Shown: piece by piece, positions 1-64,000 of the stretch
Layout: the number at the start of each line of letters is the position of its first letter
Numbering within the stretch: position 1 is the first letter of the stretch
NCBI RefSeq assembly: GCF_000055945.1
Contig: NC_008011.1
Location: 925,501-989,500 of the forward strand
From: Lawsonia intracellularis PHE/MN1-00
GTDB lineage: Bacteria; Desulfobacterota; Desulfovibrionia; Desulfovibrionales; Desulfovibrionaceae
DNA: 64,000 nucleotides
Direction: 5' to 3'
Position numbers and translations under genes: made by a program
The notes under the pieces: model-generated
Seen by the model: only the letters and a program-made list of their open reading frames with translations
The model's database searches: none
Told to the model about the DNA's origin: nothing

Positions 1-2
1 TT

Positions 3-686
3 GGAGAAGCCTCTTTTTTTTCTGTTATACCTTCTAATGTAGCTATACAAAAAGGTGGAGAGATTCTTTATGAGAACCAACTTCAAGACCTTACCCAAAA
101 AGCTATTAAAAACGTATACCCAATGTTAGCTTCTCATGGAGAACTCTCAGATTACCGTATCCCAGCATATATTTTTATTCCTCAAAAAGGTCAATATGTA
201 GAAGTAGTACTACCTACTATTTCTCCTAAGAGATTGTCTCTACAGTTTGTTTTAAAAGATATTGATGGAACTGTATTACGTCAATATACTGGCACTGTGC
301 TTTTAAGCGTTTGGCAGCCTGTCCCTTCAGTTGGGAAACCTCTAAATAGAGGTGATTATGTAAATCCTGAAGATGTTACATGGATTAATAAAAACATTGC
401 CTTTTTAAGAGATGATATATGGGATGGCAAAGGAGGTCCTTGGCAAATTAAAAGATCTATTGGTATTGGACAGCCCATCTATCAATCTGACCTTGAACCT
501 TTAGCTGTTGTACGTAAAGGAGATATTATAAAACTTAATTACAATAAAGGATCAATACGTCTTAGCGTTAATGTTGAAGCCCTTGAAAATGGAACACATG
601 GCTCTTTTATCCAAGTACGAAACTTGCAAAGTAAAAAAATAGTTCATGCTACTGTTGTAGATTCTAATACAGTAGAAATACGCTAA
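3..686 (+). CDS. flgA: Flagellar P-ring assembly chaperone FlgA (5' end outside window)
   Basis: Periplasmic chaperone that helps FlgI assemble into the flagellar P-ring. The reading frame is open from the first bases of the window, so the N-terminus and signal peptide lie outside it; the ATG at 123 is internal. About 227 residues are visible. The C-terminal half has the SAF/ChapFlgA layout: a 'GKPLNRGDYVNPEDV' segment, then 'IGIGQPIYQSDLEP', 'VVRKGDIIKL' and a terminal stretch with 'GSFIQVRNLQSKK'. It sits 17 nt before flgH and heads flgA-flgH-flgI-flgJ, which supports the name. Family membership is clear; the start cannot be seen. Confidence 0.9.
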   Translation, partial: GEASFFSVIPSNVAIQKGGEILYENQLQDLTQKAIKNVYPMLASHGELSDYRIPAYIFIPQKGQYVEVVLPTISPKRLSLQFVLKDIDGTVLRQYTGTVLLSVWQPVPSVGKPLNRGDYVNPEDVTWINKNIAFLRDDIWDGKGGPWQIKRSIGIGQPIYQSDLEPLAVVRKGDIIKLNYNKGSIRLSVNVEALENGTHGSFIQVRNLQSKKIVHATVVDSNTVEIR

Positions 687-703
687 CGTATTGGAAACCC
701 ATT

Positions 704-1396
704 ATGAAAAAATTACTCTTTACTTCAGGCTGTATTCTTATTTTAACAGGTTGTTCTGCTCCAAACAAAACTCCTGTTGTTGCTCCTCCTATAACACCTC
801 CTCCAGCATATGTAGAACCTGAAGACTCCTATAGTAATCCTGGCTCTCTTTACTCATCTGCTGAATCTGATGGTCTTTTTGCTGATACTCGTGCTCGACG
901 TGTAGGTGATATTGTTATGGTAAAAATTGTAGAAAATAATACTGCTAAAAATAAAGCAGATACAACAGCTGATAAAAAAACTGCAAATACATACGGAATT
1001 GATGCGTTTTTTGGTAGACAATATATTGGTGGAGGATCAACAAAAATTCCTGTAGGTAGTGTTGCTTTTGATACAACCTCTGAAAGTGGAACCACTAGTA
1101 CAGGAGAAACAAAACGTGAAGGAGCTATAAATGGAACAATTGCTGCTCGTGTATTACGAGTTATGCCAGGTGGATTATTAGAAATAGAAGGCGTCCGTGA
1201 AACACGTGTAAATAATGAAACACAGTATATTGTTATCACAGGACTTATACGACCAATGGATATAGAGCCAGACAACTCCATTATGTCAAATAGAATCTCT
1301 GATGCAAAAATTGCTTATTATGGTCAAGGTGTTCTTTCCGAGAAACAAAAACCTGGTTGGTTTACACGCTTTATGGATACCCTCTGGCCTTTCTAG
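704..1396 (+). CDS. flgH: Flagellar L-ring lipoprotein FlgH
   Basis: Outer-membrane ring protein of the basal body, 230 aa, the usual family size. It has a lipoprotein signal with lipobox L-T-G-C at residues 14-17, so Cys17 is the predicted lipidation site; a Pro-rich linker follows. Family motifs visible are 'LFADTRARRVGDIVMVKI' and, near the C-terminus, 'GLIRPMDIEPDNSI' and 'SDAKIAYYGQG'. It lies between flgA and flgI in the expected order and is probably co-transcribed with them. A long antisense ORF at 850-1281 is a shadow. Confidence 0.96.
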   Translation: MKKLLFTSGCILILTGCSAPNKTPVVAPPITPPPAYVEPEDSYSNPGSLYSSAESDGLFADTRARRVGDIVMVKIVENNTAKNKADTTADKKTANTYGIDAFFGRQYIGGGSTKIPVGSVAFDTTSESGTTSTGETKREGAINGTIAARVLRVMPGGLLEIEGVRETRVNNETQYIVITGLIRPMDIEPDNSIMSNRISDAKIAYYGQGVLSEKQKPGWFTRFMDTLWPF

Positions 1397-1441
1397 TAGT
1401 CTAATATACTAAGTATAACTCAATATCTATAAGGTAAACGT

Positions 1442-2581
1442 ATGTTATCTTCTATTATCAGACCTACTAAAAATTGCCTACTACACTTTATTATACGTTC
1501 TTCCTATCTTACATTATTATTTATTGCTGTATTTCATAATCCAGCACAATCTGTTCGGATTAAAGATATTGCAACATTCTCTGGTGTCCGTAACAACCAA
1601 CTTATTGGATATGGTCTTGTTATTGGACTCGCTGGGACTGGAGATAAAAGAGACTCACCTTTTACAGCAAGCTCAATGACAAATATGCTTGAACGTATGG
1701 GAGTTGCTGTCGATGCTAACAAAATTAAGCCTAAAAATGTAGCAGCTGTTATGGTTACTGCAAATATGCCTGTATCCGCAAGACCTGGGACAGAGCTTGA
1801 TGTTACAGTTTCCAGTGTGGGTGATGCAAAAAGCCTTCAAGGAGGTGTATTATTACAAACTCCACTAAAAGGTGTTGATGGAAAAGTCTATGCTCTTGCA
1901 CAAGGTTCACTTATCATTGGAGGATACTCTGCTGAAGGAACTGCAGCTAGCGTTCAAAAAAACTCAACAACTGTAGGCTCTATCCCTGGAGGAGGTATTG
2001 TTGAAAAAGGTATTCCTTTTGACTTTAATACTCAACAAAATCTAACACTTAATATGAATAGCAACGACTTTTCTACTACAATGCAAGTAGTAAACCGTTT
2101 AAATGCTACTATGGGAGGGAATTTTGCCTCAGCAATAGATGCAGGAACTGTTCGTATTGATATTCCGCCAGCTTATAAAGGAAATCTTGTTCCATTAATT
2201 GCTTCTATAGAAAATTTAGAAATTAATCCTGAATCTGTGGCAAAAGTTGTAGTTGATGAAAAAACAGGGACTATTGTTCTTGGACGTGAAGTGCGATTAT
2301 CACGTGTAGCTGTAGCACATGGTAATCTCCAAGTTGTTATCCAAGAAAGCGCCCAAGTTTCTCAACCTGGACCCTTCAGCCAAGGACAAACAGTTATAAC
2401 ACCTGAAACTAATCTTACCTTACAAGAAGAAACTAAAAGGCTCAATTTGTTAGAAGGAGCCTCTCTACAAGAACTTGTTGATGGACTTAATGCTATTGGT
2501 GCTACACCACGTGATATGATTTCTATCTTACGTGCATTGAAAGCCGCAGGTTCTCTCCATGCACAACTGGAGGTTCTATAA
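1442..2581 (+). CDS. flgI: Flagellar P-ring protein FlgI
   Basis: Subunit of the periplasmic/peptidoglycan P-ring of the flagellar rod bushing, 379 aa. A long signal sequence ends near residue 35, and the mature protein begins with the hallmark '[20 protein letters not shown]' followed by '[18 protein letters not shown]'. C-terminal family signatures '[12 protein letters not shown]' and '[19 protein letters not shown]' are present. The start at 1442 is supported by AAGG seven bases upstream. Export and FlgA-assisted assembly are known for the family; the role is inferred from this. Confidence 0.97.
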
Positions 2582-2585
2582 CCAT

Positions 2586-3269
2586 ATGATTAATCCTATT
2601 GATCCTTCTTTAGCTCAAAATTCAGCTGAAGAACAAAACTTAAAAGAAATAAAACGTAAAGCAGATAAAGAAATACAAAATCTTGATCCAAATGCTGCTG
2701 CAGCTAAAGAAAAAAAACTTCGTGAAGCTGCAGAAGGATTTGAAGCTATCTTTATTCAACAAATGTGGCAAAGTATGCGTGCAAGCCTTCCTAAAGAAGG
2801 TATAATGCATAGTCGTGAAGAACAATTTTGGCAAGGGATGTACGATCAAGAGTTAGGCAAAAGTATGGCTTCAGCTGGAGGGATTGGACTTGCTGATATG
2901 ATGATGGCTCAACTATCTAAAAAATTAGAAAATGCTAGTGAAGTTACAGCAGAAAGTATGCATCGAACACCACTAGATATAAAACCAGTTCCACTTATTG
3001 AAGAAAAAGCACCTCAAGAACTAAAACCTACTAATAAAAAACTAGAACATATCTATAATGGCGAATTAAGCCAACATAACTCTTCTATAAAAAATAATAC
3101 AAAACCTTCTACAACTACTAACACACTTACACCTGTTGAAGAAGCTCTAAATGAATTTTCTAAGCAAATAAAAACACCTTCTTCAACACCTACAGAAAAT
3201 ATAACATCTTCAGACTCAAATACAAAACCTCCTATTATATCTAATACAGTTACTATCCCAAAAAATTAA
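2586..3269 (+). CDS. flgJ: FlgJ-type rod-binding protein lacking a muramidase domain
   Basis: N-terminal rod-binding domain protein of the FlgJ family, about 227 aa. The core (roughly residues 40-110) has 'AAEGFEAIFIQQMWQSMRAS' and 'GMYDQELGKSMASAGGIGLA', typical of rod-cap domains. The C-terminal glucosaminidase domain of enterobacterial FlgJ is absent; instead there is a low-complexity Thr/Ser/Pro/Lys/Asn tail of about 100 residues. The ATG at 2586 is chosen because GGAGG lies upstream at 2569-2575; an in-frame ATG at 2559 would overlap flgI by 23 nt. A separate peptidoglycan hydrolase would be needed for rod passage. Confidence 0.85.
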   Translation: MINPIDPSLAQNSAEEQNLKEIKRKADKEIQNLDPNAAAAKEKKLREAAEGFEAIFIQQMWQSMRASLPKEGIMHSREEQFWQGMYDQELGKSMASAGGIGLADMMMAQLSKKLENASEVTAESMHRTPLDIKPVPLIEEKAPQELKPTNKKLEHIYNGELSQHNSSIKNNTKPSTTTNTLTPVEEALNEFSKQIKTPSSTPTENITSSDSNTKPPIISNTVTIPKN

Positions 3270-3414
3270 TTAACCTTAGACAAATAAGACCTCTTATATA
3301 AAAACTACTTTCCTCTTTTTATAAAGAGTAGTCCTTTATCTGGCATAAAAGCTGATTTGTAACTCCTTAGACAGGAGAAATATACCAATATTTATAACTA
3401 CTATTAAATATTAT

Positions 3415-3431
3415 TTGGTATAAAAGCTGCA
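3415..3431 (+). promoter_or_regulatory. Candidate sigma-54 promoter for the flgN-flgK-flgL operon
   Basis: TTGG, ten bases, then GC (GG at 3417-3418, GC at 3429-3430) resembles the -24/-12 element recognised by RpoN, matching YTGG and TGCW but not the central CAC. It lies about 100 nt before flgN. A similar copy (TGGCATAAAAGCTGA) occurs at 3341-3355 but lacks the -12 GC. Sigma-54 control of flagellar genes is common in related bacteria. This is a pattern match only. Confidence 0.4.
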
Positions 3432-3532
3432 TTATTTATAACTAGGCAAAAAAGATCTTTTTTTGTCGGCACAAAATGCCTTGTATTACATTGTTGAACA
3501 AAAACAGCTTTCTAATTTATAGGAGATTACTT

Positions 3533-4006
3533 ATGTATATGATCATACATGGCAGTCTTGATCGACAAAAAAAAGGACTTGCTCTATTACAAGAGTTATT
3601 AAATGAAGAATTTTCTTTATTAATGGATAGAAAGACAGAAGAAATTATGGCATTAGAATTTTCTATCCACTCTTTATTACGTCAGCTTGCTGGAGAAAAG
3701 ATTTTTATACAGAAACGGCTTAATGGAGGCAAACTTCTTGACTATGCAGAACTATTATCAGACCCTGAACAAACTAAAGCCATTAAGCAGTTATGGCAAA
3801 ATATTGACACACTTGAACAAGATTGTTCCCGTCAGGCCTCACTAAATGCAGAACTTTCACTTGCATTGCTTGATCAAAGTAAAAATTTACTTTCTTTCTT
3901 GCATAAAAATGTTCAACCTCAAGAAACTCTATCTACATATGGACGATCAGGAACCTATAATCACCATTCACGTCCTGAGGGCACCCTTCTTTCTGGGAGA
4001 TTGTAA
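3533..4006 (+). CDS. flgN: FlgN-family flagellar export chaperone (putative)
   Basis: Small, helical, Leu/Glu/Gln-rich protein of 157 aa, immediately before flgK with a 1-nt TAATG overlap. FlgN proteins are cytoplasmic chaperones for the hook-filament junction proteins FlgK and FlgL. Size, predicted coiled helices throughout (for example 'LLQELLNEEFSLLMDRKTEE') and position support the call, though the family is weakly conserved in sequence. The ATG at 3533 has AGGAG seven to eight bases upstream and is preferred over an upstream in-frame codon at 3476. Confidence 0.75.
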   Translation: MYMIIHGSLDRQKKGLALLQELLNEEFSLLMDRKTEEIMALEFSIHSLLRQLAGEKIFIQKRLNGGKLLDYAELLSDPEQTKAIKQLWQNIDTLEQDCSRQASLNAELSLALLDQSKNLLSFLHKNVQPQETLSTYGRSGTYNHHSRPEGTLLSGRL

Positions 4007-6123
4007 TGTCGATCAATACACTTTTCGGTATTGGGAAAAGTGCAATAGCTGGAAACCAGACAGCTCTAAACGTTACTGGTAATAATATAGCAAATGTTAA
4101 TACACAAGGATATTCCCGCCAAAGTGTACGCTTCGAAGATAGGTATGGACTTAATCAAACTCCAGGAATGCTTGGGCAGGGTGTCCATACAGCTGAAATA
4201 TACCGCAATTTTAATAGATTTGTAGAAGATGCTTACCTTAATCGTTTTTCCCAAAATACTCGATGGGACGAACAAAGTGCTATTATGAACTCTATAGAAA
4301 GCATTTTTAACGAATCAAACCGTACAGGAATTAGTTCACTACTAGGAGAATTTTTTAAAGGATGGCAAAATCTTTCCTTACGTCCAGAAGATGCAGCTAC
4401 TCGTGAAGCAGTGCTCTCTACAGCTAAAAATCTCACACAACTTATTAACGATGCAAAATCAAGTCTACAAAAAACCCAACAAGAAATGGATCTCTACATC
4501 CAACAAAGTGTTAATAAAGTTAATGAGTTAGTAGATGCTATTAAAAACATTAATAAACAAATCTCAGCAACTTATATTCCTGGTCAACAAAACCCTAATC
4601 AATTACTTGATCAACGAGATCAACTTGTTCGAGAATTAGCAAACCTGGTAGATATAGAAGTAAAGGATAAAGGTGGAGGAAATTTTGATATACAATTAAA
4701 ATCTGGACAACCTCTCCTGGAAGGACAAATAGGTTATACACTTAGCGTTGGGGGACAACGAGTTGAAAACTATTTAAAACAAGATTCAAAATATACAGGC
4801 ACTATAACCTCTAGTGGTTCAGACTCCCATGAATATTCATTTGAAATTATTAATCCTCCTTCTGGTGGAGCACCTGGGAGTATGCGTGTATCACTTGATG
4901 GAGGAAAAACTTGGCTTCGTAACGAAGATGGATCTGAACTTAACGTACCTATTCCTACTACGCCTGGTGAAACTATCAAAGTAAAAAATCTTGAAATATC
5001 TTTTGATCAAGATCCTTCGCAATTAGTTTCAGGAGACAGGTTTGATGTTATTCCAAAAACAGGTTTATACTGGAATTCACCCACAAGACCTCCGATCAAT
5101 ATTACTCCCCAAACACTAAATGATGGTACAGAAAATACAGGGCGTCTCACTGGAGGAAAACTTACTGCATATTTTAGTACTCGTGATTATAATGCAGGAA
5201 GATATATTGATAAACTTGATGCATTAGCAAACTCTATTGTATGGGAAGTAAACCGAATCCACAGTCAAGGTGCTGGAGAACAAAAAATGACTTACTCTTT
5301 AGGGAGTAGTCAAGTAAATCGTACAGATGTACCACTGGGAACATCTCAATCTGGTCTTGCCTATGGAAACCGTCTTACAACTGGGAACTTATCATTCCAA
5401 ATCTATGATGAAAATGGAAAACCTTTACCTGTAGGCACACCTCCAAATGGAATCCCAGAATCTTTAGATCTTGATCCAGGTACGCCTGGAGTTCAAAACT
5501 TTGATCCTTCAATTCATAGTCTTGAAGATCTAGTTAATGCCATTAACCACCCTAATAACTATGGTGAATTTATGAAAGCTTCTATTGTTAATGGAAGTCT
5601 CCAACTTACCAGTCGTCCTGGAACATCATTTGCAGCAAAAACAGATACAACAGGTTTACTTGCAGCCCTTGGAATCAATACTTTTTTCCAAGGTTCAGAT
5701 GCTACAGATATGGCTATAAAACCTGATGTTATTCAAAATACAAATTTTATTAATGCTGGAAAGGTTAATGCTAATGGTGAAGTTTCTACAGGTGATAATA
5801 GTATAGCTAAAGAACTTGCTGACCTTGCTACAAAAGAAGTAACAATTTCTACTGGATGGGAAACTACACACCAAACATTAGGTGCTTATTATGGTGCACT
5901 AGTTGGTCTTGTAGGATCTGATACTCGTACAGCAAAATTTAATGCTGATTATAATAAAACACTTTCAAACGAACTAGAACAACAAGCTTTATCTATTACA
6001 GGCGTTAACCTAGATGAAGAAATGACTCAGCTTATTAAATTTCAACATTCATATACTGCAGCAGCAAAACTCATTACAACAGCAGATCAAATGCTGCAAA
6101 CTTTACTTTCTTTAAAACAGTAG
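4006..6123 (+). CDS. flgK: Hook-filament junction protein FlgK (HAP1)
   Basis: Flagellar hook-associated protein 1, exported to the hook tip, 705 aa and therefore longer than the roughly 550 aa of enteric FlgK. The N-terminus has the rod/hook signature 'ALNVTGNNIANVNTQGYSRQ' and the C-terminus 'TGVNLDEEMTQLIKFQHSY'. The extra length lies in the central surface-exposed region. This includes an Asp-box-like motif S-L-D-G-G-K-T-W at residues 296-303, also found twice in the neighbouring FlgL. It has a good ribosome-binding site (GGGAG), overlaps flgN by one base, and is followed 9 nt later by flgL. Confidence 0.96.
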   Translation: MSINTLFGIGKSAIAGNQTALNVTGNNIANVNTQGYSRQSVRFEDRYGLNQTPGMLGQGVHTAEIYRNFNRFVEDAYLNRFSQNTRWDEQSAIMNSIESIFNESNRTGISSLLGEFFKGWQNLSLRPEDAATREAVLSTAKNLTQLINDAKSSLQKTQQEMDLYIQQSVNKVNELVDAIKNINKQISATYIPGQQNPNQLLDQRDQLVRELANLVDIEVKDKGGGNFDIQLKSGQPLLEGQIGYTLSVGGQRVENYLKQDSKYTGTITSSGSDSHEYSFEIINPPSGGAPGSMRVSLDGGKTWLRNEDGSELNVPIPTTPGETIKVKNLEISFDQDPSQLVSGDRFDVIPKTGLYWNSPTRPPINITPQTLNDGTENTGRLTGGKLTAYFSTRDYNAGRYIDKLDALANSIVWEVNRIHSQGAGEQKMTYSLGSSQVNRTDVPLGTSQSGLAYGNRLTTGNLSFQIYDENGKPLPVGTPPNGIPESLDLDPGTPGVQNFDPSIHSLEDLVNAINHPNNYGEFMKASIVNGSLQLTSRPGTSFAAKTDTTGLLAALGINTFFQGSDATDMAIKPDVIQNTNFINAGKVNANGEVSTGDNSIAKELADLATKEVTISTGWETTHQTLGAYYGALVGLVGSDTRTAKFNADYNKTLSNELEQQALSITGVNLDEEMTQLIKFQHSYTAAAKLITTADQMLQTLLSLKQ

Positions 6124-6132
6124 GGAGTAAAC

Positions 6133-7710
6133 ATGAGGGTTACCCACCAATCAATGTATTCTGGCATGATCAGTCAGATGAACAAAAGTTTATCTGACTA
6201 TATGGAGACTAATATACAAGGCGGTACAATGAAAAGAATAAACCGTCCTTCTGATGATCCTGCAGGTACAGCTAGAATCCTCTCTTATCGTGGAAGTATT
6301 GGTGGAATAGAACAATTTAAAACAAATACTGATACAGCTATGGGATGGTTATCTCTTGCAGATGAAACACTTAATCAAGTTTCAACAGTTGTTACTAAAA
6401 TTAAAGAACTTGCCGAACAAGCTGCTACAGATACATATACCCCTGACCAACGTGAAGCTATTGGTTTCCAACTCCGCCAACTTATGGGAACTCTTATAAA
6501 CCTTTCAAATAATCAATTTGAAGGCAAACATATTTTTTCTGGGCAAGATTATAATAAATCATCCTTTCTAGAAGGACTCACAGTCACAAGCGGAGATCCC
6601 AATGTTAACCCTAATCCACCAATGCAGGTTACTGGAACACTTGAAAAAACTGGACTTATTCGCTTTGAAAAAGATGAAACAATCCCTCCAGCAGCAGATC
6701 TAAATTATCAGTGGTCAACTGATGGTGGTAAAACTTGGCAAACTGCAACCATCCCTGCTGGGGGACGAGAAATAACTATAGGTGGTGCAGTCGTAACTGT
6801 TCCTGCTCCAGCTACAACAAATGTAACAGCATTTGACCCAGATAAACCTCTTGGAGATACTAATGGTTCCTTACTATATGTACGTCCTACAGCTATATAC
6901 CAAGGGAGTGATAATAACTCAAAACCTATTGTAGACAGATATGGCACTGTACCAATGCCTCCACTTAATACCAATACAGTAGGGACTTTTTCTGATAATG
7001 TCGTTGTAAAATTCCCTAATGGTGTTGATTTATCAACTCCTGGATCATTTGATTTCTCTTATAGTACAGATGGAGGCAAAACATGGACAGCAGGAAACTC
7101 TGAAGTCATTGTTTCTCCTGGACCACCATCAACTAGTACTGCAAGACTCATTCTGCCTGGTGGCTATATGGATATAGGTTCTGCTGATACTACAAGTCCA
7201 AATAATACTATTCCTCCTGATGGACAACTTATCCTTCGCCCCCAACGAACAGATCTTAGTTTTGAAATCATGGAAGGACAAAATATTACTGTCACAAATG
7301 TAGGAAAAGATATTTTTGGTGGAATATATTCTACAAATGGCTCATCTAATTTGGAACCTATGTTTGGACAAAATGATGGACGTAATTTATTTGAAACAGT
7401 TGGAAATCTTATTGCGTACACTGAAACAAATAATCAAGAAGGCATTGCAAACGCCCTTAAAGATCTTGAATTAGCACAAAAAAATATCCTAACTCAAGCT
7501 GCACGTATTGGAGGTAAAGAAAACCGTCTTGAAATCACAAAAGAAGCTCTTGATACAAATAAATATGATCAAACACAACGCTTAAGTGGTGTTGAAGATG
7601 CAGACCTTACAGAACTAGTAAGCCGCTTAGCACAACAACAAATGGCTTATTCTACTATATTAAAATCTTCTTCTATGATTATGCAGTTAAATTTAACAAA
7701 ATACATTTAA
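6133..7710 (+). CDS. flgL: Hook-filament junction protein FlgL (HAP3)
   Basis: Flagellin-like hook-associated protein 3, 525 aa versus roughly 300-320 in enterics. The N-terminal D0/D1 coiled region has 'MKRINRPSDDPAGTARIL' and the C-terminus has 'DLTELVSRLAQQQMAYSTIL', both flagellin-family hallmarks. The middle (about residues 160-430) is an insertion with two copies of S-T-D-G-G-K-T-W at residues 195-202 and 311-318, each followed by a beta-rich stretch. They look like duplicated surface domains. GGGAG precedes the start by five bases; flgK lies directly upstream. Confidence 0.95.
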   Translation: MRVTHQSMYSGMISQMNKSLSDYMETNIQGGTMKRINRPSDDPAGTARILSYRGSIGGIEQFKTNTDTAMGWLSLADETLNQVSTVVTKIKELAEQAATDTYTPDQREAIGFQLRQLMGTLINLSNNQFEGKHIFSGQDYNKSSFLEGLTVTSGDPNVNPNPPMQVTGTLEKTGLIRFEKDETIPPAADLNYQWSTDGGKTWQTATIPAGGREITIGGAVVTVPAPATTNVTAFDPDKPLGDTNGSLLYVRPTAIYQGSDNNSKPIVDRYGTVPMPPLNTNTVGTFSDNVVVKFPNGVDLSTPGSFDFSYSTDGGKTWTAGNSEVIVSPGPPSTSTARLILPGGYMDIGSADTTSPNNTIPPDGQLILRPQRTDLSFEIMEGQNITVTNVGKDIFGGIYSTNGSSNLEPMFGQNDGRNLFETVGNLIAYTETNNQEGIANALKDLELAQKNILTQAARIGGKENRLEITKEALDTNKYDQTQRLSGVEDADLTELVSRLAQQQMAYSTILKSSSMIMQLNLTKYI

Positions 7711-7815
7711 TCTATTACTAAATAGCAATAGTATGAAAAAATTCTATAATTAATTATCAGATGGTTTAATGATAGTACCTCTATGCCTTTTAATAATTAG
7801 TAAATGGAGTTGTCC

Positions 7816-8493
7816 ATGCTCATTTTAACACGGCGTGCAGGGGAAAGCCTATACTTAGATGATAACATACGTATAACTATTCTTGGAGTACAAGGTAAAC
7901 AGGTAAAAATTGGTCTTGATGTCCCTCCTGAAATGAATATTTATAGGGAAGAAGTTTATCAACGTGTCAAAGAAGAAAATACATTAGCAACTACAATCAA
8001 TAATAATGATTTAATTGCAGCTGCTCAATTAACAAACAAAGAAGAAATAATAATAGACACTAGATTAGGACAACAAACTATTGAACCTGAAAAAATTATT
8101 AATTTCCCTCAAGGATTAATAGGTTTTGAAAATAAACAAAAATTTATACTATTACAAATTCAACCAGCATCACCATTTATTATCTTACAAAGTATTGATA
8201 ACCCTAAGCTTGGTTTACTTGTAGCAGATCCATATAGTTTTATAAAACACTACACTGTTCAACTTAATGATACAGAAAAAACTATTCTACAATCAGAAGT
8301 ACACAACTTAGCTATATTAGTTACAATGACTATTCCTAAAGGGAAACCAGATCTTGCAAGACTCAATCTTACAGGGCCAATCCTCATAAACTATGATACC
8401 AAAATAGGCCTTCAAGTCCCACAAACTAATTTAGAAACAACAAGTCATGTTTATCTATATCACCCTGGGGAAGAACCAATCCTCAACAAATAG
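7816..8493 (+). CDS. csrA-fliW: CsrA-FliW fusion: translational regulator fused to its flagellar antagonist
   Basis: One uninterrupted 225-aa frame carrying two normally separate proteins. Residues 1-58 are a complete CsrA: '[16 protein letters not shown]', '[11 protein letters not shown]', with the RNA-contacting L4, R6/R7 and R44 ('YREE') of the family kept. An Asn/Ala/Glu-rich linker (about 55-78) joins FliW (about 79-220), seen in '[11 protein letters not shown]', 'PFIILQSID' and 'LLVADPYSF'. CsrA is known to repress flagellin translation and FliW to bind and inhibit CsrA. The start at 7816 is canonical for CsrA and has GGAG six bases upstream; an ATG at 7804 overlaps that site. It is the last gene after flgL. 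Confidence 0.92.
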
Positions 8494-8720
8494 CATTATC
8501 TCTTTACTCTTACTCATTTTACATTATTTACTCTAAATTCTCTTTCCTTCTTTTTTCTAATTATCAATCTATATCATGAACATATCTCTATCTCACTATA
8601 TAAACTAATCATATACTAACTAAATACAATTCTATAATAGAAGTTGCAATAATTATATCTAAGTTTATAATACAACAAAAATGTTTTCACTATTAATTAG
8701 ATAAGTTAAGAAATTATACT

Positions 8721-10301
8721 ATGTTTCTACCATTACCAACTCCACATGAAATGTCTTTATGGGATAAAGAATCAATCAATATAGGTGTTCCAGAAACTGT
8801 TTTAATGGAAAATTCAAGTAGAGAAGCATTACATGTTCTAAAAAAAACCTTTGGTAGTATAGAAAATAAGTATATTCTTATACTAATGGGATCTGGAAAG
8901 AATGGTGGTGATGCAGTATGTCTTGCACGCCATTTACATGATGCAAAAGCAAATGTACTTGTACTACATACTCGCTCATTCATTCACTACAAAGGAACTA
9001 CAAGACAATACCTTAAACTAGCAAAACACTGTGGAATACTGTTTTCTTTAGCAGAAAGCTGGATTACAAAATATAATAAAACCCCTTGGGGGGAACCTGA
9101 TATTATCATAGACGGACTAATAGGAACAGGACTCTCAAGCAACTTACAACAATTAGAACTAGAATTAGTTAATACAGTTAATAAACTTTCAAAAAAAAGC
9201 TTTATATTAGCACTAGATATCCCTTCTGGGCTATCAGGACTTACAGGTAAGCCACAACCTACTGCTATCACAGCAGATATAACTGTTACCTTTGAAGCTG
9301 CAAAACCAGGTCTTATCTTACCAGAAGCGTCAAACTATGTAGGCGTGTTACATATTTGTTCTATTGGAATCCCATTATGTGTACGTAAAAAAAATCCACC
9401 TTCTTATCAAATGATTAATCAAAAATCTAAGCTTCCCCTACCTAAACCTCAACCTATGTGGTATAAAGGAAATGCTGGTCACTTACTTATTATTGGTGGA
9501 TCTTCTAACTCAGAGGGGATACTCACTGGTGCACCATGTCTTACAGCATTAGCTGCACTAAGAACAGGTGCTGGCCTTGTTACAATAGCTGCTCCTTACA
9601 AGCTATGCAATGAAATTAAAGCAAATTATCCAGATATAATGATGCTTCCACTTGGGACACCAGAAACCTATGAGTGGGGGCCTGATCTTATAGAACAAAT
9701 ACTATCTAAGCTACATAAATATAATTGTATTGTTATTGGACCAGGAATAGGAAGAACTATAGGTACAACCCAATTCATAGCAAAATTGCTTAGTACTCCT
9801 AGTCGTATACCTAAAGTGATAGATGCAGATGCCATTATTGCATTAGCTGATGAGACTACTATATTAAAAAATCTTAACCATACAGATATTCTTACTCCAC
9901 ACCCTGGAGAAGCTGCTACTTTATTAAAAACAAATACAACATTAATCCAAAAAAATAGGTTTGATGCTATCCACCAACTTACTTCCCTTTCTTCATCTAC
10001 ATGGATACTTAAAGGTGCAGGAACTATGATAGCCTCTCCTCAAAGTCCTACAACTATTTTCCCTCAGGCTATTCCAAATCTTGCTATTGGAGGCTCTGGG
10101 GATGTTCTTTCAGGCTGTATAGGGACTCTCCTTATTCATTATCATGAACAACCTCATATTGCTGCTTGTTTAGCCACACAACTTCATCTTGAAGCAGGAG
10201 CAATTCTTTCAAAACAGTTTCTTTATAGAGGGAATACTGCATTAGATATTGCTAATGCTATACCTAATGCATATATAAACCTTATGAAAACATATTCATA
10301 A
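8721..10301 (+). CDS. nnr: Bifunctional NAD(P)H-hydrate epimerase/dehydratase Nnr
   Basis: Repairs hydrated NAD(P)H, 526 aa. The N-terminal YjeF epimerase domain (about 1-225) begins 'MSLWDKESINIGVPETVLME' and contains 'LMGSGKNGGDAVCLARHL' and 'LDIPSGLSG'. The C-terminal ribokinase-like dehydratase domain (about 240-520) has 'WYKGNAGHLLIIGGSSNSEG', 'GPGIGRT', 'DADAI', 'LTPHPGEAATLL' and 'GGSGDVLSGCIG' with the active-site Asp. Both halves look intact. No strong ribosome-binding site precedes the ATG. It converges with comM across a 37-nt gap without an obvious terminator. Confidence 0.94.
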   Translation: MFLPLPTPHEMSLWDKESINIGVPETVLMENSSREALHVLKKTFGSIENKYILILMGSGKNGGDAVCLARHLHDAKANVLVLHTRSFIHYKGTTRQYLKLAKHCGILFSLAESWITKYNKTPWGEPDIIIDGLIGTGLSSNLQQLELELVNTVNKLSKKSFILALDIPSGLSGLTGKPQPTAITADITVTFEAAKPGLILPEASNYVGVLHICSIGIPLCVRKKNPPSYQMINQKSKLPLPKPQPMWYKGNAGHLLIIGGSSNSEGILTGAPCLTALAALRTGAGLVTIAAPYKLCNEIKANYPDIMMLPLGTPETYEWGPDLIEQILSKLHKYNCIVIGPGIGRTIGTTQFIAKLLSTPSRIPKVIDADAIIALADETTILKNLNHTDILTPHPGEAATLLKTNTTLIQKNRFDAIHQLTSLSSSTWILKGAGTMIASPQSPTTIFPQAIPNLAIGGSGDVLSGCIGTLLIHYHEQPHIAACLATQLHLEAGAILSKQFLYRGNTALDIANAIPNAYINLMKTYS

Positions 10302-10338
10302 ACTTTATGATAATATATAAATACTATTTTGTACTAAA

Positions 10339-11868
10339 CTAATTTAAAAATTCTCTATCAAGAACTCTACAGTTAATTGCTTCAGCTAAATGCTTTACTA
10401 AAACTTGTTTTACACCTGCAAGGTCTGCAATAGTTCTACTAATACGCAAAATTCGTGTATAAGCTCGTGCAGATAGAGCTAATTTTTGCATAGCCTCTTT
10501 CAAAAAATTTTGTCCATCCGGTCCAATTTGACAAAATTCTTCAAGAAGACGTCCAGATAAATCAGCATTGGTTCGACAATTAGAAAAACTTTTATACCTA
10601 ACTGACTGTATCTCTCGAGCACGTAAAATATTCTCTAACAACTGAGAAGAACATCTATGAGATGTTAAACTTCTTAATTCTTCATAAGAAACTGTAGGAA
10701 CAGTGATATGTAAATCAATTCTATCAAGCAAAGGACCTGATAGCCTTGCACGATAACGTTGAATCTGTGAAGCTGTACATATACAACTATGATTTGGATC
10801 TGTAGAGTAACCACAAGGGCAAGGGTTCATAGCAGCAACAAGCATACAATCAGCAGGGAAAACAACAGAAAACATAGAGCGAGAAATAGTAACTTTACCT
10901 TCTTCAAGTGGTTGTCGTAATACTTCAAGCGTACTTTTAGCATATTCAGGGAACTCATCTAAAAATAATACGCCTCTATGAGCTAAAGAAACTTCTCCTG
11001 GACGAGGAGATACACCTCCACCAATAAGTGCAATTTCTGAAATTGTATGATGTGGTGCTCTAAATGGCCTTTTTTGTATCAGCCCTTGCTGATTAAGCAA
11101 TCCTGCTACACTATATATCTTCGTAACCTCCAAAGATTCTTCAAAATCTAACTTAGGTAATATAGTAGGAATACGTTTAGCAAGCATAGTCTTACCACTT
11201 CCAGGAGGTCCTACAAATAGAAGGTTATGTGCGCCTGCAGCAGCAATTTCTATAGCCCTTTTAGCATGCTCTTGTCCTTTAACATCAGCAAAGTCTAAGA
11301 TTGACTCAACTTCAGGTAAATCTGGTTCAACTGGCTTCACTATAGGTAATGATATTTTCCCTAACAAAAAATCTATTACTTCACTCAACGTTCTTGCACC
11401 AAATGTAGATAACTCAGCAACAACACTAGCTTCAGCTGCGTTTTCTGATGCTACAATAATACCTTTTGCTTTTTCTTTCCTAGCTAAAAGTGCTAAAGGA
11501 AGAATTCCTGGAATTGGCTTTAACGTCCCTGTAAGTGAAAGCTCTCCACCCATGAACCATCCACTTATAACTTCAACAGGCAAGTTATTAGAAGCCACAA
11601 GTAAACCTATGGCTAAAGGTAAATCATACCCACTGCCACCTTTACGACGGTTTGCTGGAGCCAAATTAACTGTTATCCTGGCAGGAGGTAGTGTAAAGCC
11701 ACAAGAACGCAATGCAGCAAAAACACGCTCTTTAGCTTCACGGACAGCACCCTCAGCAAGGCCAACCATTACAAATGACGGTAATCCTTGACGTAAAAAA
11801 TCTACTTCAAGATCCACACGAAAAGCATCAACACCTTCTAAAGCTCCACAAGCAAGCCTTACTGTCAT
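10339..11868 (-). CDS. comM: YifB/ComM-family Mg-chelatase-like AAA+ ATPase
   Basis: AAA+ ATPase, 509 aa. The N-terminal ChlI-like/Lon-like fold (about 1-170) has 'PANRRKGGSGYDLPLAIGLL'. The ATPase domain has Walker A G-P-P-G-S-G-K-T at residues 220-227, Walker B 'GVLFLDEF', and a Cys-containing stretch 'NPCPCGY'. A C-terminal Mg-chelatase helical domain closes it ('ARAYTRILRISRTIADL'). In naturally competent bacteria ComM is a branch-migration helicase; a similar DNA role here is an inference. Its ATG overlaps the stop of the SulP gene (ATGA), so the two are probably co-translated. Confidence 0.93.
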   Translation of the reverse strand: MTVRLACGALEGVDAFRVDLEVDFLRQGLPSFVMVGLAEGAVREAKERVFAALRSCGFTLPPARITVNLAPANRRKGGSGYDLPLAIGLLVASNNLPVEVISGWFMGGELSLTGTLKPIPGILPLALLARKEKAKGIIVASENAAEASVVAELSTFGARTLSEVIDFLLGKISLPIVKPVEPDLPEVESILDFADVKGQEHAKRAIEIAAAGAHNLLFVGPPGSGKTMLAKRIPTILPKLDFEESLEVTKIYSVAGLLNQQGLIQKRPFRAPHHTISEIALIGGGVSPRPGEVSLAHRGVLFLDEFPEYAKSTLEVLRQPLEEGKVTISRSMFSVVFPADCMLVAAMNPCPCGYSTDPNHSCICTASQIQRYRARLSGPLLDRIDLHITVPTVSYEELRSLTSHRCSSQLLENILRAREIQSVRYKSFSNCRTNADLSGRLLEEFCQIGPDGQNFLKEAMQKLALSARAYTRILRISRTIADLAGVKQVLVKHLAEAINCRVLDREFLN

Positions 11869-13559
11869 GCAGTATCCTCAACAAACTTAGTAGATTCTTC
11901 AACTGCACTTTGGAGTGTAGGGAAAATGTTTTCTTTACCTACTGCATGGATAATACCAGCACGGTCAAGAGTAGATCTTGTTGCAGGATGAATATCTGCA
12001 AGAAATATTTTACAACCAGACCTTCTTTTTTCAATAAAGGACTCTAATGTATGGATAGCTGTCATATCTATTGTAGGCATATTATGCAAATATAAAATAA
12101 ATACCTTAGGAGTAGTTTCCATTGCTTCTAAAAGTTTTTGTAAACGATCTGCAACACCAAAAAAGAGAGGACCATTTATTGAAAAAATATGCACTCCTTT
12201 TGGCAACTTATCCTTTTCAACCGGTATATCTTGGACTATCTCATGAGATTGATATTCTTTTGTAACTGTTTGTAACTGTGTAATTTCACCCATCCTCCCC
12301 ATAAAAAATAATGATGCCAAAATAACACCTACATAGACAGCAGTCGTAAGATCTAAAACTACAGTCAAAATAAATGTAAGCAACATAAGCGCCCAATCTG
12401 CTGTTGGTCCATAGAACATACGTCTGACTGTCATTAAGTCACTCATATCATAAGCAACGACAACAAGGACACCAGCAAATGCAGATAATGGGATCAACTC
12501 TATTGCAGGCATCAAATAAAGAATAAAACCAAATAAAAATATAGCATGAAAAATAGAAGAAATAGGTGAATATGCTCCTGAACGTATATTAGTCATAGTT
12601 CTACCGATAGAACCTGTCGCAGGCATCCCATTAAATAAAACAGAACCAATATTACCTACCCCTTGAGCTATTAATTCCATATTAGAATTATGACGTTTCC
12701 CTGTCATACTATCAGCAACTACACATGAAAGAAGGGACTCTATTGCAATTAATAATGCCATAGTGAAAGCATCTGGTAATAAGATACGTAACCTCTCAAT
12801 ACTAAAATCTAATGGTACTAAAAAAGATGGGATATCAGATGGGAGTGTTCCAAAACGACTACCTATTGTTTCTACAGGTAAATCAAATAGCCAAACAATA
12901 ACCGTTGTAAAAATAACACCCATCACTGGTGCTGGAAAACGAGGAATATAAAAACGAACGCTAATAATAACTAATAATGTAAAAAAAGAAGTAAAGAGTG
13001 TTGAAGGACTAAATGAAAGTGCATTACGTAAGTATAAATGCCACTTATCAAAAAATTCTGGTGGAGTTTCAGCCATAGGTAGGCCAAAAAAGTCTTTTAC
13101 TTGTGAAGAAAAAATTAATAAAGCAATCCCTAAGGTAAAACCTATTGTTACAGGATATGGAATATATTTTATAAGAAATCCAAGCCGAGTAATGCCACAA
13201 AAAATAAGGATTGTACCTGAAATAATTGTTGTAATAATTAACCCATCATATCCATATCGTGAAATAATAGTAAAGATAATAATAACTAAAGCCCCTGTTG
13301 GACCACAAATTTGAAAATTACTCCCACTTAAAAAGGCCATGATTAAACTTGCAACTATACTTGAATAAAGACCTTTTTCTGGTGTTAACCCAGACGCTAT
13401 TGAAAAAGCTAAACTAAGAGGAAGTGCGATAACAGCAATATTACATCCTGCAGAAAAATCTTTAAAAAGCATTTTATAGCTATAACCCTGAGCTAGGGTT
13501 TTAAATAGACTAGGGACAAATGGAATCTTATCTAATGCTTTTTGTTTATAGATATCCAT
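11865..13559 (-). CDS. SulP-family anion transporter with C-terminal STAS domain
   Basis: Inner-membrane permease of the SulP/SLC26 family, 564 aa, with about ten or more hydrophobic segments in residues 30-430. Signatures are 'GCNIAVIALPLSLAFSIASG', 'LTPEKGLYSSI', 'GPTGALVIII' and 'GMPATGSIGRTMTNIRSGA'. A cytoplasmic STAS domain (about 450-550) contains 'VFILYLHNMPTIDMTAIHTL'. Substrates in the family include sulfate, bicarbonate and dicarboxylates; nothing here decides between them. The start has GAGGA six bases upstream. It overlaps comM by 4 nt downstream and is separated from the upstream glnP-like gene by a terminator. Confidence 0.9.
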   Translation of the reverse strand: MDIYKQKALDKIPFVPSLFKTLAQGYSYKMLFKDFSAGCNIAVIALPLSLAFSIASGLTPEKGLYSSIVASLIMAFLSGSNFQICGPTGALVIIIFTIISRYGYDGLIITTIISGTILIFCGITRLGFLIKYIPYPVTIGFTLGIALLIFSSQVKDFFGLPMAETPPEFFDKWHLYLRNALSFSPSTLFTSFFTLLVIISVRFYIPRFPAPVMGVIFTTVIVWLFDLPVETIGSRFGTLPSDIPSFLVPLDFSIERLRILLPDAFTMALLIAIESLLSCVVADSMTGKRHNSNMELIAQGVGNIGSVLFNGMPATGSIGRTMTNIRSGAYSPISSIFHAIFLFGFILYLMPAIELIPLSAFAGVLVVVAYDMSDLMTVRRMFYGPTADWALMLLTFILTVVLDLTTAVYVGVILASLFFMGRMGEITQLQTVTKEYQSHEIVQDIPVEKDKLPKGVHIFSINGPLFFGVADRLQKLLEAMETTPKVFILYLHNMPTIDMTAIHTLESFIEKRRSGCKIFLADIHPATRSTLDRAGIIHAVGKENIFPTLQSAVEESTKFVEDTA

Positions 13560-13614
13560 AAAAAATCCTCATAAAAAATCCTTAGTTAGTATTGGAGCTC
13601 AAGTATAAAATAAA

Positions 13615-13638
13615 ATCCTGTACAAATTTGTACAGGAT
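13615..13638 (-). terminator. Rho-independent terminator of the glnH-glnP-like genes
   Basis: A perfect 24-nt inverted repeat (10-bp arms ATCCTGTACA/TGTACAGGAT, centre AATT) begins 27 nt past the stop of the ABC permease. Read on the minus strand it is followed by a T-rich run. Its palindromic form could also serve as an operator for the SulP gene that starts about 55 nt downstream, but position favours termination. Confidence 0.75.
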
Positions 13639-13665
13639 ATAAAAAACGTTATATCAAAAACTTCT

Positions 13666-14358
13666 TTAATATTGTTTACCAGCATATTGAAGTCTTCCAG
13701 GTAAAACAAGTCGACGCTCAAGATACTTTAATAGCGCTGAAATACTTAATGTCATTATTAAATAGAATATTGCGACAGTGAGCCATACTTCAAAAGCACG
13801 GAAATTTACAGAAATAATTTCTTGTCCCTGCCTTGTTAATTCTCCAACACCTATAACTACCAATAATGAGGTATCCTTCAAAGAAATAATACACTGATTT
13901 GTCAATGGAGGGATCATGCGTCTAAAGGCTTGTGGCCAAATAATATACAACATTGCTTGGGCATGGGTCAATCCAGTAGAACGTGCAGCTTCCATTTGCC
14001 CATGAGATATAGAAATAATCGAACCTCTAACAATTTCAGCGATATATGCGCCAGAGTTTACTCCAATTGCTATTACTCCTGCCCAATTAGGAGGAATATG
14101 TATATCAAGAGCCAAAGGAAGGGCAAAATATAAAAACATTACAAGTACTATTAAAGGAGTTCCTCTAATAATTTCTACGTATATTACTGCCAAAGTACGT
14201 AAAAAAGGAAAACGTGGGGTATTTATAAGTCCTACAAGTATCCCTAAGGCCAAACCTAAAAAAAGACCACCAATTGTAATTATAAGTGTTAATTCAACAC
14301 CTTCTAGTAATAGTGGTGCTGTCTCTAACATAACTTGTGGTTGAAAATCAAAACTCAT
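13666..14358 (-). CDS. Polar amino-acid ABC transporter permease (HisM/GlnP type)
   Basis: Integral membrane subunit of a polar amino-acid importer, 230 aa, with about five hydrophobic segments. The family N-terminus 'LLEGVELTLIITIGGLFLGL' and the EAA loop ('GQMEAARSTGLTHAQAMLYI', which contacts the ATPase) are visible, as is 'IRGTPLIVLVMFLYFALP'. The gene lies 122 nt downstream of the substrate-binding protein on the same strand. No ATP-binding subunit gene is present nearby, so the transporter must borrow one encoded elsewhere. Glutamine or glutamate are plausible substrates by family resemblance. Confidence 0.92.
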   Translation of the reverse strand: MSFDFQPQVMLETAPLLLEGVELTLIITIGGLFLGLALGILVGLINTPRFPFLRTLAVIYVEIIRGTPLIVLVMFLYFALPLALDIHIPPNWAGVIAIGVNSGAYIAEIVRGSIISISHGQMEAARSTGLTHAQAMLYIIWPQAFRRMIPPLTNQCIISLKDTSLLVVIGVGELTRQGQEIISVNFRAFEVWLTVAIFYLIMTLSISALLKYLERRLVLPGRLQYAGKQY

Positions 14359-14480
14359 TTAATCACCAGGCATTTGAAAGTAATATTAATACTCTCCCCA
14401 TTATATATCACTTGTATCATTTCAATAAATATAACAAAACATATATTATATAACTACTTATACTTATTAGCTTTAATGTA

Positions 14481-15230
14481 TTATTCAGGGGGAAGTCCAA
14501 ACCATTTTTTATAAAGTTCTGTATAGATCCCATTTCTCTTAAGTTCATTAAGCGCAGTATTTACTTTTTGAACTAACTCCTCTGAATTTTTTCGAAAAGC
14601 AATTCCATATGGTTGTCCTTTATATTTAGGACCAACTAGTTTAACTTTTCCTTTTCCTGCTGAAGAGGCAAAATACTGTAATACTGGAGCATCAAAAACA
14701 ACAGCATCAACGCCACCAGTCATAAGATCAAAAAACATTCCATCATTAGTAGGGAAAAGCTTTAATGACCTTTGCTTACCAAAGCTCTTCATAAAATCTA
14801 CAGAAGAAGTTCCTGTTTTTACACCAACAGTTTTCCCAACAAGATCTTCCAACTTTGAAATTGACTCTTCTCCTGCACGAACAAGAATCATTAATCCTGA
14901 TTCATAGTAAGGCTGAGAAAATAATATAACTTTAGCTCGTTCAGGAGTAATTGTCATTCCTGAGATTGCAATGTCAATACTACCAGTTTGTAATCCAGGA
15001 ATAATGCCATTAAAATCCATAGGTTGAAAAGTATAGGGTATATTAGCAATCTCTGCGATATGCTCCCATAGTTCAATATCGAATCCTACAAAATTACCCT
15101 CTTTATCTTTAAACTCAAAAGGCATTAAATTTGTATCATGGGCAACGACTAACCCTTTTGCATTAGCAAAAAAACCAAAAGTATTAGTAAAAAATAGTCC
15201 TAAAATAAAAACAAATATTTTATATTTCAT
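14481..15230 (-). CDS. Amino-acid ABC transporter periplasmic binding protein (GlnH-like)
   Basis: Solute-binding protein family 3, 249 aa, with an N-terminal signal peptide of about 24 residues ending near 'FANA'. The type signature 'FVGFDIELWEHIAE' and 'GSIDIAISGMTITPERA' are clear; 'LVGKTVGVKTGTSSVDFM' and 'KWFGLPPE' near the end are typical of glutamine/arginine binders. It precedes the permease gene and shares its terminator at 13615-13638. The ATG has GAGG about five bases upstream. The exact ligand cannot be fixed from sequence by eye. Confidence 0.92.
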   Translation of the reverse strand: MKYKIFVFILGLFFTNTFGFFANAKGLVVAHDTNLMPFEFKDKEGNFVGFDIELWEHIAEIANIPYTFQPMDFNGIIPGLQTGSIDIAISGMTITPERAKVILFSQPYYESGLMILVRAGEESISKLEDLVGKTVGVKTGTSSVDFMKSFGKQRSLKLFPTNDGMFFDLMTGGVDAVVFDAPVLQYFASSAGKGKVKLVGPKYKGQPYGIAFRKNSEELVQKVNTALNELKRNGIYTELYKKWFGLPPE

Positions 15231-15721
15231 ATTGCCTCTATAAACATTCTTTCAAATGCTTTAATAATATTAAAGTAGGATCTATTTAGTTAAATAATCA
15301 TTAGATAGCTAAGGTATGGTTTATAGTTAGCTTATAATTATAATAGAATAATTATAATAAAGTTGATTATTAATTCTAACTTTATTTTGATAAAATATCA
15401 AGTTAGTTGTTATTTAAGAAATAGTTGTTAGACGTAGTTCTAAAAAATAATGTTGTATGCATAGCAAAATAACTATTACTATTTAACATAAATAATATAA
15501 TAATTATCTCTGATAGGAGATAATAAATAAAAATTAAACTAACAAACTAAATTTACTACATATTTAGTCTTGAATTTTCTATTTTAGAACTATTTAAAAA
15601 TTTTAAATATAACATTACTTATTATTTTCATCGATATTTAATTATTACCATAAATTAAAAATGATATAGAATAATTACTATATAATCCCCTATATAAATA
15701 GCTAATTATATATTCTCAAAA
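15231..15721. other. Gene-free AT-rich spacer between glnH-like gene and rpsA
   Basis: About 490 nt with stops in all frames. It should hold the promoter of the glnH-like gene on the minus strand. Two all-AT or nearly all-AT inverted repeats are visible: arms at 15332-15341 and 15348-15357 with a six-base loop, and TTGATA-AAA-TATCAA at 15387-15401, flanked by CTAACTT and AGTTAG. They could be operators or remnants of terminators. Nothing else can be named. Confidence 0.4.
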
Positions 15722-15753
15722 TTAAAAGAGCTCCATTAATGGAGCTCTTTTAA
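15722..15753 (-). terminator. Rho-independent terminator of rpsA
   Basis: A perfect 32-nt palindrome containing GAGCTCC-ATTAAT-GGAGCTC flanked by AAAA and TTTT lies 17 nt past the rpsA stop. On the minus strand it gives a strong stem ending in a T run. Because it is symmetric it could also stop transcription arriving on the plus strand. Confidence 0.88.
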
Positions 15754-15770
15754 TAACGTATATTAATTCG

Positions 15771-17495
15771 TTAATTTTCTGTTGGCTCCTCAAGTTTCAT
15801 CTTTAGCAGATCTCCAAGGCTTTGACCAGAGTCAGGGCCTGTTCTACTATACTCCCGAGATTTACGATGCTCTTCATCTTCTTTTAGTTGTTTTATTGAA
15901 AGCCCTAAACGACGCTCTTCAGCACTAACATGAATAATTTTTGCCTGAATTTCTTCACCATCTTTATAAATTTCAGAGGGTGATTTTATTTTTTTAGAGC
16001 TTAATTCAGAAACATGTACAAGACCTTCAATCCCCTCCTCGACCTCAACAAATAAACCAAAATCGGTAATATTTGTAATGATGCCTTTCACAATACCTCC
16101 AACAGGATACACAGAAGGGGCATTTGACCATGGATCTTCAGTAAGCTGCTTGATGCCAAGGGTAAACTTTTCATTTTCCTGATCAACAGTGAGCACTTTT
16201 GCCTGAACAGTATCTCCTACTTTAAATAACTCATTTGGATGACGAACTTTTTTCGTCCAACTGATATCAGAAACATGAATTAATCCATCAATTCCATCCT
16301 CAATACCAATAAACATCCCAAATTCTGTAATATTTTTAACTACACCCTCAAGTATTGTCCCTTCTGGATATTTCTCACCTACTAATTCCCATGGATTAGG
16401 CTTGACTTGCTTCATCCCTAGAGAGATACGCTTTTTATCCTGATCAATACCAAGAATAACAACTTCTACTTCATCTCCTTGATGAACCATTTGAGATGGA
16501 TGACGAAGCTTTCTTGTCCAAGACATTTCGGAAATATGGACAAGTCCTTCAACTCCTGACTCAAGTTCCACAAAAACACCATAATCAACAAGATTTGTAA
16601 CTTTTCCAACATGATGAGAAGTTTCAGGAAAGCGTTCTGTGATGTCTTGCCATGGATCTGGAACAAGTTGCTTCAAACCTAAAGAAACTTTTTGATTCTC
16701 TTTATCAAAAGAAAGAACTTTTAACTCTAACTCCTGACCTAAATTAACCATTTCTCGAGGATGACGGATACGCTTCCAAGACATATCTGTGATATGAAGG
16801 AGACCATCAAGCCCACCAAGATCAACAAATACACCATACTCAGTAACATTTTTGACTTTACCAACAACAACCTGGCCTTCGGAAATTGTTTGGAGTAAAT
16901 CCTGCCGCTTTGAATCACGCTCTTCCTCTAAAAGAACTCGACGAGAAACAATTACATTACTCCGTCTACGATTAATTTTTAGTACACGAAATTCATACTC
17001 TTGATTTACTAACATATCCATATCTGGTACAGGACGAAGATCAACATGAGAACCAGGTAAGAATGCTTCCACTCCCCTAAGGTCAATTGTATAACCACCC
17101 TTTATACGACGTACAATACGTCCTTTAATAATACCATTTTTCTCTTGTAGATCTTCAAGTTGATCAAAAAGCTGCATTCTTTTAGCTTTTTCAAAAGACA
17201 AAATAATAGTTCCTTCTTGCTCATTCTTTCGAACAACAAAAACATCTATTTTATCTCCAACTTTAGCTGTAATATTCCCATCAGTATTTTGAAATTCAAT
17301 AGTAGGAATTTGTCCTTCAGACTTAAAGTTTACATCAACAAGTACATTATCATCATCTATACGAACGATCTCACCTTTGACAATGGTTCCTTCCTCAAGA
17401 TCACCAAAATCTGTACTGAGATAGTCTTCAAGTGCGCTTTCAAAATTAAAGTCTAGGTCTGTACCGTTATTTTCCATAGTTTCCTCAGTTTCCAT
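15771..17495 (-). CDS. rpsA: 30S ribosomal protein S1
   Basis: Six-S1-domain ribosomal protein of 574 aa that helps the 30S subunit bind mRNA. The repeats start near residues 35, 110, 195, 280, 365 and 455. Domains 3-6 carry the strong repeat pattern 'YGVFVDLGGLDGLLHITDMS', 'YGVFVELESGVEGLVHISEM', 'FGMFIGIEDGIDGLIHVSDI', 'FGLFVEVEEGIEGLVHVSEL'; domains 1 and 2 are the divergent ribosome-binding ones, as in other S1 proteins. The ATG at 17495 is chosen because GGAGG lies about five bases upstream; an in-frame codon at 17555 would add 20 unlikely residues. Confidence 0.96.
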   Translation of the reverse strand: METEETMENNGTDLDFNFESALEDYLSTDFGDLEEGTIVKGEIVRIDDDNVLVDVNFKSEGQIPTIEFQNTDGNITAKVGDKIDVFVVRKNEQEGTIILSFEKAKRMQLFDQLEDLQEKNGIIKGRIVRRIKGGYTIDLRGVEAFLPGSHVDLRPVPDMDMLVNQEYEFRVLKINRRRSNVIVSRRVLLEEERDSKRQDLLQTISEGQVVVGKVKNVTEYGVFVDLGGLDGLLHITDMSWKRIRHPREMVNLGQELELKVLSFDKENQKVSLGLKQLVPDPWQDITERFPETSHHVGKVTNLVDYGVFVELESGVEGLVHISEMSWTRKLRHPSQMVHQGDEVEVVILGIDQDKKRISLGMKQVKPNPWELVGEKYPEGTILEGVVKNITEFGMFIGIEDGIDGLIHVSDISWTKKVRHPNELFKVGDTVQAKVLTVDQENEKFTLGIKQLTEDPWSNAPSVYPVGGIVKGIITNITDFGLFVEVEEGIEGLVHVSELSSKKIKSPSEIYKDGEEIQAKIIHVSAEERRLGLSIKQLKEDEEHRKSREYSRTGPDSGQSLGDLLKMKLEEPTEN

Positions 17496-17605
17496 ATAAC
17501 CTCCACAAGGCCCACATACTTTTTTCAACCTAAGGTAAGTCGTTTTCAATAACAACTGTCATGGATTATGGCAAGGGTCGAAAATCTCTTTATAATTTTT
17601 ATTTG

Positions 17606-17640
17606 TATAAAAAAAGGTTCATTAAGAACCTTTTTTTATA
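17606..17640 (-). terminator. Rho-independent terminator between rnhA and rpsA
   Basis: A 35-nt symmetric element: GGTTC-ATTAA-GAACC flanked by seven A on one side and seven T on the other. Either strand could use it. Going minus, it lies 170 nt past rnhA and 110 nt before the rpsA start, so it separates those transcripts. Confidence 0.8.
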
Positions 17641-17809
17641 CATAACTAAATATAAAATCGTAATAATATCTGATAGTAATTATTACTATACTATAACTAA
17701 ATTTATAGATTATAAGTAGCAAAAAATTGTTTAAATAAATTTACAACATAATCTATAATAATAACTACATTCATTATAAACTAGGTTAAATTTTATAACA
17801 TAATTACTA

Positions 17810-18277
17810 TTACCCCTCATTGATAAACCCACAATCTTTGGGCAAATTTGAACGAGAAGCTTCCATTCGTGCAAGATTATCACATCGTTCATTTTCAAAA
17901 TGACCACTATGCCCTCTAACCCATGTAAATATAACATTATGGCGCTCAAGTTGACGTTGCAGTCTTTTCCATAGGTCTTGATTTTTCACTGGTTTTTTAC
18001 TTGCAGTTTTCCAATTATTTTTCTCCCAAAACACTAACCACTGTTTCTCCACAGCATTACGTAAATATTGAGAATCAGTATATAACATAACTAAACAAGA
18101 TTCTTTTAGCTTTTCAAGAGCATAAATAGCTGCTATCATTTCCATTCTGTTATTTGTTGTGTAACTAAAACCACCCGAAATCTCCTGTTCATAGTCTCCA
18201 TAACGTAAAATAGCTGCCCATCCACCTGCCCCTGGATTACCAAGACAAGAACCATCTGTGAATACTTCTACCGATTT
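17810..18277 (-). CDS. rnhA: Ribonuclease HI
   Basis: Degrades RNA in RNA-DNA hybrids, 155 aa from the chosen start. All four acidic active-site positions are visible: Asp in '[11 protein letters not shown]', Glu in 'NRMEMIAA', Asp in 'YTDSQYL' and Asp in 'ERCDNLA', with the 'WVRGHSGH' loop. The start is taken as the TTG at 18277 because AGGAG sits seven bases upstream and the protein then begins [14 protein letters not shown] at 18295 would overlap that ribosome-binding site. The gene is monocistronic in appearance, followed by an AT-rich spacer and a terminator. Confidence 0.92.
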
Positions 18278-18470
18278 CAAGTAGTTACTCCTCACCTCAA
18301 ATAACTATACATACTATATTGAATAGCATAGATTAACTAATTGTTCATATCATTTCAGTAAAAAATAACATAAACTTTTAGGGCTACTTATACTAGTTAC
18401 CATCTTATATAACACCTTTAAATTTTTACTTTTAATTATACTTATATCTTACCAGCCTAAGTAACCCTCA

Positions 18471-19364
18471 CTATACATAAACAAAAGGACTTAGTAATAT
18501 CCCAATAATAAAAAATAAACCAAAAAGAAAATGAAAACCTGCTGTCCACTTTACAAGATTTTTTATTTCAACTGTTATATCAGGGTATTTAATACGTTGG
18601 AACTTTCTAATTAAAAGAGGAAAAAGAACTAATGGTAATAAAGCAACTGTTGGTAATATTCTTAGCGCAACTAAACATACTAACACAACAAAAGCCATTA
18701 TGCAGATTACCTTATAAAGTAACAAACTGCGCTTAAACCCTAACCATAACGCTATTGTTTTAATACCTGAAGCATTATCATATTCAATATCACGAAGATC
18801 ATTTGCATGCATAATAGCTGTAACTAAAAAAGCTATCGGTATTGATACAAAGAATATATTCATATTTAATGAGTAAGTTTGTATATAATATGCAGGAAGT
18901 ACCATAAATGGCCCCATTAAAAAAAATACAAAAATAGGTCCAAGCCCTTTATACTTATATGGGGACCATCCTGTTGTATATGATGCAGCTCCCAAGAACC
19001 CTATAAAACCAAAAACAAAGACAGGCCAACCACATAAAAAAATTAAAAATAAGCCAATGATAATAGCAGTAGTAAGCATACCAATCCCAACATATTTCAT
19101 TTTATATGCTGGAAGAATACCAGTGACAATTTGAGGACATGTAATAGCTGAATCTATAGTATCTACCCCTGACATATAGTCACCATATGTGTTAAGAAAA
19201 TTAGCACCAGCCTGTAAAAAAATACCACCTAATAAAGCTAAAATGAATAAAAATAGATCGAAATGGTATCCATCACTAATTGCTAGCGATGTTCCTAAAG
19301 CAATAGGAGTAAATGCAGCTGTAAATGTCCAAGGTCTACTTGCAATAATCCATTGATATAACAT
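18471..19364 (-). CDS. MenA/UbiA-family polyprenyltransferase, copy 1
   Basis: Membrane prenyltransferase, 297 aa, with about eight hydrophobic segments. The first Asp-rich motif 'NTYGDYMSGVD' (N58, D62) and the second 'MHANDLRDIEYD' (185-196) match the menaquinone-type (MenA-like) branch of the UbiA superfamily, which attaches a polyprenyl tail to a naphthoate-type ring. A close paralog lies at 20099-21013, with identical blocks such as 'KGLGPIFVFFLMGP'. GGGAG precedes the start by five bases. Whether it acts on dihydroxynaphthoate or on an intermediate of the futalosine route cannot be told here. Confidence 0.88.
   Translation of the reverse strand: MLYQWIIASRPWTFTAAFTPIALGTSLAISDGYHFDLFLFILALLGGIFLQAGANFLNTYGDYMSGVDTIDSAITCPQIVTGILPAYKMKYVGIGMLTTAIIIGLFLIFLCGWPVFVFGFIGFLGAASYTTGWSPYKYKGLGPIFVFFLMGPFMVLPAYYIQTYSLNMNIFFVSIPIAFLVTAIMHANDLRDIEYDNASGIKTIALWLGFKRSLLLYKVICIMAFVVLVCLVALRILPTVALLPLVLFPLLIRKFQRIKYPDITVEIKNLVKWTAGFHFLFGLFFIIGILLSPFVYV
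18798..18830. repeat. 33-nt identical block shared by the two prenyltransferase genes (copy 1)
   Basis: The 33 bases here, encoding part of the 'LVTAIMHAND' segment, are identical to 20432-20464 in the second copy and in the same orientation. Flanking sequence is similar but not identical. Such a block could support recombination between the copies, deleting the protease gene between them. Confidence 0.85.
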
Positions 19365-19475
19365 AACAACTCCCTTAACAACACTACATATCTTATTAAT
19401 ACTATTATTATTTATTATTGAGGGAATCTTCTTAAGAAACTGTTTATAGCTTCACAAAGGTATTTAGATTAACTT

Positions 19476-20126
19476 TTAACCTAAAATAGGGAAAAGAACA
19501 AAAACCATGAGGGTCCATAAAGAATGAGAAACAATGCAAGGAATAAGGTTGCTTGTCCTCCAAAAAATGAGCCCCCAAAATAATCCTGCAATAGCAGCAG
19601 AAAAAATTAGCATACTATTCATTGACCATATATGAACTCCTGCATAACTGACTCCAGCTAATAGCCAACCACCTAAGTCCCCAAAACGTGTCATAGCCCA
19701 ACGTTGAAAAAATCCACGCCAAAAAATTTCTTCTGCAGGACTAGTAATAAATAGCAAAATAAACCCTATAAGTACTGAGTTACTCTGTTCACGAATACTA
19801 TAAATATCTGCTACTTGTGCTTGAGCAAAAGGAAGTAACTTTGTAGCAATCATATCTCCAAGATAAAAAATACTATACAAAATAAATGCAGAGCCTATAC
19901 CTAACAAGCATACTTTCCATGAAAATTTACTATAATGAAACGGAGAACCCAATAAAAAAGAAAAAAAAGCTAACACCATAGAAGAACAGCTCATACCTAA
20001 CCAAAAATTTATGTATGTTGTTCCAAAGACTATTGCCCAAAAAATAACAGCTAATAAAACTAAAAATAAAACTTGAAGTCCAGAAGGTGTATGATTTTTC
20101 ATAATATAACTTGTATAATACCCCAT
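19476..20126 (-). CDS. CPBP-family intramembrane metalloprotease
   Basis: Multi-pass membrane protein of the CAAX protease/bacteriocin-processing (Abi/CPBP) family, 216 aa from the chosen start. The three catalytic motifs are present: EExxxR in 'PAEEIFWRGFFQRW', His in 'YAGVHIWSMN', and His in 'CIVSHSLWTL'. The ATG at 20126 is chosen because GGGAG lies seven bases upstream; an in-frame ATG at 20183 would overlap the preceding prenyltransferase gene by 85 nt and has no properly spaced site. It lies between two prenyltransferase genes on the same strand. The substrate is unknown. Confidence 0.85.
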   Translation of the reverse strand: MGYYTSYIMKNHTPSGLQVLFLVLLAVIFWAIVFGTTYINFWLGMSCSSMVLAFFSFLLGSPFHYSKFSWKVCLLGIGSAFILYSIFYLGDMIATKLLPFAQAQVADIYSIREQSNSVLIGFILLFITSPAEEIFWRGFFQRWAMTRFGDLGGWLLAGVSYAGVHIWSMNSMLIFSAAIAGLFWGLIFWRTSNLIPCIVSHSLWTLMVFVLFPILG

Positions 20127-21013
20127 AACAAAACTCCCACAACATAAAAGACCCCAAAAAGAAAGTGAAATTGAGCTGTCCATCCTTCAAGTACTATTAA
20201 TTCATTATCTATTTCAGAAGCTCTTAGCCTTTTAAGTTTACTATTTAAATACGGAGTAAGAGCTAATGGAAGTATCCCTGTAATAGGAACAAGACCAAAA
20301 GCAACAACAAAAATCAGTGATACAAATGCACCTAAACATAATATTCTATATAGTACCAAACTACTTTTAAGCTCTAGCCAAATAGCAACTGTACTAATAT
20401 TGGCAAGTTTATCATGTTGAATATCTCGTAAATCATTTGCATGCATAATAGCTGTAACTAAAAACGAAATAGGTAATGAAGCAAAAAATGAGCTCCAAGT
20501 AAGGACGTCTGCTTGAACATAATAGGCTGGTAAAACCATACATGGTCCCATAAGAAAAAATACAAATATAGGTCCAAGCCCTTTATATTTATATGGAGAG
20601 CTACCTGTTGTATAAGTAGCTGAACCAATAAGACCGATTACTCCAAAAAGTAATATAGGCCAACCTGATAATAAATAAAGGATTAAACCTAAGATAACAG
20701 AAAGAACTAATAAAGCTATCCCCACCTGCTTCACTTTCTCAGGTAAAAGGATTCCTCTAACAAGCTGCGGACAGGTTACTGCCGAGTCCAACGTATCTAC
20801 TCCTGAAATAAAGTCACCATATGTATTAAGAAGATTTGTTCCTGCTTGTAAAAGAAGCCCAGATAATAATATAAGCAAAAAGCAAAAAAAATGAAAAGGA
20901 ACACCAGGTGTTTTTACCGTTCCAGACCAAGCTAAAGCTGTACCTAAAGAAATAGGGATTAAAGCAGCAGTAAAAGACCAAGGACGTGTAGCAATAATCC
21001 ATGTATATAACAT
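20099..21013 (-). CDS. MenA/UbiA-family polyprenyltransferase, copy 2
   Basis: Paralog of the gene at 18471-19364, 304 aa. It keeps both Asp-rich motifs, 'NTYGDFISGVDTLD' and 'MHANDLRDIQHD', so it appears active. The two proteins align along their whole length, with 'SPYKYKGLGPIFVFFLMGP' identical, and stretches of DNA are identical, which points to tandem duplication. GGAG lies seven bases before the ATG, and just upstream of that is a 37-nt T tract (minus strand). The CPBP protease gene overlaps its 3' end, so translation may be coupled. Confidence 0.87.
   Translation of the reverse strand: MLYTWIIATRPWSFTAALIPISLGTALAWSGTVKTPGVPFHFFCFLLILLSGLLLQAGTNLLNTYGDFISGVDTLDSAVTCPQLVRGILLPEKVKQVGIALLVLSVILGLILYLLSGWPILLFGVIGLIGSATYTTGSSPYKYKGLGPIFVFFLMGPCMVLPAYYVQADVLTWSSFFASLPISFLVTAIMHANDLRDIQHDKLANISTVAIWLELKSSLVLYRILCLGAFVSLIFVVAFGLVPITGILPLALTPYLNSKLKRLRASEIDNELIVLEGWTAQFHFLFGVFYVVGVLLWGIIQVIL
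20432..20464. repeat. 33-nt identical block shared by the two prenyltransferase genes (copy 2)
   Basis: Partner of 18798-18830, same orientation, 1.6 kb apart. Both lie in the codons for the second Asp-rich motif region. Confidence 0.85.
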
Positions 21014-21030
21014 AACTATTCTCCAACTAC

Positions 21031-21092
<62 letters not shown>

Positions 21093-21111
21093 TAAATAAA
21101 ACTAGTTTAAA

Positions 21112-21738
21112 TTACACTATTTCTCTTAAAACACTAACCGACTGTTGAAATAAATCTTCTGGGGTTGTATCCGCATTAAGAATAGTAATCCTATCAGGAT
21201 TTCTTCCTGCCCAATGTAGGAAACCATCACGTATACGGTTATGAAAATCCATAGGTTCTGATTCAAATCTACCTTCTACAATGTTTAACCCTAGTGCTTC
21301 ATTTCGAATACATGCTCTTTCAAGTGCTTTCTCTACGTCTATATCTAATAAAAGTGTTTTTTGGGGCCATATACCTTTTATAGCTACCTCATTAAATTCC
21401 CACAACTTACCAATATTCATACCTCGACCATAACCTTGGTATACAATAGTTGAATCAGCATAACGATCACAAAAAACTGTTTTCCCATTCATTATCGCCG
21501 GCTGTATGCACTCAGATACATGTTGAGCACGATCCGCAAGAAATAAAAAAAGTTCACTTTCTGCTGTAAGCCCTAACTCTGAAGAAAGAACAAGAGATCT
21601 TAATAAACCTCCCAACTCACAACCACCAGGCTCACGAGTAACAATAACATCTTCCCCTCTACTACTAAAGTATTCTGAAAGACGATTTATTAATGTGGTT
21701 TTCCCTGATCCTTCAATACCCTCTATAGTAATGAACAC
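21112..21738 (-). CDS. tmk: Thymidylate kinase
   Basis: Phosphorylates dTMP to dTDP, 208 aa, normal length. The P-loop G-I-E-G-S-G-K-T-T is at residues 7-15. 'TREPGG' and the substrate-binding '[18 protein letters not shown]' are in place, and '[14 protein letters not shown]' precedes the lid. The start is a GTG at 21738, with AAGG seven bases upstream, inside the 3' end of the YhaM-like gene (16-nt overlap), so the two are likely translationally coupled. A strong hairpin plus T tract follows. Confidence 0.95.
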
Positions 21739-22781
21739 TGGCTAACCTTCTGTTTGATACTCTGATCTTCTAACTTATTACTTTCTAGTGGGGTCTTAGT
21801 TGCTTGATATAATTGGCGTTCAAGTGTTTTTTGATATGAAGACCAACCTGTCTCTCCTGATGAAATATCCTGTAGTGCTGCAATACTTTGAGCTATTTTA
21901 GCATCTAGATTATCTATATAGTGAAGAGCAAATGCTTCAGCTGTTTGAGGCAACCTTGGTGAAGCAAACTCATAAAGACCATGATGACTAAGAACAAGAT
22001 GTTTAAAATGCATAGCAAGACCTTCTTCTAAGCCTGACTGTATAAGATAACTTTGAAACTTTTCAAGACTTATATTAATATGACCTATTAACCGACCTTC
22101 ATCTGTATAGTTATTATCTAATCCTCCTGAAAGTTCCCATAGTTTTCCTATATCATGAAAAATGGCTCCAGCTAGTAGCGTTTGACGATCTAAACAATTA
22201 TAATGATCACATATTAATAAAGATACTTTTACTACAGAAAGAATATGTTCTAATAACCCTCCAACCCATGCATGATGTACACCCTTTGCTGCAGGAGCAA
22301 CTAATAGTTTTGGTTTCACCTCAGGATCATTTAATATACTAAAAACAAACCTATGCCATGGTTTATGTGTAAACTCTTTATTACATATTGCTTCTAACTC
22401 ACTAAACATATCTTGTGAGTTTCTTACACTTGCAGGTAGAAACATGCCTATATCTATAGTTAGTAACTCATCTTCATCTATAATATGTAATTCTATAATA
22501 TTAATTTGTAGTTGCTCTCTATAACTTTCAGCTCTTCCTTTTACATAAGCTATAATTCCAGTTGGAATTTTTGGATATTCAAGGCTCATTGGACTCCAAA
22601 TACGGGCCTCTATAGTACCTGTTACATCTTTAAGTTCTAATCGCCAAAAAGGTCCATTTTTAGCTTGTTGTTGTGAACTTGCTGCAATTAAAAACAAAGA
22701 TGCCACCTCTTCACTTAACGTAACATCTTTAATCCATTGATTTTTATTAAAACTTTTGTTGGAAGATTGCATTCCGTCCAT
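21723..22781 (-). CDS. YhaM-like OB-fold/HD-domain 3'-5' exoribonuclease
   Basis: Protein of 352 aa with an N-terminal OB-fold (about 15-105: '[20 protein letters not shown]') and an HD hydrolase domain (about 165-310) with '[15 protein letters not shown]', '[10 protein letters not shown]' and '[14 protein letters not shown]'. This domain order matches YhaM/Cbf1-type exonucleases, which trim RNA or DNA from the 3' end. The start ATG has AGGA five to six bases upstream. It lies upstream of, and overlaps, tmk. Activity on RNA is inferred from the family. Confidence 0.88.
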
Positions 22782-22904
22782 GATTATCCTATATTATATC
22801 TTTTTTAACAACTTATAATAGTAATTTCTAATCTGTTCTTTAAAAATCTTCTGTTTTAGATATGATGTCAAGTTTACATTTTAATAGCTACTAGGAGGTT
22901 GCTC

Positions 22905-23660
22905 ATGAACATTCTTTTAACAAATGATGATGGTATTCATGCTTCTGGACTACGAGCAATCTATAATGAGTTGGTGAAGTTAGGGCATAATGTATTCCCT
23001 TTTGCACCAACCGTTGAAAGATCAGGAGCAAGTAACTCCGTTTCACTTAATGTTCCATTAACTACTCAAGATGTATATGATGGAGATTTCAAAGGTACAG
23101 CTATAAATGGAACTCCTGTAGACTGTGTAAAGGTTGGGCTTGCAAAGCTTCATGAAAATCCACCGGATCTTATTATTTCTGGGATTAATGCTGGACATAA
23201 TGTAGGAACAGATATTTTATATTCTGGAACAGTTGCTGCTGCTATGGAAGGATGTGTTGCAGGGATACCATCTATTGCTTTTTCTAGACCACGTGAAGAA
23301 GTGGATCCCACACAAAGCTATGCAGAACATGCTGCTAACTTACTAAAAAAAATTGACTTTTCATTAGTTCCAAAAGGCCAAATACTTAATATTAACTATC
23401 CATCTATATCTATTAAAAAAACTTTAGGAATTAAAGTATGTGCTATGTCCACACAGGGATGGGAACATAAGCTTCATAAAAAAAAGGATGATAATGGAAA
23501 ACCATATTGGTTTATTTCTCCTTATATTCCATATAGTCATGGTATCTCACAAACTGATGTTTTTTTTCTCCTTGAAGGATGGATTACAATAACTCCATTA
23601 ATGTTTAATATGACTGCTCAAACTACACTATCTAATCTTGAACAACACTCTTTTACATAA
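22905..23660 (+). CDS. surE: 5'/3'-nucleotidase SurE
   Basis: Survival protein SurE, a metal-dependent nucleoside monophosphate phosphatase, 251 aa. The metal-binding Asp pair is in 'NILLTNDDGIHASGLRA' (D8, D9); 'VERSGASNSVSL' and 'ISGINAGHNVGTDILYSGTV' carry the remaining active-site residues. The ATG at 22905 is the true start: AGGAGG lies just upstream, and a TTG at 22899 falls within its spacer. It is divergent from the YhaM-like gene. A weak AT-only hairpin at 23672-23686 follows. Confidence 0.95.
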   Translation: MNILLTNDDGIHASGLRAIYNELVKLGHNVFPFAPTVERSGASNSVSLNVPLTTQDVYDGDFKGTAINGTPVDCVKVGLAKLHENPPDLIISGINAGHNVGTDILYSGTVAAAMEGCVAGIPSIAFSRPREEVDPTQSYAEHAANLLKKIDFSLVPKGQILNINYPSISIKKTLGIKVCAMSTQGWEHKLHKKKDDNGKPYWFISPYIPYSHGISQTDVFFLLEGWITITPLMFNMTAQTTLSNLEQHSFT

Positions 23661-23852
23661 CCTACTAAAATAAGTTATAATAACTTTATATTTTCATAAA
23701 TACTATTTAATTTAGAGATGTTATTTATGCTATTTATTTCAGCGTGATGCCTTCCTTTTATAAAAAAAAATTTCTATAATACACTATTACTATGTTAGAA
23801 AGGTATCTGGTTGTTCTTATAAATACACACTCATATCACAAAGAGGTTAACT

Positions 23853-24776
23853 ATGCCACTTACCGGACCTAAAGTCATGTTTGAAAAGGCCTACAAAGAA
23901 GGATACGCCATTGGAGCTTTTAATGTAAATAATATGGAAATTATACAAGGTATCCTTATGGCTGCAACAGAAGAAAGGGCACCAGTCATCTTACAAGTTT
24001 CTGCAGGAGCACGAAATTATGCTGGTAAAAACTATATTGTAAAACTTATTGAAGCAGGAGTATTAGATACAGATATCCCTATTGTTTTACACCTTGATCA
24101 TGGTGCAGACTTTGCAATTTGTAAAACATGTATTGATGATGGTTTTACATCTGTAATGATTGATGGTTCCCATCTTCCTTTTGAAGAAAATATTGCACTC
24201 ACCAAACAAGTAGTAGACTATGCACATGCACATGGAGTCTGGGTAGAAGCTGAACTTGGACGTCTTGCTGGTGTTGAAGATGATGTATCTTCAGAGCACA
24301 GCGTATACACAGATCCAGATCAGGCTGTAGAATTTGTCCAACGCTCTGGATGTGACTCATTAGCTATTGCCATTGGTACAAGTCATGGTGCATACAAATT
24401 TAAAGGTAAACCTGAACTAGATTTTGCTCGTCTTGAAACTATTGGTAATCTACTCCCAGACTTCCCATTAGTTCTACATGGTGCATCCAGTGTTTCACAA
24501 CAATATGTTGATATGTGTAACAAATATGGAGGAAAAATTGCTGGCTCTGCTGGAGTCCCAGAAGAATTTCTTCGAAAAGCTGCCTCTTTAGCTGTTTGTA
24601 AAATTAATATTGACACTGATATTCGTTTAGCTATGACTGCATCTATCCGTAAATTTTTTGTAGAACATCCAGAAGAATTTGATCCCAGAAGTTACCTTAA
24701 ACTTGCAAGACAAGCTGTAAAAGATATGGTACAACACAAAATTAAATATGTTTTAGGATGTGCTAATACTATTTAG
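23853..24776 (+). CDS. fba: Class II fructose-1,6-bisphosphate aldolase
   Basis: Zinc-dependent aldolase of glycolysis and gluconeogenesis, 307 aa. 'HLDHGAD' gives the catalytic Asp82 and zinc ligand His83; 'EAELGRLAG', 'AIGTSHGAYKFKG' and 'LHGASSVS' supply the other ligands and phosphate-binding parts. This is the shorter ketose-bisphosphate aldolase type rather than the E. coli FbaA type. AGAGG precedes the ATG. The gap gene follows 109 nt later on the same strand, forming a small glycolytic cluster. Confidence 0.95.
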   Translation: MPLTGPKVMFEKAYKEGYAIGAFNVNNMEIIQGILMAATEERAPVILQVSAGARNYAGKNYIVKLIEAGVLDTDIPIVLHLDHGADFAICKTCIDDGFTSVMIDGSHLPFEENIALTKQVVDYAHAHGVWVEAELGRLAGVEDDVSSEHSVYTDPDQAVEFVQRSGCDSLAIAIGTSHGAYKFKGKPELDFARLETIGNLLPDFPLVLHGASSVSQQYVDMCNKYGGKIAGSAGVPEEFLRKAASLAVCKINIDTDIRLAMTASIRKFFVEHPEEFDPRSYLKLARQAVKDMVQHKIKYVLGCANTI

Positions 24777-24885
24777 CTAGACAAATCACTAAATTAACCA
24801 TAATGAATGGATGAAATATCCTATCTTTTTATACGTCTTATTAACTTTAACATAAATATAACATTGCATAAGGACCTCTTCAATT

Positions 24886-25887
24886 ATGTCAGTTCGTATT
24901 GGACTTAACGGATTTGGACGTATTGGGCGTTATCTTATAAGACTTATGGCAAATCAATCATATATGCCAGTTGTTGCAATAAATGCTCGTGCTGACAATG
25001 CATCTTTAGCTCACTTGTTTAAATATGACTCTATTCATGGACCCTTTAAAGGTTCTATTTCTTATGATGATGATGGACTTATTATTAATGGACACCATAT
25101 CAATGTCTCTAGAAAAAAAGTAGGAGAGTGGATATGGAAAGATATGGATGTTAACTTAGTAGTTGAGTCTACAGGAGCTATCAAAACAAGAGATGGACTT
25201 GAAGCACACATCCAAACTGGAGCAGCAAAAGTTATTATATCTACAGCTAGCAAAGATACTGATGCCCTTATTATAATGGGAGTTAATGATTCAGACTACC
25301 TTCCCAAAGATCACCATATCCTTTCTGCTGGCTCTTGCACAACAAACTGCTTAGCGCCTGTAGTAAAAGTACTTAATGATGTATTTGGTATTGAACATGG
25401 TGTTATGACCACAATTCATTCATATACCATGAGTCAAAGAATACTTGATGGCTCTCAAAAAGATTTACGTAGAGCACGAGCTGCCACGCTTTCTCTTATT
25501 CCTACAACAACAGGAGCAGCAAAAGCTATTGGGCTTGTTATTCCTGAACTTGAAGGGAAAATTGATGGAATGGCTATCCGTGTCCCAACACCAAATGTTT
25601 CTTTAGTAGACTTCACTTGCGAACTAAAACAACCAGTTACTGTTGATGATATAAATAATACATTAAAAAATGCTGCTGAGGGGAAACTCAAAAATATTCT
25701 TGGATATTGTGATGAACCACTAGTATCTATTGATTATACAGGAGATATCCATGGTGGGGTTGTAGATGCGCTTTCAACATCTGTTATTAGCTCTAAACTT
25801 GCTAAAATCCTTGTTTGGTATGACAATGAGGCAGGTTTTACAAACCAACTCCTTAGACTTATCAATCTTGTAGAAAAATCTATGTAA
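24886..25887 (+). CDS. gap: Glyceraldehyde-3-phosphate dehydrogenase, type I
   Basis: Glycolytic NAD-dependent dehydrogenase, 333 aa, standard length. The Rossmann motif 'GLNGFGRIGRYLIRL' is at the N-terminus. The active-site segment reads 'AGSCTTNCLAP' (catalytic Cys151, usual consensus ASCTTNC), and His178 is in 'TTIHSYTM'. 'WYDNEAGFTNQL' closes the protein. It is preceded by AAGGA and converges on the DUF116 gene across only 24 nt. Confidence 0.96.
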   Translation: MSVRIGLNGFGRIGRYLIRLMANQSYMPVVAINARADNASLAHLFKYDSIHGPFKGSISYDDDGLIINGHHINVSRKKVGEWIWKDMDVNLVVESTGAIKTRDGLEAHIQTGAAKVIISTASKDTDALIIMGVNDSDYLPKDHHILSAGSCTTNCLAPVVKVLNDVFGIEHGVMTTIHSYTMSQRILDGSQKDLRRARAATLSLIPTTTGAAKAIGLVIPELEGKIDGMAIRVPTPNVSLVDFTCELKQPVTVDDINNTLKNAAEGKLKNILGYCDEPLVSIDYTGDIHGGVVDALSTSVISSKLAKILVWYDNEAGFTNQLLRLINLVEKSM

Positions 25888-25911
25888 AAATAATTTATTT
25901 GTAACCAAATA

Positions 25912-26811
25912 CTATTGGATAATCTTTTCAGATTGAGCAACAATATTAGTATATTCAGAGGGTGGAATCCACTTCTTTAAAGGAGTAGTTTCTGACTTTT
26001 CTTCATTAGAAAAGTGAAGAGAAGGAATAAATTTTTTTAATACCTTTCTTAATCTACTCACATTTATCAATGTATCTATACAGGGGCCATTAGGACATTC
26101 ATTAAGAAAACCATAAACAGGGAAAAAAGAAGGAATATCATGTATACCTTCCACTAAATCCCGTTCACAAGCTATACCAACAATCATCTTAGGCCTTACT
26201 TCTTTTATAATACGTCTAGCCATTGTCCCACCTGTGGCAGATAAAACTTTTACTCCTGACTCATCACGTAACTCTAATAATGAGCCAATAGGACACTTTC
26301 CACACCGAGCGCAGTTATCATTATTGTATGTCAAACGAAGTTTACAACGGCTTGCTTGTGAACAATGTGGTGCTAACACAAGAACATCATGTGGTTCATA
26401 TGATAACTTTGCCTTTAATAACAACAAGTTATTTATTGCAATAAACGAGCGGCGAACTGGCTCAATTGGACCTTTTATGACTCTAACAAAAAGCTCTACC
26501 ATAGGTAGTGCAAACCTAATAACTATACTTCTAAGTTTGAGAGGACTCATTACTGTCCACCCCATATAAAAATGAAGAAGTAATTCAACTGATATCCAAC
26601 TAATTGGAGAAACTAGTAAAAAACAAAAAAGAATAACAAACAAAGAAACTGTAGCAGGTTGATTATTAGAACCAATAGTAAAAACTAACCATAAAGAAAA
26701 TAACATAATACAAATAAGCAATGCACTTATCCCAACAAAAAATCCAACAAAAATTTTTAACTCTGCTTCATCAGTTGCAATATATTGAGATAATACATCT
26801 CTATTAATCAT
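25912..26811 (-). CDS. DUF116 membrane protein with cysteine-rich cytoplasmic domain
   Basis: Protein of 299 aa. Two hydrophobic segments occupy roughly residues 20-85. The rest is a DUF116 domain with clustered cysteines: 'HCSQASRCKLRL', 'NCARCGKCPIGSL', 'GIACERDL' and 'NECPNGPCIDT', suggesting metal or Fe-S binding. The function of DUF116 is not established. It is the third gene of def-fmt-DUF116, 57 nt after fmt, an order I recall from Desulfovibrio genomes. A role linked to formyl-methionine metabolism is possible but only by association. Confidence 0.8.
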   Translation of the reverse strand: MINRDVLSQYIATDEAELKIFVGFFVGISALLICIMLFSLWLVFTIGSNNQPATVSLFVILFCFLLVSPISWISVELLLHFYMGWTVMSPLKLRSIVIRFALPMVELFVRVIKGPIEPVRRSFIAINNLLLLKAKLSYEPHDVLVLAPHCSQASRCKLRLTYNNDNCARCGKCPIGSLLELRDESGVKVLSATGGTMARRIIKEVRPKMIVGIACERDLVEGIHDIPSFFPVYGFLNECPNGPCIDTLINVSRLRKVLKKFIPSLHFSNEEKSETTPLKKWIPPSEYTNIVAQSEKIIQ

Positions 26812-26867
26812 TTATATCTCCCTAAGTTACACATTACTCAACCTAACCATTTATTTATGATCAATCA

Positions 26868-27836
26868 CTAAAGATATCCATTCCAAAAGTCTTTAGCAGT
26901 CATTGTTTTTCTTCCTTCAGGACGTAATGTATAAATTAAATAAGGAACATCCTTACAAGCAATAGCAATAGCATTACCTTTTAGACCTAAAATACTTCCT
27001 GGTAAAGGAGAATCACCCTCATTATACTTAAAAAGTTCATTACTACCTATTTCTCCTGGTTGAAATAATATATTTATAGGGTTACGGTTAACCAACTTAA
27101 AGCTTGTTTGAGCTCCAGGCCATGGAGTTACACCACGAACAACAGCATGAACATTTTCTGCAGGCATATCCCAATAAATACACCCATCAGACTTGGTCAA
27201 CTTAGGTGCATAAGTTGCCTGTATATCATCCTGTGGGGTAGGATCAGATAAGGTCCCCTGAATAATCTGCTCAAAAATATTTATTAATAACTTTCCTCCA
27301 AGTTGAGCAAGCTTTTCATGCATTGTTGCAGCAGTATCTTCCATATTGATAGGAATCTCTTCATGGGTAAACATAGCTCCTGTGTCTAACCCTTTTTCCA
27401 TACGTATAATTGTAACTCCTGTCTTCTTGTCATTATTCATAAGTGCACGTTGAATAGGTGCTGCACCACGATAACAGGGTAAAAGGGATGCATGAACATT
27501 TAAAGGGGAAATTGCGGGGATATCAAGCACTGACTGAGGCAAAATAAGTCCATAAGCTGCTACAACAAGAAGATCTGGTTTAAGAGCATATAGTTTTTCT
27601 ATTTCATACTCACTCTTAAAGTTAACTGGTTGGTATACTGGTATTCTTAATGAATTAGAAAGAATTTTTACAGCTGAAAATTGAACTTTATGCCCTCGAC
27701 CTACGGGTCTATCAGGCTGACAATAACTAGCTATAATATCTACTTTCCCAGATGCAACAATTTTTTGTAAAATTATTGCTGCAAACTCAGGTGTACCCAT
27801 AAAAACAATACGTAGAGGTTTATTCTGTAGTATCAT
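26868..27836 (-). CDS. fmt: Methionyl-tRNA formyltransferase
   Basis: Formylates initiator Met-tRNA using 10-formyl-THF, 322 aa. The N-terminal domain has 'IVFMGTPEFAAIIL', the folate-binding 'NVHASLLPCYRGAAPIQRA' with catalytic Asn/His, and Asp in 'EKGLDTGAM'. The C-terminal tRNA-binding OB domain follows from about residue 210. It overlaps def by 4 nt and is co-oriented with DUF116. The pairing with deformylase is the usual one. Confidence 0.96.
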   Translation of the reverse strand: MILQNKPLRIVFMGTPEFAAIILQKIVASGKVDIIASYCQPDRPVGRGHKVQFSAVKILSNSLRIPVYQPVNFKSEYEIEKLYALKPDLLVVAAYGLILPQSVLDIPAISPLNVHASLLPCYRGAAPIQRALMNNDKKTGVTIIRMEKGLDTGAMFTHEEIPINMEDTAATMHEKLAQLGGKLLINIFEQIIQGTLSDPTPQDDIQATYAPKLTKSDGCIYWDMPAENVHAVVRGVTPWPGAQTSFKLVNRNPINILFQPGEIGSNELFKYNEGDSPLPGSILGLKGNAIAIACKDVPYLIYTLRPEGRKTMTAKDFWNGYL

Positions 27837-28348
27837 ATAGCATTTTTTAATAATCTTTTCTTCAATCGACCATCATAAAGTTTACGTTTCAAATAACTCA
27901 CTCTATCAATAAATAGTTTCCCATCTAAATGATCTATTTCATGTTGTAAACAAACTGATAACAACCCTTCTGCTTCAAAGGATACAGGATTACTATCAAG
28001 ATCAATAGCATCAAGCAACACTTTAGCATGCCTTTTAACTTTTGACCTATAGTCTGGGACAGAAAGACAACCTTCTTCGCCCTCAATAAATCCAGAATCT
28101 ATAACAGGTGTAATTTTAGGATTAATAAGAACCAGTAAGCTACTTTTTTGCTCTGGACCACTCACATCAACAACAATAAGACGTAAAAGATAACCAACTT
28201 GTGGAGCAGCTAGCCCTATCCCATTTGCATCATACATAGTTTGTACCATCTGTTTAGCAAGATTATGTATATCTTGTGTTATATCTTGAACTTCAAGGCT
28301 TATTTTTTGTAAACTTATATCTGGATACTGCAATATTTTTAAAGACAT
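27833..28348 (-). CDS. def: Peptide deformylase
   Basis: Fe/Zn enzyme removing the N-formyl group from nascent proteins, 171 aa. The three motifs are 'GIGLAAPQVG', 'EEGCLSVP' (metal-binding Cys) and 'QHEIDHLDG' (HExxH). GGAG five bases upstream supports the start. It is the first gene of the def-fmt-DUF116 unit. The promoter should lie in the 159-nt divergent spacer shared with dus. Confidence 0.97.
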   Translation of the reverse strand: MSLKILQYPDISLQKISLEVQDITQDIHNLAKQMVQTMYDANGIGLAAPQVGYLLRLIVVDVSGPEQKSSLLVLINPKITPVIDSGFIEGEEGCLSVPDYRSKVKRHAKVLLDAIDLDSNPVSFEAEGLLSVCLQHEIDHLDGKLFIDRVSYLKRKLYDGRLKKRLLKNAI

Positions 28349-28507
28349 ACTTACTCCATATAAATAAAAGTACCATTTATTATAGACTAAAAATACTATC
28401 TATATGTATTATTAGGTATGTTAACCGTTGCTAATTACAATATAATAATTATCATATTGTTGAAGTAATGCACAGTATTATATCTGTCCAGATCAAAAGA
28501 ATGTATT

Positions 28508-29500
28508 ATGTTATATAATCAACCTCTTCCCTTTTCTCCTGAAACACCTTGGCTTGCACCCATTGCTGGATGGTCTGATCTCCCATTTCGTTTGCTCTGT
28601 CGAGAACATGGAGCTGCTGTATGTTATACAGAAATGATTAGTGCTAAAGGACTCATTTACAATAATCCAGGGACAGAAAGTCTTTTAAAAACTATCCCTG
28701 AAGATAATCCTCTTATTGTACAACTTTGTGGATCTGAAGCCTCATGTATGAAAGATGCTCTTACTATACTCCTAGAAAAAGGGTATAAATGGTTTGATTG
28801 TAATATGGGGTGCTCTGTACCAAAAATAACACGTACAGGTAGTGGTGCTAGTATGATGAAAAATATTGATAACTCTATTAAGATAGCAGAGGCTATGATC
28901 CATACCGTAAACAAAAAATCTATAGGATTTAAGTTACGCTTAGGTTGGGATGAAAAGCATGAGACATGGCCCATTTTAGCAAAATTACTAGAAGAAGCTG
29001 GTGCTGGCTGGATTACTTTACATCCTCGAACTGCTCAACAAGGTTTTACAGGAACTGCAAACTGGGAAAAACTTTTAGAACTAAAACAGCAAGTAAAAAT
29101 ACCAGTAATTGCAAGTGGTGACTTACTCACAGCATCACATGGAGTTGATTGCATAAAAAAAACACATGTAGATACTGTAATGTATGCACGAGGAGCTTTA
29201 AAAGATCCAAATATCTTCACTAAACATAATCAAATTCTTAAAGGAAAACAGATTACTACAACCAACTCGAACAGTTTATTTTCTATGATAATGCGTCATA
29301 GTTACTTAGCATGTAAATATAGCTCTTATGATACTGCATTATTAAAAATGAGAACTATTGTTCCTAGATATATTCGTCATTTAAAAGGTGCAAAACAACT
29401 TCGTTTAAATATTATTAGTTGCCGTACATGGAGCTCATTTGAAGATATATTACAACAATTTTTAAAAAAAGAACAAGTAGCCTCCTGTAATGAAAATTAG
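28508..29500 (+). CDS. dus: tRNA-dihydrouridine synthase
   Basis: FMN-dependent reductase making dihydrouridine in tRNA, 330 aa. The barrel start 'LAPIAGWSDLPFRLLCREHG' and 'YTEMISAKGLI', then 'QLCGSEA' and the catalytic-Cys segment 'DCNMGCSVPKITRTGSG', are typical; many relatives have GCP where this has GCS. 'ITLHPRTAQQGFTG' and 'VIASGDLLT' complete the fold. DusB-like subgroup is likely but not certain. It is divergent from def. Confidence 0.92.
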   Translation: MLYNQPLPFSPETPWLAPIAGWSDLPFRLLCREHGAAVCYTEMISAKGLIYNNPGTESLLKTIPEDNPLIVQLCGSEASCMKDALTILLEKGYKWFDCNMGCSVPKITRTGSGASMMKNIDNSIKIAEAMIHTVNKKSIGFKLRLGWDEKHETWPILAKLLEEAGAGWITLHPRTAQQGFTGTANWEKLLELKQQVKIPVIASGDLLTASHGVDCIKKTHVDTVMYARGALKDPNIFTKHNQILKGKQITTTNSNSLFSMIMRHSYLACKYSSYDTALLKMRTIVPRYIRHLKGAKQLRLNIISCRTWSSFEDILQQFLKKEQVASCNEN

Positions 29501-29516
29501 TAACGTTTTAATATCC

Positions 29517-30269
29517 TTACTCTATCCATATGAGACTTCCTTGTCGGCCACACTTGCTATCACGTCGATAAGAAAAAAAAAGCTCAGGTAAAAGATACGT
29601 ACAAAGATCCAAACTAAAAATATTCTTAGAAAGAATCCCTACAGATTTAAGCTGAAAACATGTTAACTCCCATAAATCCATTGTTTCTGTTTCTATAGAA
29701 AACCAAGGATCAAAATCTTCATCCCATTCTTCCTTAAAACTTGTGAACTTAGCATATGCTGGTGAAAGGCTTGGACCTCTTACAACTAAAACTTCTGATG
29801 GTTCTACTTTATAATAACTACAAAAATTTTTTACTGCTGTTTGAGGAAACTCAATACGATTTCCACGCCAACCCACATGAATAGCAGCTATATAATGGCC
29901 ACTTTTATGCGCTAATAAAATAGGTTGGCAATCTGCTGTTCTAATTAATAACCCTACACCTTTTTTTGTTGTACTGATCCCATCTGCTTGTTGAGTGACC
30001 CCAGAGGCATTCCCTTTATAAAACGTTGGTTCTGATTCAAACAATAAAACATCCCCATGAACTTGCTCAACTTCAATAAGTTGGCTAATATTAGCCTGCT
30101 TCATAATTCGACGACGACCAAAAGTTTTCTTCTCTATATCAGCAGGGAAATGGTTACCCAAGTCATTGGGATAGGTCCCCTCTTTTGTTTTATCTAAACA
30201 TGGAGTTTGAAATAAACAACGGACCCCTGAGACTCCTGGAAATATAAATGGAATACCAACTAAATCCAT
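29517..30269 (-). CDS. pgeF: PgeF/YfiH-family multicopper-oxidase-like (laccase domain) protein
   Basis: Protein of 250 aa of the DUF152/YfiH family, now known as purine nucleoside phosphorylase-like or peptidoglycan-editing enzymes. Conserved metal-site segments are 'LIRTADCQPILLA', 'HVGWRGNR' and, at the C-terminus, 'LCTYLLPELFFSYRRD'. The start overlaps the end of the 5-formyl-THF cyclo-ligase gene by 10 nt, with AGG six bases upstream. Which of the family's reported activities applies is open. Confidence 0.86.
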   Translation of the reverse strand: MDLVGIPFIFPGVSGVRCLFQTPCLDKTKEGTYPNDLGNHFPADIEKKTFGRRRIMKQANISQLIEVEQVHGDVLLFESEPTFYKGNASGVTQQADGISTTKKGVGLLIRTADCQPILLAHKSGHYIAAIHVGWRGNRIEFPQTAVKNFCSYYKVEPSEVLVVRGPSLSPAYAKFTSFKEEWDEDFDPWFSIETETMDLWELTCFQLKSVGILSKNIFSLDLCTYLLPELFFSYRRDSKCGRQGSLIWIE

Positions 30270-30841
30270 ATGAAACCTAACTCTGTTATATATCCATGCA
30301 TAGGTACATCAGATATACTGGGATTAAATTCTACAATTTGACTTTGATAAATCAAAGCTACCCTTACTATCCGATCCCATCCAGACTTAGAAAGAAGTTT
30401 ATCATAATACCCTTTACCATAACCTAACCGAGCTCCAAAACTTGTCAATCCAACTGCTGGGACTATAATTAACTCAGGAAGATTCTTGCCAGAAACAGCA
30501 ATACACCTTTTATAATCTGGCTCTAAGATCCCAAAAGGACCAACAACAAGCTCTTCCCAACCTCGACAAAGGGCAAATTCCAACTCAGGTTCACCACTTA
30601 AAATACATCTAGGTAATAATACTTGTTTTCCTTCCTGCCAGGCTTGCCTTAAAAGTGACTCTGTAGAAACCTCATTTTTTATAGAAGAATACAAAGCTAC
30701 AGAGCGAGCTCTCCTCCAGACATCATCATTAAATAACTTTGCTGCAATTATACGAGAAGCACTATGAACCTCTTCAGATGAAAGTGCCTGACGGCGAATA
30801 ATACAAGAGTTTCGAACAAAATCCTTATCTAGCATATACAT
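30260..30841 (-). CDS. 5-formyltetrahydrofolate cyclo-ligase
   Basis: Converts 5-formyl-THF to 5,10-methenyl-THF using ATP, 193 aa. 'IVPAVGLTSFGARLGYGKGY' followed by 'YDKLL' is the family signature; the N-terminal 'RRQALSSEEVHSAS' helix is also typical. The start at 30841 has AAGG only three bases upstream; the ATG at 30835 would have better spacing. It overlaps pgeF, so the two probably form an operon. It would feed the formyl donor pool used by Fmt. Confidence 0.93.
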   Translation of the reverse strand: MYMLDKDFVRNSCIIRRQALSSEEVHSASRIIAAKLFNDDVWRRARSVALYSSIKNEVSTESLLRQAWQEGKQVLLPRCILSGEPELEFALCRGWEELVVGPFGILEPDYKRCIAVSGKNLPELIIVPAVGLTSFGARLGYGKGYYDKLLSKSGWDRIVRVALIYQSQIVEFNPSISDVPMHGYITELGFIWI

Positions 30842-31782
30842 AAGCCTTAAATATCTTTTGCAAATATCCCTTTGTCAATTATCAATCACTCTGTTACAAT
30901 TAATTTTATATATTATAAACTACTTTTTATCTAAGAGAAAATGGTGTACTAACTAAGTTTTTACAATATTGTTTTACTAGTTCTGTGCAAATCAATAATT
31001 TAGATATAAATAATAATCTATAAGAATTACTATTAATTAAGATAAAGTTGCTAGTTCTGAATTAGAATAACAAAAAATAAATTTTATAACGCTCAATATG
31101 TTATTAGCATTTTCAGCCTAATGTTATTCAAAATAGTGATAAATAAAAAATGCAAAATCAATATATGGACACACCTAATGGAATATTTATACCAAAGATT
31201 ATAATATAACAATTTTAAGCTGCACATGAAGATTTTACATCATCCTAACACTAATATAACATAATGCCTCTAAATATAGGTGACAAGTTCTATCTAGCTT
31301 ACTAAGCTAAAGCAAAGCTAAAAAACACCTAAAAAAATAGACAAGTATACTTATGTCATAATATATCAAACAGTTCAATGATAACTAAAAGATAACAAAC
31401 TGACTAAAAGTTATTAGTTATGAAGTATCGAAAAATTAGAGTATATATTGTTTTGCTTAACATTTGTGACTAAATTATATTTAATGAGATAATTAATTAT
31501 TCCTTTTTATAATTGAGTATAAAACGTTATAAAAAACAACTTTTTGACGATATTGCTGTTATATGCCACTATAGCTTCTGGTATTTATAACTCTTTAAAT
31601 TTGATGTACATGGATTAGCCTTAATTAAATAATATATAGTAACTAACACGTTATAACCTACAAAAAAATATGCAAAAAGTTCAACAAAATAAAAGTATTT
31701 CTAGAAATTTATCATACTATTCTCTCACTATTATTACAGTTAATTACTCTAATATTATACTAAAAAATTTACCTAAAAAGTT
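30842..31782. other. 940-nt gene-free region upstream of RNase G/E
   Basis: Stops are dense in all six frames and no RNA gene is recognised. It must contain the promoters for the cyclo-ligase gene (minus) and RNase G/E (plus). CTAGTTCTG occurs twice, near 30978 and 31051. It could be a decayed gene or a long untranslated leader; RNase E in enterics autoregulates through a long leader, but no homologous structure is visible. Confidence 0.5.
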
Positions 31783-33840
31783 ATGTCTAGCCTTGAATGT
31801 TCTATTATAAAACAAACCATTACAAATGATAAAAGAATAATGTCAGAAAAACATGAATATTTTCAAACAGAAAAGTCTATTTCTAGTAATAGACACAATA
31901 GCAATAATAAACCTCACGCACAATATATTCAACTTACCCTAAAAAAAGATACAATGACACAGTTAGAAGAAACTATCCCTGTAATGGCAGAGCACTCTAA
32001 TCAAAAAACTGCTTCACCAACAACTCATAACCATAGCATAATTAATGAAATAGAAACTCAAGATACTCAACAGACACTTGAAAGTCAGCCTATAGTGACT
32101 CATAGCCTAACTTTACAACAAACTTCCCAAGCAACACCAGAACATTCAGAGCAAACAAGTACTAACTCATGGAGTGAAAATAATATATCTAAAAAAATAC
32201 CTCATAATGTATACCAAGCTAGTACAAAAAAACTAAAAACTCGTTCACGTTCAAAAAATAAAAATAGAACAACAAAAAATTCAACACTACCTGTGCCTAC
32301 AACAAATCACTTACCTGCACTTATATCCAAAAACTCTGGATTAGAACAAAATTCCCCTGAAATAAATAAAAAAATGCTTATTAGTGTTATCCCTGGTGAA
32401 CAGGTAGAAGTCGCTATCTCTAGTGATGGTCAACTTTTTGAATATTTTATTGAAATGAACCATCATGCAAAAATTAGAGGTAATATTTATAAAGGTGTTA
32501 TTAATAATATTGATGCAAATCTTCAGGCAGCATTTATTAACTATGGCAATACAAAAAACGGATTCCTACAAATAGATGAAGTTCACCCAGAATACTACCT
32601 TCAACCTCATGAGCCAACAAAACTAAAAAAATATCCACCTATTCAAAAAGTACTTAAAGCTGGTCAAGAAATACTTGTACAAGTTGTAAAAGAGCCTACT
32701 GGTAATAAAGGAGCTTTCCTTACCACATGGCTTTCTCTTGCTGGACGATTTCTTGTACTTACACCAGGACAAGAACAAATAGGTATTTCCAGAAAAGTAG
32801 AGGATGAAGAAGAACGTACCCGACTACGTGAACTTATTAAAGGGCTTGATCCAGGGAGCGGTCTTGGAGCAATTGTTCGAACTGTTAGTATTGGTACAAG
32901 TAAAACAACACTTCAAAAAGACCTTAGTTTTCTTAAGCGTGTTTGGAGAGAAATTCGTAAAAAAGCTACAACAGAAAAATCCCCATGTCTAATCTATGAA
33001 GAACCTGGTCTAGCTACTAGAGCCGTTCGAGATTATCTTGCTGATGATATAACTGAAATTTGGGTAGATGATCCTGAAACCAAACAAGCTATACAAGAAG
33101 TAACTACACTGCTCTTTCCCAGAAAAACAAAACTTGTACATTTATACCAAAATAACAATGAACCTCTTTGGGAACACTTTAAACTTAACAAACAAATTAT
33201 ACAGGTACATTCTAGAGAAGTTATAATGCCTTCCGGAGGCAGACTTGTTTTTGATCAAACAGAAGCATTAATGGCTATAGATATCAACTCAGGGAGAATT
33301 GCAGGAAAAACAAACTTTGAATCTATGGCCTATCGTACAAATATGGAGGCTGCTGCAACTATAGCTCAACAACTTCGCTTACGTGATATCGGGGGACAAA
33401 TTGTTATTGATTTTATAGAAATGAAAGAACCTGCCCACTGTAGAGATGTAGAAAAAGAGCTTCAACTGGCTATGAAAGCAGATAGAGCTCGGCATGACGT
33501 AGGGAAAATGAGTTCTTTTGGCTTGTTACAAGTTGTCCGTCAACGTATTGGGTCATCTGCTATCTCTATTAGCCAGGAAACCTGTCCATACTGCCAAGGA
33601 ACAGGTCAAAGACGAAATATTGAATGGCAGGCTATTCAAACTTTAAGAGAAATTCATAAAAAAATGCAACAAACTGTTACCGCTGGTAAACATGAATATA
33701 TTCATACTCTAGATCAAGAACTTGGTCTTTATCTTCTTAATAATAAACGTAATCGTTTAATTGCTCTTGAACAAGAATTTGGCATTCATCTTGACATTCG
33801 TATTTCACTCCTACAAAAAATAGAAAATAGTGATTTATAA
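31783..33840 (+). CDS. Ribonuclease G/E
   Basis: Endoribonuclease of the RNase E/G family, 685 aa. Residues 1-197 are a hydrophilic low-complexity region rich in Gln, Thr, Ser, Asn and Lys. The catalytic core starts at M198 ('MLISVIPGEQVEVAI') with an S1 domain ('IRGNIYKGVINNI'). Catalytic Asp500 ('AIDINSGR') and Asp543 ('VIDFIEM') are 43 apart, and the Zn-link C601/C604 ('CPYCQGTGQ') is 101 after Asp500, the same spacings as in E. coli RNase E (303, 346, 404). The long C-terminal degradosome scaffold is absent. No good ribosome-binding site is seen at 31783, so the start is uncertain. Confidence 0.92.
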   Translation: MSSLECSIIKQTITNDKRIMSEKHEYFQTEKSISSNRHNSNNKPHAQYIQLTLKKDTMTQLEETIPVMAEHSNQKTASPTTHNHSIINEIETQDTQQTLESQPIVTHSLTLQQTSQATPEHSEQTSTNSWSENNISKKIPHNVYQASTKKLKTRSRSKNKNRTTKNSTLPVPTTNHLPALISKNSGLEQNSPEINKKMLISVIPGEQVEVAISSDGQLFEYFIEMNHHAKIRGNIYKGVINNIDANLQAAFINYGNTKNGFLQIDEVHPEYYLQPHEPTKLKKYPPIQKVLKAGQEILVQVVKEPTGNKGAFLTTWLSLAGRFLVLTPGQEQIGISRKVEDEEERTRLRELIKGLDPGSGLGAIVRTVSIGTSKTTLQKDLSFLKRVWREIRKKATTEKSPCLIYEEPGLATRAVRDYLADDITEIWVDDPETKQAIQEVTTLLFPRKTKLVHLYQNNNEPLWEHFKLNKQIIQVHSREVIMPSGGRLVFDQTEALMAIDINSGRIAGKTNFESMAYRTNMEAAATIAQQLRLRDIGGQIVIDFIEMKEPAHCRDVEKELQLAMKADRARHDVGKMSSFGLLQVVRQRIGSSAISISQETCPYCQGTGQRRNIEWQAIQTLREIHKKMQQTVTAGKHEYIHTLDQELGLYLLNNKRNRLIALEQEFGIHLDIRISLLQKIENSDL

Positions 33841-33843
33841 GAT

Positions 33844-34437
33844 ATGAAAAAAGTGCTTATCCATTTATGCTGTGGCCCATGTAGTATTATTCCTATACAA
33901 ATACTACAAGATAAAGGCTATAAAGTTAGCGGATACTTTGCTAATCCTAACATACATCCACTATCAGAATATTTACGCCGAAGAGAAAGTACTGAAGAAG
34001 TTGCAAACAAAATGGGTATTACTATGTTTTGGCAAGATGACATCTATAATGTTTCTAACTGGTTAGAAACTGTCTATCAGAAAGGAATTGCAGATAACAA
34101 AGGTGGTCTTCGCTGCCTTTATTGCTATGATAGCCGATTAAAACTTACCCAAAAAACAGCTCAAGCTCATGGATTTGATGCATTCACAACAAGTCTTTTT
34201 TACTCAAGACATCAAAGACATGAACTTATTTTAAAAGCAGGAGAAAAAATTGAACAAGAATCTCCTAATGTTCAATTCCTCTATCAAGACTTTAGATCTG
34301 GATGGCAAAAAGGCATTGATACTGCAAAAGAATGGGGACTTTATCGACAAAATTATTGTGCTTGTATTTTTAGCGAAACAGAACGCTTCCAAAAGAAGCT
34401 TAATAAATTATCAAATGTTACTACCCCTTCTTATTAA
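33844..34437 (+). CDS. queH: Epoxyqueuosine reductase QueH
   Basis: DUF208/QueH protein, 197 aa, catalysing the last step of queuosine synthesis in tRNA. The Cys motifs are 'LIHLCCGPCSIIPI', 'LRCLYCYDSRLKL' and 'QNYCACIFSE', which bind Fe-S and a second metal. It starts 4 nt after the RNase G/E stop, so it is probably in the same transcript. queA, for the preceding step, is at 56755-57855, so the window holds both late steps of the pathway. Confidence 0.92.
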   Translation: MKKVLIHLCCGPCSIIPIQILQDKGYKVSGYFANPNIHPLSEYLRRRESTEEVANKMGITMFWQDDIYNVSNWLETVYQKGIADNKGGLRCLYCYDSRLKLTQKTAQAHGFDAFTTSLFYSRHQRHELILKAGEKIEQESPNVQFLYQDFRSGWQKGIDTAKEWGLYRQNYCACIFSETERFQKKLNKLSNVTTPSY

Positions 34438-34469
34438 TATTCTTTTATAGAAAAAATTTAATACTAAAA

Positions 34470-36446
34470 TTATACCTGTGCTCTAAATAGCTCTATAGAT
34501 TGAGAAATACCAAAAGATGTCCCAAAAAGAAAAACTGTATCTCCAGCTAATAACTCTTCATCGGGACCAGGAGAAGCTATTATATTCTCCTTTCTACGAA
34601 TACCTACAATAGTTACACCATGTTTGCGACGTAAATCTGTATGTAACAATTTCTTATTTTCCATATCAGATCCAGCTTCTACTTTACATGCTGTAACTTC
34701 AAGCCCAGAAAGAAGCTCTTCTGTCAATGAAGGTAAGTTTGCCCCATGAAAGTTTAAATCCCTCACCATCTCATAGTTTTCGCTTCGAATACTATGAACA
34801 AATTTTTCAATAGTTTGTCTAGGAATAAGGTAGTATCCAAGAACTCGAGTAAAAATTTCTATAGACGTTTCAAAATCTTCAGGGATGACATCATTTGCAC
34901 CAAGCTCATGTAAATATGGGACCTCACCTAAAAATCTTGTACGTACAATAAGGTGTAAAGATGGGTTCAACTTTCTTGCTGCAGCAGTGATACCTCTAGT
35001 TGCTGCAGAATCAGAAATAACAACAACAAGTATTCTTGCTTTTTCAACCCCAAAATGCTTAAGTACTAATGGATGTGAAGCATCCCCATGGTAAATAGGC
35101 TCTTGATCTCTAAGCCTTCGGACTGTATCAGGATTCATTTCAAGAATAACATAAGGAATCCCTGTTTCTCTAGCTGTTCGTGCAAGATACTTCCCTCCTA
35201 AACCAAAACCAACTATAATAAGGTGATCTTGTAATTCTCCTTGATGAGTTAGAAGAGGTTTTTCTTGGGAATTATCATGATTAAAAAACTTCCCAATAAA
35301 CCTTGCTGTCTTTGGGGCTATACTTATGAGTCCTGGAGTTAAAACCATAGTTAGGATACTAGCAGCAAGAAAATTTTGATATCCAATAGCATCAAGAAAT
35401 CCATGGTCTACACCAGACTTAGCAAGAACAAAAGAAAACTCTCCAATTTGTCCCAAACTCATTGCCGCCATTATAGCAACTCTTAATGGATAACCAAGAA
35501 AAGTCATTGCAGGAATTGCTAGCAAAACTTTGATGGTGATCAATATTACTGCCAATGCAATGACACTTCCAATATGATCTATAAAAAAGTGTACATCTAG
35601 CAACATCCCTACAGCAATAAAAAAAAGACTAGTAAAAACATCTTTAAATGGCAATATACCCTCAACTACACTCATACTATATTCAGATTCTGCTAGTAGA
35701 AGTCCTGCTAAAAATGCTCCTAAAGCAAGAGATAATCCTAAATAAGCTGTACCAACAGCAACAGCTAAACAAAACCCTAAGCTGGTCATAAGAAACAATT
35801 CACGACTTCGAGTACGCATTACTTGTCTCATAAGAACTGGAACTACACGATATGCAAGAAACCAGCCACCACCTAAAATTAAAACCAACCGTCCTGCAGA
35901 TAACAAAAATGAAATAGGATCAGCCTCTCCCTGCCCTGCTAATAATGGAATAGAGAGCATCATAGGGACAATAGCTAAATCCTGAAAAATTAATACAGAT
36001 AAAGCAAGCCTACCATGTGGAGCTTCTGATTCACCTCTCTGTTGAAGGATACTTAAAACAATTGCTGTCGAAGAAAGAGTAGCAAGATAACCAATTAAAA
36101 TACTCTGAGGGAATGTCCTTCCAAAAAGCATAGCAATACCACACATAACACCTGTGGTTAAAACAACCTGTATAGTACCTCCAACAAATACAGGTTTTTT
36201 AAGACGTGCAAGTTCTTCACCTGATAACTCCATGCCAATAGTAAAAAGAAGTAAAACAACACCTATCTCAGAAAGAAGTTCAACAGCATGGACATTTTCT
36301 ACAAGCCCTAAAGCAGATGGACCACAAAGTACACCTGTTAATAAAAAACCAACAATCGCAGGAACTTTCAACCTGAGACAGATAAGCAAAACACCAATTG
36401 AAAGACAAAAAATATAAACTAGGTCTTTAAGAAAAGGAATCTCCAT
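34470..36446 (-). CDS. Kef/YbaL-type monovalent cation:proton antiporter with RCK domains
   Basis: CPA2 antiporter, 658 aa. About twelve hydrophobic segments span residues 5-375, with 'LLLFTIGMELSGEEL' typical of the transport domain. The cytoplasmic part has a TrkA-N/RCK Rossmann domain ('LIIVGFGLGGKYLARTA', about 410-525) and a TrkA-C domain (about 570-655, ending in 'GDTVFLFGTSFGIS'). K+ or Na+ efflux in exchange for protons is the family role. GAGG five bases before the ATG supports the start. It is divergent from trkA. Confidence 0.92.
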   Translation of the reverse strand: MEIPFLKDLVYIFCLSIGVLLICLRLKVPAIVGFLLTGVLCGPSALGLVENVHAVELLSEIGVVLLLFTIGMELSGEELARLKKPVFVGGTIQVVLTTGVMCGIAMLFGRTFPQSILIGYLATLSSTAIVLSILQQRGESEAPHGRLALSVLIFQDLAIVPMMLSIPLLAGQGEADPISFLLSAGRLVLILGGGWFLAYRVVPVLMRQVMRTRSRELFLMTSLGFCLAVAVGTAYLGLSLALGAFLAGLLLAESEYSMSVVEGILPFKDVFTSLFFIAVGMLLDVHFFIDHIGSVIALAVILITIKVLLAIPAMTFLGYPLRVAIMAAMSLGQIGEFSFVLAKSGVDHGFLDAIGYQNFLAASILTMVLTPGLISIAPKTARFIGKFFNHDNSQEKPLLTHQGELQDHLIIVGFGLGGKYLARTARETGIPYVILEMNPDTVRRLRDQEPIYHGDASHPLVLKHFGVEKARILVVVISDSAATRGITAAARKLNPSLHLIVRTRFLGEVPYLHELGANDVIPEDFETSIEIFTRVLGYYLIPRQTIEKFVHSIRSENYEMVRDLNFHGANLPSLTEELLSGLEVTACKVEAGSDMENKKLLHTDLRRKHGVTIVGIRRKENIIASPGPDEELLAGDTVFLFGTSFGISQSIELFRAQV

Positions 36447-36714
36447 GTATGCCTCTTTTATTACAGCTATTTTACATATTTTTTAATACAATGAAATATA
36501 ACCGTACAATAAGTATATTACAACTAGCAATTACATTAAAAATAATCTTTTTGATAAACTTATCAATAAGTACACTTACTATAAATACTACCTTAAATAA
36601 AAAATAAGAAAAAATATCTCTTAATAAAAAAAAAAGAAAAAAATACAAGTGCCTTCTTAAAAAAAAGCTGATAGACTATAATATATTCTAGTTATGTTGT
36701 GAGGCATACCCATA

Positions 36715-38130
36715 ATGCTTTTCTCACCAATTCGTCATAAAATTGAAAATTTAAAAATTATTATTGTTGGTGCTGGTGAAGTAGGCTTTCATATTGCTCA
36801 ACGTCTTTCTGAAGAACATAAGCAAGTTATTGTTATTGACACAAGCCAAGAAGCATTACGAAGAGTCCAAGAAAACTTAGATGTTCAAACTATTCATGGT
36901 TCTGGATCAAGTCCTTCCACATTAAAAACTGCAGGCATTGAAACAACAAATATTTTTCTTGCTGTTACAGATAGTGATGAAATAAATATTACAGCTACAC
37001 TTTTTGCATATGCTTTATCACCCCATATTATTAATTTAGCACGAATTCGTAATGAAGAATATGCCTCTTATCCTGAACTTATTGAAAAAGGTCCATTAAA
37101 TATAAGTATGCTTGTTAACCCAGAAGAAGAAGTTGTTAGAACTATTGAACGACTTCTTATGCTTCCTGGTGCAGTAGAATATGGAGAGTTTGATGGTGGA
37201 CGAATTAGGTTAGTTGGTATACGTGTAATAGATGGTCCCTTAATAGATCAACAGCTCTATCACTTTCGAGATATTGTTAATAATGACGGTATAATGGTAG
37301 CTGCCATCTCAAGACAAAAAAAACTTATTATACCTAGTGGAATAGATACCATTCAAAAGGATGATATTGTATATTTTATATATAAATCCAAAAATCAAAA
37401 AGAACTTCTAAGAGTTTTAAATAAAAGCCATGGAATAATTAATGTAGCATGTATTATAGGTGGGGGTAATATTGGTGTCCGACTTGCAAAAGCTTTTGAG
37501 CAAAGAGATATTAAAGTAAAGCTGATTGATAATAATGAAGCTCGGTGTAAAAAACTTGCTGATAGATTAAATTCTACTCTTGTTTTGTATGGAGATGGCA
37601 CTGATAAATCTCTTTTAGAGGAAGAACATATTGATCAAGCTGATGCATTTATAGCTGTAACAAGTAATGAAGAAGTAAATATACTTGCTTGTCTTTTAGC
37701 AAAATCGCTTGGCGTCAAAGAAGTTGTAGCAAGAGTTAATAAACATGCGTACTTACCATTAATTGAAGCTACAGGTATTAACCACATTGTAAGCCCAAGG
37801 TTATCTGCAGTAAATAGTATCCTTCATTATATACGACAAGGTGGTGTACTCTCAACTTTAACAGTTGGAGGAGAAGCCGCAGAAATTATTGAAGTATTAG
37901 TTCCTGAAACATCTAACCTTCTTAAAAAACCTATTAGTAAACTCAATTTCCCACATGGAGCCTTACTCTTAACTATATTAAGAGAAAATAAAAGCTTTAT
38001 TCCTAGTGGACAAACGATTATTGAGCCTGGAGATCGTATTGTTATTATCTGTCTTAGAGAAATTATGAACCGTGTTGAACAACTACTTACAGAACCACCC
38101 CTAGAAGAAAGTACCTCTGTCACGTTATAA
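36715..38130 (+). CDS. trkA: Trk potassium uptake regulator TrkA
   Basis: Peripheral NAD-binding gating subunit of the Trk K+ uptake system, 471 aa. It has two tandem RCK units: Rossmann motif 'IIIVGAGEVGFHIAQRL' then TrkA-C, and again 'ACIIGGGNIGVRLAKAF' then TrkA-C ending in 'PGDRIVIICLR'. Full-length two-unit TrkA is normal for Proteobacteria. trkH follows 90 nt downstream on the same strand. GAGG sits about ten bases before the ATG. Confidence 0.95.
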   Translation: MLFSPIRHKIENLKIIIVGAGEVGFHIAQRLSEEHKQVIVIDTSQEALRRVQENLDVQTIHGSGSSPSTLKTAGIETTNIFLAVTDSDEINITATLFAYALSPHIINLARIRNEEYASYPELIEKGPLNISMLVNPEEEVVRTIERLLMLPGAVEYGEFDGGRIRLVGIRVIDGPLIDQQLYHFRDIVNNDGIMVAAISRQKKLIIPSGIDTIQKDDIVYFIYKSKNQKELLRVLNKSHGIINVACIIGGGNIGVRLAKAFEQRDIKVKLIDNNEARCKKLADRLNSTLVLYGDGTDKSLLEEEHIDQADAFIAVTSNEEVNILACLLAKSLGVKEVVARVNKHAYLPLIEATGINHIVSPRLSAVNSILHYIRQGGVLSTLTVGGEAAEIIEVLVPETSNLLKKPISKLNFPHGALLLTILRENKSFIPSGQTIIEPGDRIVIICLREIMNRVEQLLTEPPLEESTSVTL

Positions 38131-38220
38131 TTAACTACTTAATAGGTATGACAAATGCTATCTAAATATAAGGGTACTTGGGACATAGAATAGATAAGCC
38201 TGTATTCCATAAGGTGTTAC

Positions 38221-39687
38221 ATGCAATTACGCTCTGTTTTTTTTATTATTGGTGTTCTCTTAATATGTATTGGAACATCTATTATTTTCCCTTTACTTAC
38301 CTCTATTTATTATAATGATGGAGTAGCAAAAGACTTAGCATTGTCTTTATCAGTAGTTATTATAAGTGGATTTTTATTAGCCTTTATTTGCCATCAAAAT
38401 AACCCCATAATTCTCAGTAACCAAGAAGGATTTGCTGTAGTAGGCCTATGTTGGATTATTGCTAGCATTGCTGGTTCACTACCTTATGTATATATTGGTA
38501 TCCCCTTTACAGATGCTGTATTTGAGACTGCATCTGGTTTTACAACAACTGGAGCAACTATTTTAACAGATATTGAAGCCATACCTAAAAGTATACTCCT
38601 ATGGCGAAGCTTAACACACTGGCTTGGAGGAATGGGAATCATTTTACTCTCACTTGCTGTACTCCCATTACTTGGAGTTGGAGGGATGCAACTATATAAA
38701 GCAGAAGTTCCTGGTCCATCACCAGATAAGTTAACACCTCATATGCAAGATACTGCAATGCTTTTATGGAAAGTTTATGGTATTATGACTCTTTTCCAAA
38801 TTATACTTCTCTATCTTGCAGGAATGGATCTTTTTGATGCTATTAATCAAACATTTTCAACAGTATCTACAGGTGGATTTTCTACAAAAAATAATTCCAT
38901 TGCTGCCTTCCCAACTCCAGTAATTCAATGGATAATTATTCTATTTATGTTTGCATCAGGTATAAACTTTACTCTTCACTATAAATTACTATTAGGACTA
39001 CTACCACACTACACCCATGATACAGAATTTAATCTATATACACTACTCCTTATTATAGGAGCTATCACTATTGGTGTGTTACTTATTTTTTATCATATCT
39101 ATCCTTCTAATACCTTATCTCAAATAGAACAAATAGTTAGAGCTAGTGTCTTTCAACTTGTTTCCATCTGTACAACAACAGGATTCATCACAGAAGACTA
39201 CTCTAAATGGCCTCAACTAGCTCAAGGTATTCTACTTTTTTTTATGTTCATGGGGGCATGTGCTGGTTCTACTGCTGGTGGCCTAAAAACTATGCGGATT
39301 ATAGTTATTGCAAAAGTTGCCTATCAAGAAATATTTAGACTATTACATCCTCACTCTATACGTTTTGCCAAACTTGGCGATAAAACTATTCAAAAAGATG
39401 TTCTCTCTGGTATTATAGGATTTCTAATTCTTTACCTTTTTATTTTACTCATAAATACGCTTGCACTTATGGCACTAAACTATGATCTTATTACCTCTTT
39501 TTCTGCTACACTTACCTGCCTTTCCAATGTAGGACCAGGACTTGGTAGCGTTGGACCAGTAGATAACTTCCATCACCTTGATAACATAGCTAAATGGTTT
39601 CTTATTTTTTGTATGTTATTAGGAAGATTAGAAATTTATGCTATCCTTATTTTATTCATTCCTGAATTTTGGAAAGCATTAAAATAA
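38221..39687 (+). CDS. trkH: Trk potassium uptake channel TrkH
   Basis: K+-translocating membrane subunit, 488 aa with about ten or more hydrophobic segments. The four pore loops with filter glycines are visible: '[11 protein letters not shown]', 'VSTGGFSTK', '[10 protein letters not shown]' and '[12 protein letters not shown]'. '[17 protein letters not shown]' is a family signature. AAGG six bases upstream supports the ATG. With trkA it forms a complete uptake system; the opposing Kef-type antiporter gives the export side. Confidence 0.95.
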
Positions 39688-39793
39688 TATTCAGTTATAC
39701 CTAAGCATTGTAAAAAAGCTACTTAGGACTTGCATAGGAACTACTTTTAAGTCAAAATTATATAAAAGAATTCTAAAAATGAAGGGTATATTA

Positions 39794-40441
39794 ATGGGTA
39801 AAACAAACTTAGGTATTGATCAAGAAGGATTCCCCTATATTGCTATTTTTGCTTTTTCATCACTCATTTTTGCTATATTAGGCTGGTGGCTTTTGGCTGT
39901 TCTTTGTTTAATAGGGACAATATTTTGTGGCCACTTTTTCCGTGATCCAGAAAGAATTATACCAACAGAAGCAAATATTGCCGTTAGTCCTGCAGACGGT
40001 AAAATTATTCGTATTGAACCTCGACAAGATCCTATTAGTGGAGAAAGTCATACTTGTATTAGTATTTTTATGAATATATGTAATGTACATGTAAACCGCT
40101 CACCAATAAAAGGACAAATTGAAGCAATTCAATATGTACAAGGTCACTTTCTTAATGCATCCTTAGATAAGGCAGCTAAAGAAAATGAACATTGTTCTTA
40201 CCTCCTTAGGGATCAAGATGGTAAGCAATGGGTAGTTGTTCAAATTGCAGGCCTTATTGCTCGACGTATTGTTTGTCGTACCAAAGAAGGAGATATTTTA
40301 AATCGAGGGGAACGATTTGGGATCATCCGATTTGGCTCACGTGTTGATTTATACTTACCAGAAGAATATACTCCTACAGTTAATCTTGGAAATAAAGTTA
40401 TAGCTGGAGAAACTATCTTAGCAAAAAAAAATCAAGAATAG
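39794..40441 (+). CDS. psd: Phosphatidylserine decarboxylase (short type)
   Basis: Makes phosphatidylethanolamine from phosphatidylserine, about 215 aa, the compact form also found in archaea and many delta-type Proteobacteria. Two hydrophobic segments at the N-terminus anchor it. '[13 protein letters not shown]' and '[19 protein letters not shown]' are typical, and 'IRFGSRVD' contains the Gly-Ser self-cleavage site that yields the pyruvoyl cofactor. The ATG at 39794 is chosen because AAGGG lies seven bases upstream; the ATG at 39779 precedes that site. pssA follows 61 nt later. Confidence 0.93.
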
Positions 40442-40502
40442 TATAAAAATACTTTTAAGTTAATTAAAAAATAATCTTCATTAAAATAATACTGTTATCC
40501 TT

Positions 40503-41252
40503 ATGCAAGAAAAAAAAATCACTCCTAAAGGGGTATATATCCTACCAAATATTTTTACTCTAGCTAGTTTATTCTTAGCCTTTATTGGTATGATACAAGT
40601 TATAGGGAATAAATTTCATATATGTGCACTTATTATTCTTGGTAGTGCTGTTTTAGATGGGTTAGACGGGAAAATAGCTAGGCTTACAAATACATCTAGT
40701 GAATTTGGTGTACAACTAGATTCTCTTGTAGACCTTGTAGCATTTGGTGTCACACCTGCATTTTTAGCATGGAAATTTGGCTTAGAACAATTTGGTAAAC
40801 TTGGGATTTGTATCTCATTTCTTTTTATTGCTTGTACAGCACTAAGATTAGCACGTTTTAATATTTCTACATCAATTCTATGTAAAAAATTTTTTGTTGG
40901 GCTACCTTGCCCAACAGGAGGATGTTCTCTAGCATTGTTTATCCTATTTACACCATACCTTCCTAATTTTTTTAATAAAATACTTCCACACATACTACTT
41001 ACACTTACTTTTATTCTTTCTTTACTTATGGTTAGTCGAATAAGATACTTTTCTTTTAAAGAATATGGATTTTTAAAAACACATACTTTTAGCTCTATGG
41101 TTACTGCTTTACTTCTTTTTGTATTACTTTTATCAGAGCCAGCAGTTATGGGTTTTATCCTATGCATAATATATTTATTATCTGGCCCAATCTATACATA
41201 TATTTTCCTACCTAAACGTAGTTATCCTTTAGGGAAAATTGATCTTCTTTAA
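40503..41252 (+). CDS. pssA: CDP-diacylglycerol-serine O-phosphatidyltransferase
   Basis: Membrane CDP-alcohol phosphotransferase, 249 aa, that makes phosphatidylserine, the substrate of the preceding gene's product. The signature D-G-x2-A-R-x8-G-x3-D-x3-D is seen in 'LDGKIARLTNTSSEFGVQLD' followed by 'SLVD'. About seven hydrophobic segments are present. No strong ribosome-binding site is seen at 40503. psd-pssA is a common pair. The gene converges with nth. Confidence 0.94.
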   Translation: MQEKKITPKGVYILPNIFTLASLFLAFIGMIQVIGNKFHICALIILGSAVLDGLDGKIARLTNTSSEFGVQLDSLVDLVAFGVTPAFLAWKFGLEQFGKLGICISFLFIACTALRLARFNISTSILCKKFFVGLPCPTGGCSLALFILFTPYLPNFFNKILPHILLTLTFILSLLMVSRIRYFSFKEYGFLKTHTFSSMVTALLLFVLLLSEPAVMGFILCIIYLLSGPIYTYIFLPKRSYPLGKIDLL

Positions 41253-41309
41253 AAGAATACCTTTTGTTTTTAATAGATAACAAAGCTTCCTTATAACAAT
41301 AATAGTTAG

Positions 41310-41960
41310 CTATTTTATACCATTATGTGGACAAAATGTATTCATTTCACAAAGAGTACATAGTGGATTTTTTGCTTTACATACATGCCTACCAAACCAA
41401 ACCATTCTATGATTTATAGCACCCCATTCACTTTGGGGGAACAAATTCATTAAATCTTTCTCAACCAAAGATGGATCTTTATTTGCTGTTAAACCTAAAC
41501 GATAGGAAATACGCTTTACATGTGTATCAACAGCAATACCAACATTAATACCAAATCCACCCCAAAGAACAACATTAGCAGTTTTACGTGCTACTCCTGG
41601 AAGAGTGATAAGTTCATCCATAGTCTGTGGTACTACTCCATTATAATTATACATAATACGTTTAGCTGTTTCTATAATATGCTTTGCTTTACTTTTATAA
41701 AAACCTGTTGTTCTTATTACTTGTTCAACCTCCTCTAACATTGCTAAAGCTAAAGCAGAAGGGTCAGGCCAACGTGTGAATAAAATAGGAGTAACTTGAT
41801 TAACACGTGCATCTGTACACTGTGCTGATAAAATTGTTGCTATTAGTAACTCCCAAGGATTGCTTGCTACTAAATGTGTTTCAAAGGTAGGATATCTTTT
41901 TTTTAATAGTGATAATACACAAGCTGCACGCTGCTTTTTTATTGTATTTTCTTTTATCAT
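41310..41960 (-). CDS. nth: Endonuclease III
   Basis: Base-excision-repair glycosylase/AP lyase for oxidised pyrimidines, 216 aa. 'LSAQCTDARVNQVT' begins the domain; the helix-hairpin-helix 'LPGVARKTANVVL' carries the catalytic Lys, and 'VAVDTHVKRIS'-like 'VDTHVKRIS' the catalytic Asp. The 4Fe-4S loop has C-x6-C-x2-C-x5-C in 'CKAKNPLCTLCEMNTFC'. All key residues are intact. AGG eight bases upstream supports the ATG. Confidence 0.96.
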   Translation of the reverse strand: MIKENTIKKQRAACVLSLLKKRYPTFETHLVASNPWELLIATILSAQCTDARVNQVTPILFTRWPDPSALALAMLEEVEQVIRTTGFYKSKAKHIIETAKRIMYNYNGVVPQTMDELITLPGVARKTANVVLWGGFGINVGIAVDTHVKRISYRLGLTANKDPSLVEKDLMNLFPQSEWGAINHRMVWFGRHVCKAKNPLCTLCEMNTFCPHNGIK

Positions 41961-42079
41961 TAATATAACCTAACTAATTATATATTTATCACAATTCTAT
42001 AATAAAAAGAATTATTGAATAAAAAAGGGAAAATAGCTATATGTAACATATTAATCTTGATACTATAATTGGAAGAGTT

Positions 42080-42400
42080 TTGGTTATACTTGTTTACATC
42101 ACAGCACCAAATGAAAATGAGGCAGAGTATCTTGCGACTATGTTAGTAAAACAAAAAGTTGCTGCCTGTGTAAACATTATCCCTAAAGTACAGTCTGTTT
42201 ATCTATGGGGAAATAGCATTCATAAAGATAATGAAGTTATTTTATTAGTGAAAACTATTGAATCCCACTTTAACAAGATAAAAGAAATTGTATGTAGCAT
42301 CCACAGTTATGATACCCCTTGTATTATTGCACTGCCTATTATCTTAGGAGAGAATAAGTTTCTTGCCTGGGTAGAAGATACAGTCAAAGAGGAGCATTAA
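42080..42400 (+). CDS. cutA: CutA-family protein
   Basis: Small trimeric protein related to PII, 106 aa, historically called a divalent-cation tolerance protein; its real role is unsettled. Family motifs are 'VKQKVAACVNIIPKVQSVYL', 'EVILLVKT' and 'ALPI'. The start is a TTG at 42080 with a GGAAGAG purine run just upstream. Its stop is directly followed by the ATG of the PfkB kinase gene, so the two are co-transcribed. Confidence 0.88.
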   Translation: MVILVYITAPNENEAEYLATMLVKQKVAACVNIIPKVQSVYLWGNSIHKDNEVILLVKTIESHFNKIKEIVCSIHSYDTPCIIALPIILGENKFLAWVEDTVKEEH

Positions 42401-43342
42401 ATGATCTATATTGCTGGTTCATTAGCTTATGACAAGATAATGAATTTCCCAGGGAAATTTGAAGAGCATATTTTAGCAGATAAACTCCATGTTCTTAATG
42501 TATGTTTCTTAATAAATGGACTTATAGAAAAACGTGGGGGAACAGCTGGAAATATTGCATATACCCTTTCTCTTATGAATGAAAAGTCTTATATCCTTTC
42601 TTCAGTAGGAACTGACTTTGAAAATTATGAAAAATTTTTATCATCCTTAAAATTACCTCTTGATGGGATCAGAAAAATTCCAGATACACTAACAGCTGTA
42701 GCCTACATCACAACAGATCAAAGTAATAACCAAATAACAGGATTTTATCCTGCAGCTATGAACTTCCCATGCCTATATGACTTACCTCAGCTTAACAAAA
42801 TGCATGATTGGGCTATTATTTCTCCAACAAATATAGAAGACATGCAAAAACTACCAACTATCTTCTATGAAAAACAAATAAAATATATTTTTGATCCTGG
42901 TCAACAACTTCCAGTCCTTTCTAAGGATGATCTTTTAAATGCAATCACAGGATCATCTATTCTTGTAACTAATGACTATGAATTTGAAATGATTTGTAAA
43001 AAAACAGATAAAACAAGAGCTGAATTACGCTCTCTAACAGGAGCAATTATTACTACACTTGGTGATCAAGGGGCATTAATACATACAGATAAAGAAATAT
43101 CTATTGGAATTGCAGTTCCTAATAAAATTATGGACCCTACTGGTGCTGGAGATGCCTTTCGTGCTGGACTTCTAAAGGGCTTAATACATAATTTGGATAT
43201 AGTAGAGTCTGCATATCTTGGTTCGACTGCAGCCAGCTTTTGTATAGAAAATAGTGGAACACAAGAACATACATTTACTTATACTACATTTTCAGAGAGA
43301 TACAAAAAAGCGTTTAATGAATATCCCACACTATCTTGGTAG
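42401..43342 (+). CDS. PfkB-family carbohydrate/nucleoside kinase
   Basis: Ribokinase-like kinase, 313 aa. The N-terminal 'RGGTAGNIAYTLSLMNEKSY' and the C-terminal 'MDPTGAGDAFRAGLLKGL' are the two PfkB signatures, with catalytic Asp251 in the latter. 'ITTDQSNNQITGFYPAAM' resembles adenosine-kinase-like members, so adenosine or a related nucleoside is a guess. It abuts cutA with no gap and is followed by a 286-nt spacer. Confidence 0.88.
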   Translation: MIYIAGSLAYDKIMNFPGKFEEHILADKLHVLNVCFLINGLIEKRGGTAGNIAYTLSLMNEKSYILSSVGTDFENYEKFLSSLKLPLDGIRKIPDTLTAVAYITTDQSNNQITGFYPAAMNFPCLYDLPQLNKMHDWAIISPTNIEDMQKLPTIFYEKQIKYIFDPGQQLPVLSKDDLLNAITGSSILVTNDYEFEMICKKTDKTRAELRSLTGAIITTLGDQGALIHTDKEISIGIAVPNKIMDPTGAGDAFRAGLLKGLIHNLDIVESAYLGSTAASFCIENSGTQEHTFTYTTFSERYKKAFNEYPTLSW

Positions 43343-43628
43343 AAGATAAACAAAAAATTAACCACAGTTATTTCATTTAGTTAATCTCTAAAAATAAGAG
43401 TTCAAACTTGTTGGAAATCACTAACTTCTTGAGAGTAAAAAAGTCATAGTAACTATCAAGATATATTGTCTATCTTTTTTATATTAATTATTATGGCCTA
43501 TTTTTAATATAATACTTATATATTCAACTAGCTAATCTAAATAAATTTAATAAAAAACTTTTATTACCTTTCATATAATTTACAAAGTTAGATTTTATTT
43601 TCATTCTTTATATACAAAGGCACTCATA

Positions 43629-45353
43629 GTGATAAAAAAAGACATTTTATACCAAGACATTACATTAGATAGAAATAATAATAATAATAAAGAAAAAAAA
43701 ATAGCTATAACAAATAGCCACCAAATATACAATAAAAACAATGTATTAACAAACCTACTTTCACTTGATAAAGAAATTATTACCCTACTTGCTAAGCGAG
43801 CACATTTACTTTCAAAACTTCCAAAAACAGGTTTATCAGCCCATGAGAAACAACTACGTATTTCATGGGAAAAAAGTGTTACAATGCTCAGTAAAGATCC
43901 ACAGTTTACTCGTCAACTGTTTACCTTAATTCAAGGAATTGAAGTCATACCAGAAGCTATAGAACAGATTTCTGCTTTCTGCCTTTCACCAAAAAATAAA
44001 CCTGTGAATATTGTATTACCAATACCATCATGTTTTCGAACAACACAGTTAAACATTGCAATGGCTGTCTGTTCTAATTCTGAAGGGACATTACAACATG
44101 TATTACTAAATGACCCTATCATAGAATGCATAAAAGCATTTAACCAATTAGGTGCATCTCTCCACTGGGAAGAATCTGGCTGTATTATTTGTAGTAACCC
44201 AAACTTTACAAGAAAACATTATAAAAAGTCTATACAAATAGATACAGTTATACATATAGGTAATGATACCTTATCCTTATACCTCCTTATTTTTTTTATA
44301 GCTACTTGTCCAGCACGAGTTAAGTTTATAGGGAAAAACTCTCTTAAACTTGCAGACTTTTCACCTTTACGTAAATTTCTTCCTATGATTGGTTCTAGAC
44401 TTATAAATATTATTCCTGGGCAAGATGGGCTTCCTATAAGAATTGAATCTTCAGCAATACTTCCATCTGAAATTATAATCCCTACAGATTTACCTGTTGA
44501 TGCTGTTATTGCTTTGTTTATTGCTGCAACACGGTGGGATAAAGAGCTACTTATTGATATTAAAGAACATCCTAATGTAACATATATTTTAGATAAGATA
44601 ATTCCACTATTTGAACAGTGGCAAATACCTTTTCAAAAAATTATATTCAATAAACAAGTTACAGCAATATCTATTACTCCAAATAAAATAACTTTTCCTG
44701 AAAATCCAATGATAGGAACATACGTCCCTGGGACAGCAACATTACTGGCCCTACCTGCATTTGTTGGAGGAACAGTTACTTTAAAACGCCAGTACCAACA
44801 ACATACCGATATTTGTTTATTAATAGAAGTATTAACTCAATTTGGTCTTAATATTACAGAAACAGCAGATACAATTTGCTGTACAGGAAGACAAATAGGT
44901 CTCACTTCCTCTTCTTTGAATATAAAGACACTTCCTAAAGAACTATTTCCACTTATACTCACATTACTATGCATTCCATTACTCAAAAGTGAAACAAACC
45001 TTCTTCCAGAGCTTCCTGACTATGTTGATGAATCAATCCTAGACAGTTATTTAGCACAACTTGGACTTGTCAGAATGGGTTCAAAAGTAAAACTTATTTC
45101 ACCAACACAAACACCTTGGACTAGTCCTTCAGACACATGGGGATTAGCTATCTCTTTAGCAGCCTTTTTACGCCCACAAATTAAACTTAGTAATCCTGGA
45201 TGTGTAGAAGCTATTTATCCTAACTACTGGAAAATATATAACAAACTACCAACAGGAGATTATACAATGCAATCTTCTAAAAAATATTCCCCAACACCTG
45301 TTGAACTATCTGAAACAAAAAAAGTTAATCGACGTAGAATTATTACTGAATAA
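43629..45353 (+). CDS. EPSP-synthase-like protein lacking catalytic residues, with chorismate-mutase-like N-terminus
   Basis: Protein of 574 aa. Residues 38-103 resemble a chorismate mutase helix bundle ('LSLDKEIITLLAKRAHLLSK'). Residues 125-545 follow the EPSP synthase (AroA) fold, but active-site motifs are changed: the P-S-K-S loop reads P-S-C-F (133-136); the N-x-G-T region reads G-N-D-T (211-214); no R-x-R-P follows at about 235-250; the catalytic Asp of the C-lobe falls in 'YVPGTATL' without Asp; and K-E-T/S-D-R is replaced by 'KRQYQQHTD'. It is unlikely to make EPSP. An AAT microsatellite encodes Asn16-20. The GTG start has AGG eight bases upstream. It may be decaying or have another role. 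Confidence 0.7.
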   Translation: MIKKDILYQDITLDRNNNNNKEKKIAITNSHQIYNKNNVLTNLLSLDKEIITLLAKRAHLLSKLPKTGLSAHEKQLRISWEKSVTMLSKDPQFTRQLFTLIQGIEVIPEAIEQISAFCLSPKNKPVNIVLPIPSCFRTTQLNIAMAVCSNSEGTLQHVLLNDPIIECIKAFNQLGASLHWEESGCIICSNPNFTRKHYKKSIQIDTVIHIGNDTLSLYLLIFFIATCPARVKFIGKNSLKLADFSPLRKFLPMIGSRLINIIPGQDGLPIRIESSAILPSEIIIPTDLPVDAVIALFIAATRWDKELLIDIKEHPNVTYILDKIIPLFEQWQIPFQKIIFNKQVTAISITPNKITFPENPMIGTYVPGTATLLALPAFVGGTVTLKRQYQQHTDICLLIEVLTQFGLNITETADTICCTGRQIGLTSSSLNIKTLPKELFPLILTLLCIPLLKSETNLLPELPDYVDESILDSYLAQLGLVRMGSKVKLISPTQTPWTSPSDTWGLAISLAAFLRPQIKLSNPGCVEAIYPNYWKIYNKLPTGDYTMQSSKKYSPTPVELSETKKVNRRRIITE

Positions 45354-45372
45354 CAAAAAGGTTATAAAATTT

Positions 45373-46206
45373 ATGGGAAAAAGTTCACCATCAAATCCAC
45401 CATGCATACTCACTATTGCAGGTTCTGATTCAGGTGGAGGTGCTGGCATTCAGGCAGATCTTAAAACTATTGCTATTCTTGGTGGATTTGGTTTAAGTGT
45501 TATTACCGCTCTTACCGCACAAAATGGACTTGGAGTTACAGGTATTCATACACCAGATCCAAGCTTTATAGAACTCCAACTTAATACTATTTACAAAGGT
45601 TTTTTTGTAAATGTGTTAAAAACAGGAATGCTCTTTTCTGTTCCTATTATTGAAATAGTTAAAAATATCATAAAAAAACAACAGACTCTAGCAGTAATTG
45701 ATCCTGTATGTGTAAGTCAAAGTGGATACCAACTACTAGAACATACTGCTATAGATGCATTAAGAACTCATATTCTGCCTCTAGCAATGTTGGTTACTCC
45801 AAATAAACCTGAAGCAGAACTTCTTACAGAAATGCAAATAGAATCTGAAAAAGACATCTATATTGCTGGTAAAAGACTCATTGATATGGGAGCAAAAGCT
45901 GTTCTTATTAAAGGTGGCCATTTTTATAAAAATAACTTAGTAACTAATTATGTTGATTGGTATATTGAAAAAAATAGTACTAATCCAATACCTCTTTCTC
46001 AACCAGCTATAAAAACAAAAAATAATCATGGAACAGGCTGTACCCTTTCTGCAGCAATAGCTACCTATATTGGCCTTGGGTTAGAACTAAAAAAAGCAAT
46101 TCTACAAGCACAAACCTATTTAAACTATTGCCTCAAGTTTAGTTATACTCCAGGGAAAGGTATAGGGCCACCTAATCATACAGCATGGCTCAATAGAAAA
46201 CTATAA
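45373..46206 (+). CDS. thiD: Hydroxymethylpyrimidine/phosphomethylpyrimidine kinase
   Basis: Thiamine-pathway kinase, 277 aa. 'ILTIAGSDSGGGAGIQADLK' is the family N-terminus; 'GTGCTLSAAIATYIGLGLEL' carries the catalytic loop, and 'KGGHFY' is typical. The ATG at 45373 is chosen as the normal family start and follows an AAAAAGG run; an ORF start at 45301 lies inside the previous gene. No other thiamine genes are nearby and no TPP riboswitch is seen, so salvage is a possible role. Confidence 0.92.
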   Translation: MGKSSPSNPPCILTIAGSDSGGGAGIQADLKTIAILGGFGLSVITALTAQNGLGVTGIHTPDPSFIELQLNTIYKGFFVNVLKTGMLFSVPIIEIVKNIIKKQQTLAVIDPVCVSQSGYQLLEHTAIDALRTHILPLAMLVTPNKPEAELLTEMQIESEKDIYIAGKRLIDMGAKAVLIKGGHFYKNNLVTNYVDWYIEKNSTNPIPLSQPAIKTKNNHGTGCTLSAAIATYIGLGLELKKAILQAQTYLNYCLKFSYTPGKGIGPPNHTAWLNRKL

Positions 46207-46210
46207 TATC

Positions 46211-46248
46211 TACTACTACTACTACTAATAATAATAATAATAATAATA
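46211..46248. repeat. Trinucleotide microsatellite (TAC)5(TAA)7-8
   Basis: Five TAC units at 46211-46225 followed by seven and two-thirds TAA units at 46226-46248, starting 5 nt after the thiD stop. It is non-coding. A shorter AAT run encodes Asn residues in the gene at 43629. Repeat number may vary between isolates. Confidence 0.9.
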
Positions 46249-46278
46249 TGTTTTGCTAGCTTTTTATATAAAAAGTAA

Positions 46279-46310
46279 ACAGGGAAAGAAATATATTCTT
46301 CTTTCCCTGT
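46279..46310 (-). terminator. Rho-independent terminator of the ferredoxin gene
   Basis: A perfect 12-bp stem, ACAGGGAAAGAA (46279-46290) with TTCTTTCCCTGT (46299-46310) and an eight-base loop. On the minus strand it lies about 30 nt past the ferredoxin stop and is followed by TTTACTTTTT. It could also stop thiD transcripts arriving on the other strand. Confidence 0.82.
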
Positions 46311-46340
46311 AGTATATTAATCCTAGAATGAATATATTAA

Positions 46341-46529
46341 TTACATTTCACTAACGGTAATAGCGCTAAACTCGCATACTTCTACGCAAGATTCACAACC
46401 AATACATTCTTCTTCATTAACAGGAACAGATTTTTCATCCATCATTTCGAAAACTTCTACTGGGCAAACATCTATACATTCACCACAAGAAGTACATTTA
46501 TCAGGATCAACAATAACACTCCAAGCCAT
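46341..46529 (-). CDS. Dicluster 4Fe-4S ferredoxin
   Basis: Electron carrier of 62 aa with two C-x2-C-x2-C-x3-C motifs, 'CTSCGECIDVCP' and 'CIGCESCVEVCE', so two 4Fe-4S clusters are expected. It is acidic, as usual. The ATG at 46529 (MAWSVIVDP) has GGAGG six bases upstream; an ATG-like codon further up at 46553 has none. It is a plausible partner for the KorDABC oxidoreductase or hydrogenase-type enzymes, by inference only. Confidence 0.93.
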   Translation of the reverse strand: MAWSVIVDPDKCTSCGECIDVCPVEVFEMMDEKSVPVNEEECIGCESCVEVCEFSAITVSEM

Positions 46530-46659
46530 TATGGTCCTCCAGTTTTCATACACCTAACAAGCTCTATTTTATATGTTAACTGCCTTTAGCTTCTTGTCAT
46601 AGAACTGTCAATAGGCGACAATGACTTAACAATAGTTTTAATGACAATATATATATATA

Positions 46660-47475
46660 TTAATGCTTATTCTTTGCTTGTAATAATTGTAATCTCTGAT
46701 CAACAACCATTGCATTAGGATAATATTCCCTTATAGATTTAAATAGTTCTATTGCTTTTTGAATATTACCTTGTTGTTCTTTAATATCTGCAAGGATAAA
46801 TCCTGCCTTACCTTTTAATTCAATTGAAGCTTCGTCTGACTCTAAAACAAGTAAAGCATAAGATGCACCTTCATCAAAAAGCCCCATTGAAGAAGCAACA
46901 TCTGCTCTATCTAATAAGCATTCTAGTCGGTTAGTTGAAGATAGTGGTAATTCTAAACAATTTTTAAGATAATTATTTGCTATATCAAAACGATGTATTT
47001 TAACACTACTACTTGCCAACTTACGAAGAATGTTTGCCTGCTGTTCAACAGATAATCCTGGCTGAATAAAAAGTTTCTCCCAATATTCCATAGATTTATT
47101 ATAATTTCTAATACGATCATATGCTAATGCTAAACGCCATAATACAGACTTTATTTGTTCAGGCTGGTCTTCAAATTCACTATACATTTCTTCTAAGCAA
47201 CTAATCATCCAACTATCATTATATGTAAGGTAACCGCCAACTTCTAAAAGTTTGTTCCATGCCTCAAAACGTAAATCTAATCTTTCTTCCTCATGCAAGT
47301 ATAATTCAAGATACCTTTCTGCTGCACTCCACTCTTTTTTTTCTATATACTGATAAGCTTCTGTAAGATTATTAAGGGAAGTATTAGATTCGCAGCCACA
47401 ACAACTAAAAATTATAAAAGAAAATATACCTAGAAAAAAGTGGTCAAAAATATTTCCCCAATAAGTTAATATCAT
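46660..47475 (-). CDS. TPR-repeat lipoprotein of unknown function
   Basis: Protein of 271 aa. A hydrophobic N-terminus ends in 'IIFSCCGCES', which fits a lipobox (Cys near residue 26-28). The rest is helical with TPR-like repeats, for example 'SVLWRLALAYDRIRNYNKSM', 'AGFILADIKEQQGNIQKAIE' and 'LFKSIREYYPNA'. It follows gyrA on the same strand after 53 nt. Such proteins often act in envelope complexes, but no specific function can be assigned. Confidence 0.72.
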   Translation of the reverse strand: MILTYWGNIFDHFFLGIFSFIIFSCCGCESNTSLNNLTEAYQYIEKKEWSAAERYLELYLHEEERLDLRFEAWNKLLEVGGYLTYNDSWMISCLEEMYSEFEDQPEQIKSVLWRLALAYDRIRNYNKSMEYWEKLFIQPGLSVEQQANILRKLASSSVKIHRFDIANNYLKNCLELPLSSTNRLECLLDRADVASSMGLFDEGASYALLVLESDEASIELKGKAGFILADIKEQQGNIQKAIELFKSIREYYPNAMVVDQRLQLLQAKNKH

Positions 47476-47528
47476 ATTTTGAAAGAACCTTATCTAAAAA
47501 TTTAGCTTTAACTCTTAAAATCTTATCA

Positions 47529-49991
47529 CTAAGTATTGATTGTGGCATCATCACAACTATCATCTACTGTGCCATCTACTGTATCAAAACCAACAACATA
47601 TGCTCCATCATCTAATTTCACTAGTCTCACCCCCATAGTAGCTCTACCGGCAGAACGAACTTCATCAACACTCATACGGATTATTTTATTTGTAGAGGTA
47701 AGTAAAACAAGAGCATTATCATCAGAAACTGGTTTAGCTCCTATAACAAGACCAGTTTTTTGTGTCACCTTAAAATTAATGATTCCTTTGCCGCCACGAG
47801 TTTGAACTCTATAAAGATCAATACTGGTACGTTTACCATAACCAAGATTAGATACAGTCATAATTGCTGGTGTATCTTGTTTTTCTTGAAGAATAAGGCA
47901 AGCAACAACCGAATCTCCAGGGCGTAAAGCAATACCCTTTACTCCAGCTGCTCCTCGACCCATATTACGAACATCCTCACAACTAAAACGAATAGCAAAA
48001 CCTTCTGCTGTTGCAAGAACAATAAAGTCATTATTAGTAACCTCTTTAACCATAATCAGTTCATCATCTTCGCGTAGTCCAACAGCAAGTAAACCTGTTC
48101 TACGAGACCTAGCATAATAAGAAGCACTTGATCGTTTTACCATCCCTTTACGTGTGGCAAAAAGAAAAAACTTATTGTCTGAAAATTCTCTTACAGTCAG
48201 GATTGTTGTCACCCATTCTTCTTTTTCTAATGGGACTATATTTGCTATATGTGTCCCTTTTGCTGTACGACTACCCTCTGGAACTTGATGAACCTTTAAT
48301 TGATGCATTCTTCCTTTATTAGTAAAAAGCAATAAAAATTGATGATTTGTTGTTGTTATAAACTCTTGTACAAAATCATCTTCACTTGTATGAAGTCCTG
48401 CAACACCTTTTCCTCCTCTACGTTGTTGTTGATAAATTGCAAGATTTGTTCGTTTAATATATCCTCTTCTAGAAAGTGTAATTACAACATCATCATCAGG
48501 AATAAGATCTTCAATTTCTATATTTGTAAGGGTTTCACGTATTACTTCTGTACGACGAGGGGTTGTATACATTTCTTTGATTCCAGTAACTTCGTCACGG
48601 ATAACACCCCAAAGAATTTTTGTATCTCCAAGGATTGATTCATACCAAGCAATTTTTGTTTGTAACTCATGCATCTCTTCTTCTAATTTTTCTCTTTCTA
48701 AACCTGTTAACCGTTGTAAACGCATATCTAAGATAGATTGTGCTTGAATTTCAGAAAGAGAAAAACGTTCTATAAGTCGTATTTTTGCTTCTGCAGGAGT
48801 AGAAGAACTTCGTATTAAGTTTACAACTTCATCTATATGATCAAGAGCATGAATAAGACCAATTAAAATATGTAATCTTGCTTCTGCTTTGTTAAGTTCA
48901 AAACGAGTACGACGTACTATTACTTCACGTCTATGATCAAGAAAGTATGTTAATGCACTTTTTATAGTTAAAAGTTGAGGACGGTTATCTACAACAGCTA
49001 GCATATTAATACCAAAAGAAGTTTCTAGTGGTGTAAATTTATATAATGCATTAATAATAATCTCAGGAATAACACCTTTCTTAAGTTCAATAACTACACG
49101 GATTCCTTTACGATCAGACTCATCTCGTAAGTCTGCAATCCCATCAATTTTTCGCTCATTAACTAATATTGCTATTTTTTCTACCAGACTAGATTTATTC
49201 AAACCAAAAGGAATTTCTCTAATAACAATAGATTGAGCTCCTTTTTTTCTCTCTTCAATTTCTACTTTCCCACGAACTTTAACTGTTCCACGACCTTTTG
49301 TATAAGCATCATAAAGACCTTGCCCCACATATATAAAACCACCTGTTGGGAAATCAGGACCATGTATAATGTTTAAAAGATTATCAATAGGAACATCTGG
49401 ATCATCAATAATTTTTAAGAGAGCATTACAAAGCTCCCCAAGATTATGCGGTGGAATATTCGTAGCCATACCAACAGCAATTCCAGAAGAACCATTTAGT
49501 AACAAATTAGGAACTTTTGTTGGTAATACAATAGGCTCCTCTAATGAGTTGTCATAGTTAGGGCGAAAATCAACAGTTTCTTTATCAATATCTGATAGGA
49601 ACTCACTTGCTAATCGTGACATGCGGACTTCTGTATATCGCATAGCCGCTGGTGCATCACCATCAATAGAGCCAAAATTGCCCTGACCTTCTTCAAGAGG
49701 GTCTCTCATAGAAAAATCTTGTGCCATACGTACAAGTGCATCATAAACAGCACTATCACCATGAGGATGATATTTACCAATGACATCACCAACAATACGA
49801 GCACACTTTTTAGGTGGACGTGTATAACTATTTCCCAGTTCTTGTTGTGCAAACAAAATACGTCGATGTACAGGTTTAAGTCCATCACGAACATCAGGAA
49901 TAGCACGCCCAATGATAACACTGAGTGAATACTCCAAATAAGATTTTCTCATTTCCTGTTCTATAGATATATGGTGTTCTGTTTGCGACAT
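47529..49991 (-). CDS. gyrA: DNA gyrase subunit A
   Basis: Breakage-reunion subunit of gyrase, 820 aa from the chosen start. The active-site Tyr119 is in '[10 protein letters not shown]'; the quinolone region reads '[19 protein letters not shown]' with Ser80 and Asp84 (E. coli 83 and 87) unmutated. The gyrase box '[11 protein letters not shown]' starts the C-terminal beta-pinwheel. The ATG at 49991 (MSQTEHH) is preferred over a TTG at 50015. It follows gyrB after about 120 nt in the dnaA-dnaN-gyrB-gyrA block. Confidence 0.96.
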
Positions 49992-50109
49992 GTTTATAAT
50001 CTCACTTTTACACAACCCTAATTAGTGGGTAATTGGTAAAGATATATATTTAGTATACATTGATTGACAAGCTAGTAATACTAGGAAAACATTTTATCTA
50101 GCTATTTAT

Positions 50110-53693
<3,584 letters not shown>

Positions 53694-53813
53694 AATTCTT
53701 TAAATCCTTATTATAAATATTAGGGCGTTACTTGTTTATATGTATTATATCATGTTAATATTATTAATAAAATTTTATACATTTATGTGATATTAATAGA
53801 AACAATATGAACA

Positions 53814-55136
53814 TTATCTTTCATCATTTTTTACATTTTTACACTTTTGTATAAGTTCATGTATCATGGTGTGTATAACTCGGTCATTATCTTGTAATAA
53901 TGCAATTTTTTTTACTGAATGAAGTACAGTTGTGTGATCTCTTCCACCAAAAAGTCGACCAATAGCAGGGTAGGAATATCCTAGAAGTTCACGACAGAGA
54001 TACATTGCTACTTGACGAGCTAATACTAGTTGTTGCTGTCGGCTTTCACTAATAATATCATTAGCTGAAAAACCATAACATTCTCCTACAAGCATAATGA
54101 TAAGTTGTGGAGAAATAGATGTTATTTCTCCTGTCTGCTTAATAAGTGTAATAAGTTCTTTTTCTGAAAGTTCTCTATTCAATAATGTTTTATGAGCAAT
54201 TGTTCTATGTAGAATTCCAGAGAGACAACGTAGACTATGACAATGTTGTGAAATAATAAGTAGTTGTTCTTTTGGAAGGATATATTTCTTTTCTTTAGAA
54301 AGTTGCTGTGCATATCTAAATCGAATATCAAGATCAGGTTCTGGGAGTTCACCCCAGAGTCCAACTTCAAGACGTGAATATATTTCTTTAGATACATTCC
54401 ATGTTAAAGGATGATCTGTTCCAGAGATTATAAGAATTTTTTTATTATCTTTATAATAATCAAGTAAAATAGTTAGTTCTAATTGAAGTTCAGGGTATGA
54501 TGATACTCTTTGGAAGTCATCAATGAGAATAATATGATGACTTTGTATATGTTCTCTAAATAAAAAAAGAGGTTCTTTATTTAAAGAAAAAGCTAACTCA
54601 TCAGTAGTGGTATATTTAAAAGAACAGGATGGTATTTTTGAGAGTTCATTGGCTATTGCCCGTAATAAGTGTGTTTTTCCTGTTGTTTGTTTCCCAAATA
54701 GAACAAGGAGTTGTGTAATTTCTTCAGATGTATTTTTAAGTATATTTTCAGAAACTGAGCAAAGTATATTTTCTATAATAGAAATAATCCAACTATGTTT
54801 TCCATTAATAATAAAATTATCAAAATGTTGTGATATGTTAGTAGGTTGTGTAGATTTGTTTTGTTTTATTGGATAATATAAAGGTTCTTTTGTTGTAACT
54901 TCATCATAATAAAAATTAACTCCATAACCCCAAAGTTCATATGAGGTTTCTTCAAATATTTTTTGAAAGGTATTAGCAAACCAGGATCCAAAAAAACGAT
55001 GTGGAAAAGTAACATATATGGATGGAGGATTCTCACTATGTTTGATTGTTAGAGGATCAAACCAACTTTGAAGTTCTTCATTAGAACAAAAATTTTTTTG
55101 AGAGGCTAAAAGAGATCGACGTAATTGTTCTTTCAT
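53814..55136 (-). CDS. dnaA: Chromosomal replication initiator protein DnaA
   Basis: AAA+ initiator, 440 aa. Domain I includes 'LQSWFDPLTI'. The Walker A is unusual, G-K-Q-T-T-G-K-T (148-155) in place of the common GGVGLGKT; Walker B is 'HIILIDDFQ' (Asp206-Asp207), and the Arg finger is in 'YSRLEVGL'. Domain IV carries the DNA-binding signature 'FGGRDHTTVLHSVKKI' (396-411), which separates it from Hda-type paralogs. It heads dnaA-dnaN-gyrB-gyrA. No strong ribosome-binding site is seen. Confidence 0.94.
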   Translation of the reverse strand: MKEQLRRSLLASQKNFCSNEELQSWFDPLTIKHSENPPSIYVTFPHRFFGSWFANTFQKIFEETSYELWGYGVNFYYDEVTTKEPLYYPIKQNKSTQPTNISQHFDNFIINGKHSWIISIIENILCSVSENILKNTSEEITQLLVLFGKQTTGKTHLLRAIANELSKIPSCSFKYTTTDELAFSLNKEPLFLFREHIQSHHIILIDDFQRVSSYPELQLELTILLDYYKDNKKILIISGTDHPLTWNVSKEIYSRLEVGLWGELPEPDLDIRFRYAQQLSKEKKYILPKEQLLIISQHCHSLRCLSGILHRTIAHKTLLNRELSEKELITLIKQTGEITSISPQLIIMLVGECYGFSANDIISESRQQQLVLARQVAMYLCRELLGYSYPAIGRLFGGRDHTTVLHSVKKIALLQDNDRVIHTMIHELIQKCKNVKNDER

Positions 55137-55387
55137 CTCAGTATTCTTTGAGTATCCTTAAGAATAGCAGTAATAAGTTACTTCATAAATAGAATAGAAT
55201 TATATATTAATATAATTAATTATCAGAAAGTAATATATGAAACAAGCCTATCTAATCATCATAAAAGATAAAGCAAAATATTATTATAAATTTAGTTATT
55301 AGGTGTTATAGTTTTTTCTAGACTTTATATGTTTACTTAGATAATTTTTTATTTATTAGAAATTGAACACATATTTGAGAGTTTTTC
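55137..55387. other. Possible origin of replication (oriC) region
   Basis: AT-rich 250-nt spacer between the divergent dnaA and M23 peptidase genes. Position beside dnaA and a change in strand composition around this point suggest an origin nearby. I find no clear TTATCCACA-type DnaA boxes here, nor in the dnaA-dnaN spacer (53694-53813), so the site is a guess; the 57.9-58.6 kb spacer is an alternative. Confidence 0.3.
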
Positions 55388-56722
55388 TTGCAAAAATATT
55401 ATGTAAAAACATACTCTACTGGTGCAATCTTTTTCATTTTTTTCTTACTATTAATTGGTGGATATTTCTTTTTTTTGAAGCATAAAGAAATATTCTATTC
55501 CCACGGGAAAACTAATGAAAAAATTTTTTTAGAAGAAAGAAGTACTAGTTATTCTTTTTTGAACAGTAAAGATAATAATACAATAATAAAGAAAAAACAG
55601 GATGCTCAACAGGTACACATTGTTTCTGGAGTTGTAAAGAAAGGTCAAAATAGTTTTGAGATAATAGGAACACATGTTTCCCCTGAAAATTTTTATAAAA
55701 TAGTCAAAGCATCGGAACAAGCACATTCTCTTAAAAAACTTAGAGTTGGACAACCATATACTCTTTTTAAATCGTCTTCTAATGGAAGTTTAATTCGTTT
55801 TGAATATGAGATAAATCAAACTAAAAAGTTGGTTATTGAAAGTAATAATTCAGAATTTAAAGCATATCTTCAGCCTATAGCATACGACTGTCAACTCTCA
55901 TGTATTTCTGGTGTGATTCATTCTAATTTATTTGATTCAATTATTGCTACAGGTGAATCACCTCTTTTAGCCCTATCAATGGTAGATATATTAAGTTTTG
56001 AAATTAATTTTATTAGAGATTTAAGGGTAGGTGATTCTTTTACCATACTGGTTGAAAAACTTTTTAAGGATAATGTATTTAAAGGGTATGGTAAGATTTT
56101 AGGTGTAACTTTTTATAATAATGGTTCTTGTTATGAGGGCTATAGATTTATAGATGATAATGGGGTTGAGCAGTATTATAATGCTGAAGGAAAGAGCTTA
56201 AAGCGAGTTTTTCTTAAAGTCCCATTAGATTTTAAACGTATTTCTTCAAAGTATAGTTTAAACAGGGTTCATCCAATTTATTGTGATGTTCGTCCACACT
56301 TGGGGATAGACTATGCTGCTCCATTTGGCACTCCAGTAAAGTCTATTGGTAATGGGGTTATTATGAAGGCTGGTTGGGGGAATGGTTTTGGAAAGATGGT
56401 TATTGTAAAACATAAAAATAATATTGAATCTATGTATTCACACTTATCTGGTTTCTCTTCTAATTTAAAAGTAGGAACAAAAGTTAAGCAAGGGCAAGTT
56501 ATTGGATATGTAGGTAGTACAGGTCTTTCTACAGGCCCACATCTTGACTTCAGAATTAGGGAAAAAGGACAATATATAAATCCTGAAAAAATTTTCAATC
56601 CTCGTATGGGACCTGTTTCACCTCATCAACTTGAAAAATATAAAGATTTCATTGTTGAGATAAAATCTTATATGGATGGTAATCGTAATCCTGAAGAATA
56701 TACTCCTGACAGTTTTTTATAG
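55388..56722 (+). CDS. M23-family peptidoglycan DD-metalloendopeptidase
   Basis: Envelope protein of 444 aa anchored by one N-terminal hydrophobic segment (about 14-30). A degenerate OapA/LysM-like region lies in the middle ('GQPYTLFKSSSNGSLIRFEY'). The catalytic M23 domain (about 295-405) has HxxxD as His304/Asp308 in 'HLGIDYAAPFGTPV', 'MYSHLSG', and 'GPHLDF' with His385; the usual second His of HxH is Asp387. It probably trims peptidoglycan cross-links. The start is a TTG with GAGAG six bases upstream. queA follows after 32 nt. Confidence 0.9.
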   Translation: MQKYYVKTYSTGAIFFIFFLLLIGGYFFFLKHKEIFYSHGKTNEKIFLEERSTSYSFLNSKDNNTIIKKKQDAQQVHIVSGVVKKGQNSFEIIGTHVSPENFYKIVKASEQAHSLKKLRVGQPYTLFKSSSNGSLIRFEYEINQTKKLVIESNNSEFKAYLQPIAYDCQLSCISGVIHSNLFDSIIATGESPLLALSMVDILSFEINFIRDLRVGDSFTILVEKLFKDNVFKGYGKILGVTFYNNGSCYEGYRFIDDNGVEQYYNAEGKSLKRVFLKVPLDFKRISSKYSLNRVHPIYCDVRPHLGIDYAAPFGTPVKSIGNGVIMKAGWGNGFGKMVIVKHKNNIESMYSHLSGFSSNLKVGTKVKQGQVIGYVGSTGLSTGPHLDFRIREKGQYINPEKIFNPRMGPVSPHQLEKYKDFIVEIKSYMDGNRNPEEYTPDSFL

Positions 56723-56754
56723 ATATATACAGTTAAATTAAGGGATTAAATATA

Positions 56755-57855
56755 GTGTCTTCTATTACAGAAAGTGATTTTTTATTATCTTCTTATATGT
56801 TCTCTTTACCTAAAACTCAGATTGCACAATATCCCTACGAGAGAGGGAAATCACGCCTTCTTGTTTTAACTAAAAAAAATAGTACTATTATTCACACAGA
56901 TTTTTCAAAAATTGAACACTATCTTCCTAACAATTCTTTACTTATAGCTAATAATTCCCGTGTGTTCCCTGCTCGTATTTTTTGCTCTTATGACAAAAGA
57001 AATATAGAAGTTTTTTTATTAACCCCAATATCTTTTTTAGAAATTCAAGCTAAAAGTTCTGATGAACACTATGGAGCATGGAGTACCGCCATAGGAGAGT
57101 GCCTTATAAGACCAGCTAAAAGGGTAAATATAGGATCAAAGCTTTATTTACAGCAAGAGTTAGAAATTGAAGTTTTGAAAAAAGAAGACTTTGGGCGTCA
57201 TATTGTTAAATTATGCTGGAAAGGTTCTTTATCAAATATTTTTTTTTCCTATGGGGATATCCCGCACCCACCTTATATACATCAAAGTAATAAGGTTCAG
57301 GATAAGGAAAGATATCAAACAGTATACTCTAGATTAGATAAGCTGGGTTCTGTAGCAGCTCCTACAGCTGGATTACACTTTTCTGAAACGATTCGTAATA
57401 AATTACAAAAAAATGGTATTAGTTGGGCAGAAATTACACTACACGTGGGATATGGAACATTTAGTCCTGTACGCTGCAATGACATAAGAAAACATATTAT
57501 GCATTCTGAGTTTGTAGAAGTTCCTGAAACTACAGTTCAAGCTATAAAAAAAGCACGGTTTGAAGGGAGACCTATTTTTGCAATAGGGACTACTGTTGTA
57601 AGAGCATTGGAGGGTGTAAGTACTATTTGCGGTTCCCTTCAACCTTATACAGGTTTTATAAATATTTTCATTTCTCCTGGATATAAGTTTAGTTATGTTG
57701 ATGGATTAGTCACTAATTTTCATCTACCTGGTTCAACCTTACTAATGCTTGTTTCTGCATTTACAAAGAGAAGCATAATGATTAATACTTATAATAAGGC
57801 TATTGAACTTGGATACCGTTTTTTTTCTTATGGAGATGCAATGTTAATTATATAA
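56755..57855 (+). CDS. queA: SAM:tRNA ribosyltransferase-isomerase QueA
   Basis: Builds epoxyqueuosine on tRNA from preQ1 and SAM, 366 aa. Motifs are 'LPKTQIAQYPYERGKSRLLV', 'ANNSRVFPARIF', 'GDIPHPPYI', 'APTAGLHFSE', 'HVGYGTFSPV' and 'NFHLPGSTLLMLVSAF'. The GTG start follows AAGGGAT at about ten bases. The next enzyme, QueH, is encoded at 33844. It lies behind the M23 peptidase gene and is likely co-transcribed with it. Confidence 0.95.
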   Translation: MSSITESDFLLSSYMFSLPKTQIAQYPYERGKSRLLVLTKKNSTIIHTDFSKIEHYLPNNSLLIANNSRVFPARIFCSYDKRNIEVFLLTPISFLEIQAKSSDEHYGAWSTAIGECLIRPAKRVNIGSKLYLQQELEIEVLKKEDFGRHIVKLCWKGSLSNIFFSYGDIPHPPYIHQSNKVQDKERYQTVYSRLDKLGSVAAPTAGLHFSETIRNKLQKNGISWAEITLHVGYGTFSPVRCNDIRKHIMHSEFVEVPETTVQAIKKARFEGRPIFAIGTTVVRALEGVSTICGSLQPYTGFINIFISPGYKFSYVDGLVTNFHLPGSTLLMLVSAFTKRSIMINTYNKAIELGYRFFSYGDAMLII

Positions 57856-58040
57856 GTTTGCTTAATAGTATTTAGATATATTTTAGATATGGCAATAGTA
57901 AAATTTTTTTGTAACTGTTTATAAATTAATAACAAAATAAATTAACATTTAGTTAAAAATTTTTTATTCATATATAGCGATAGGTTACTGCAGATTTACT
58001 TTCTAAAGTATAATAAGTATCTTTCTAGATATTTATTATA

Positions 58041-58106
58041 CTACAGTTTACAAGCCGATATGTGTAACTATTTGTAGTCTAAGTATTTTTTTTTTTTTTT
58101 TTTTTT
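58041..58106 (+). terminator. Terminator-like hairpin with 21-nt T tract downstream of queA
   Basis: Imperfect hairpin with outer arms CTACA/TGTAG (58041-58045, 58073-58077) and inner arms TTACA/TGTAA plus a G-C pair. Eight bases later come 21 T (58086-58106). It lies 185 nt past queA. The T run is again longer than usual. Confidence 0.5.
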
Positions 58107-58318
58107 ACCTTCCTCTAAATTTTTTTCTTTTTTGTTAATTATTGCAAAGAGATATCTGCACACCCTTCCCTAATTTTTCTAAAAACTTTTTTTAGATATT
58201 TTTTTAATTAATTTATATTATAAGAAAATATTTAAAAATAATTAATAACTTTAGTCTGTTAGTATATATTTTTTGTTTTGAATAAAGTTTAGTTTTTATT
58301 GTTATAGATAACTATTTG

Positions 58319-58352
58319 ATATTGTTAAAAAAATATTTTTAACAATATTTTT
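58319..58352 (+). terminator. AT-rich hairpin with T tail
   Basis: Perfect 13-bp inverted repeat ATATTGTTAAAAA/TTTTTAACAATAT (58319-58331, 58336-58348) with a four-base loop, followed by TTTTC. It contains only one G-C pair, so it is weak; it could end a transcript from this spacer or be chance in such AT-rich DNA. Confidence 0.35.
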
Positions 58353-58597
58353 CTGTTTATTTTTTTAACAAATTATGTCTATAAAATATCTTGTTTTCAT
58401 ATAGAATCTTTTTTGTATTCTAGCTAAAAAATTAGTTCTTATATAAGAATTGTTAAAATAAAGAAAAGTTATTGTGATGTAACTTTATAAGGATAAAAGT
58501 AAAAATATTACTTGTGCTGCTTAACATAAGCAGTATAAAATTGTTATTTGTTATATATATATATAGTTGTTTCCATCAGTAAGAGAGAATTGTAGTT

Positions 58598-58828
58598 ATG
58601 TCACATATTGAAATTATTGAAGAACGTTGTAAAGGGTGTTTATTATGTACAGATGCATGCCCTAAACAGTTGATTCGTCAATCTACAAAACTTAATAAAC
58701 AAGGATATAAAGTTTCAGAGTTTATAGAAGGTGGAGAGTTAACTTGTATAGGCTGTACAGCTTGTGCTGTTATGTGTCCTGATGCCGCAATACGAGTTTT
58801 TCGAACTCGGAAGGTAAAAAGTAAGTAG
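58598..58828 (+). CDS. korD: 2-oxoacid:ferredoxin oxidoreductase, 4Fe-4S subunit (KorD-like)
   Basis: Small ferredoxin-like subunit, 76 aa, with two 4Fe-4S motifs: 'CKGCLLCTDACP' and 'CIGCTACAVMCP'. It passes electrons from the thiamine-pyrophosphate catalytic core to an external ferredoxin. It is first of four tightly packed genes korD-korA-korB-korC, with one base between its stop and korA. Confidence 0.92.
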   Translation: MSHIEIIEERCKGCLLCTDACPKQLIRQSTKLNKQGYKVSEFIEGGELTCIGCTACAVMCPDAAIRVFRTRKVKSK

Positions 58829-58829
58829 T

Positions 58830-59891
58830 ATGGAGCAAAAACGTATTCTTATAAAAGGTAATGAGGCTGTAGCTTATGCTGCAGTTGCAGCTGGATGTCA
58901 ATGTTACTTTGGATATCCCATTACACCTCAAAGTGAAATCCCAGAAATGCTTTCCCACTTACTTCCAGAGAGTGGGGGAGATTTTGTACAAGCAGAAAGT
59001 GAGATAGCAGCAGTAAATATGTTGCTTGGTGCAGGTGCTTGTGGTGTTCGTGCAATGACATCTTCTTCAAGCCCAGGTATATCTCTAATGCAAGAATGTA
59101 TTTCATATATGGTGGGGAGTGAAATCCCAGGTGTGATTATTAATATGACACGTGGTGGTCCTGGCCTTGGAAGTATAGATGCTTCTCAGGCAGATTATTT
59201 TCAGTCAACTAAAGGTGGAGCACATGGTGGTGCAAGGACATTTGTCTTAGCTCCATCAACTTGTCAGGAATGTTATGATATGACTATAAAAGCTTTTTCT
59301 CTTGCTTTTATATATCGAAATCCAGTTTTAATATTGGGTGATGCTATGGTTGCTCAGGTCAAAGAACCTGTGGTATGTTGGAAGCCAGAAAAAAAGTTAG
59401 AAGATAATGCTGATTCTTGGAGATTAAATGGAAATAAAGGAAGAAGTTCTCGTTTATTACGTTCACTAAACTTAAAAGAAGGTGGACTTGCAGAACATAA
59501 TAATAATTTATTAAGAAAATATCTATCAATGCAACAAGATATTGAAGCAGAAGAGTACTTTATTGAAGATGCAAAACTTGTTGTTGTAGCATTTGGATCT
59601 ATTGGACGTATAGTAAGAAGTGCTATTAATACCTTGAGAGAACAGGGATATAAGGTAGGACTATTTCGTCCATTAACATTATTCCCATATCCTTCATCTA
59701 TGCTTGAGTCATTGGCTAAACAAGGGAAAAACTTTTTTGTTATTGAGCAAAATGGTGGCCAAATGGTTGAAGATGTAAGGCTTGCAATACGTCACTACAC
59801 AGATGCCAATGTACATCTTGTTCCTGTAGGTGTTTCTATAGGCGCAGAAGATCTTTTACAGCCAATATCTGAATTTTTTAGGAGAATATAA
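58830..59891 (+). CDS. korA: 2-oxoacid:ferredoxin oxidoreductase subunit alpha (KorA-like)
   Basis: Alpha subunit of a four-subunit 2-oxoacid:acceptor oxidoreductase, 353 aa. 'LIKGNEAVAYAAVAAGCQCY' followed by 'FGYPITPQSEIPEML', and 'VQAESEIAAVNMLLGAGACG' with 'MTSSSSPGISLMQECISYM', are typical of KorA/VorA. The substrate is most likely 2-oxoglutarate, but branched-chain 2-oxoacids cannot be excluded by eye. It shares the A of TAATG with korB. Confidence 0.92.
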   Translation: MEQKRILIKGNEAVAYAAVAAGCQCYFGYPITPQSEIPEMLSHLLPESGGDFVQAESEIAAVNMLLGAGACGVRAMTSSSSPGISLMQECISYMVGSEIPGVIINMTRGGPGLGSIDASQADYFQSTKGGAHGGARTFVLAPSTCQECYDMTIKAFSLAFIYRNPVLILGDAMVAQVKEPVVCWKPEKKLEDNADSWRLNGNKGRSSRLLRSLNLKEGGLAEHNNNLLRKYLSMQQDIEAEEYFIEDAKLVVVAFGSIGRIVRSAINTLREQGYKVGLFRPLTLFPYPSSMLESLAKQGKNFFVIEQNGGQMVEDVRLAIRHYTDANVHLVPVGVSIGAEDLLQPISEFFRRI

Positions 59892-60694
59892 TGTCTGTAG
59901 TACCTATAGAAATAGAAGAACCTAGTTATATTATAACAGAAGAAAATGCATTCCCTATTTCACCACTACTTAAAGAAGAAATAACACACTACTGTGCAGG
60001 TTGCCATCATGGGATAGCACACCGTTTAATTACAGAAGTTCTTAGTGAAATGGCCTTAGCAGGAGAAACGATAGGTATAGCTTCTATTGGATGCTCTTCT
60101 TTTATCTATGACTATATAGATATTGATTGGGTTGAAGCTCCGCATGGGAGAGCCTCAGCTGTTGCTACAGGAGTGAAGCGTGCCCTTCCAGATAAAATAG
60201 TTTTTACCTATCAAGGTGATGGTGACTTGGGTGCTATTGGACTTTGTGAGTCAATTCATGCAGCTAATAGAGGTGAGCATATTTCTGTTTTATTTATCAA
60301 TAATACAGTATATGGTATGACAGGTGGTCAAATGGGACCAACAACACTTGTAGGTCAAAAGACAACTACTTCTCCAAAAGGGAGGAATGCCTCAAAAGAG
60401 GGGGCTCCATTAAGGGTTGCAGAAATTATGGCTGGTCTTGATGGTGTTGCTTTTTCTGCTCGTTGTTCTTTACACTCCATGAAGCATGTTTTAGCTGCTA
60501 AGAAAGCTATACGTAAGGCCTTTGATATTCAATATAAAGGTATAGGCTATAGTTTTGTAGAAATGTTAGCTGGTTGTCCAACAAACTGGAGAATAGATCC
60601 AAGAGCAGCAAATAAATATATTGCAGATGCAATGATTCCTGTATTTCCATTAGGAACATTTAAAGATATTGTAGAAGATAATAAACGAGGATAG
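59891..60694 (+). CDS. korB: 2-oxoacid:ferredoxin oxidoreductase subunit beta (KorB-like)
   Basis: TPP-binding beta subunit, 267 aa. 'YCAGCHHGIAHRLI' is near the N-terminus; the TPP/Mg motif runs from 'YQGDGDLGAIG' to 'FINNTVYGMTGGQMGPTT'. 'CSSFIYDYIDIDWVEAPHGR' is also characteristic of the family. It is between korA (1-nt overlap) and korC (1-nt gap). CoA-dependent oxidative decarboxylation with ferredoxin reduction is the family reaction. Confidence 0.93.
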   Translation: MSVVPIEIEEPSYIITEENAFPISPLLKEEITHYCAGCHHGIAHRLITEVLSEMALAGETIGIASIGCSSFIYDYIDIDWVEAPHGRASAVATGVKRALPDKIVFTYQGDGDLGAIGLCESIHAANRGEHISVLFINNTVYGMTGGQMGPTTLVGQKTTTSPKGRNASKEGAPLRVAEIMAGLDGVAFSARCSLHSMKHVLAAKKAIRKAFDIQYKGIGYSFVEMLAGCPTNWRIDPRAANKYIADAMIPVFPLGTFKDIVEDNKRG

Positions 60695-60695
60695 A

Positions 60696-61238
60696 ATGGT
60701 ATCCTATCATAATGTTGTTATAGCAGGCTTTGGTGGGCAAGGGGTTATGCTTATTGGTAACCTTTTAGCGCAAGCAGGTATGGAGGCTGGAAGGAATGTT
60801 ACATATTTCCCTGTATATGGAGCAGAAATGCGTGGAGGGACAGCTAACTGTACTGTAGTTATTTCTGAAGAATTAGTTGGTTCTCCTGTAGTTATTTCTC
60901 CTCTTTCTACAATTATTATGAACCAACCATCGTTAGATAAATTCCAACATCGTATCTGTGCAGACGGAGTGCAAATTGTTAATACATCAATGATAGAAAA
61001 AGAAGCTATTGACCCATCTAAAAAAACAGTATGTGTTCCTGCTAATGAACTCGCAGATAAAATAGGTAATATTAAAGGTGCTAATATGGTGGCCTTAGGA
61101 GCTTTTTTAAAAGCTACAGGCTGTTTATCTCTTGATGTTGTTATAAGTGCATTAGAAAGAGTCATTTCTTCACATTATCATCATCTTATTCCTAGTAATA
61201 TAGCTGCTCTTGAAGCAGGGTATACTTTTTATGCATAA
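60696..61238 (+). CDS. korC: 2-oxoacid:ferredoxin oxidoreductase subunit gamma (KorC-like)
   Basis: Gamma subunit, 180 aa. The N-terminal 'VIAGFGGQGVMLIGNLLAQA' and 'FPVYGAEMRGGTANCTVVIS' are standard for this family. GAGG five bases upstream supports the ATG. It completes korDABC; no terminator with a strong stem follows before the tRNA gene. Confidence 0.93.
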   Translation: MVSYHNVVIAGFGGQGVMLIGNLLAQAGMEAGRNVTYFPVYGAEMRGGTANCTVVISEELVGSPVVISPLSTIIMNQPSLDKFQHRICADGVQIVNTSMIEKEAIDPSKKTVCVPANELADKIGNIKGANMVALGAFLKATGCLSLDVVISALERVISSHYHHLIPSNIAALEAGYTFYA

Positions 61239-61371
61239 GTCTTGACTACAATAGTCATTAGAATATAATTTAGCACATTATATATTATACTATTTTTGTC
61301 TCACTATATTAATTTAAGTCTTTTTAACACTATTAGTAAGTTAGATATAATTTAAAAGGCAATGAACTGAT

Positions 61372-61377
61372 TATAAT
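61372..61377 (+). promoter_or_regulatory. Candidate -10 element of the tRNA-Leu promoter
   Basis: A perfect TATAAT lies 35 nt before the mature tRNA 5' end. The -35 region 17 nt upstream (AATTTA) is poor. In DNA this AT-rich a TATAAT can occur by chance, so the call is weak. Confidence 0.3.
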
Positions 61378-61411
61378 TTTTAGCAACTAGGTATAAATGC
61401 TTTTATTATGT

Positions 61412-61495
61412 GCGAGAGTGGCGGAATTGGTAGACGCACTGGACTTAGAATCCAGCGGTTATGCCGTGAGAGTTCAAGTCTCTCCTCTCGCACCA
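61412..61495 (+). tRNA. tRNA-Leu (anticodon UAG)
   Basis: A complete 84-nt class II tRNA with encoded CCA. Acceptor arms GCGAGAG (61412-61418) and CTCTCGC (61485-61491) pair fully. The D-loop contains TTGGTAGA, the anticodon loop is C-TTAGAA with anticodon TAG, a long variable arm follows (GGTTATGCC region), and the T-loop is GTTCAAG. The anticodon and long variable arm identify it as Leu, reading CUA and other CUN codons. It is isolated between korC and tig; about 290 nt of featureless AT-rich DNA follow before tig. Confidence 0.97.
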
Positions 61496-61787
61496 CTGAT
61501 TATATCTATAAATTAGTAGCTTGTTTATAGACAAGATAATTCTCCTACGATAAACTCATTTCTTTATAGAACAATAAAGAATGCCTATTTGTGAGTCCTC
61601 TTTTTATTTAGTATTATACTATTGGTAACAATAAAGTAGTTATGTATGAAATAATAAGCGTTGTATTACAAGAGGTTAAGTAATACACATTTTTTTATTT
61701 TATTCATCTGTTACTAGTTAATCCCATATTAGAACATGGCAAGTATATGTTGCTTTTGTTACTATAACTCAATCAAGGAGTTTTGTT

Positions 61788-63080
61788 ATGGAGTTTGTTC
61801 TTGAGTCTATTTCTCCTACAAAAAAGAAACTTACTATCTCTTTAACCCCTGATGAGGTGAATACAGCTTTAGATAGTGTTATTGCTCAATATAAAAAAGA
61901 TCTTTCTTTACCAGGTTTTCGTAAGGGGAAAGTTCCTAATAGTGTTGTCTTTAAAAAATTTTCAGAAGAAATTACTAATAAAGCAACAGAAGAGACACTA
62001 AAAATTTATATAAAAGAAATTTTTCAAAAAGAGCATATCAAGCCACTATGTAATTTACTGACAGAAGATACAGATTTTATTCGTAATGAGAGTTTTTCCT
62101 CTACATTGACCTTTGAAGTTTTACCTGAAATTACATTTCCTAACTATGAAGGACTTGAAGTTCACCAAGATGTTGTAAAAGTAACAGATGAAGAAGTTGC
62201 AGAGCTTCTTAAGAATATTCAGCTAGCTATGGCAGAGTTAGTAGATGTTAAAGAAGATCGTTCCCCTCAAAATGGAGATGTTGTTGATGTTGATTATAAA
62301 GGATTTGAAAATGGTTCTCCAGTAACTGATGTTAGTGGTGAACATTTTGTTTTAACTTTAGGTCAAAGACAGGCATTAGAAGATTTTGAGCAGTTAGTTA
62401 AAACAGCTAAGGTTGGTGAAGAAAAAGTTGGTATTGTGAATTTCCCTAGAGATTATGCTCATAAGGGTTTAGCAGGTAAAAGTATTGATTTTCATATTAA
62501 GCTTAACAGTATTAAAACATCTATTCTTCCAGAGCTAGATGCTGACTTTGCTAAAAAAGCTGGATATGAAGATATAGATAAACTCAGAGAGGCTGCAAAA
62601 GTACAGCTTGAGATTAAGAAAAAGCAAAATGCTAAATCAAATGCAATGAAGAAGCTTATAAATGGTCTATTAGAACAAGTTACATTTGATGTTCCTGAAA
62701 CAATGCTAGAAACAAGAATTGAACGAATATTAGGAGATCATAATATTCGTTCACAACAAACGGTGCAGGTTCAAACTGGTGAGGAACGGTCAGAATCAGA
62801 AGAAGAGTTATATAATAATGCAAAAGTGGAAGCATTAGCTGTTCTTCGTCCTCAAATTTTTCTTATGGCTTTGGCGGAAAAAGAGAAACTTGTTGTTATG
62901 GAGCAAGAGGTAGAAAGAGCTTTGTATAATATGGCTATTCGTGCTAGACAAGACTATAATAAATTTCGTGACGCATATTACCGTAGTGGTTTAGTTTATG
63001 AGTTACAAGATCATCTCCTTGCAGAAAAGGCAATGGAACTTATATATAATAAAGCAAATGTAGTAGAAGTAGAGCAGTAG
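61788..63080 (+). CDS. tig: Trigger factor
   Basis: Ribosome-bound chaperone and peptidyl-prolyl isomerase, 430 aa. The ribosome-binding signature is 'LPGFRKGKVPNSVV'. The FKBP-like domain is at about 160-245 ('GDVVDVDYKGFENG', 'DFHIKLNSIK'), and a helical C-terminal chaperone domain follows. AAGGAG precedes the ATG by seven bases. It is followed by clpP, the tig-clpP-clpX order common in bacteria. Confidence 0.96.
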   Translation: MEFVLESISPTKKKLTISLTPDEVNTALDSVIAQYKKDLSLPGFRKGKVPNSVVFKKFSEEITNKATEETLKIYIKEIFQKEHIKPLCNLLTEDTDFIRNESFSSTLTFEVLPEITFPNYEGLEVHQDVVKVTDEEVAELLKNIQLAMAELVDVKEDRSPQNGDVVDVDYKGFENGSPVTDVSGEHFVLTLGQRQALEDFEQLVKTAKVGEEKVGIVNFPRDYAHKGLAGKSIDFHIKLNSIKTSILPELDADFAKKAGYEDIDKLREAAKVQLEIKKKQNAKSNAMKKLINGLLEQVTFDVPETMLETRIERILGDHNIRSQQTVQVQTGEERSESEEELYNNAKVEALAVLRPQIFLMALAEKEKLVVMEQEVERALYNMAIRARQDYNKFRDAYYRSGLVYELQDHLLAEKAMELIYNKANVVEVEQ

Positions 63081-63236
63081 AAATTTTTGAGGATTTTATC
63101 CCATGTCTTTACTAGAAGATAACTAGTTAAACAAGATAAAGTCATTTAACTGACAGAGTTATATACTTTATTAGTTAATTCTTATGATATCTATTATTTA
63201 TTAACTAATTTATTATCCTAAGTATGGAGATCCTTA

Positions 63237-63866
63237 ATGGATGATATTTTTAATATGACAGTCCCTATTGTTGTTGAAAATAACGGAAGAAATGAAAGAG
63301 CTTATGATATTTACTCAAGACTACTAAAAGATCGTATTGTTCTTCTTGGTACAGAAGTAAATGATCAAGTAGCATCCCTTATTTGTGCACAACTTTTATT
63401 TTTAGAGTCACAGGATCCAGAAAAAGAAATTTATTTATATATTAATAGCCCTGGAGGTTCAGTAACTGCAGGTCTCGCAATATATGATACTATGAACTAT
63501 ATTACACCAAATGTAGCAACGGTTTGTATGGGGCGTGCCGCAAGTATGGGTGCTTTGTTATTAGCTGCTGGTGAAAAAAATATGCGTTATGCCTTACCTA
63601 ATAGCCAGGTAATGATTCATCAGCCATTAGGCGGTTACCAAGGACAAGCTACAGATATTGATATCCATGCCAGAGAAATTTTACGTATGCGTCAACGGTT
63701 AAATGAAATTTTGATGGAGCAGACAGGACAGTCACTTGAAAAGGTTGCACAAGATACTGAGCGTGACTATTTTATGACGGCAGAAGATGCTAAAGCTTAT
63801 GGACTTATTGATAAAGTCTTGGTTTCCCGAAAAGATTTAGATATAGAGCATGAAAAAACAGAATAA
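63237..63866 (+). CDS. clpP: ATP-dependent Clp protease proteolytic subunit
   Basis: Serine protease forming the double-heptamer ClpP chamber, 209 aa. The catalytic Ser is in '[11 protein letters not shown]', His in '[18 protein letters not shown]', and the Asp follows at '[13 protein letters not shown]'. '[19 protein letters not shown]' is the usual early motif. GGAG seven bases upstream supports the ATG at 63237. clpX would be expected just beyond the window, but its start is not in the last 134 nt. Confidence 0.96.
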
Positions 63867-63920
63867 GTTATATAGTTTCCTTTTTGTTTTAGAATGTTAT
63901 GGAAAGTACTAATATAAGTT

Positions 63921-64000
63921 ATGGCTAATTCAATTAAGGTGCATAGGATTTTTGAAGGTTTAGTAATAATTATATCTAACTATTCATCCACCCTTGTTTT
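63921..64000 (+). CDS. Possible start of a gene running off the window
   Basis: An ATG at 63921 opens a frame (MANSIKVHRIFEGLVIII...) that continues to the window end without a stop, 26 codons. No clear ribosome-binding site is visible and the peptide is not recognised; it does not look like ClpX. Open stretches of this length arise by chance in such DNA. Confidence 0.2.
   Translation, partial: MANSIKVHRIFEGLVIIISNYSSTLV

What the first reader, a model, noticed from the sequence alone, without database searches (positions are those of the whole stretch)
7816..8493. CsrA fused in one polypeptide to its protein antagonist FliW
The frame is continuous with a complete CsrA (RNA-binding L4, R6/R7, R44 kept) and a full-length FliW joined by a roughly 20-residue linker. 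In known systems (Bacillus, Campylobacter) FliW is a separate protein that leaves CsrA when it binds flagellin, so the stoichiometry can change. A fusion fixes it at 1:1 and places the inhibitor in cis. Flagellin may then control RNA binding by moving FliW on a tether, or CsrA might be kept constitutively damped. A self-contained flagellin sensor-repressor would be a compact version of the switch.
Basis: partly seen in the sequence, partly recalled or inferred. Interest (0 to 1): 0.8.

Follow-up and report, generated by a model that had tools for sequence, protein, structure and literature searches.

The report
Regulator CsrA fused to its antagonist
In the pig gut bacterium Lawsonia intracellularis, the RNA-binding repressor CsrA and the protein that normally comes and goes to switch it off, FliW, are encoded as one chain, which raises the question whether a well-known partner-swapping switch can also work with its two parts tied together.

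Summary
Window 7816-8493 encodes one 225-residue chain with a complete CsrA domain (Pfam 1-53) and FliW domain (95-209). No in-frame ATG/GTG/TTG lies between codons 41 and 170, and the genome (Lawsonia intracellularis) shows no other CsrA or FliW match. The '20-residue linker' is the C-terminal extension that relatives' CsrA also carries.

Relatives suggest how it arose: in 79 of 80 unfused family loci held, fliW starts inside the end of csrA, in another frame, on the codon of a conserved Trp. Lawsonia lacks that start and that frame difference. The fusion is not unique: six genomes of a second genus have it, and five of a distant family, which show no flagellin match.

V51 and N55, which bind FliW, are kept, and one of two Lawsonia flagellin leaders carries two CsrA-type hairpins.

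Best reading: a single-chain flagellin-homeostasis switch, with two FliW arms per CsrA dimer instead of about one. Whether flagellin can release a tethered FliW is untested; a permanently damped CsrA is the main rival.

The parts
7816..8493 (+). csrA-fliW fusion gene, 225 codons plus stop
   Evidence: Open frame; CsrA and FliW Pfam domains in one chain; only CsrA and only FliW match of the genome at E up to 0.001
7804..7809 (+). ATGGAG: probable ribosome site of the fusion gene (GGAG at 7806-7809); also reads as an A-N-GGA CsrA-type motif
   Evidence: Sequence; function inferred
7816..7974 (+). CsrA domain, residues 1-53
   Evidence: Pfam PF02599 1-53/53; L4, R6, R7, R44 present
7966..7980 (+). 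residues 51-55 in CsrA helix 1, with V51 and N55, which bind FliW in Campylobacter (N55 also in Bacillus)
   Evidence: V51 and N55 present; roles from PMC7829508 passages
   Evidence: Aligns with the extension of 78-aa CsrA of relatives; helix 63-73 in the AlphaFold2 model at low confidence
8032..8034 (+). codon 73, ACA (Thr), where relatives have TGG (Trp), which with the base before it forms the fliW start codon
   Evidence: Codons, alignment; in 79 of 80 unfused family loci the start at this Trp codon is in the FliW frame (78 ATG and one GTG)
8041..8490 (+). FliW domain, residues 76-225 (Pfam match 95-209)
   Evidence: Pfam PF02623; model matches FliW structures 5dmd and 5dmb
123..7710 (+). 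flagellar genes upstream: FlgA-type chaperone, flgH, flgI, flgJ-type rod-binding protein, flgN, flgK, and a Flagellin_N protein that is flgL by position
   Evidence: Pfam matches; ORFs; the name flgL is inferred

Best explanation
The gene makes a single-chain version of the CsrA-FliW flagellin-homeostasis switch. It most likely arose when an ancestral pair of overlapping genes (fliW starting inside the end of csrA, in another frame) was brought into one frame and the fliW start codon was lost. Proposed working: the CsrA parts pair into a dimer that carries two FliW arms. When flagellin is scarce, a FliW arm sits on the CsrA helix around V51/N55 and keeps the dimer off RNA. When unexported flagellin builds up, it takes both FliW arms, and the freed CsrA dimer grips two hairpins in the leader of a flagellin mRNA, one of them over the ribosome site, and stops further flagellin synthesis. 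Because one FliW is enough to inhibit a CsrA dimer in B. subtilis, the fused dimer should need two flagellin molecules to become a repressor. Shown: the fusion, no free parts found, retained binding residues, target hairpins, overlapping genes in relatives. Inferred: the route of fusion, docking in cis or across the dimer, release by flagellin, the two-flagellin requirement.
For: Single frame, both domains. No other CsrA or FliW match in the genome. Of positions at least 90% conserved in 80 unfused family rows, CsrA keeps 27 of 29 and FliW 35 of 37; V51 and N55 are kept. A flagellin leader (G000:C1:894211, locus L145) has hairpins TCGC-ATGGAT-GCGA at -50 and ATTC-AAGGAG-GAAT over the ribosome site; two such hairpins came up in 1 of 20,000 shuffles (one or more in 0.73%), and 0 of 52 window ORF starts have even one (these are first-Met starts of ORFs of 150 aa or more, not curated genes). 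The pair also stands before two flagellin genes of a second fusion-bearing genome, G086. FliS, flagellin and FHIPEP proteins are present. Three sampled genus mates without a flagellin match also lack CsrA and FliW matches. Fusion in 7 of 348 genomes of the order, 2 of 59 genera.
Against: The second Lawsonia flagellin leader has no CsrA hairpin, and of 20 flagellin leaders printed, 14 have at least one but only 3 have the pair near the start. The FliW part of the g39 fusions keeps only 148 of 185 conserved cells, less than any of the 80 unfused rows (lowest 0.89), so its contacts may have changed there. A rough tether estimate gives about 0.7-29 mM local concentration for 20-25 free residues at 1-4 nm (far wider, from nanomolar to 0.1 M, for 5 residues); set against the 9 nM CsrA-FliW affinity of Campylobacter (PMC7829508), a closed state could be very hard for flagellin to open. 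Five genomes of a distant family have the fusion without flagellin, so the architecture does not prove flagellin sensing. The AlphaFold2 model has low confidence in CsrA and says nothing usable about docking.
Confidence: 0.55

Rival explanations
1. Jammed switch: the short tether keeps FliW on CsrA almost all the time, so CsrA is constitutively damped and flagellin no longer controls it.
For: Tether estimate of about 0.7-29 mM for 20-25 free residues against a nanomolar free affinity (PMC7829508); reduced genome of a host-restricted bacterium; two FliW arms per dimer where one suffices (PMC6529632).
Against: RNA-binding residues of CsrA and the flagellin hairpins are both kept, which a dead repressor would be expected to lose; fusion-bearing g39 genomes tested have flagellins, some with hairpins. 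If the extension is rigid, the local concentration may be far lower (5 residues).
Confidence: 0.2
2. Neutral merger: the two halves behave just as a separate, translationally coupled pair would; the fusion changes nothing that matters.
For: In relatives the genes overlap (13-40 bases in the 79 loci with ATG at the Trp codon), so production was probably already coupled; joining the frames needs only a small net change.
Against: FliW can no longer diffuse away and the FliW to CsrA-dimer ratio is forced to 2; B. subtilis is sensitive to small ratio changes (PMC6529632).
Confidence: 0.15
3. Not one protein in the cell: a sequencing error, internal initiation or protein cleavage gives separate CsrA and FliW.
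For: One genome per species is held, so no second Lawsonia strain could be compared at the junction. An in-frame ATG at codon 40 could give a CsrA helix plus FliW product.
Against: No ATG/GTG/TTG in frame between codons 41 and 170; the same architecture in six genomes of genus g39, and three of their five distinct sequences have no ATG/GTG/TTG between codons 53 and 82 (the other two have an ATG at codon 71 or 76). Cleavage was not testable.
Confidence: 0.06
4. The FliW half has become a general cis-acting lid on CsrA that answers to something other than flagellin.
For: Five fused genomes of family f12 have no flagellin match and no FHIPEP match.
Against: Lawsonia and the g39 genomes tested have flagellins, some with CsrA hairpins; the f12 fusions lie on a separate part of the tree.
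Confidence: 0.04

Closest known systems
Hag-FliW-CsrA partner switch of Bacillus subtilis (PMC6529632, sections 7 part 1 and 10 read)
   Same: Same two families; CsrA residue N55 for FliW binding; two CsrA sites in the flagellin leader (PMC6070490 passage); overlapping, coupled genes
   Different: Separate proteins, fliW before csrA, about one FliW per CsrA dimer, FliW leaves CsrA; here one chain, CsrA first, two FliW arms per dimer, FliW cannot leave
CsrA-FliW of Campylobacter jejuni (PMC4894983 and PMC7829508, passages and one section)
   Same: Same families; V51 and N55; CsrA with C-terminal extension; flagellin mRNA as a target
   Different: Genes not adjacent; free proteins that form a 2:2 complex
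Overlapping csrA/fliW pairs of Desulfovibrionaceae (loci)
   Same: The likely ancestral arrangement; CsrA extension and FliW N-terminus align with the fusion
   Different: Two frames, fliW start inside csrA; two proteins
Geobacillus FliW-CsrA complex, PDB 5dmb (organism from PMC7829508)
   Same: The FliW part of the model matches its FliW chain
   Different: Crystal of two separate chains

Membership tests
CsrA/RsmA | CsrA profile over the full domain | tested here: met
   PF02599 1-53/53 and two NCBIfam CsrA models above cut-off
CsrA/RsmA | RNA-binding residues L4, R6, R44 (roles recalled) | tested here: met
CsrA/RsmA | Binds GGA hairpins as a homodimer | not testable with these tools
   Candidate hairpins found; binding not assayed
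FliW | FliW profile over the domain | tested here: met
   PF02623 1-117/122; NF009793 133.2 bits, cut-off 130; seven other FliW models in the table score below their own cut-offs
FliW | FliW fold | tested here: met
   Model against 5dmd and 5dmb, TM-score by target 0.84-0.88; FliW region high confidence
FliW | Binds flagellin and CsrA in turn | not testable with these tools
   Contact residues V51/N55 of CsrA kept; no assay
FliW-CsrA partner-switching system | CsrA and FliW are separate polypeptides that part company | tested here: not met
   One open frame, no internal start for a complete FliW; cleavage after translation not testable
FliW-CsrA partner-switching system | CsrA sites in a flagellin leader, one over the ribosome site | tested here: met
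   L145, 1 of 2 Lawsonia flagellin genes; binding not assayed
FliW-CsrA partner-switching system | CsrA with C-terminal extension and N55 | tested here: met

The most novel reading that the evidence does not exclude
Fusing FliW to CsrA creates a one-component, ligand-gated translational repressor: a CsrA dimer with two covalent lids that must both be lifted, so that two ligand molecules are counted per repressor. This form arose more than once, and in a lineage without flagella the lid has been re-tuned to a ligand other than flagellin.
Probability: 0.2. Interest if true: 0.8.

Novelty: new variant of a known kind. Interest (0 to 1): 0.55.

Why it matters
The accepted model of flagellin homeostasis rests on FliW moving between two partners and on a strict ratio of free proteins. 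Natural fusions test both ideas directly: if the fused protein still answers to flagellin, dissociation of FliW is not needed and release can happen on a tether; if not, the fusion is a natural loss of the feedback in flagellated bacteria. Fusions in genomes without a flagellin match make it testable whether FliW has another ligand.

Tried and rejected
Considered and rejected: (1) a new 20-residue linker: the stretch is the CsrA C-terminal extension of relatives. (2) Fusions in Halodesulfovibrio, Ca. Desulfovibrio intestinavium and Mailhella, as the spans might suggest: the two genes lie in different frames. (3) G634 as a sixth f12 fusion, suggested by equal open-frame lengths: there is a TAG between the parts. 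(4) Two independent origins within Desulfovibrionaceae: the quick tree separates Lawsonia from g39, but a tree that holds them together scores 8.2 log units better and is not rejected (p-AU 0.712), so one origin there is possible. (6) A printed description of the fusion: the listings (40 of 49 papers shown; 12 of 39 shown) named none, nor did the passages opened (PMC13407953, PMC7652899, PMC7829508, PMC6529632, PMC6070490, PMC4682653); not every listed paper was opened. The legend of Fig. 3a of PMC4894983 lists Lawsonia intracellularis in a csrA/fliW gene-context drawing; the figure is not held and may well show it. The two PNAS 2016 papers on FliW-CsrA are not held.

Limits: rows beyond the printed part were not seen. 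The 80 unfused rows are the distinct ones among loci held, chosen by the tools as best matches, not a random sample of the 206 of 247 family genomes with FliW. One search used E 1e-30, so more distant fusions could be missed. Only 3 of the 5 f12 fusion genomes are over 90% complete (99, 97, 93; the others 73 and 72), which weakens absence of flagellin in those two. The tether estimate is a rough polymer formula; its Hill values for weak closure are artefacts of the scan range.

Full report
Observation. The frame at 7816-8493 is a single chain of 225 residues. Pfam finds CsrA at 1-53 and FliW at 95-209; two NCBIfam CsrA models and one FliW model pass their cut-offs. The window lies in contig C1 (1,457,619 bases) of a 1,719,014-base genome in 4 contigs. 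A 4,000-base stretch of contig C4 is 100% identical to two plasmid records of Lawsonia intracellularis, and the sizes of the three contigs seen agree with strain PHE/MN1-00 as I recall them. The genome shows one CsrA match and one FliW match at E up to 0.001, both in this frame.

Junction. After codon 1 the only in-frame ATG/GTG/TTG codons are 40 and 171, and the two other frames hold several stops across the junction. A complete FliW with its own start would need an unusual initiation codon. FliW similarity to separate FliW begins at about residue 76-78, so the two proteins abut.

How it arose. Among the loci held there are 80 distinct unfused Desulfovibrionaceae rows. In 79 of them a start codon on the codon of a conserved tryptophan of csrA (A|TGG; GTG in one, L075) lies in the open frame of FliW, which is frame +2 relative to csrA. 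The exception, L011, has the ATG but its FliW match is in the other frame. Counting every ATG at that Trp codon (79 of 80, L011 included), the overlap is 13 to 40 bases, commonest 25. Some of these loci have further possible starts downstream, so the start used is inferred. Lawsonia reads TTA ACA where relatives read, for example, TTA TGG, so the start codon is gone and a net change of frame has joined the genes.

Distribution. Single-frame full-length matches: 7 of 247 family genomes in the printed rows and 7 of 348 order genomes at E 1e-50, in 2 of 59 genera: Lawsonia and six genomes of an unnamed genus, g39. Of the five distinct g39 proteins, three have no ATG/GTG/TTG between codons 53 and 82; the other two have an ATG at codon 71 or 76. 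In the phylum sample of 395 genomes at E 1e-30, three further stop-free spans appear, all in family f12, besides nine spans with one or two stops inside. In the 29 genomes of that order five are stop-free (G353, G532, G726, G727 of genus g65, and G653 of g267). As I read them, only one of the five f12 chains begins with ATG; the others begin GTG, GTG, TTG and CTG. The tree needs four changes of state in all, and its well-supported branches force two. Lawsonia and g39 may share one origin. Most simply, the fusion arose at least twice.

Function of the parts. Among positions at least 90% conserved in the 80 unfused rows, Lawsonia keeps 27 of 29 in CsrA and 35 of 37 in FliW, within the range of the unfused rows. 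The five g39 rows keep 126 of 145 cells in CsrA and only 148 of 185 in FliW, below any single unfused row for FliW. The f12 rows, against 15 unfused rows of their order, keep 109 of 115 and 136 of 145. N55 is present in all 80 unfused and all 11 fused rows; V51 is kept in Lawsonia and g39, but is Leu in the five f12 rows. V51 and N55 are the residues whose change weakens FliW binding in Campylobacter (PMC7829508, passages). The FliW part of the AlphaFold2 model is confident and matches 5dmd/5dmb; the CsrA part is not.

Target. Lawsonia has two flagellin genes plus the flgL-type gene in the Flagellin_N search. The leader of the one at C1:894211 carries two A-N-GGA-N hexaloop hairpins, at -50 and over the ribosome site at -11. 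In 20,000 dinucleotide shuffles two or more occurred once, one or more in 0.73%, and none of 52 window ORF starts has one. Of 20 flagellin leaders printed (Lawsonia, four g39 genomes and two unfused Halodesulfovibrio genomes), 14 have at least one hairpin and 3 have the pair near the start: this one and two of the g39 genome G086. The other Lawsonia flagellin (C1:701970) has no such hairpin and instead a sigma-54-like sequence, as do four g39 leaders, one of which also has a weak distant hairpin (promoter consensus recalled).

Mechanism. In B. subtilis, cells hold about 9,000 FliW and 8,000 CsrA dimers, the pair is translationally coupled, and one FliW inhibits a dimer (PMC6529632, sections 7 part 1 and 10). 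A fused dimer carries two FliW, so repression should need both to be taken by flagellin. In a simple two-arm model this raises the flagellin needed and sharpens the response only slightly (Hill about 1.2 against 1.0). The same sketch shows the difficulty: if cis docking is as tight as the free complex, and the joint is flexible, flagellin must overcome a very large local concentration. Either the closed state is strained, or flagellin acts on the closed form, or the switch is jammed. I put 0.55 on a working switch and 0.2 on a jammed one.

Counter-evidence and side finding. The five f12 fusions lie in genomes without a flagellin match (0 of 5) and without FHIPEP (0 of 5), FliS being absent in the three tested; two of the five are only 72-73% complete. 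Of the other 24 genomes of that order 16 have flagellin, and 8 do not. So FliW fused to CsrA can be kept without flagellin. In contrast, three sampled genus mates of Lawsonia without a flagellin match have no CsrA or FliW match either.

Verdict. A real, conserved and recurrent variant of a known switch. It is probably visible already in databases and perhaps in Fig. 3a of PMC4894983 (legend and section 10 seen), but no text describing it turned up in the listings or in the passages opened.

Noticed in passing
G353, G532, G726, G727, G653 (loci L109, L108, L121, L123, L107): CsrA-FliW fusions in a distant family, in genomes with no flagellin and no FHIPEP match; two of the five genomes are only 72-73% complete.
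   Followed up: partly
80 unfused Desulfovibrionaceae rows among L003-L106: A start codon for fliW sits on a conserved Trp codon of csrA, in the FliW frame, in 79 of 80 rows; the overlap may hold the Trp and the start codon in place together.
   Followed up: yes
L145 and L153 (own genome, outside the window): Two Lawsonia flagellin genes of different type: one with two CsrA hairpins, one with a sigma-54-like promoter and no hairpin; g39 genomes show similar types.
   Followed up: partly
G006, G047, G073 (same genus as the window's genome): All three lack CsrA, FliW and flagellin matches; G047 and G073 keep one FHIPEP protein, probably of a non-flagellar type III system. G073 is 84% complete.
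   Followed up: partly
window 7804-7809: The probable ribosome site of the fusion gene reads ATGGAG, itself a CsrA-type motif; self-regulation is possible.
   Followed up: no
L110-L118 (nine genomes of other families of the phylum): csrA and fliW lie in the same frame, separated by one or two stop codons and a short gap: one step from fusion by a different route.
   Followed up: partly
G039 (locus L045): This fusion genome has a contig of 2,172,708 bases; its size fits Taurinivorans muris (2.2 Mbp, flagellated, cultured; PMC10507020 passages), but the five loci read, partly overlapping, have 46.1% G+C against 43.6% reported. Identity not established.
   Followed up: partly
L011 (G238): The fliW start is at the usual Trp codon but the FliW match lies in another frame: a frameshift in the gene or in the assembly.
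   Followed up: no
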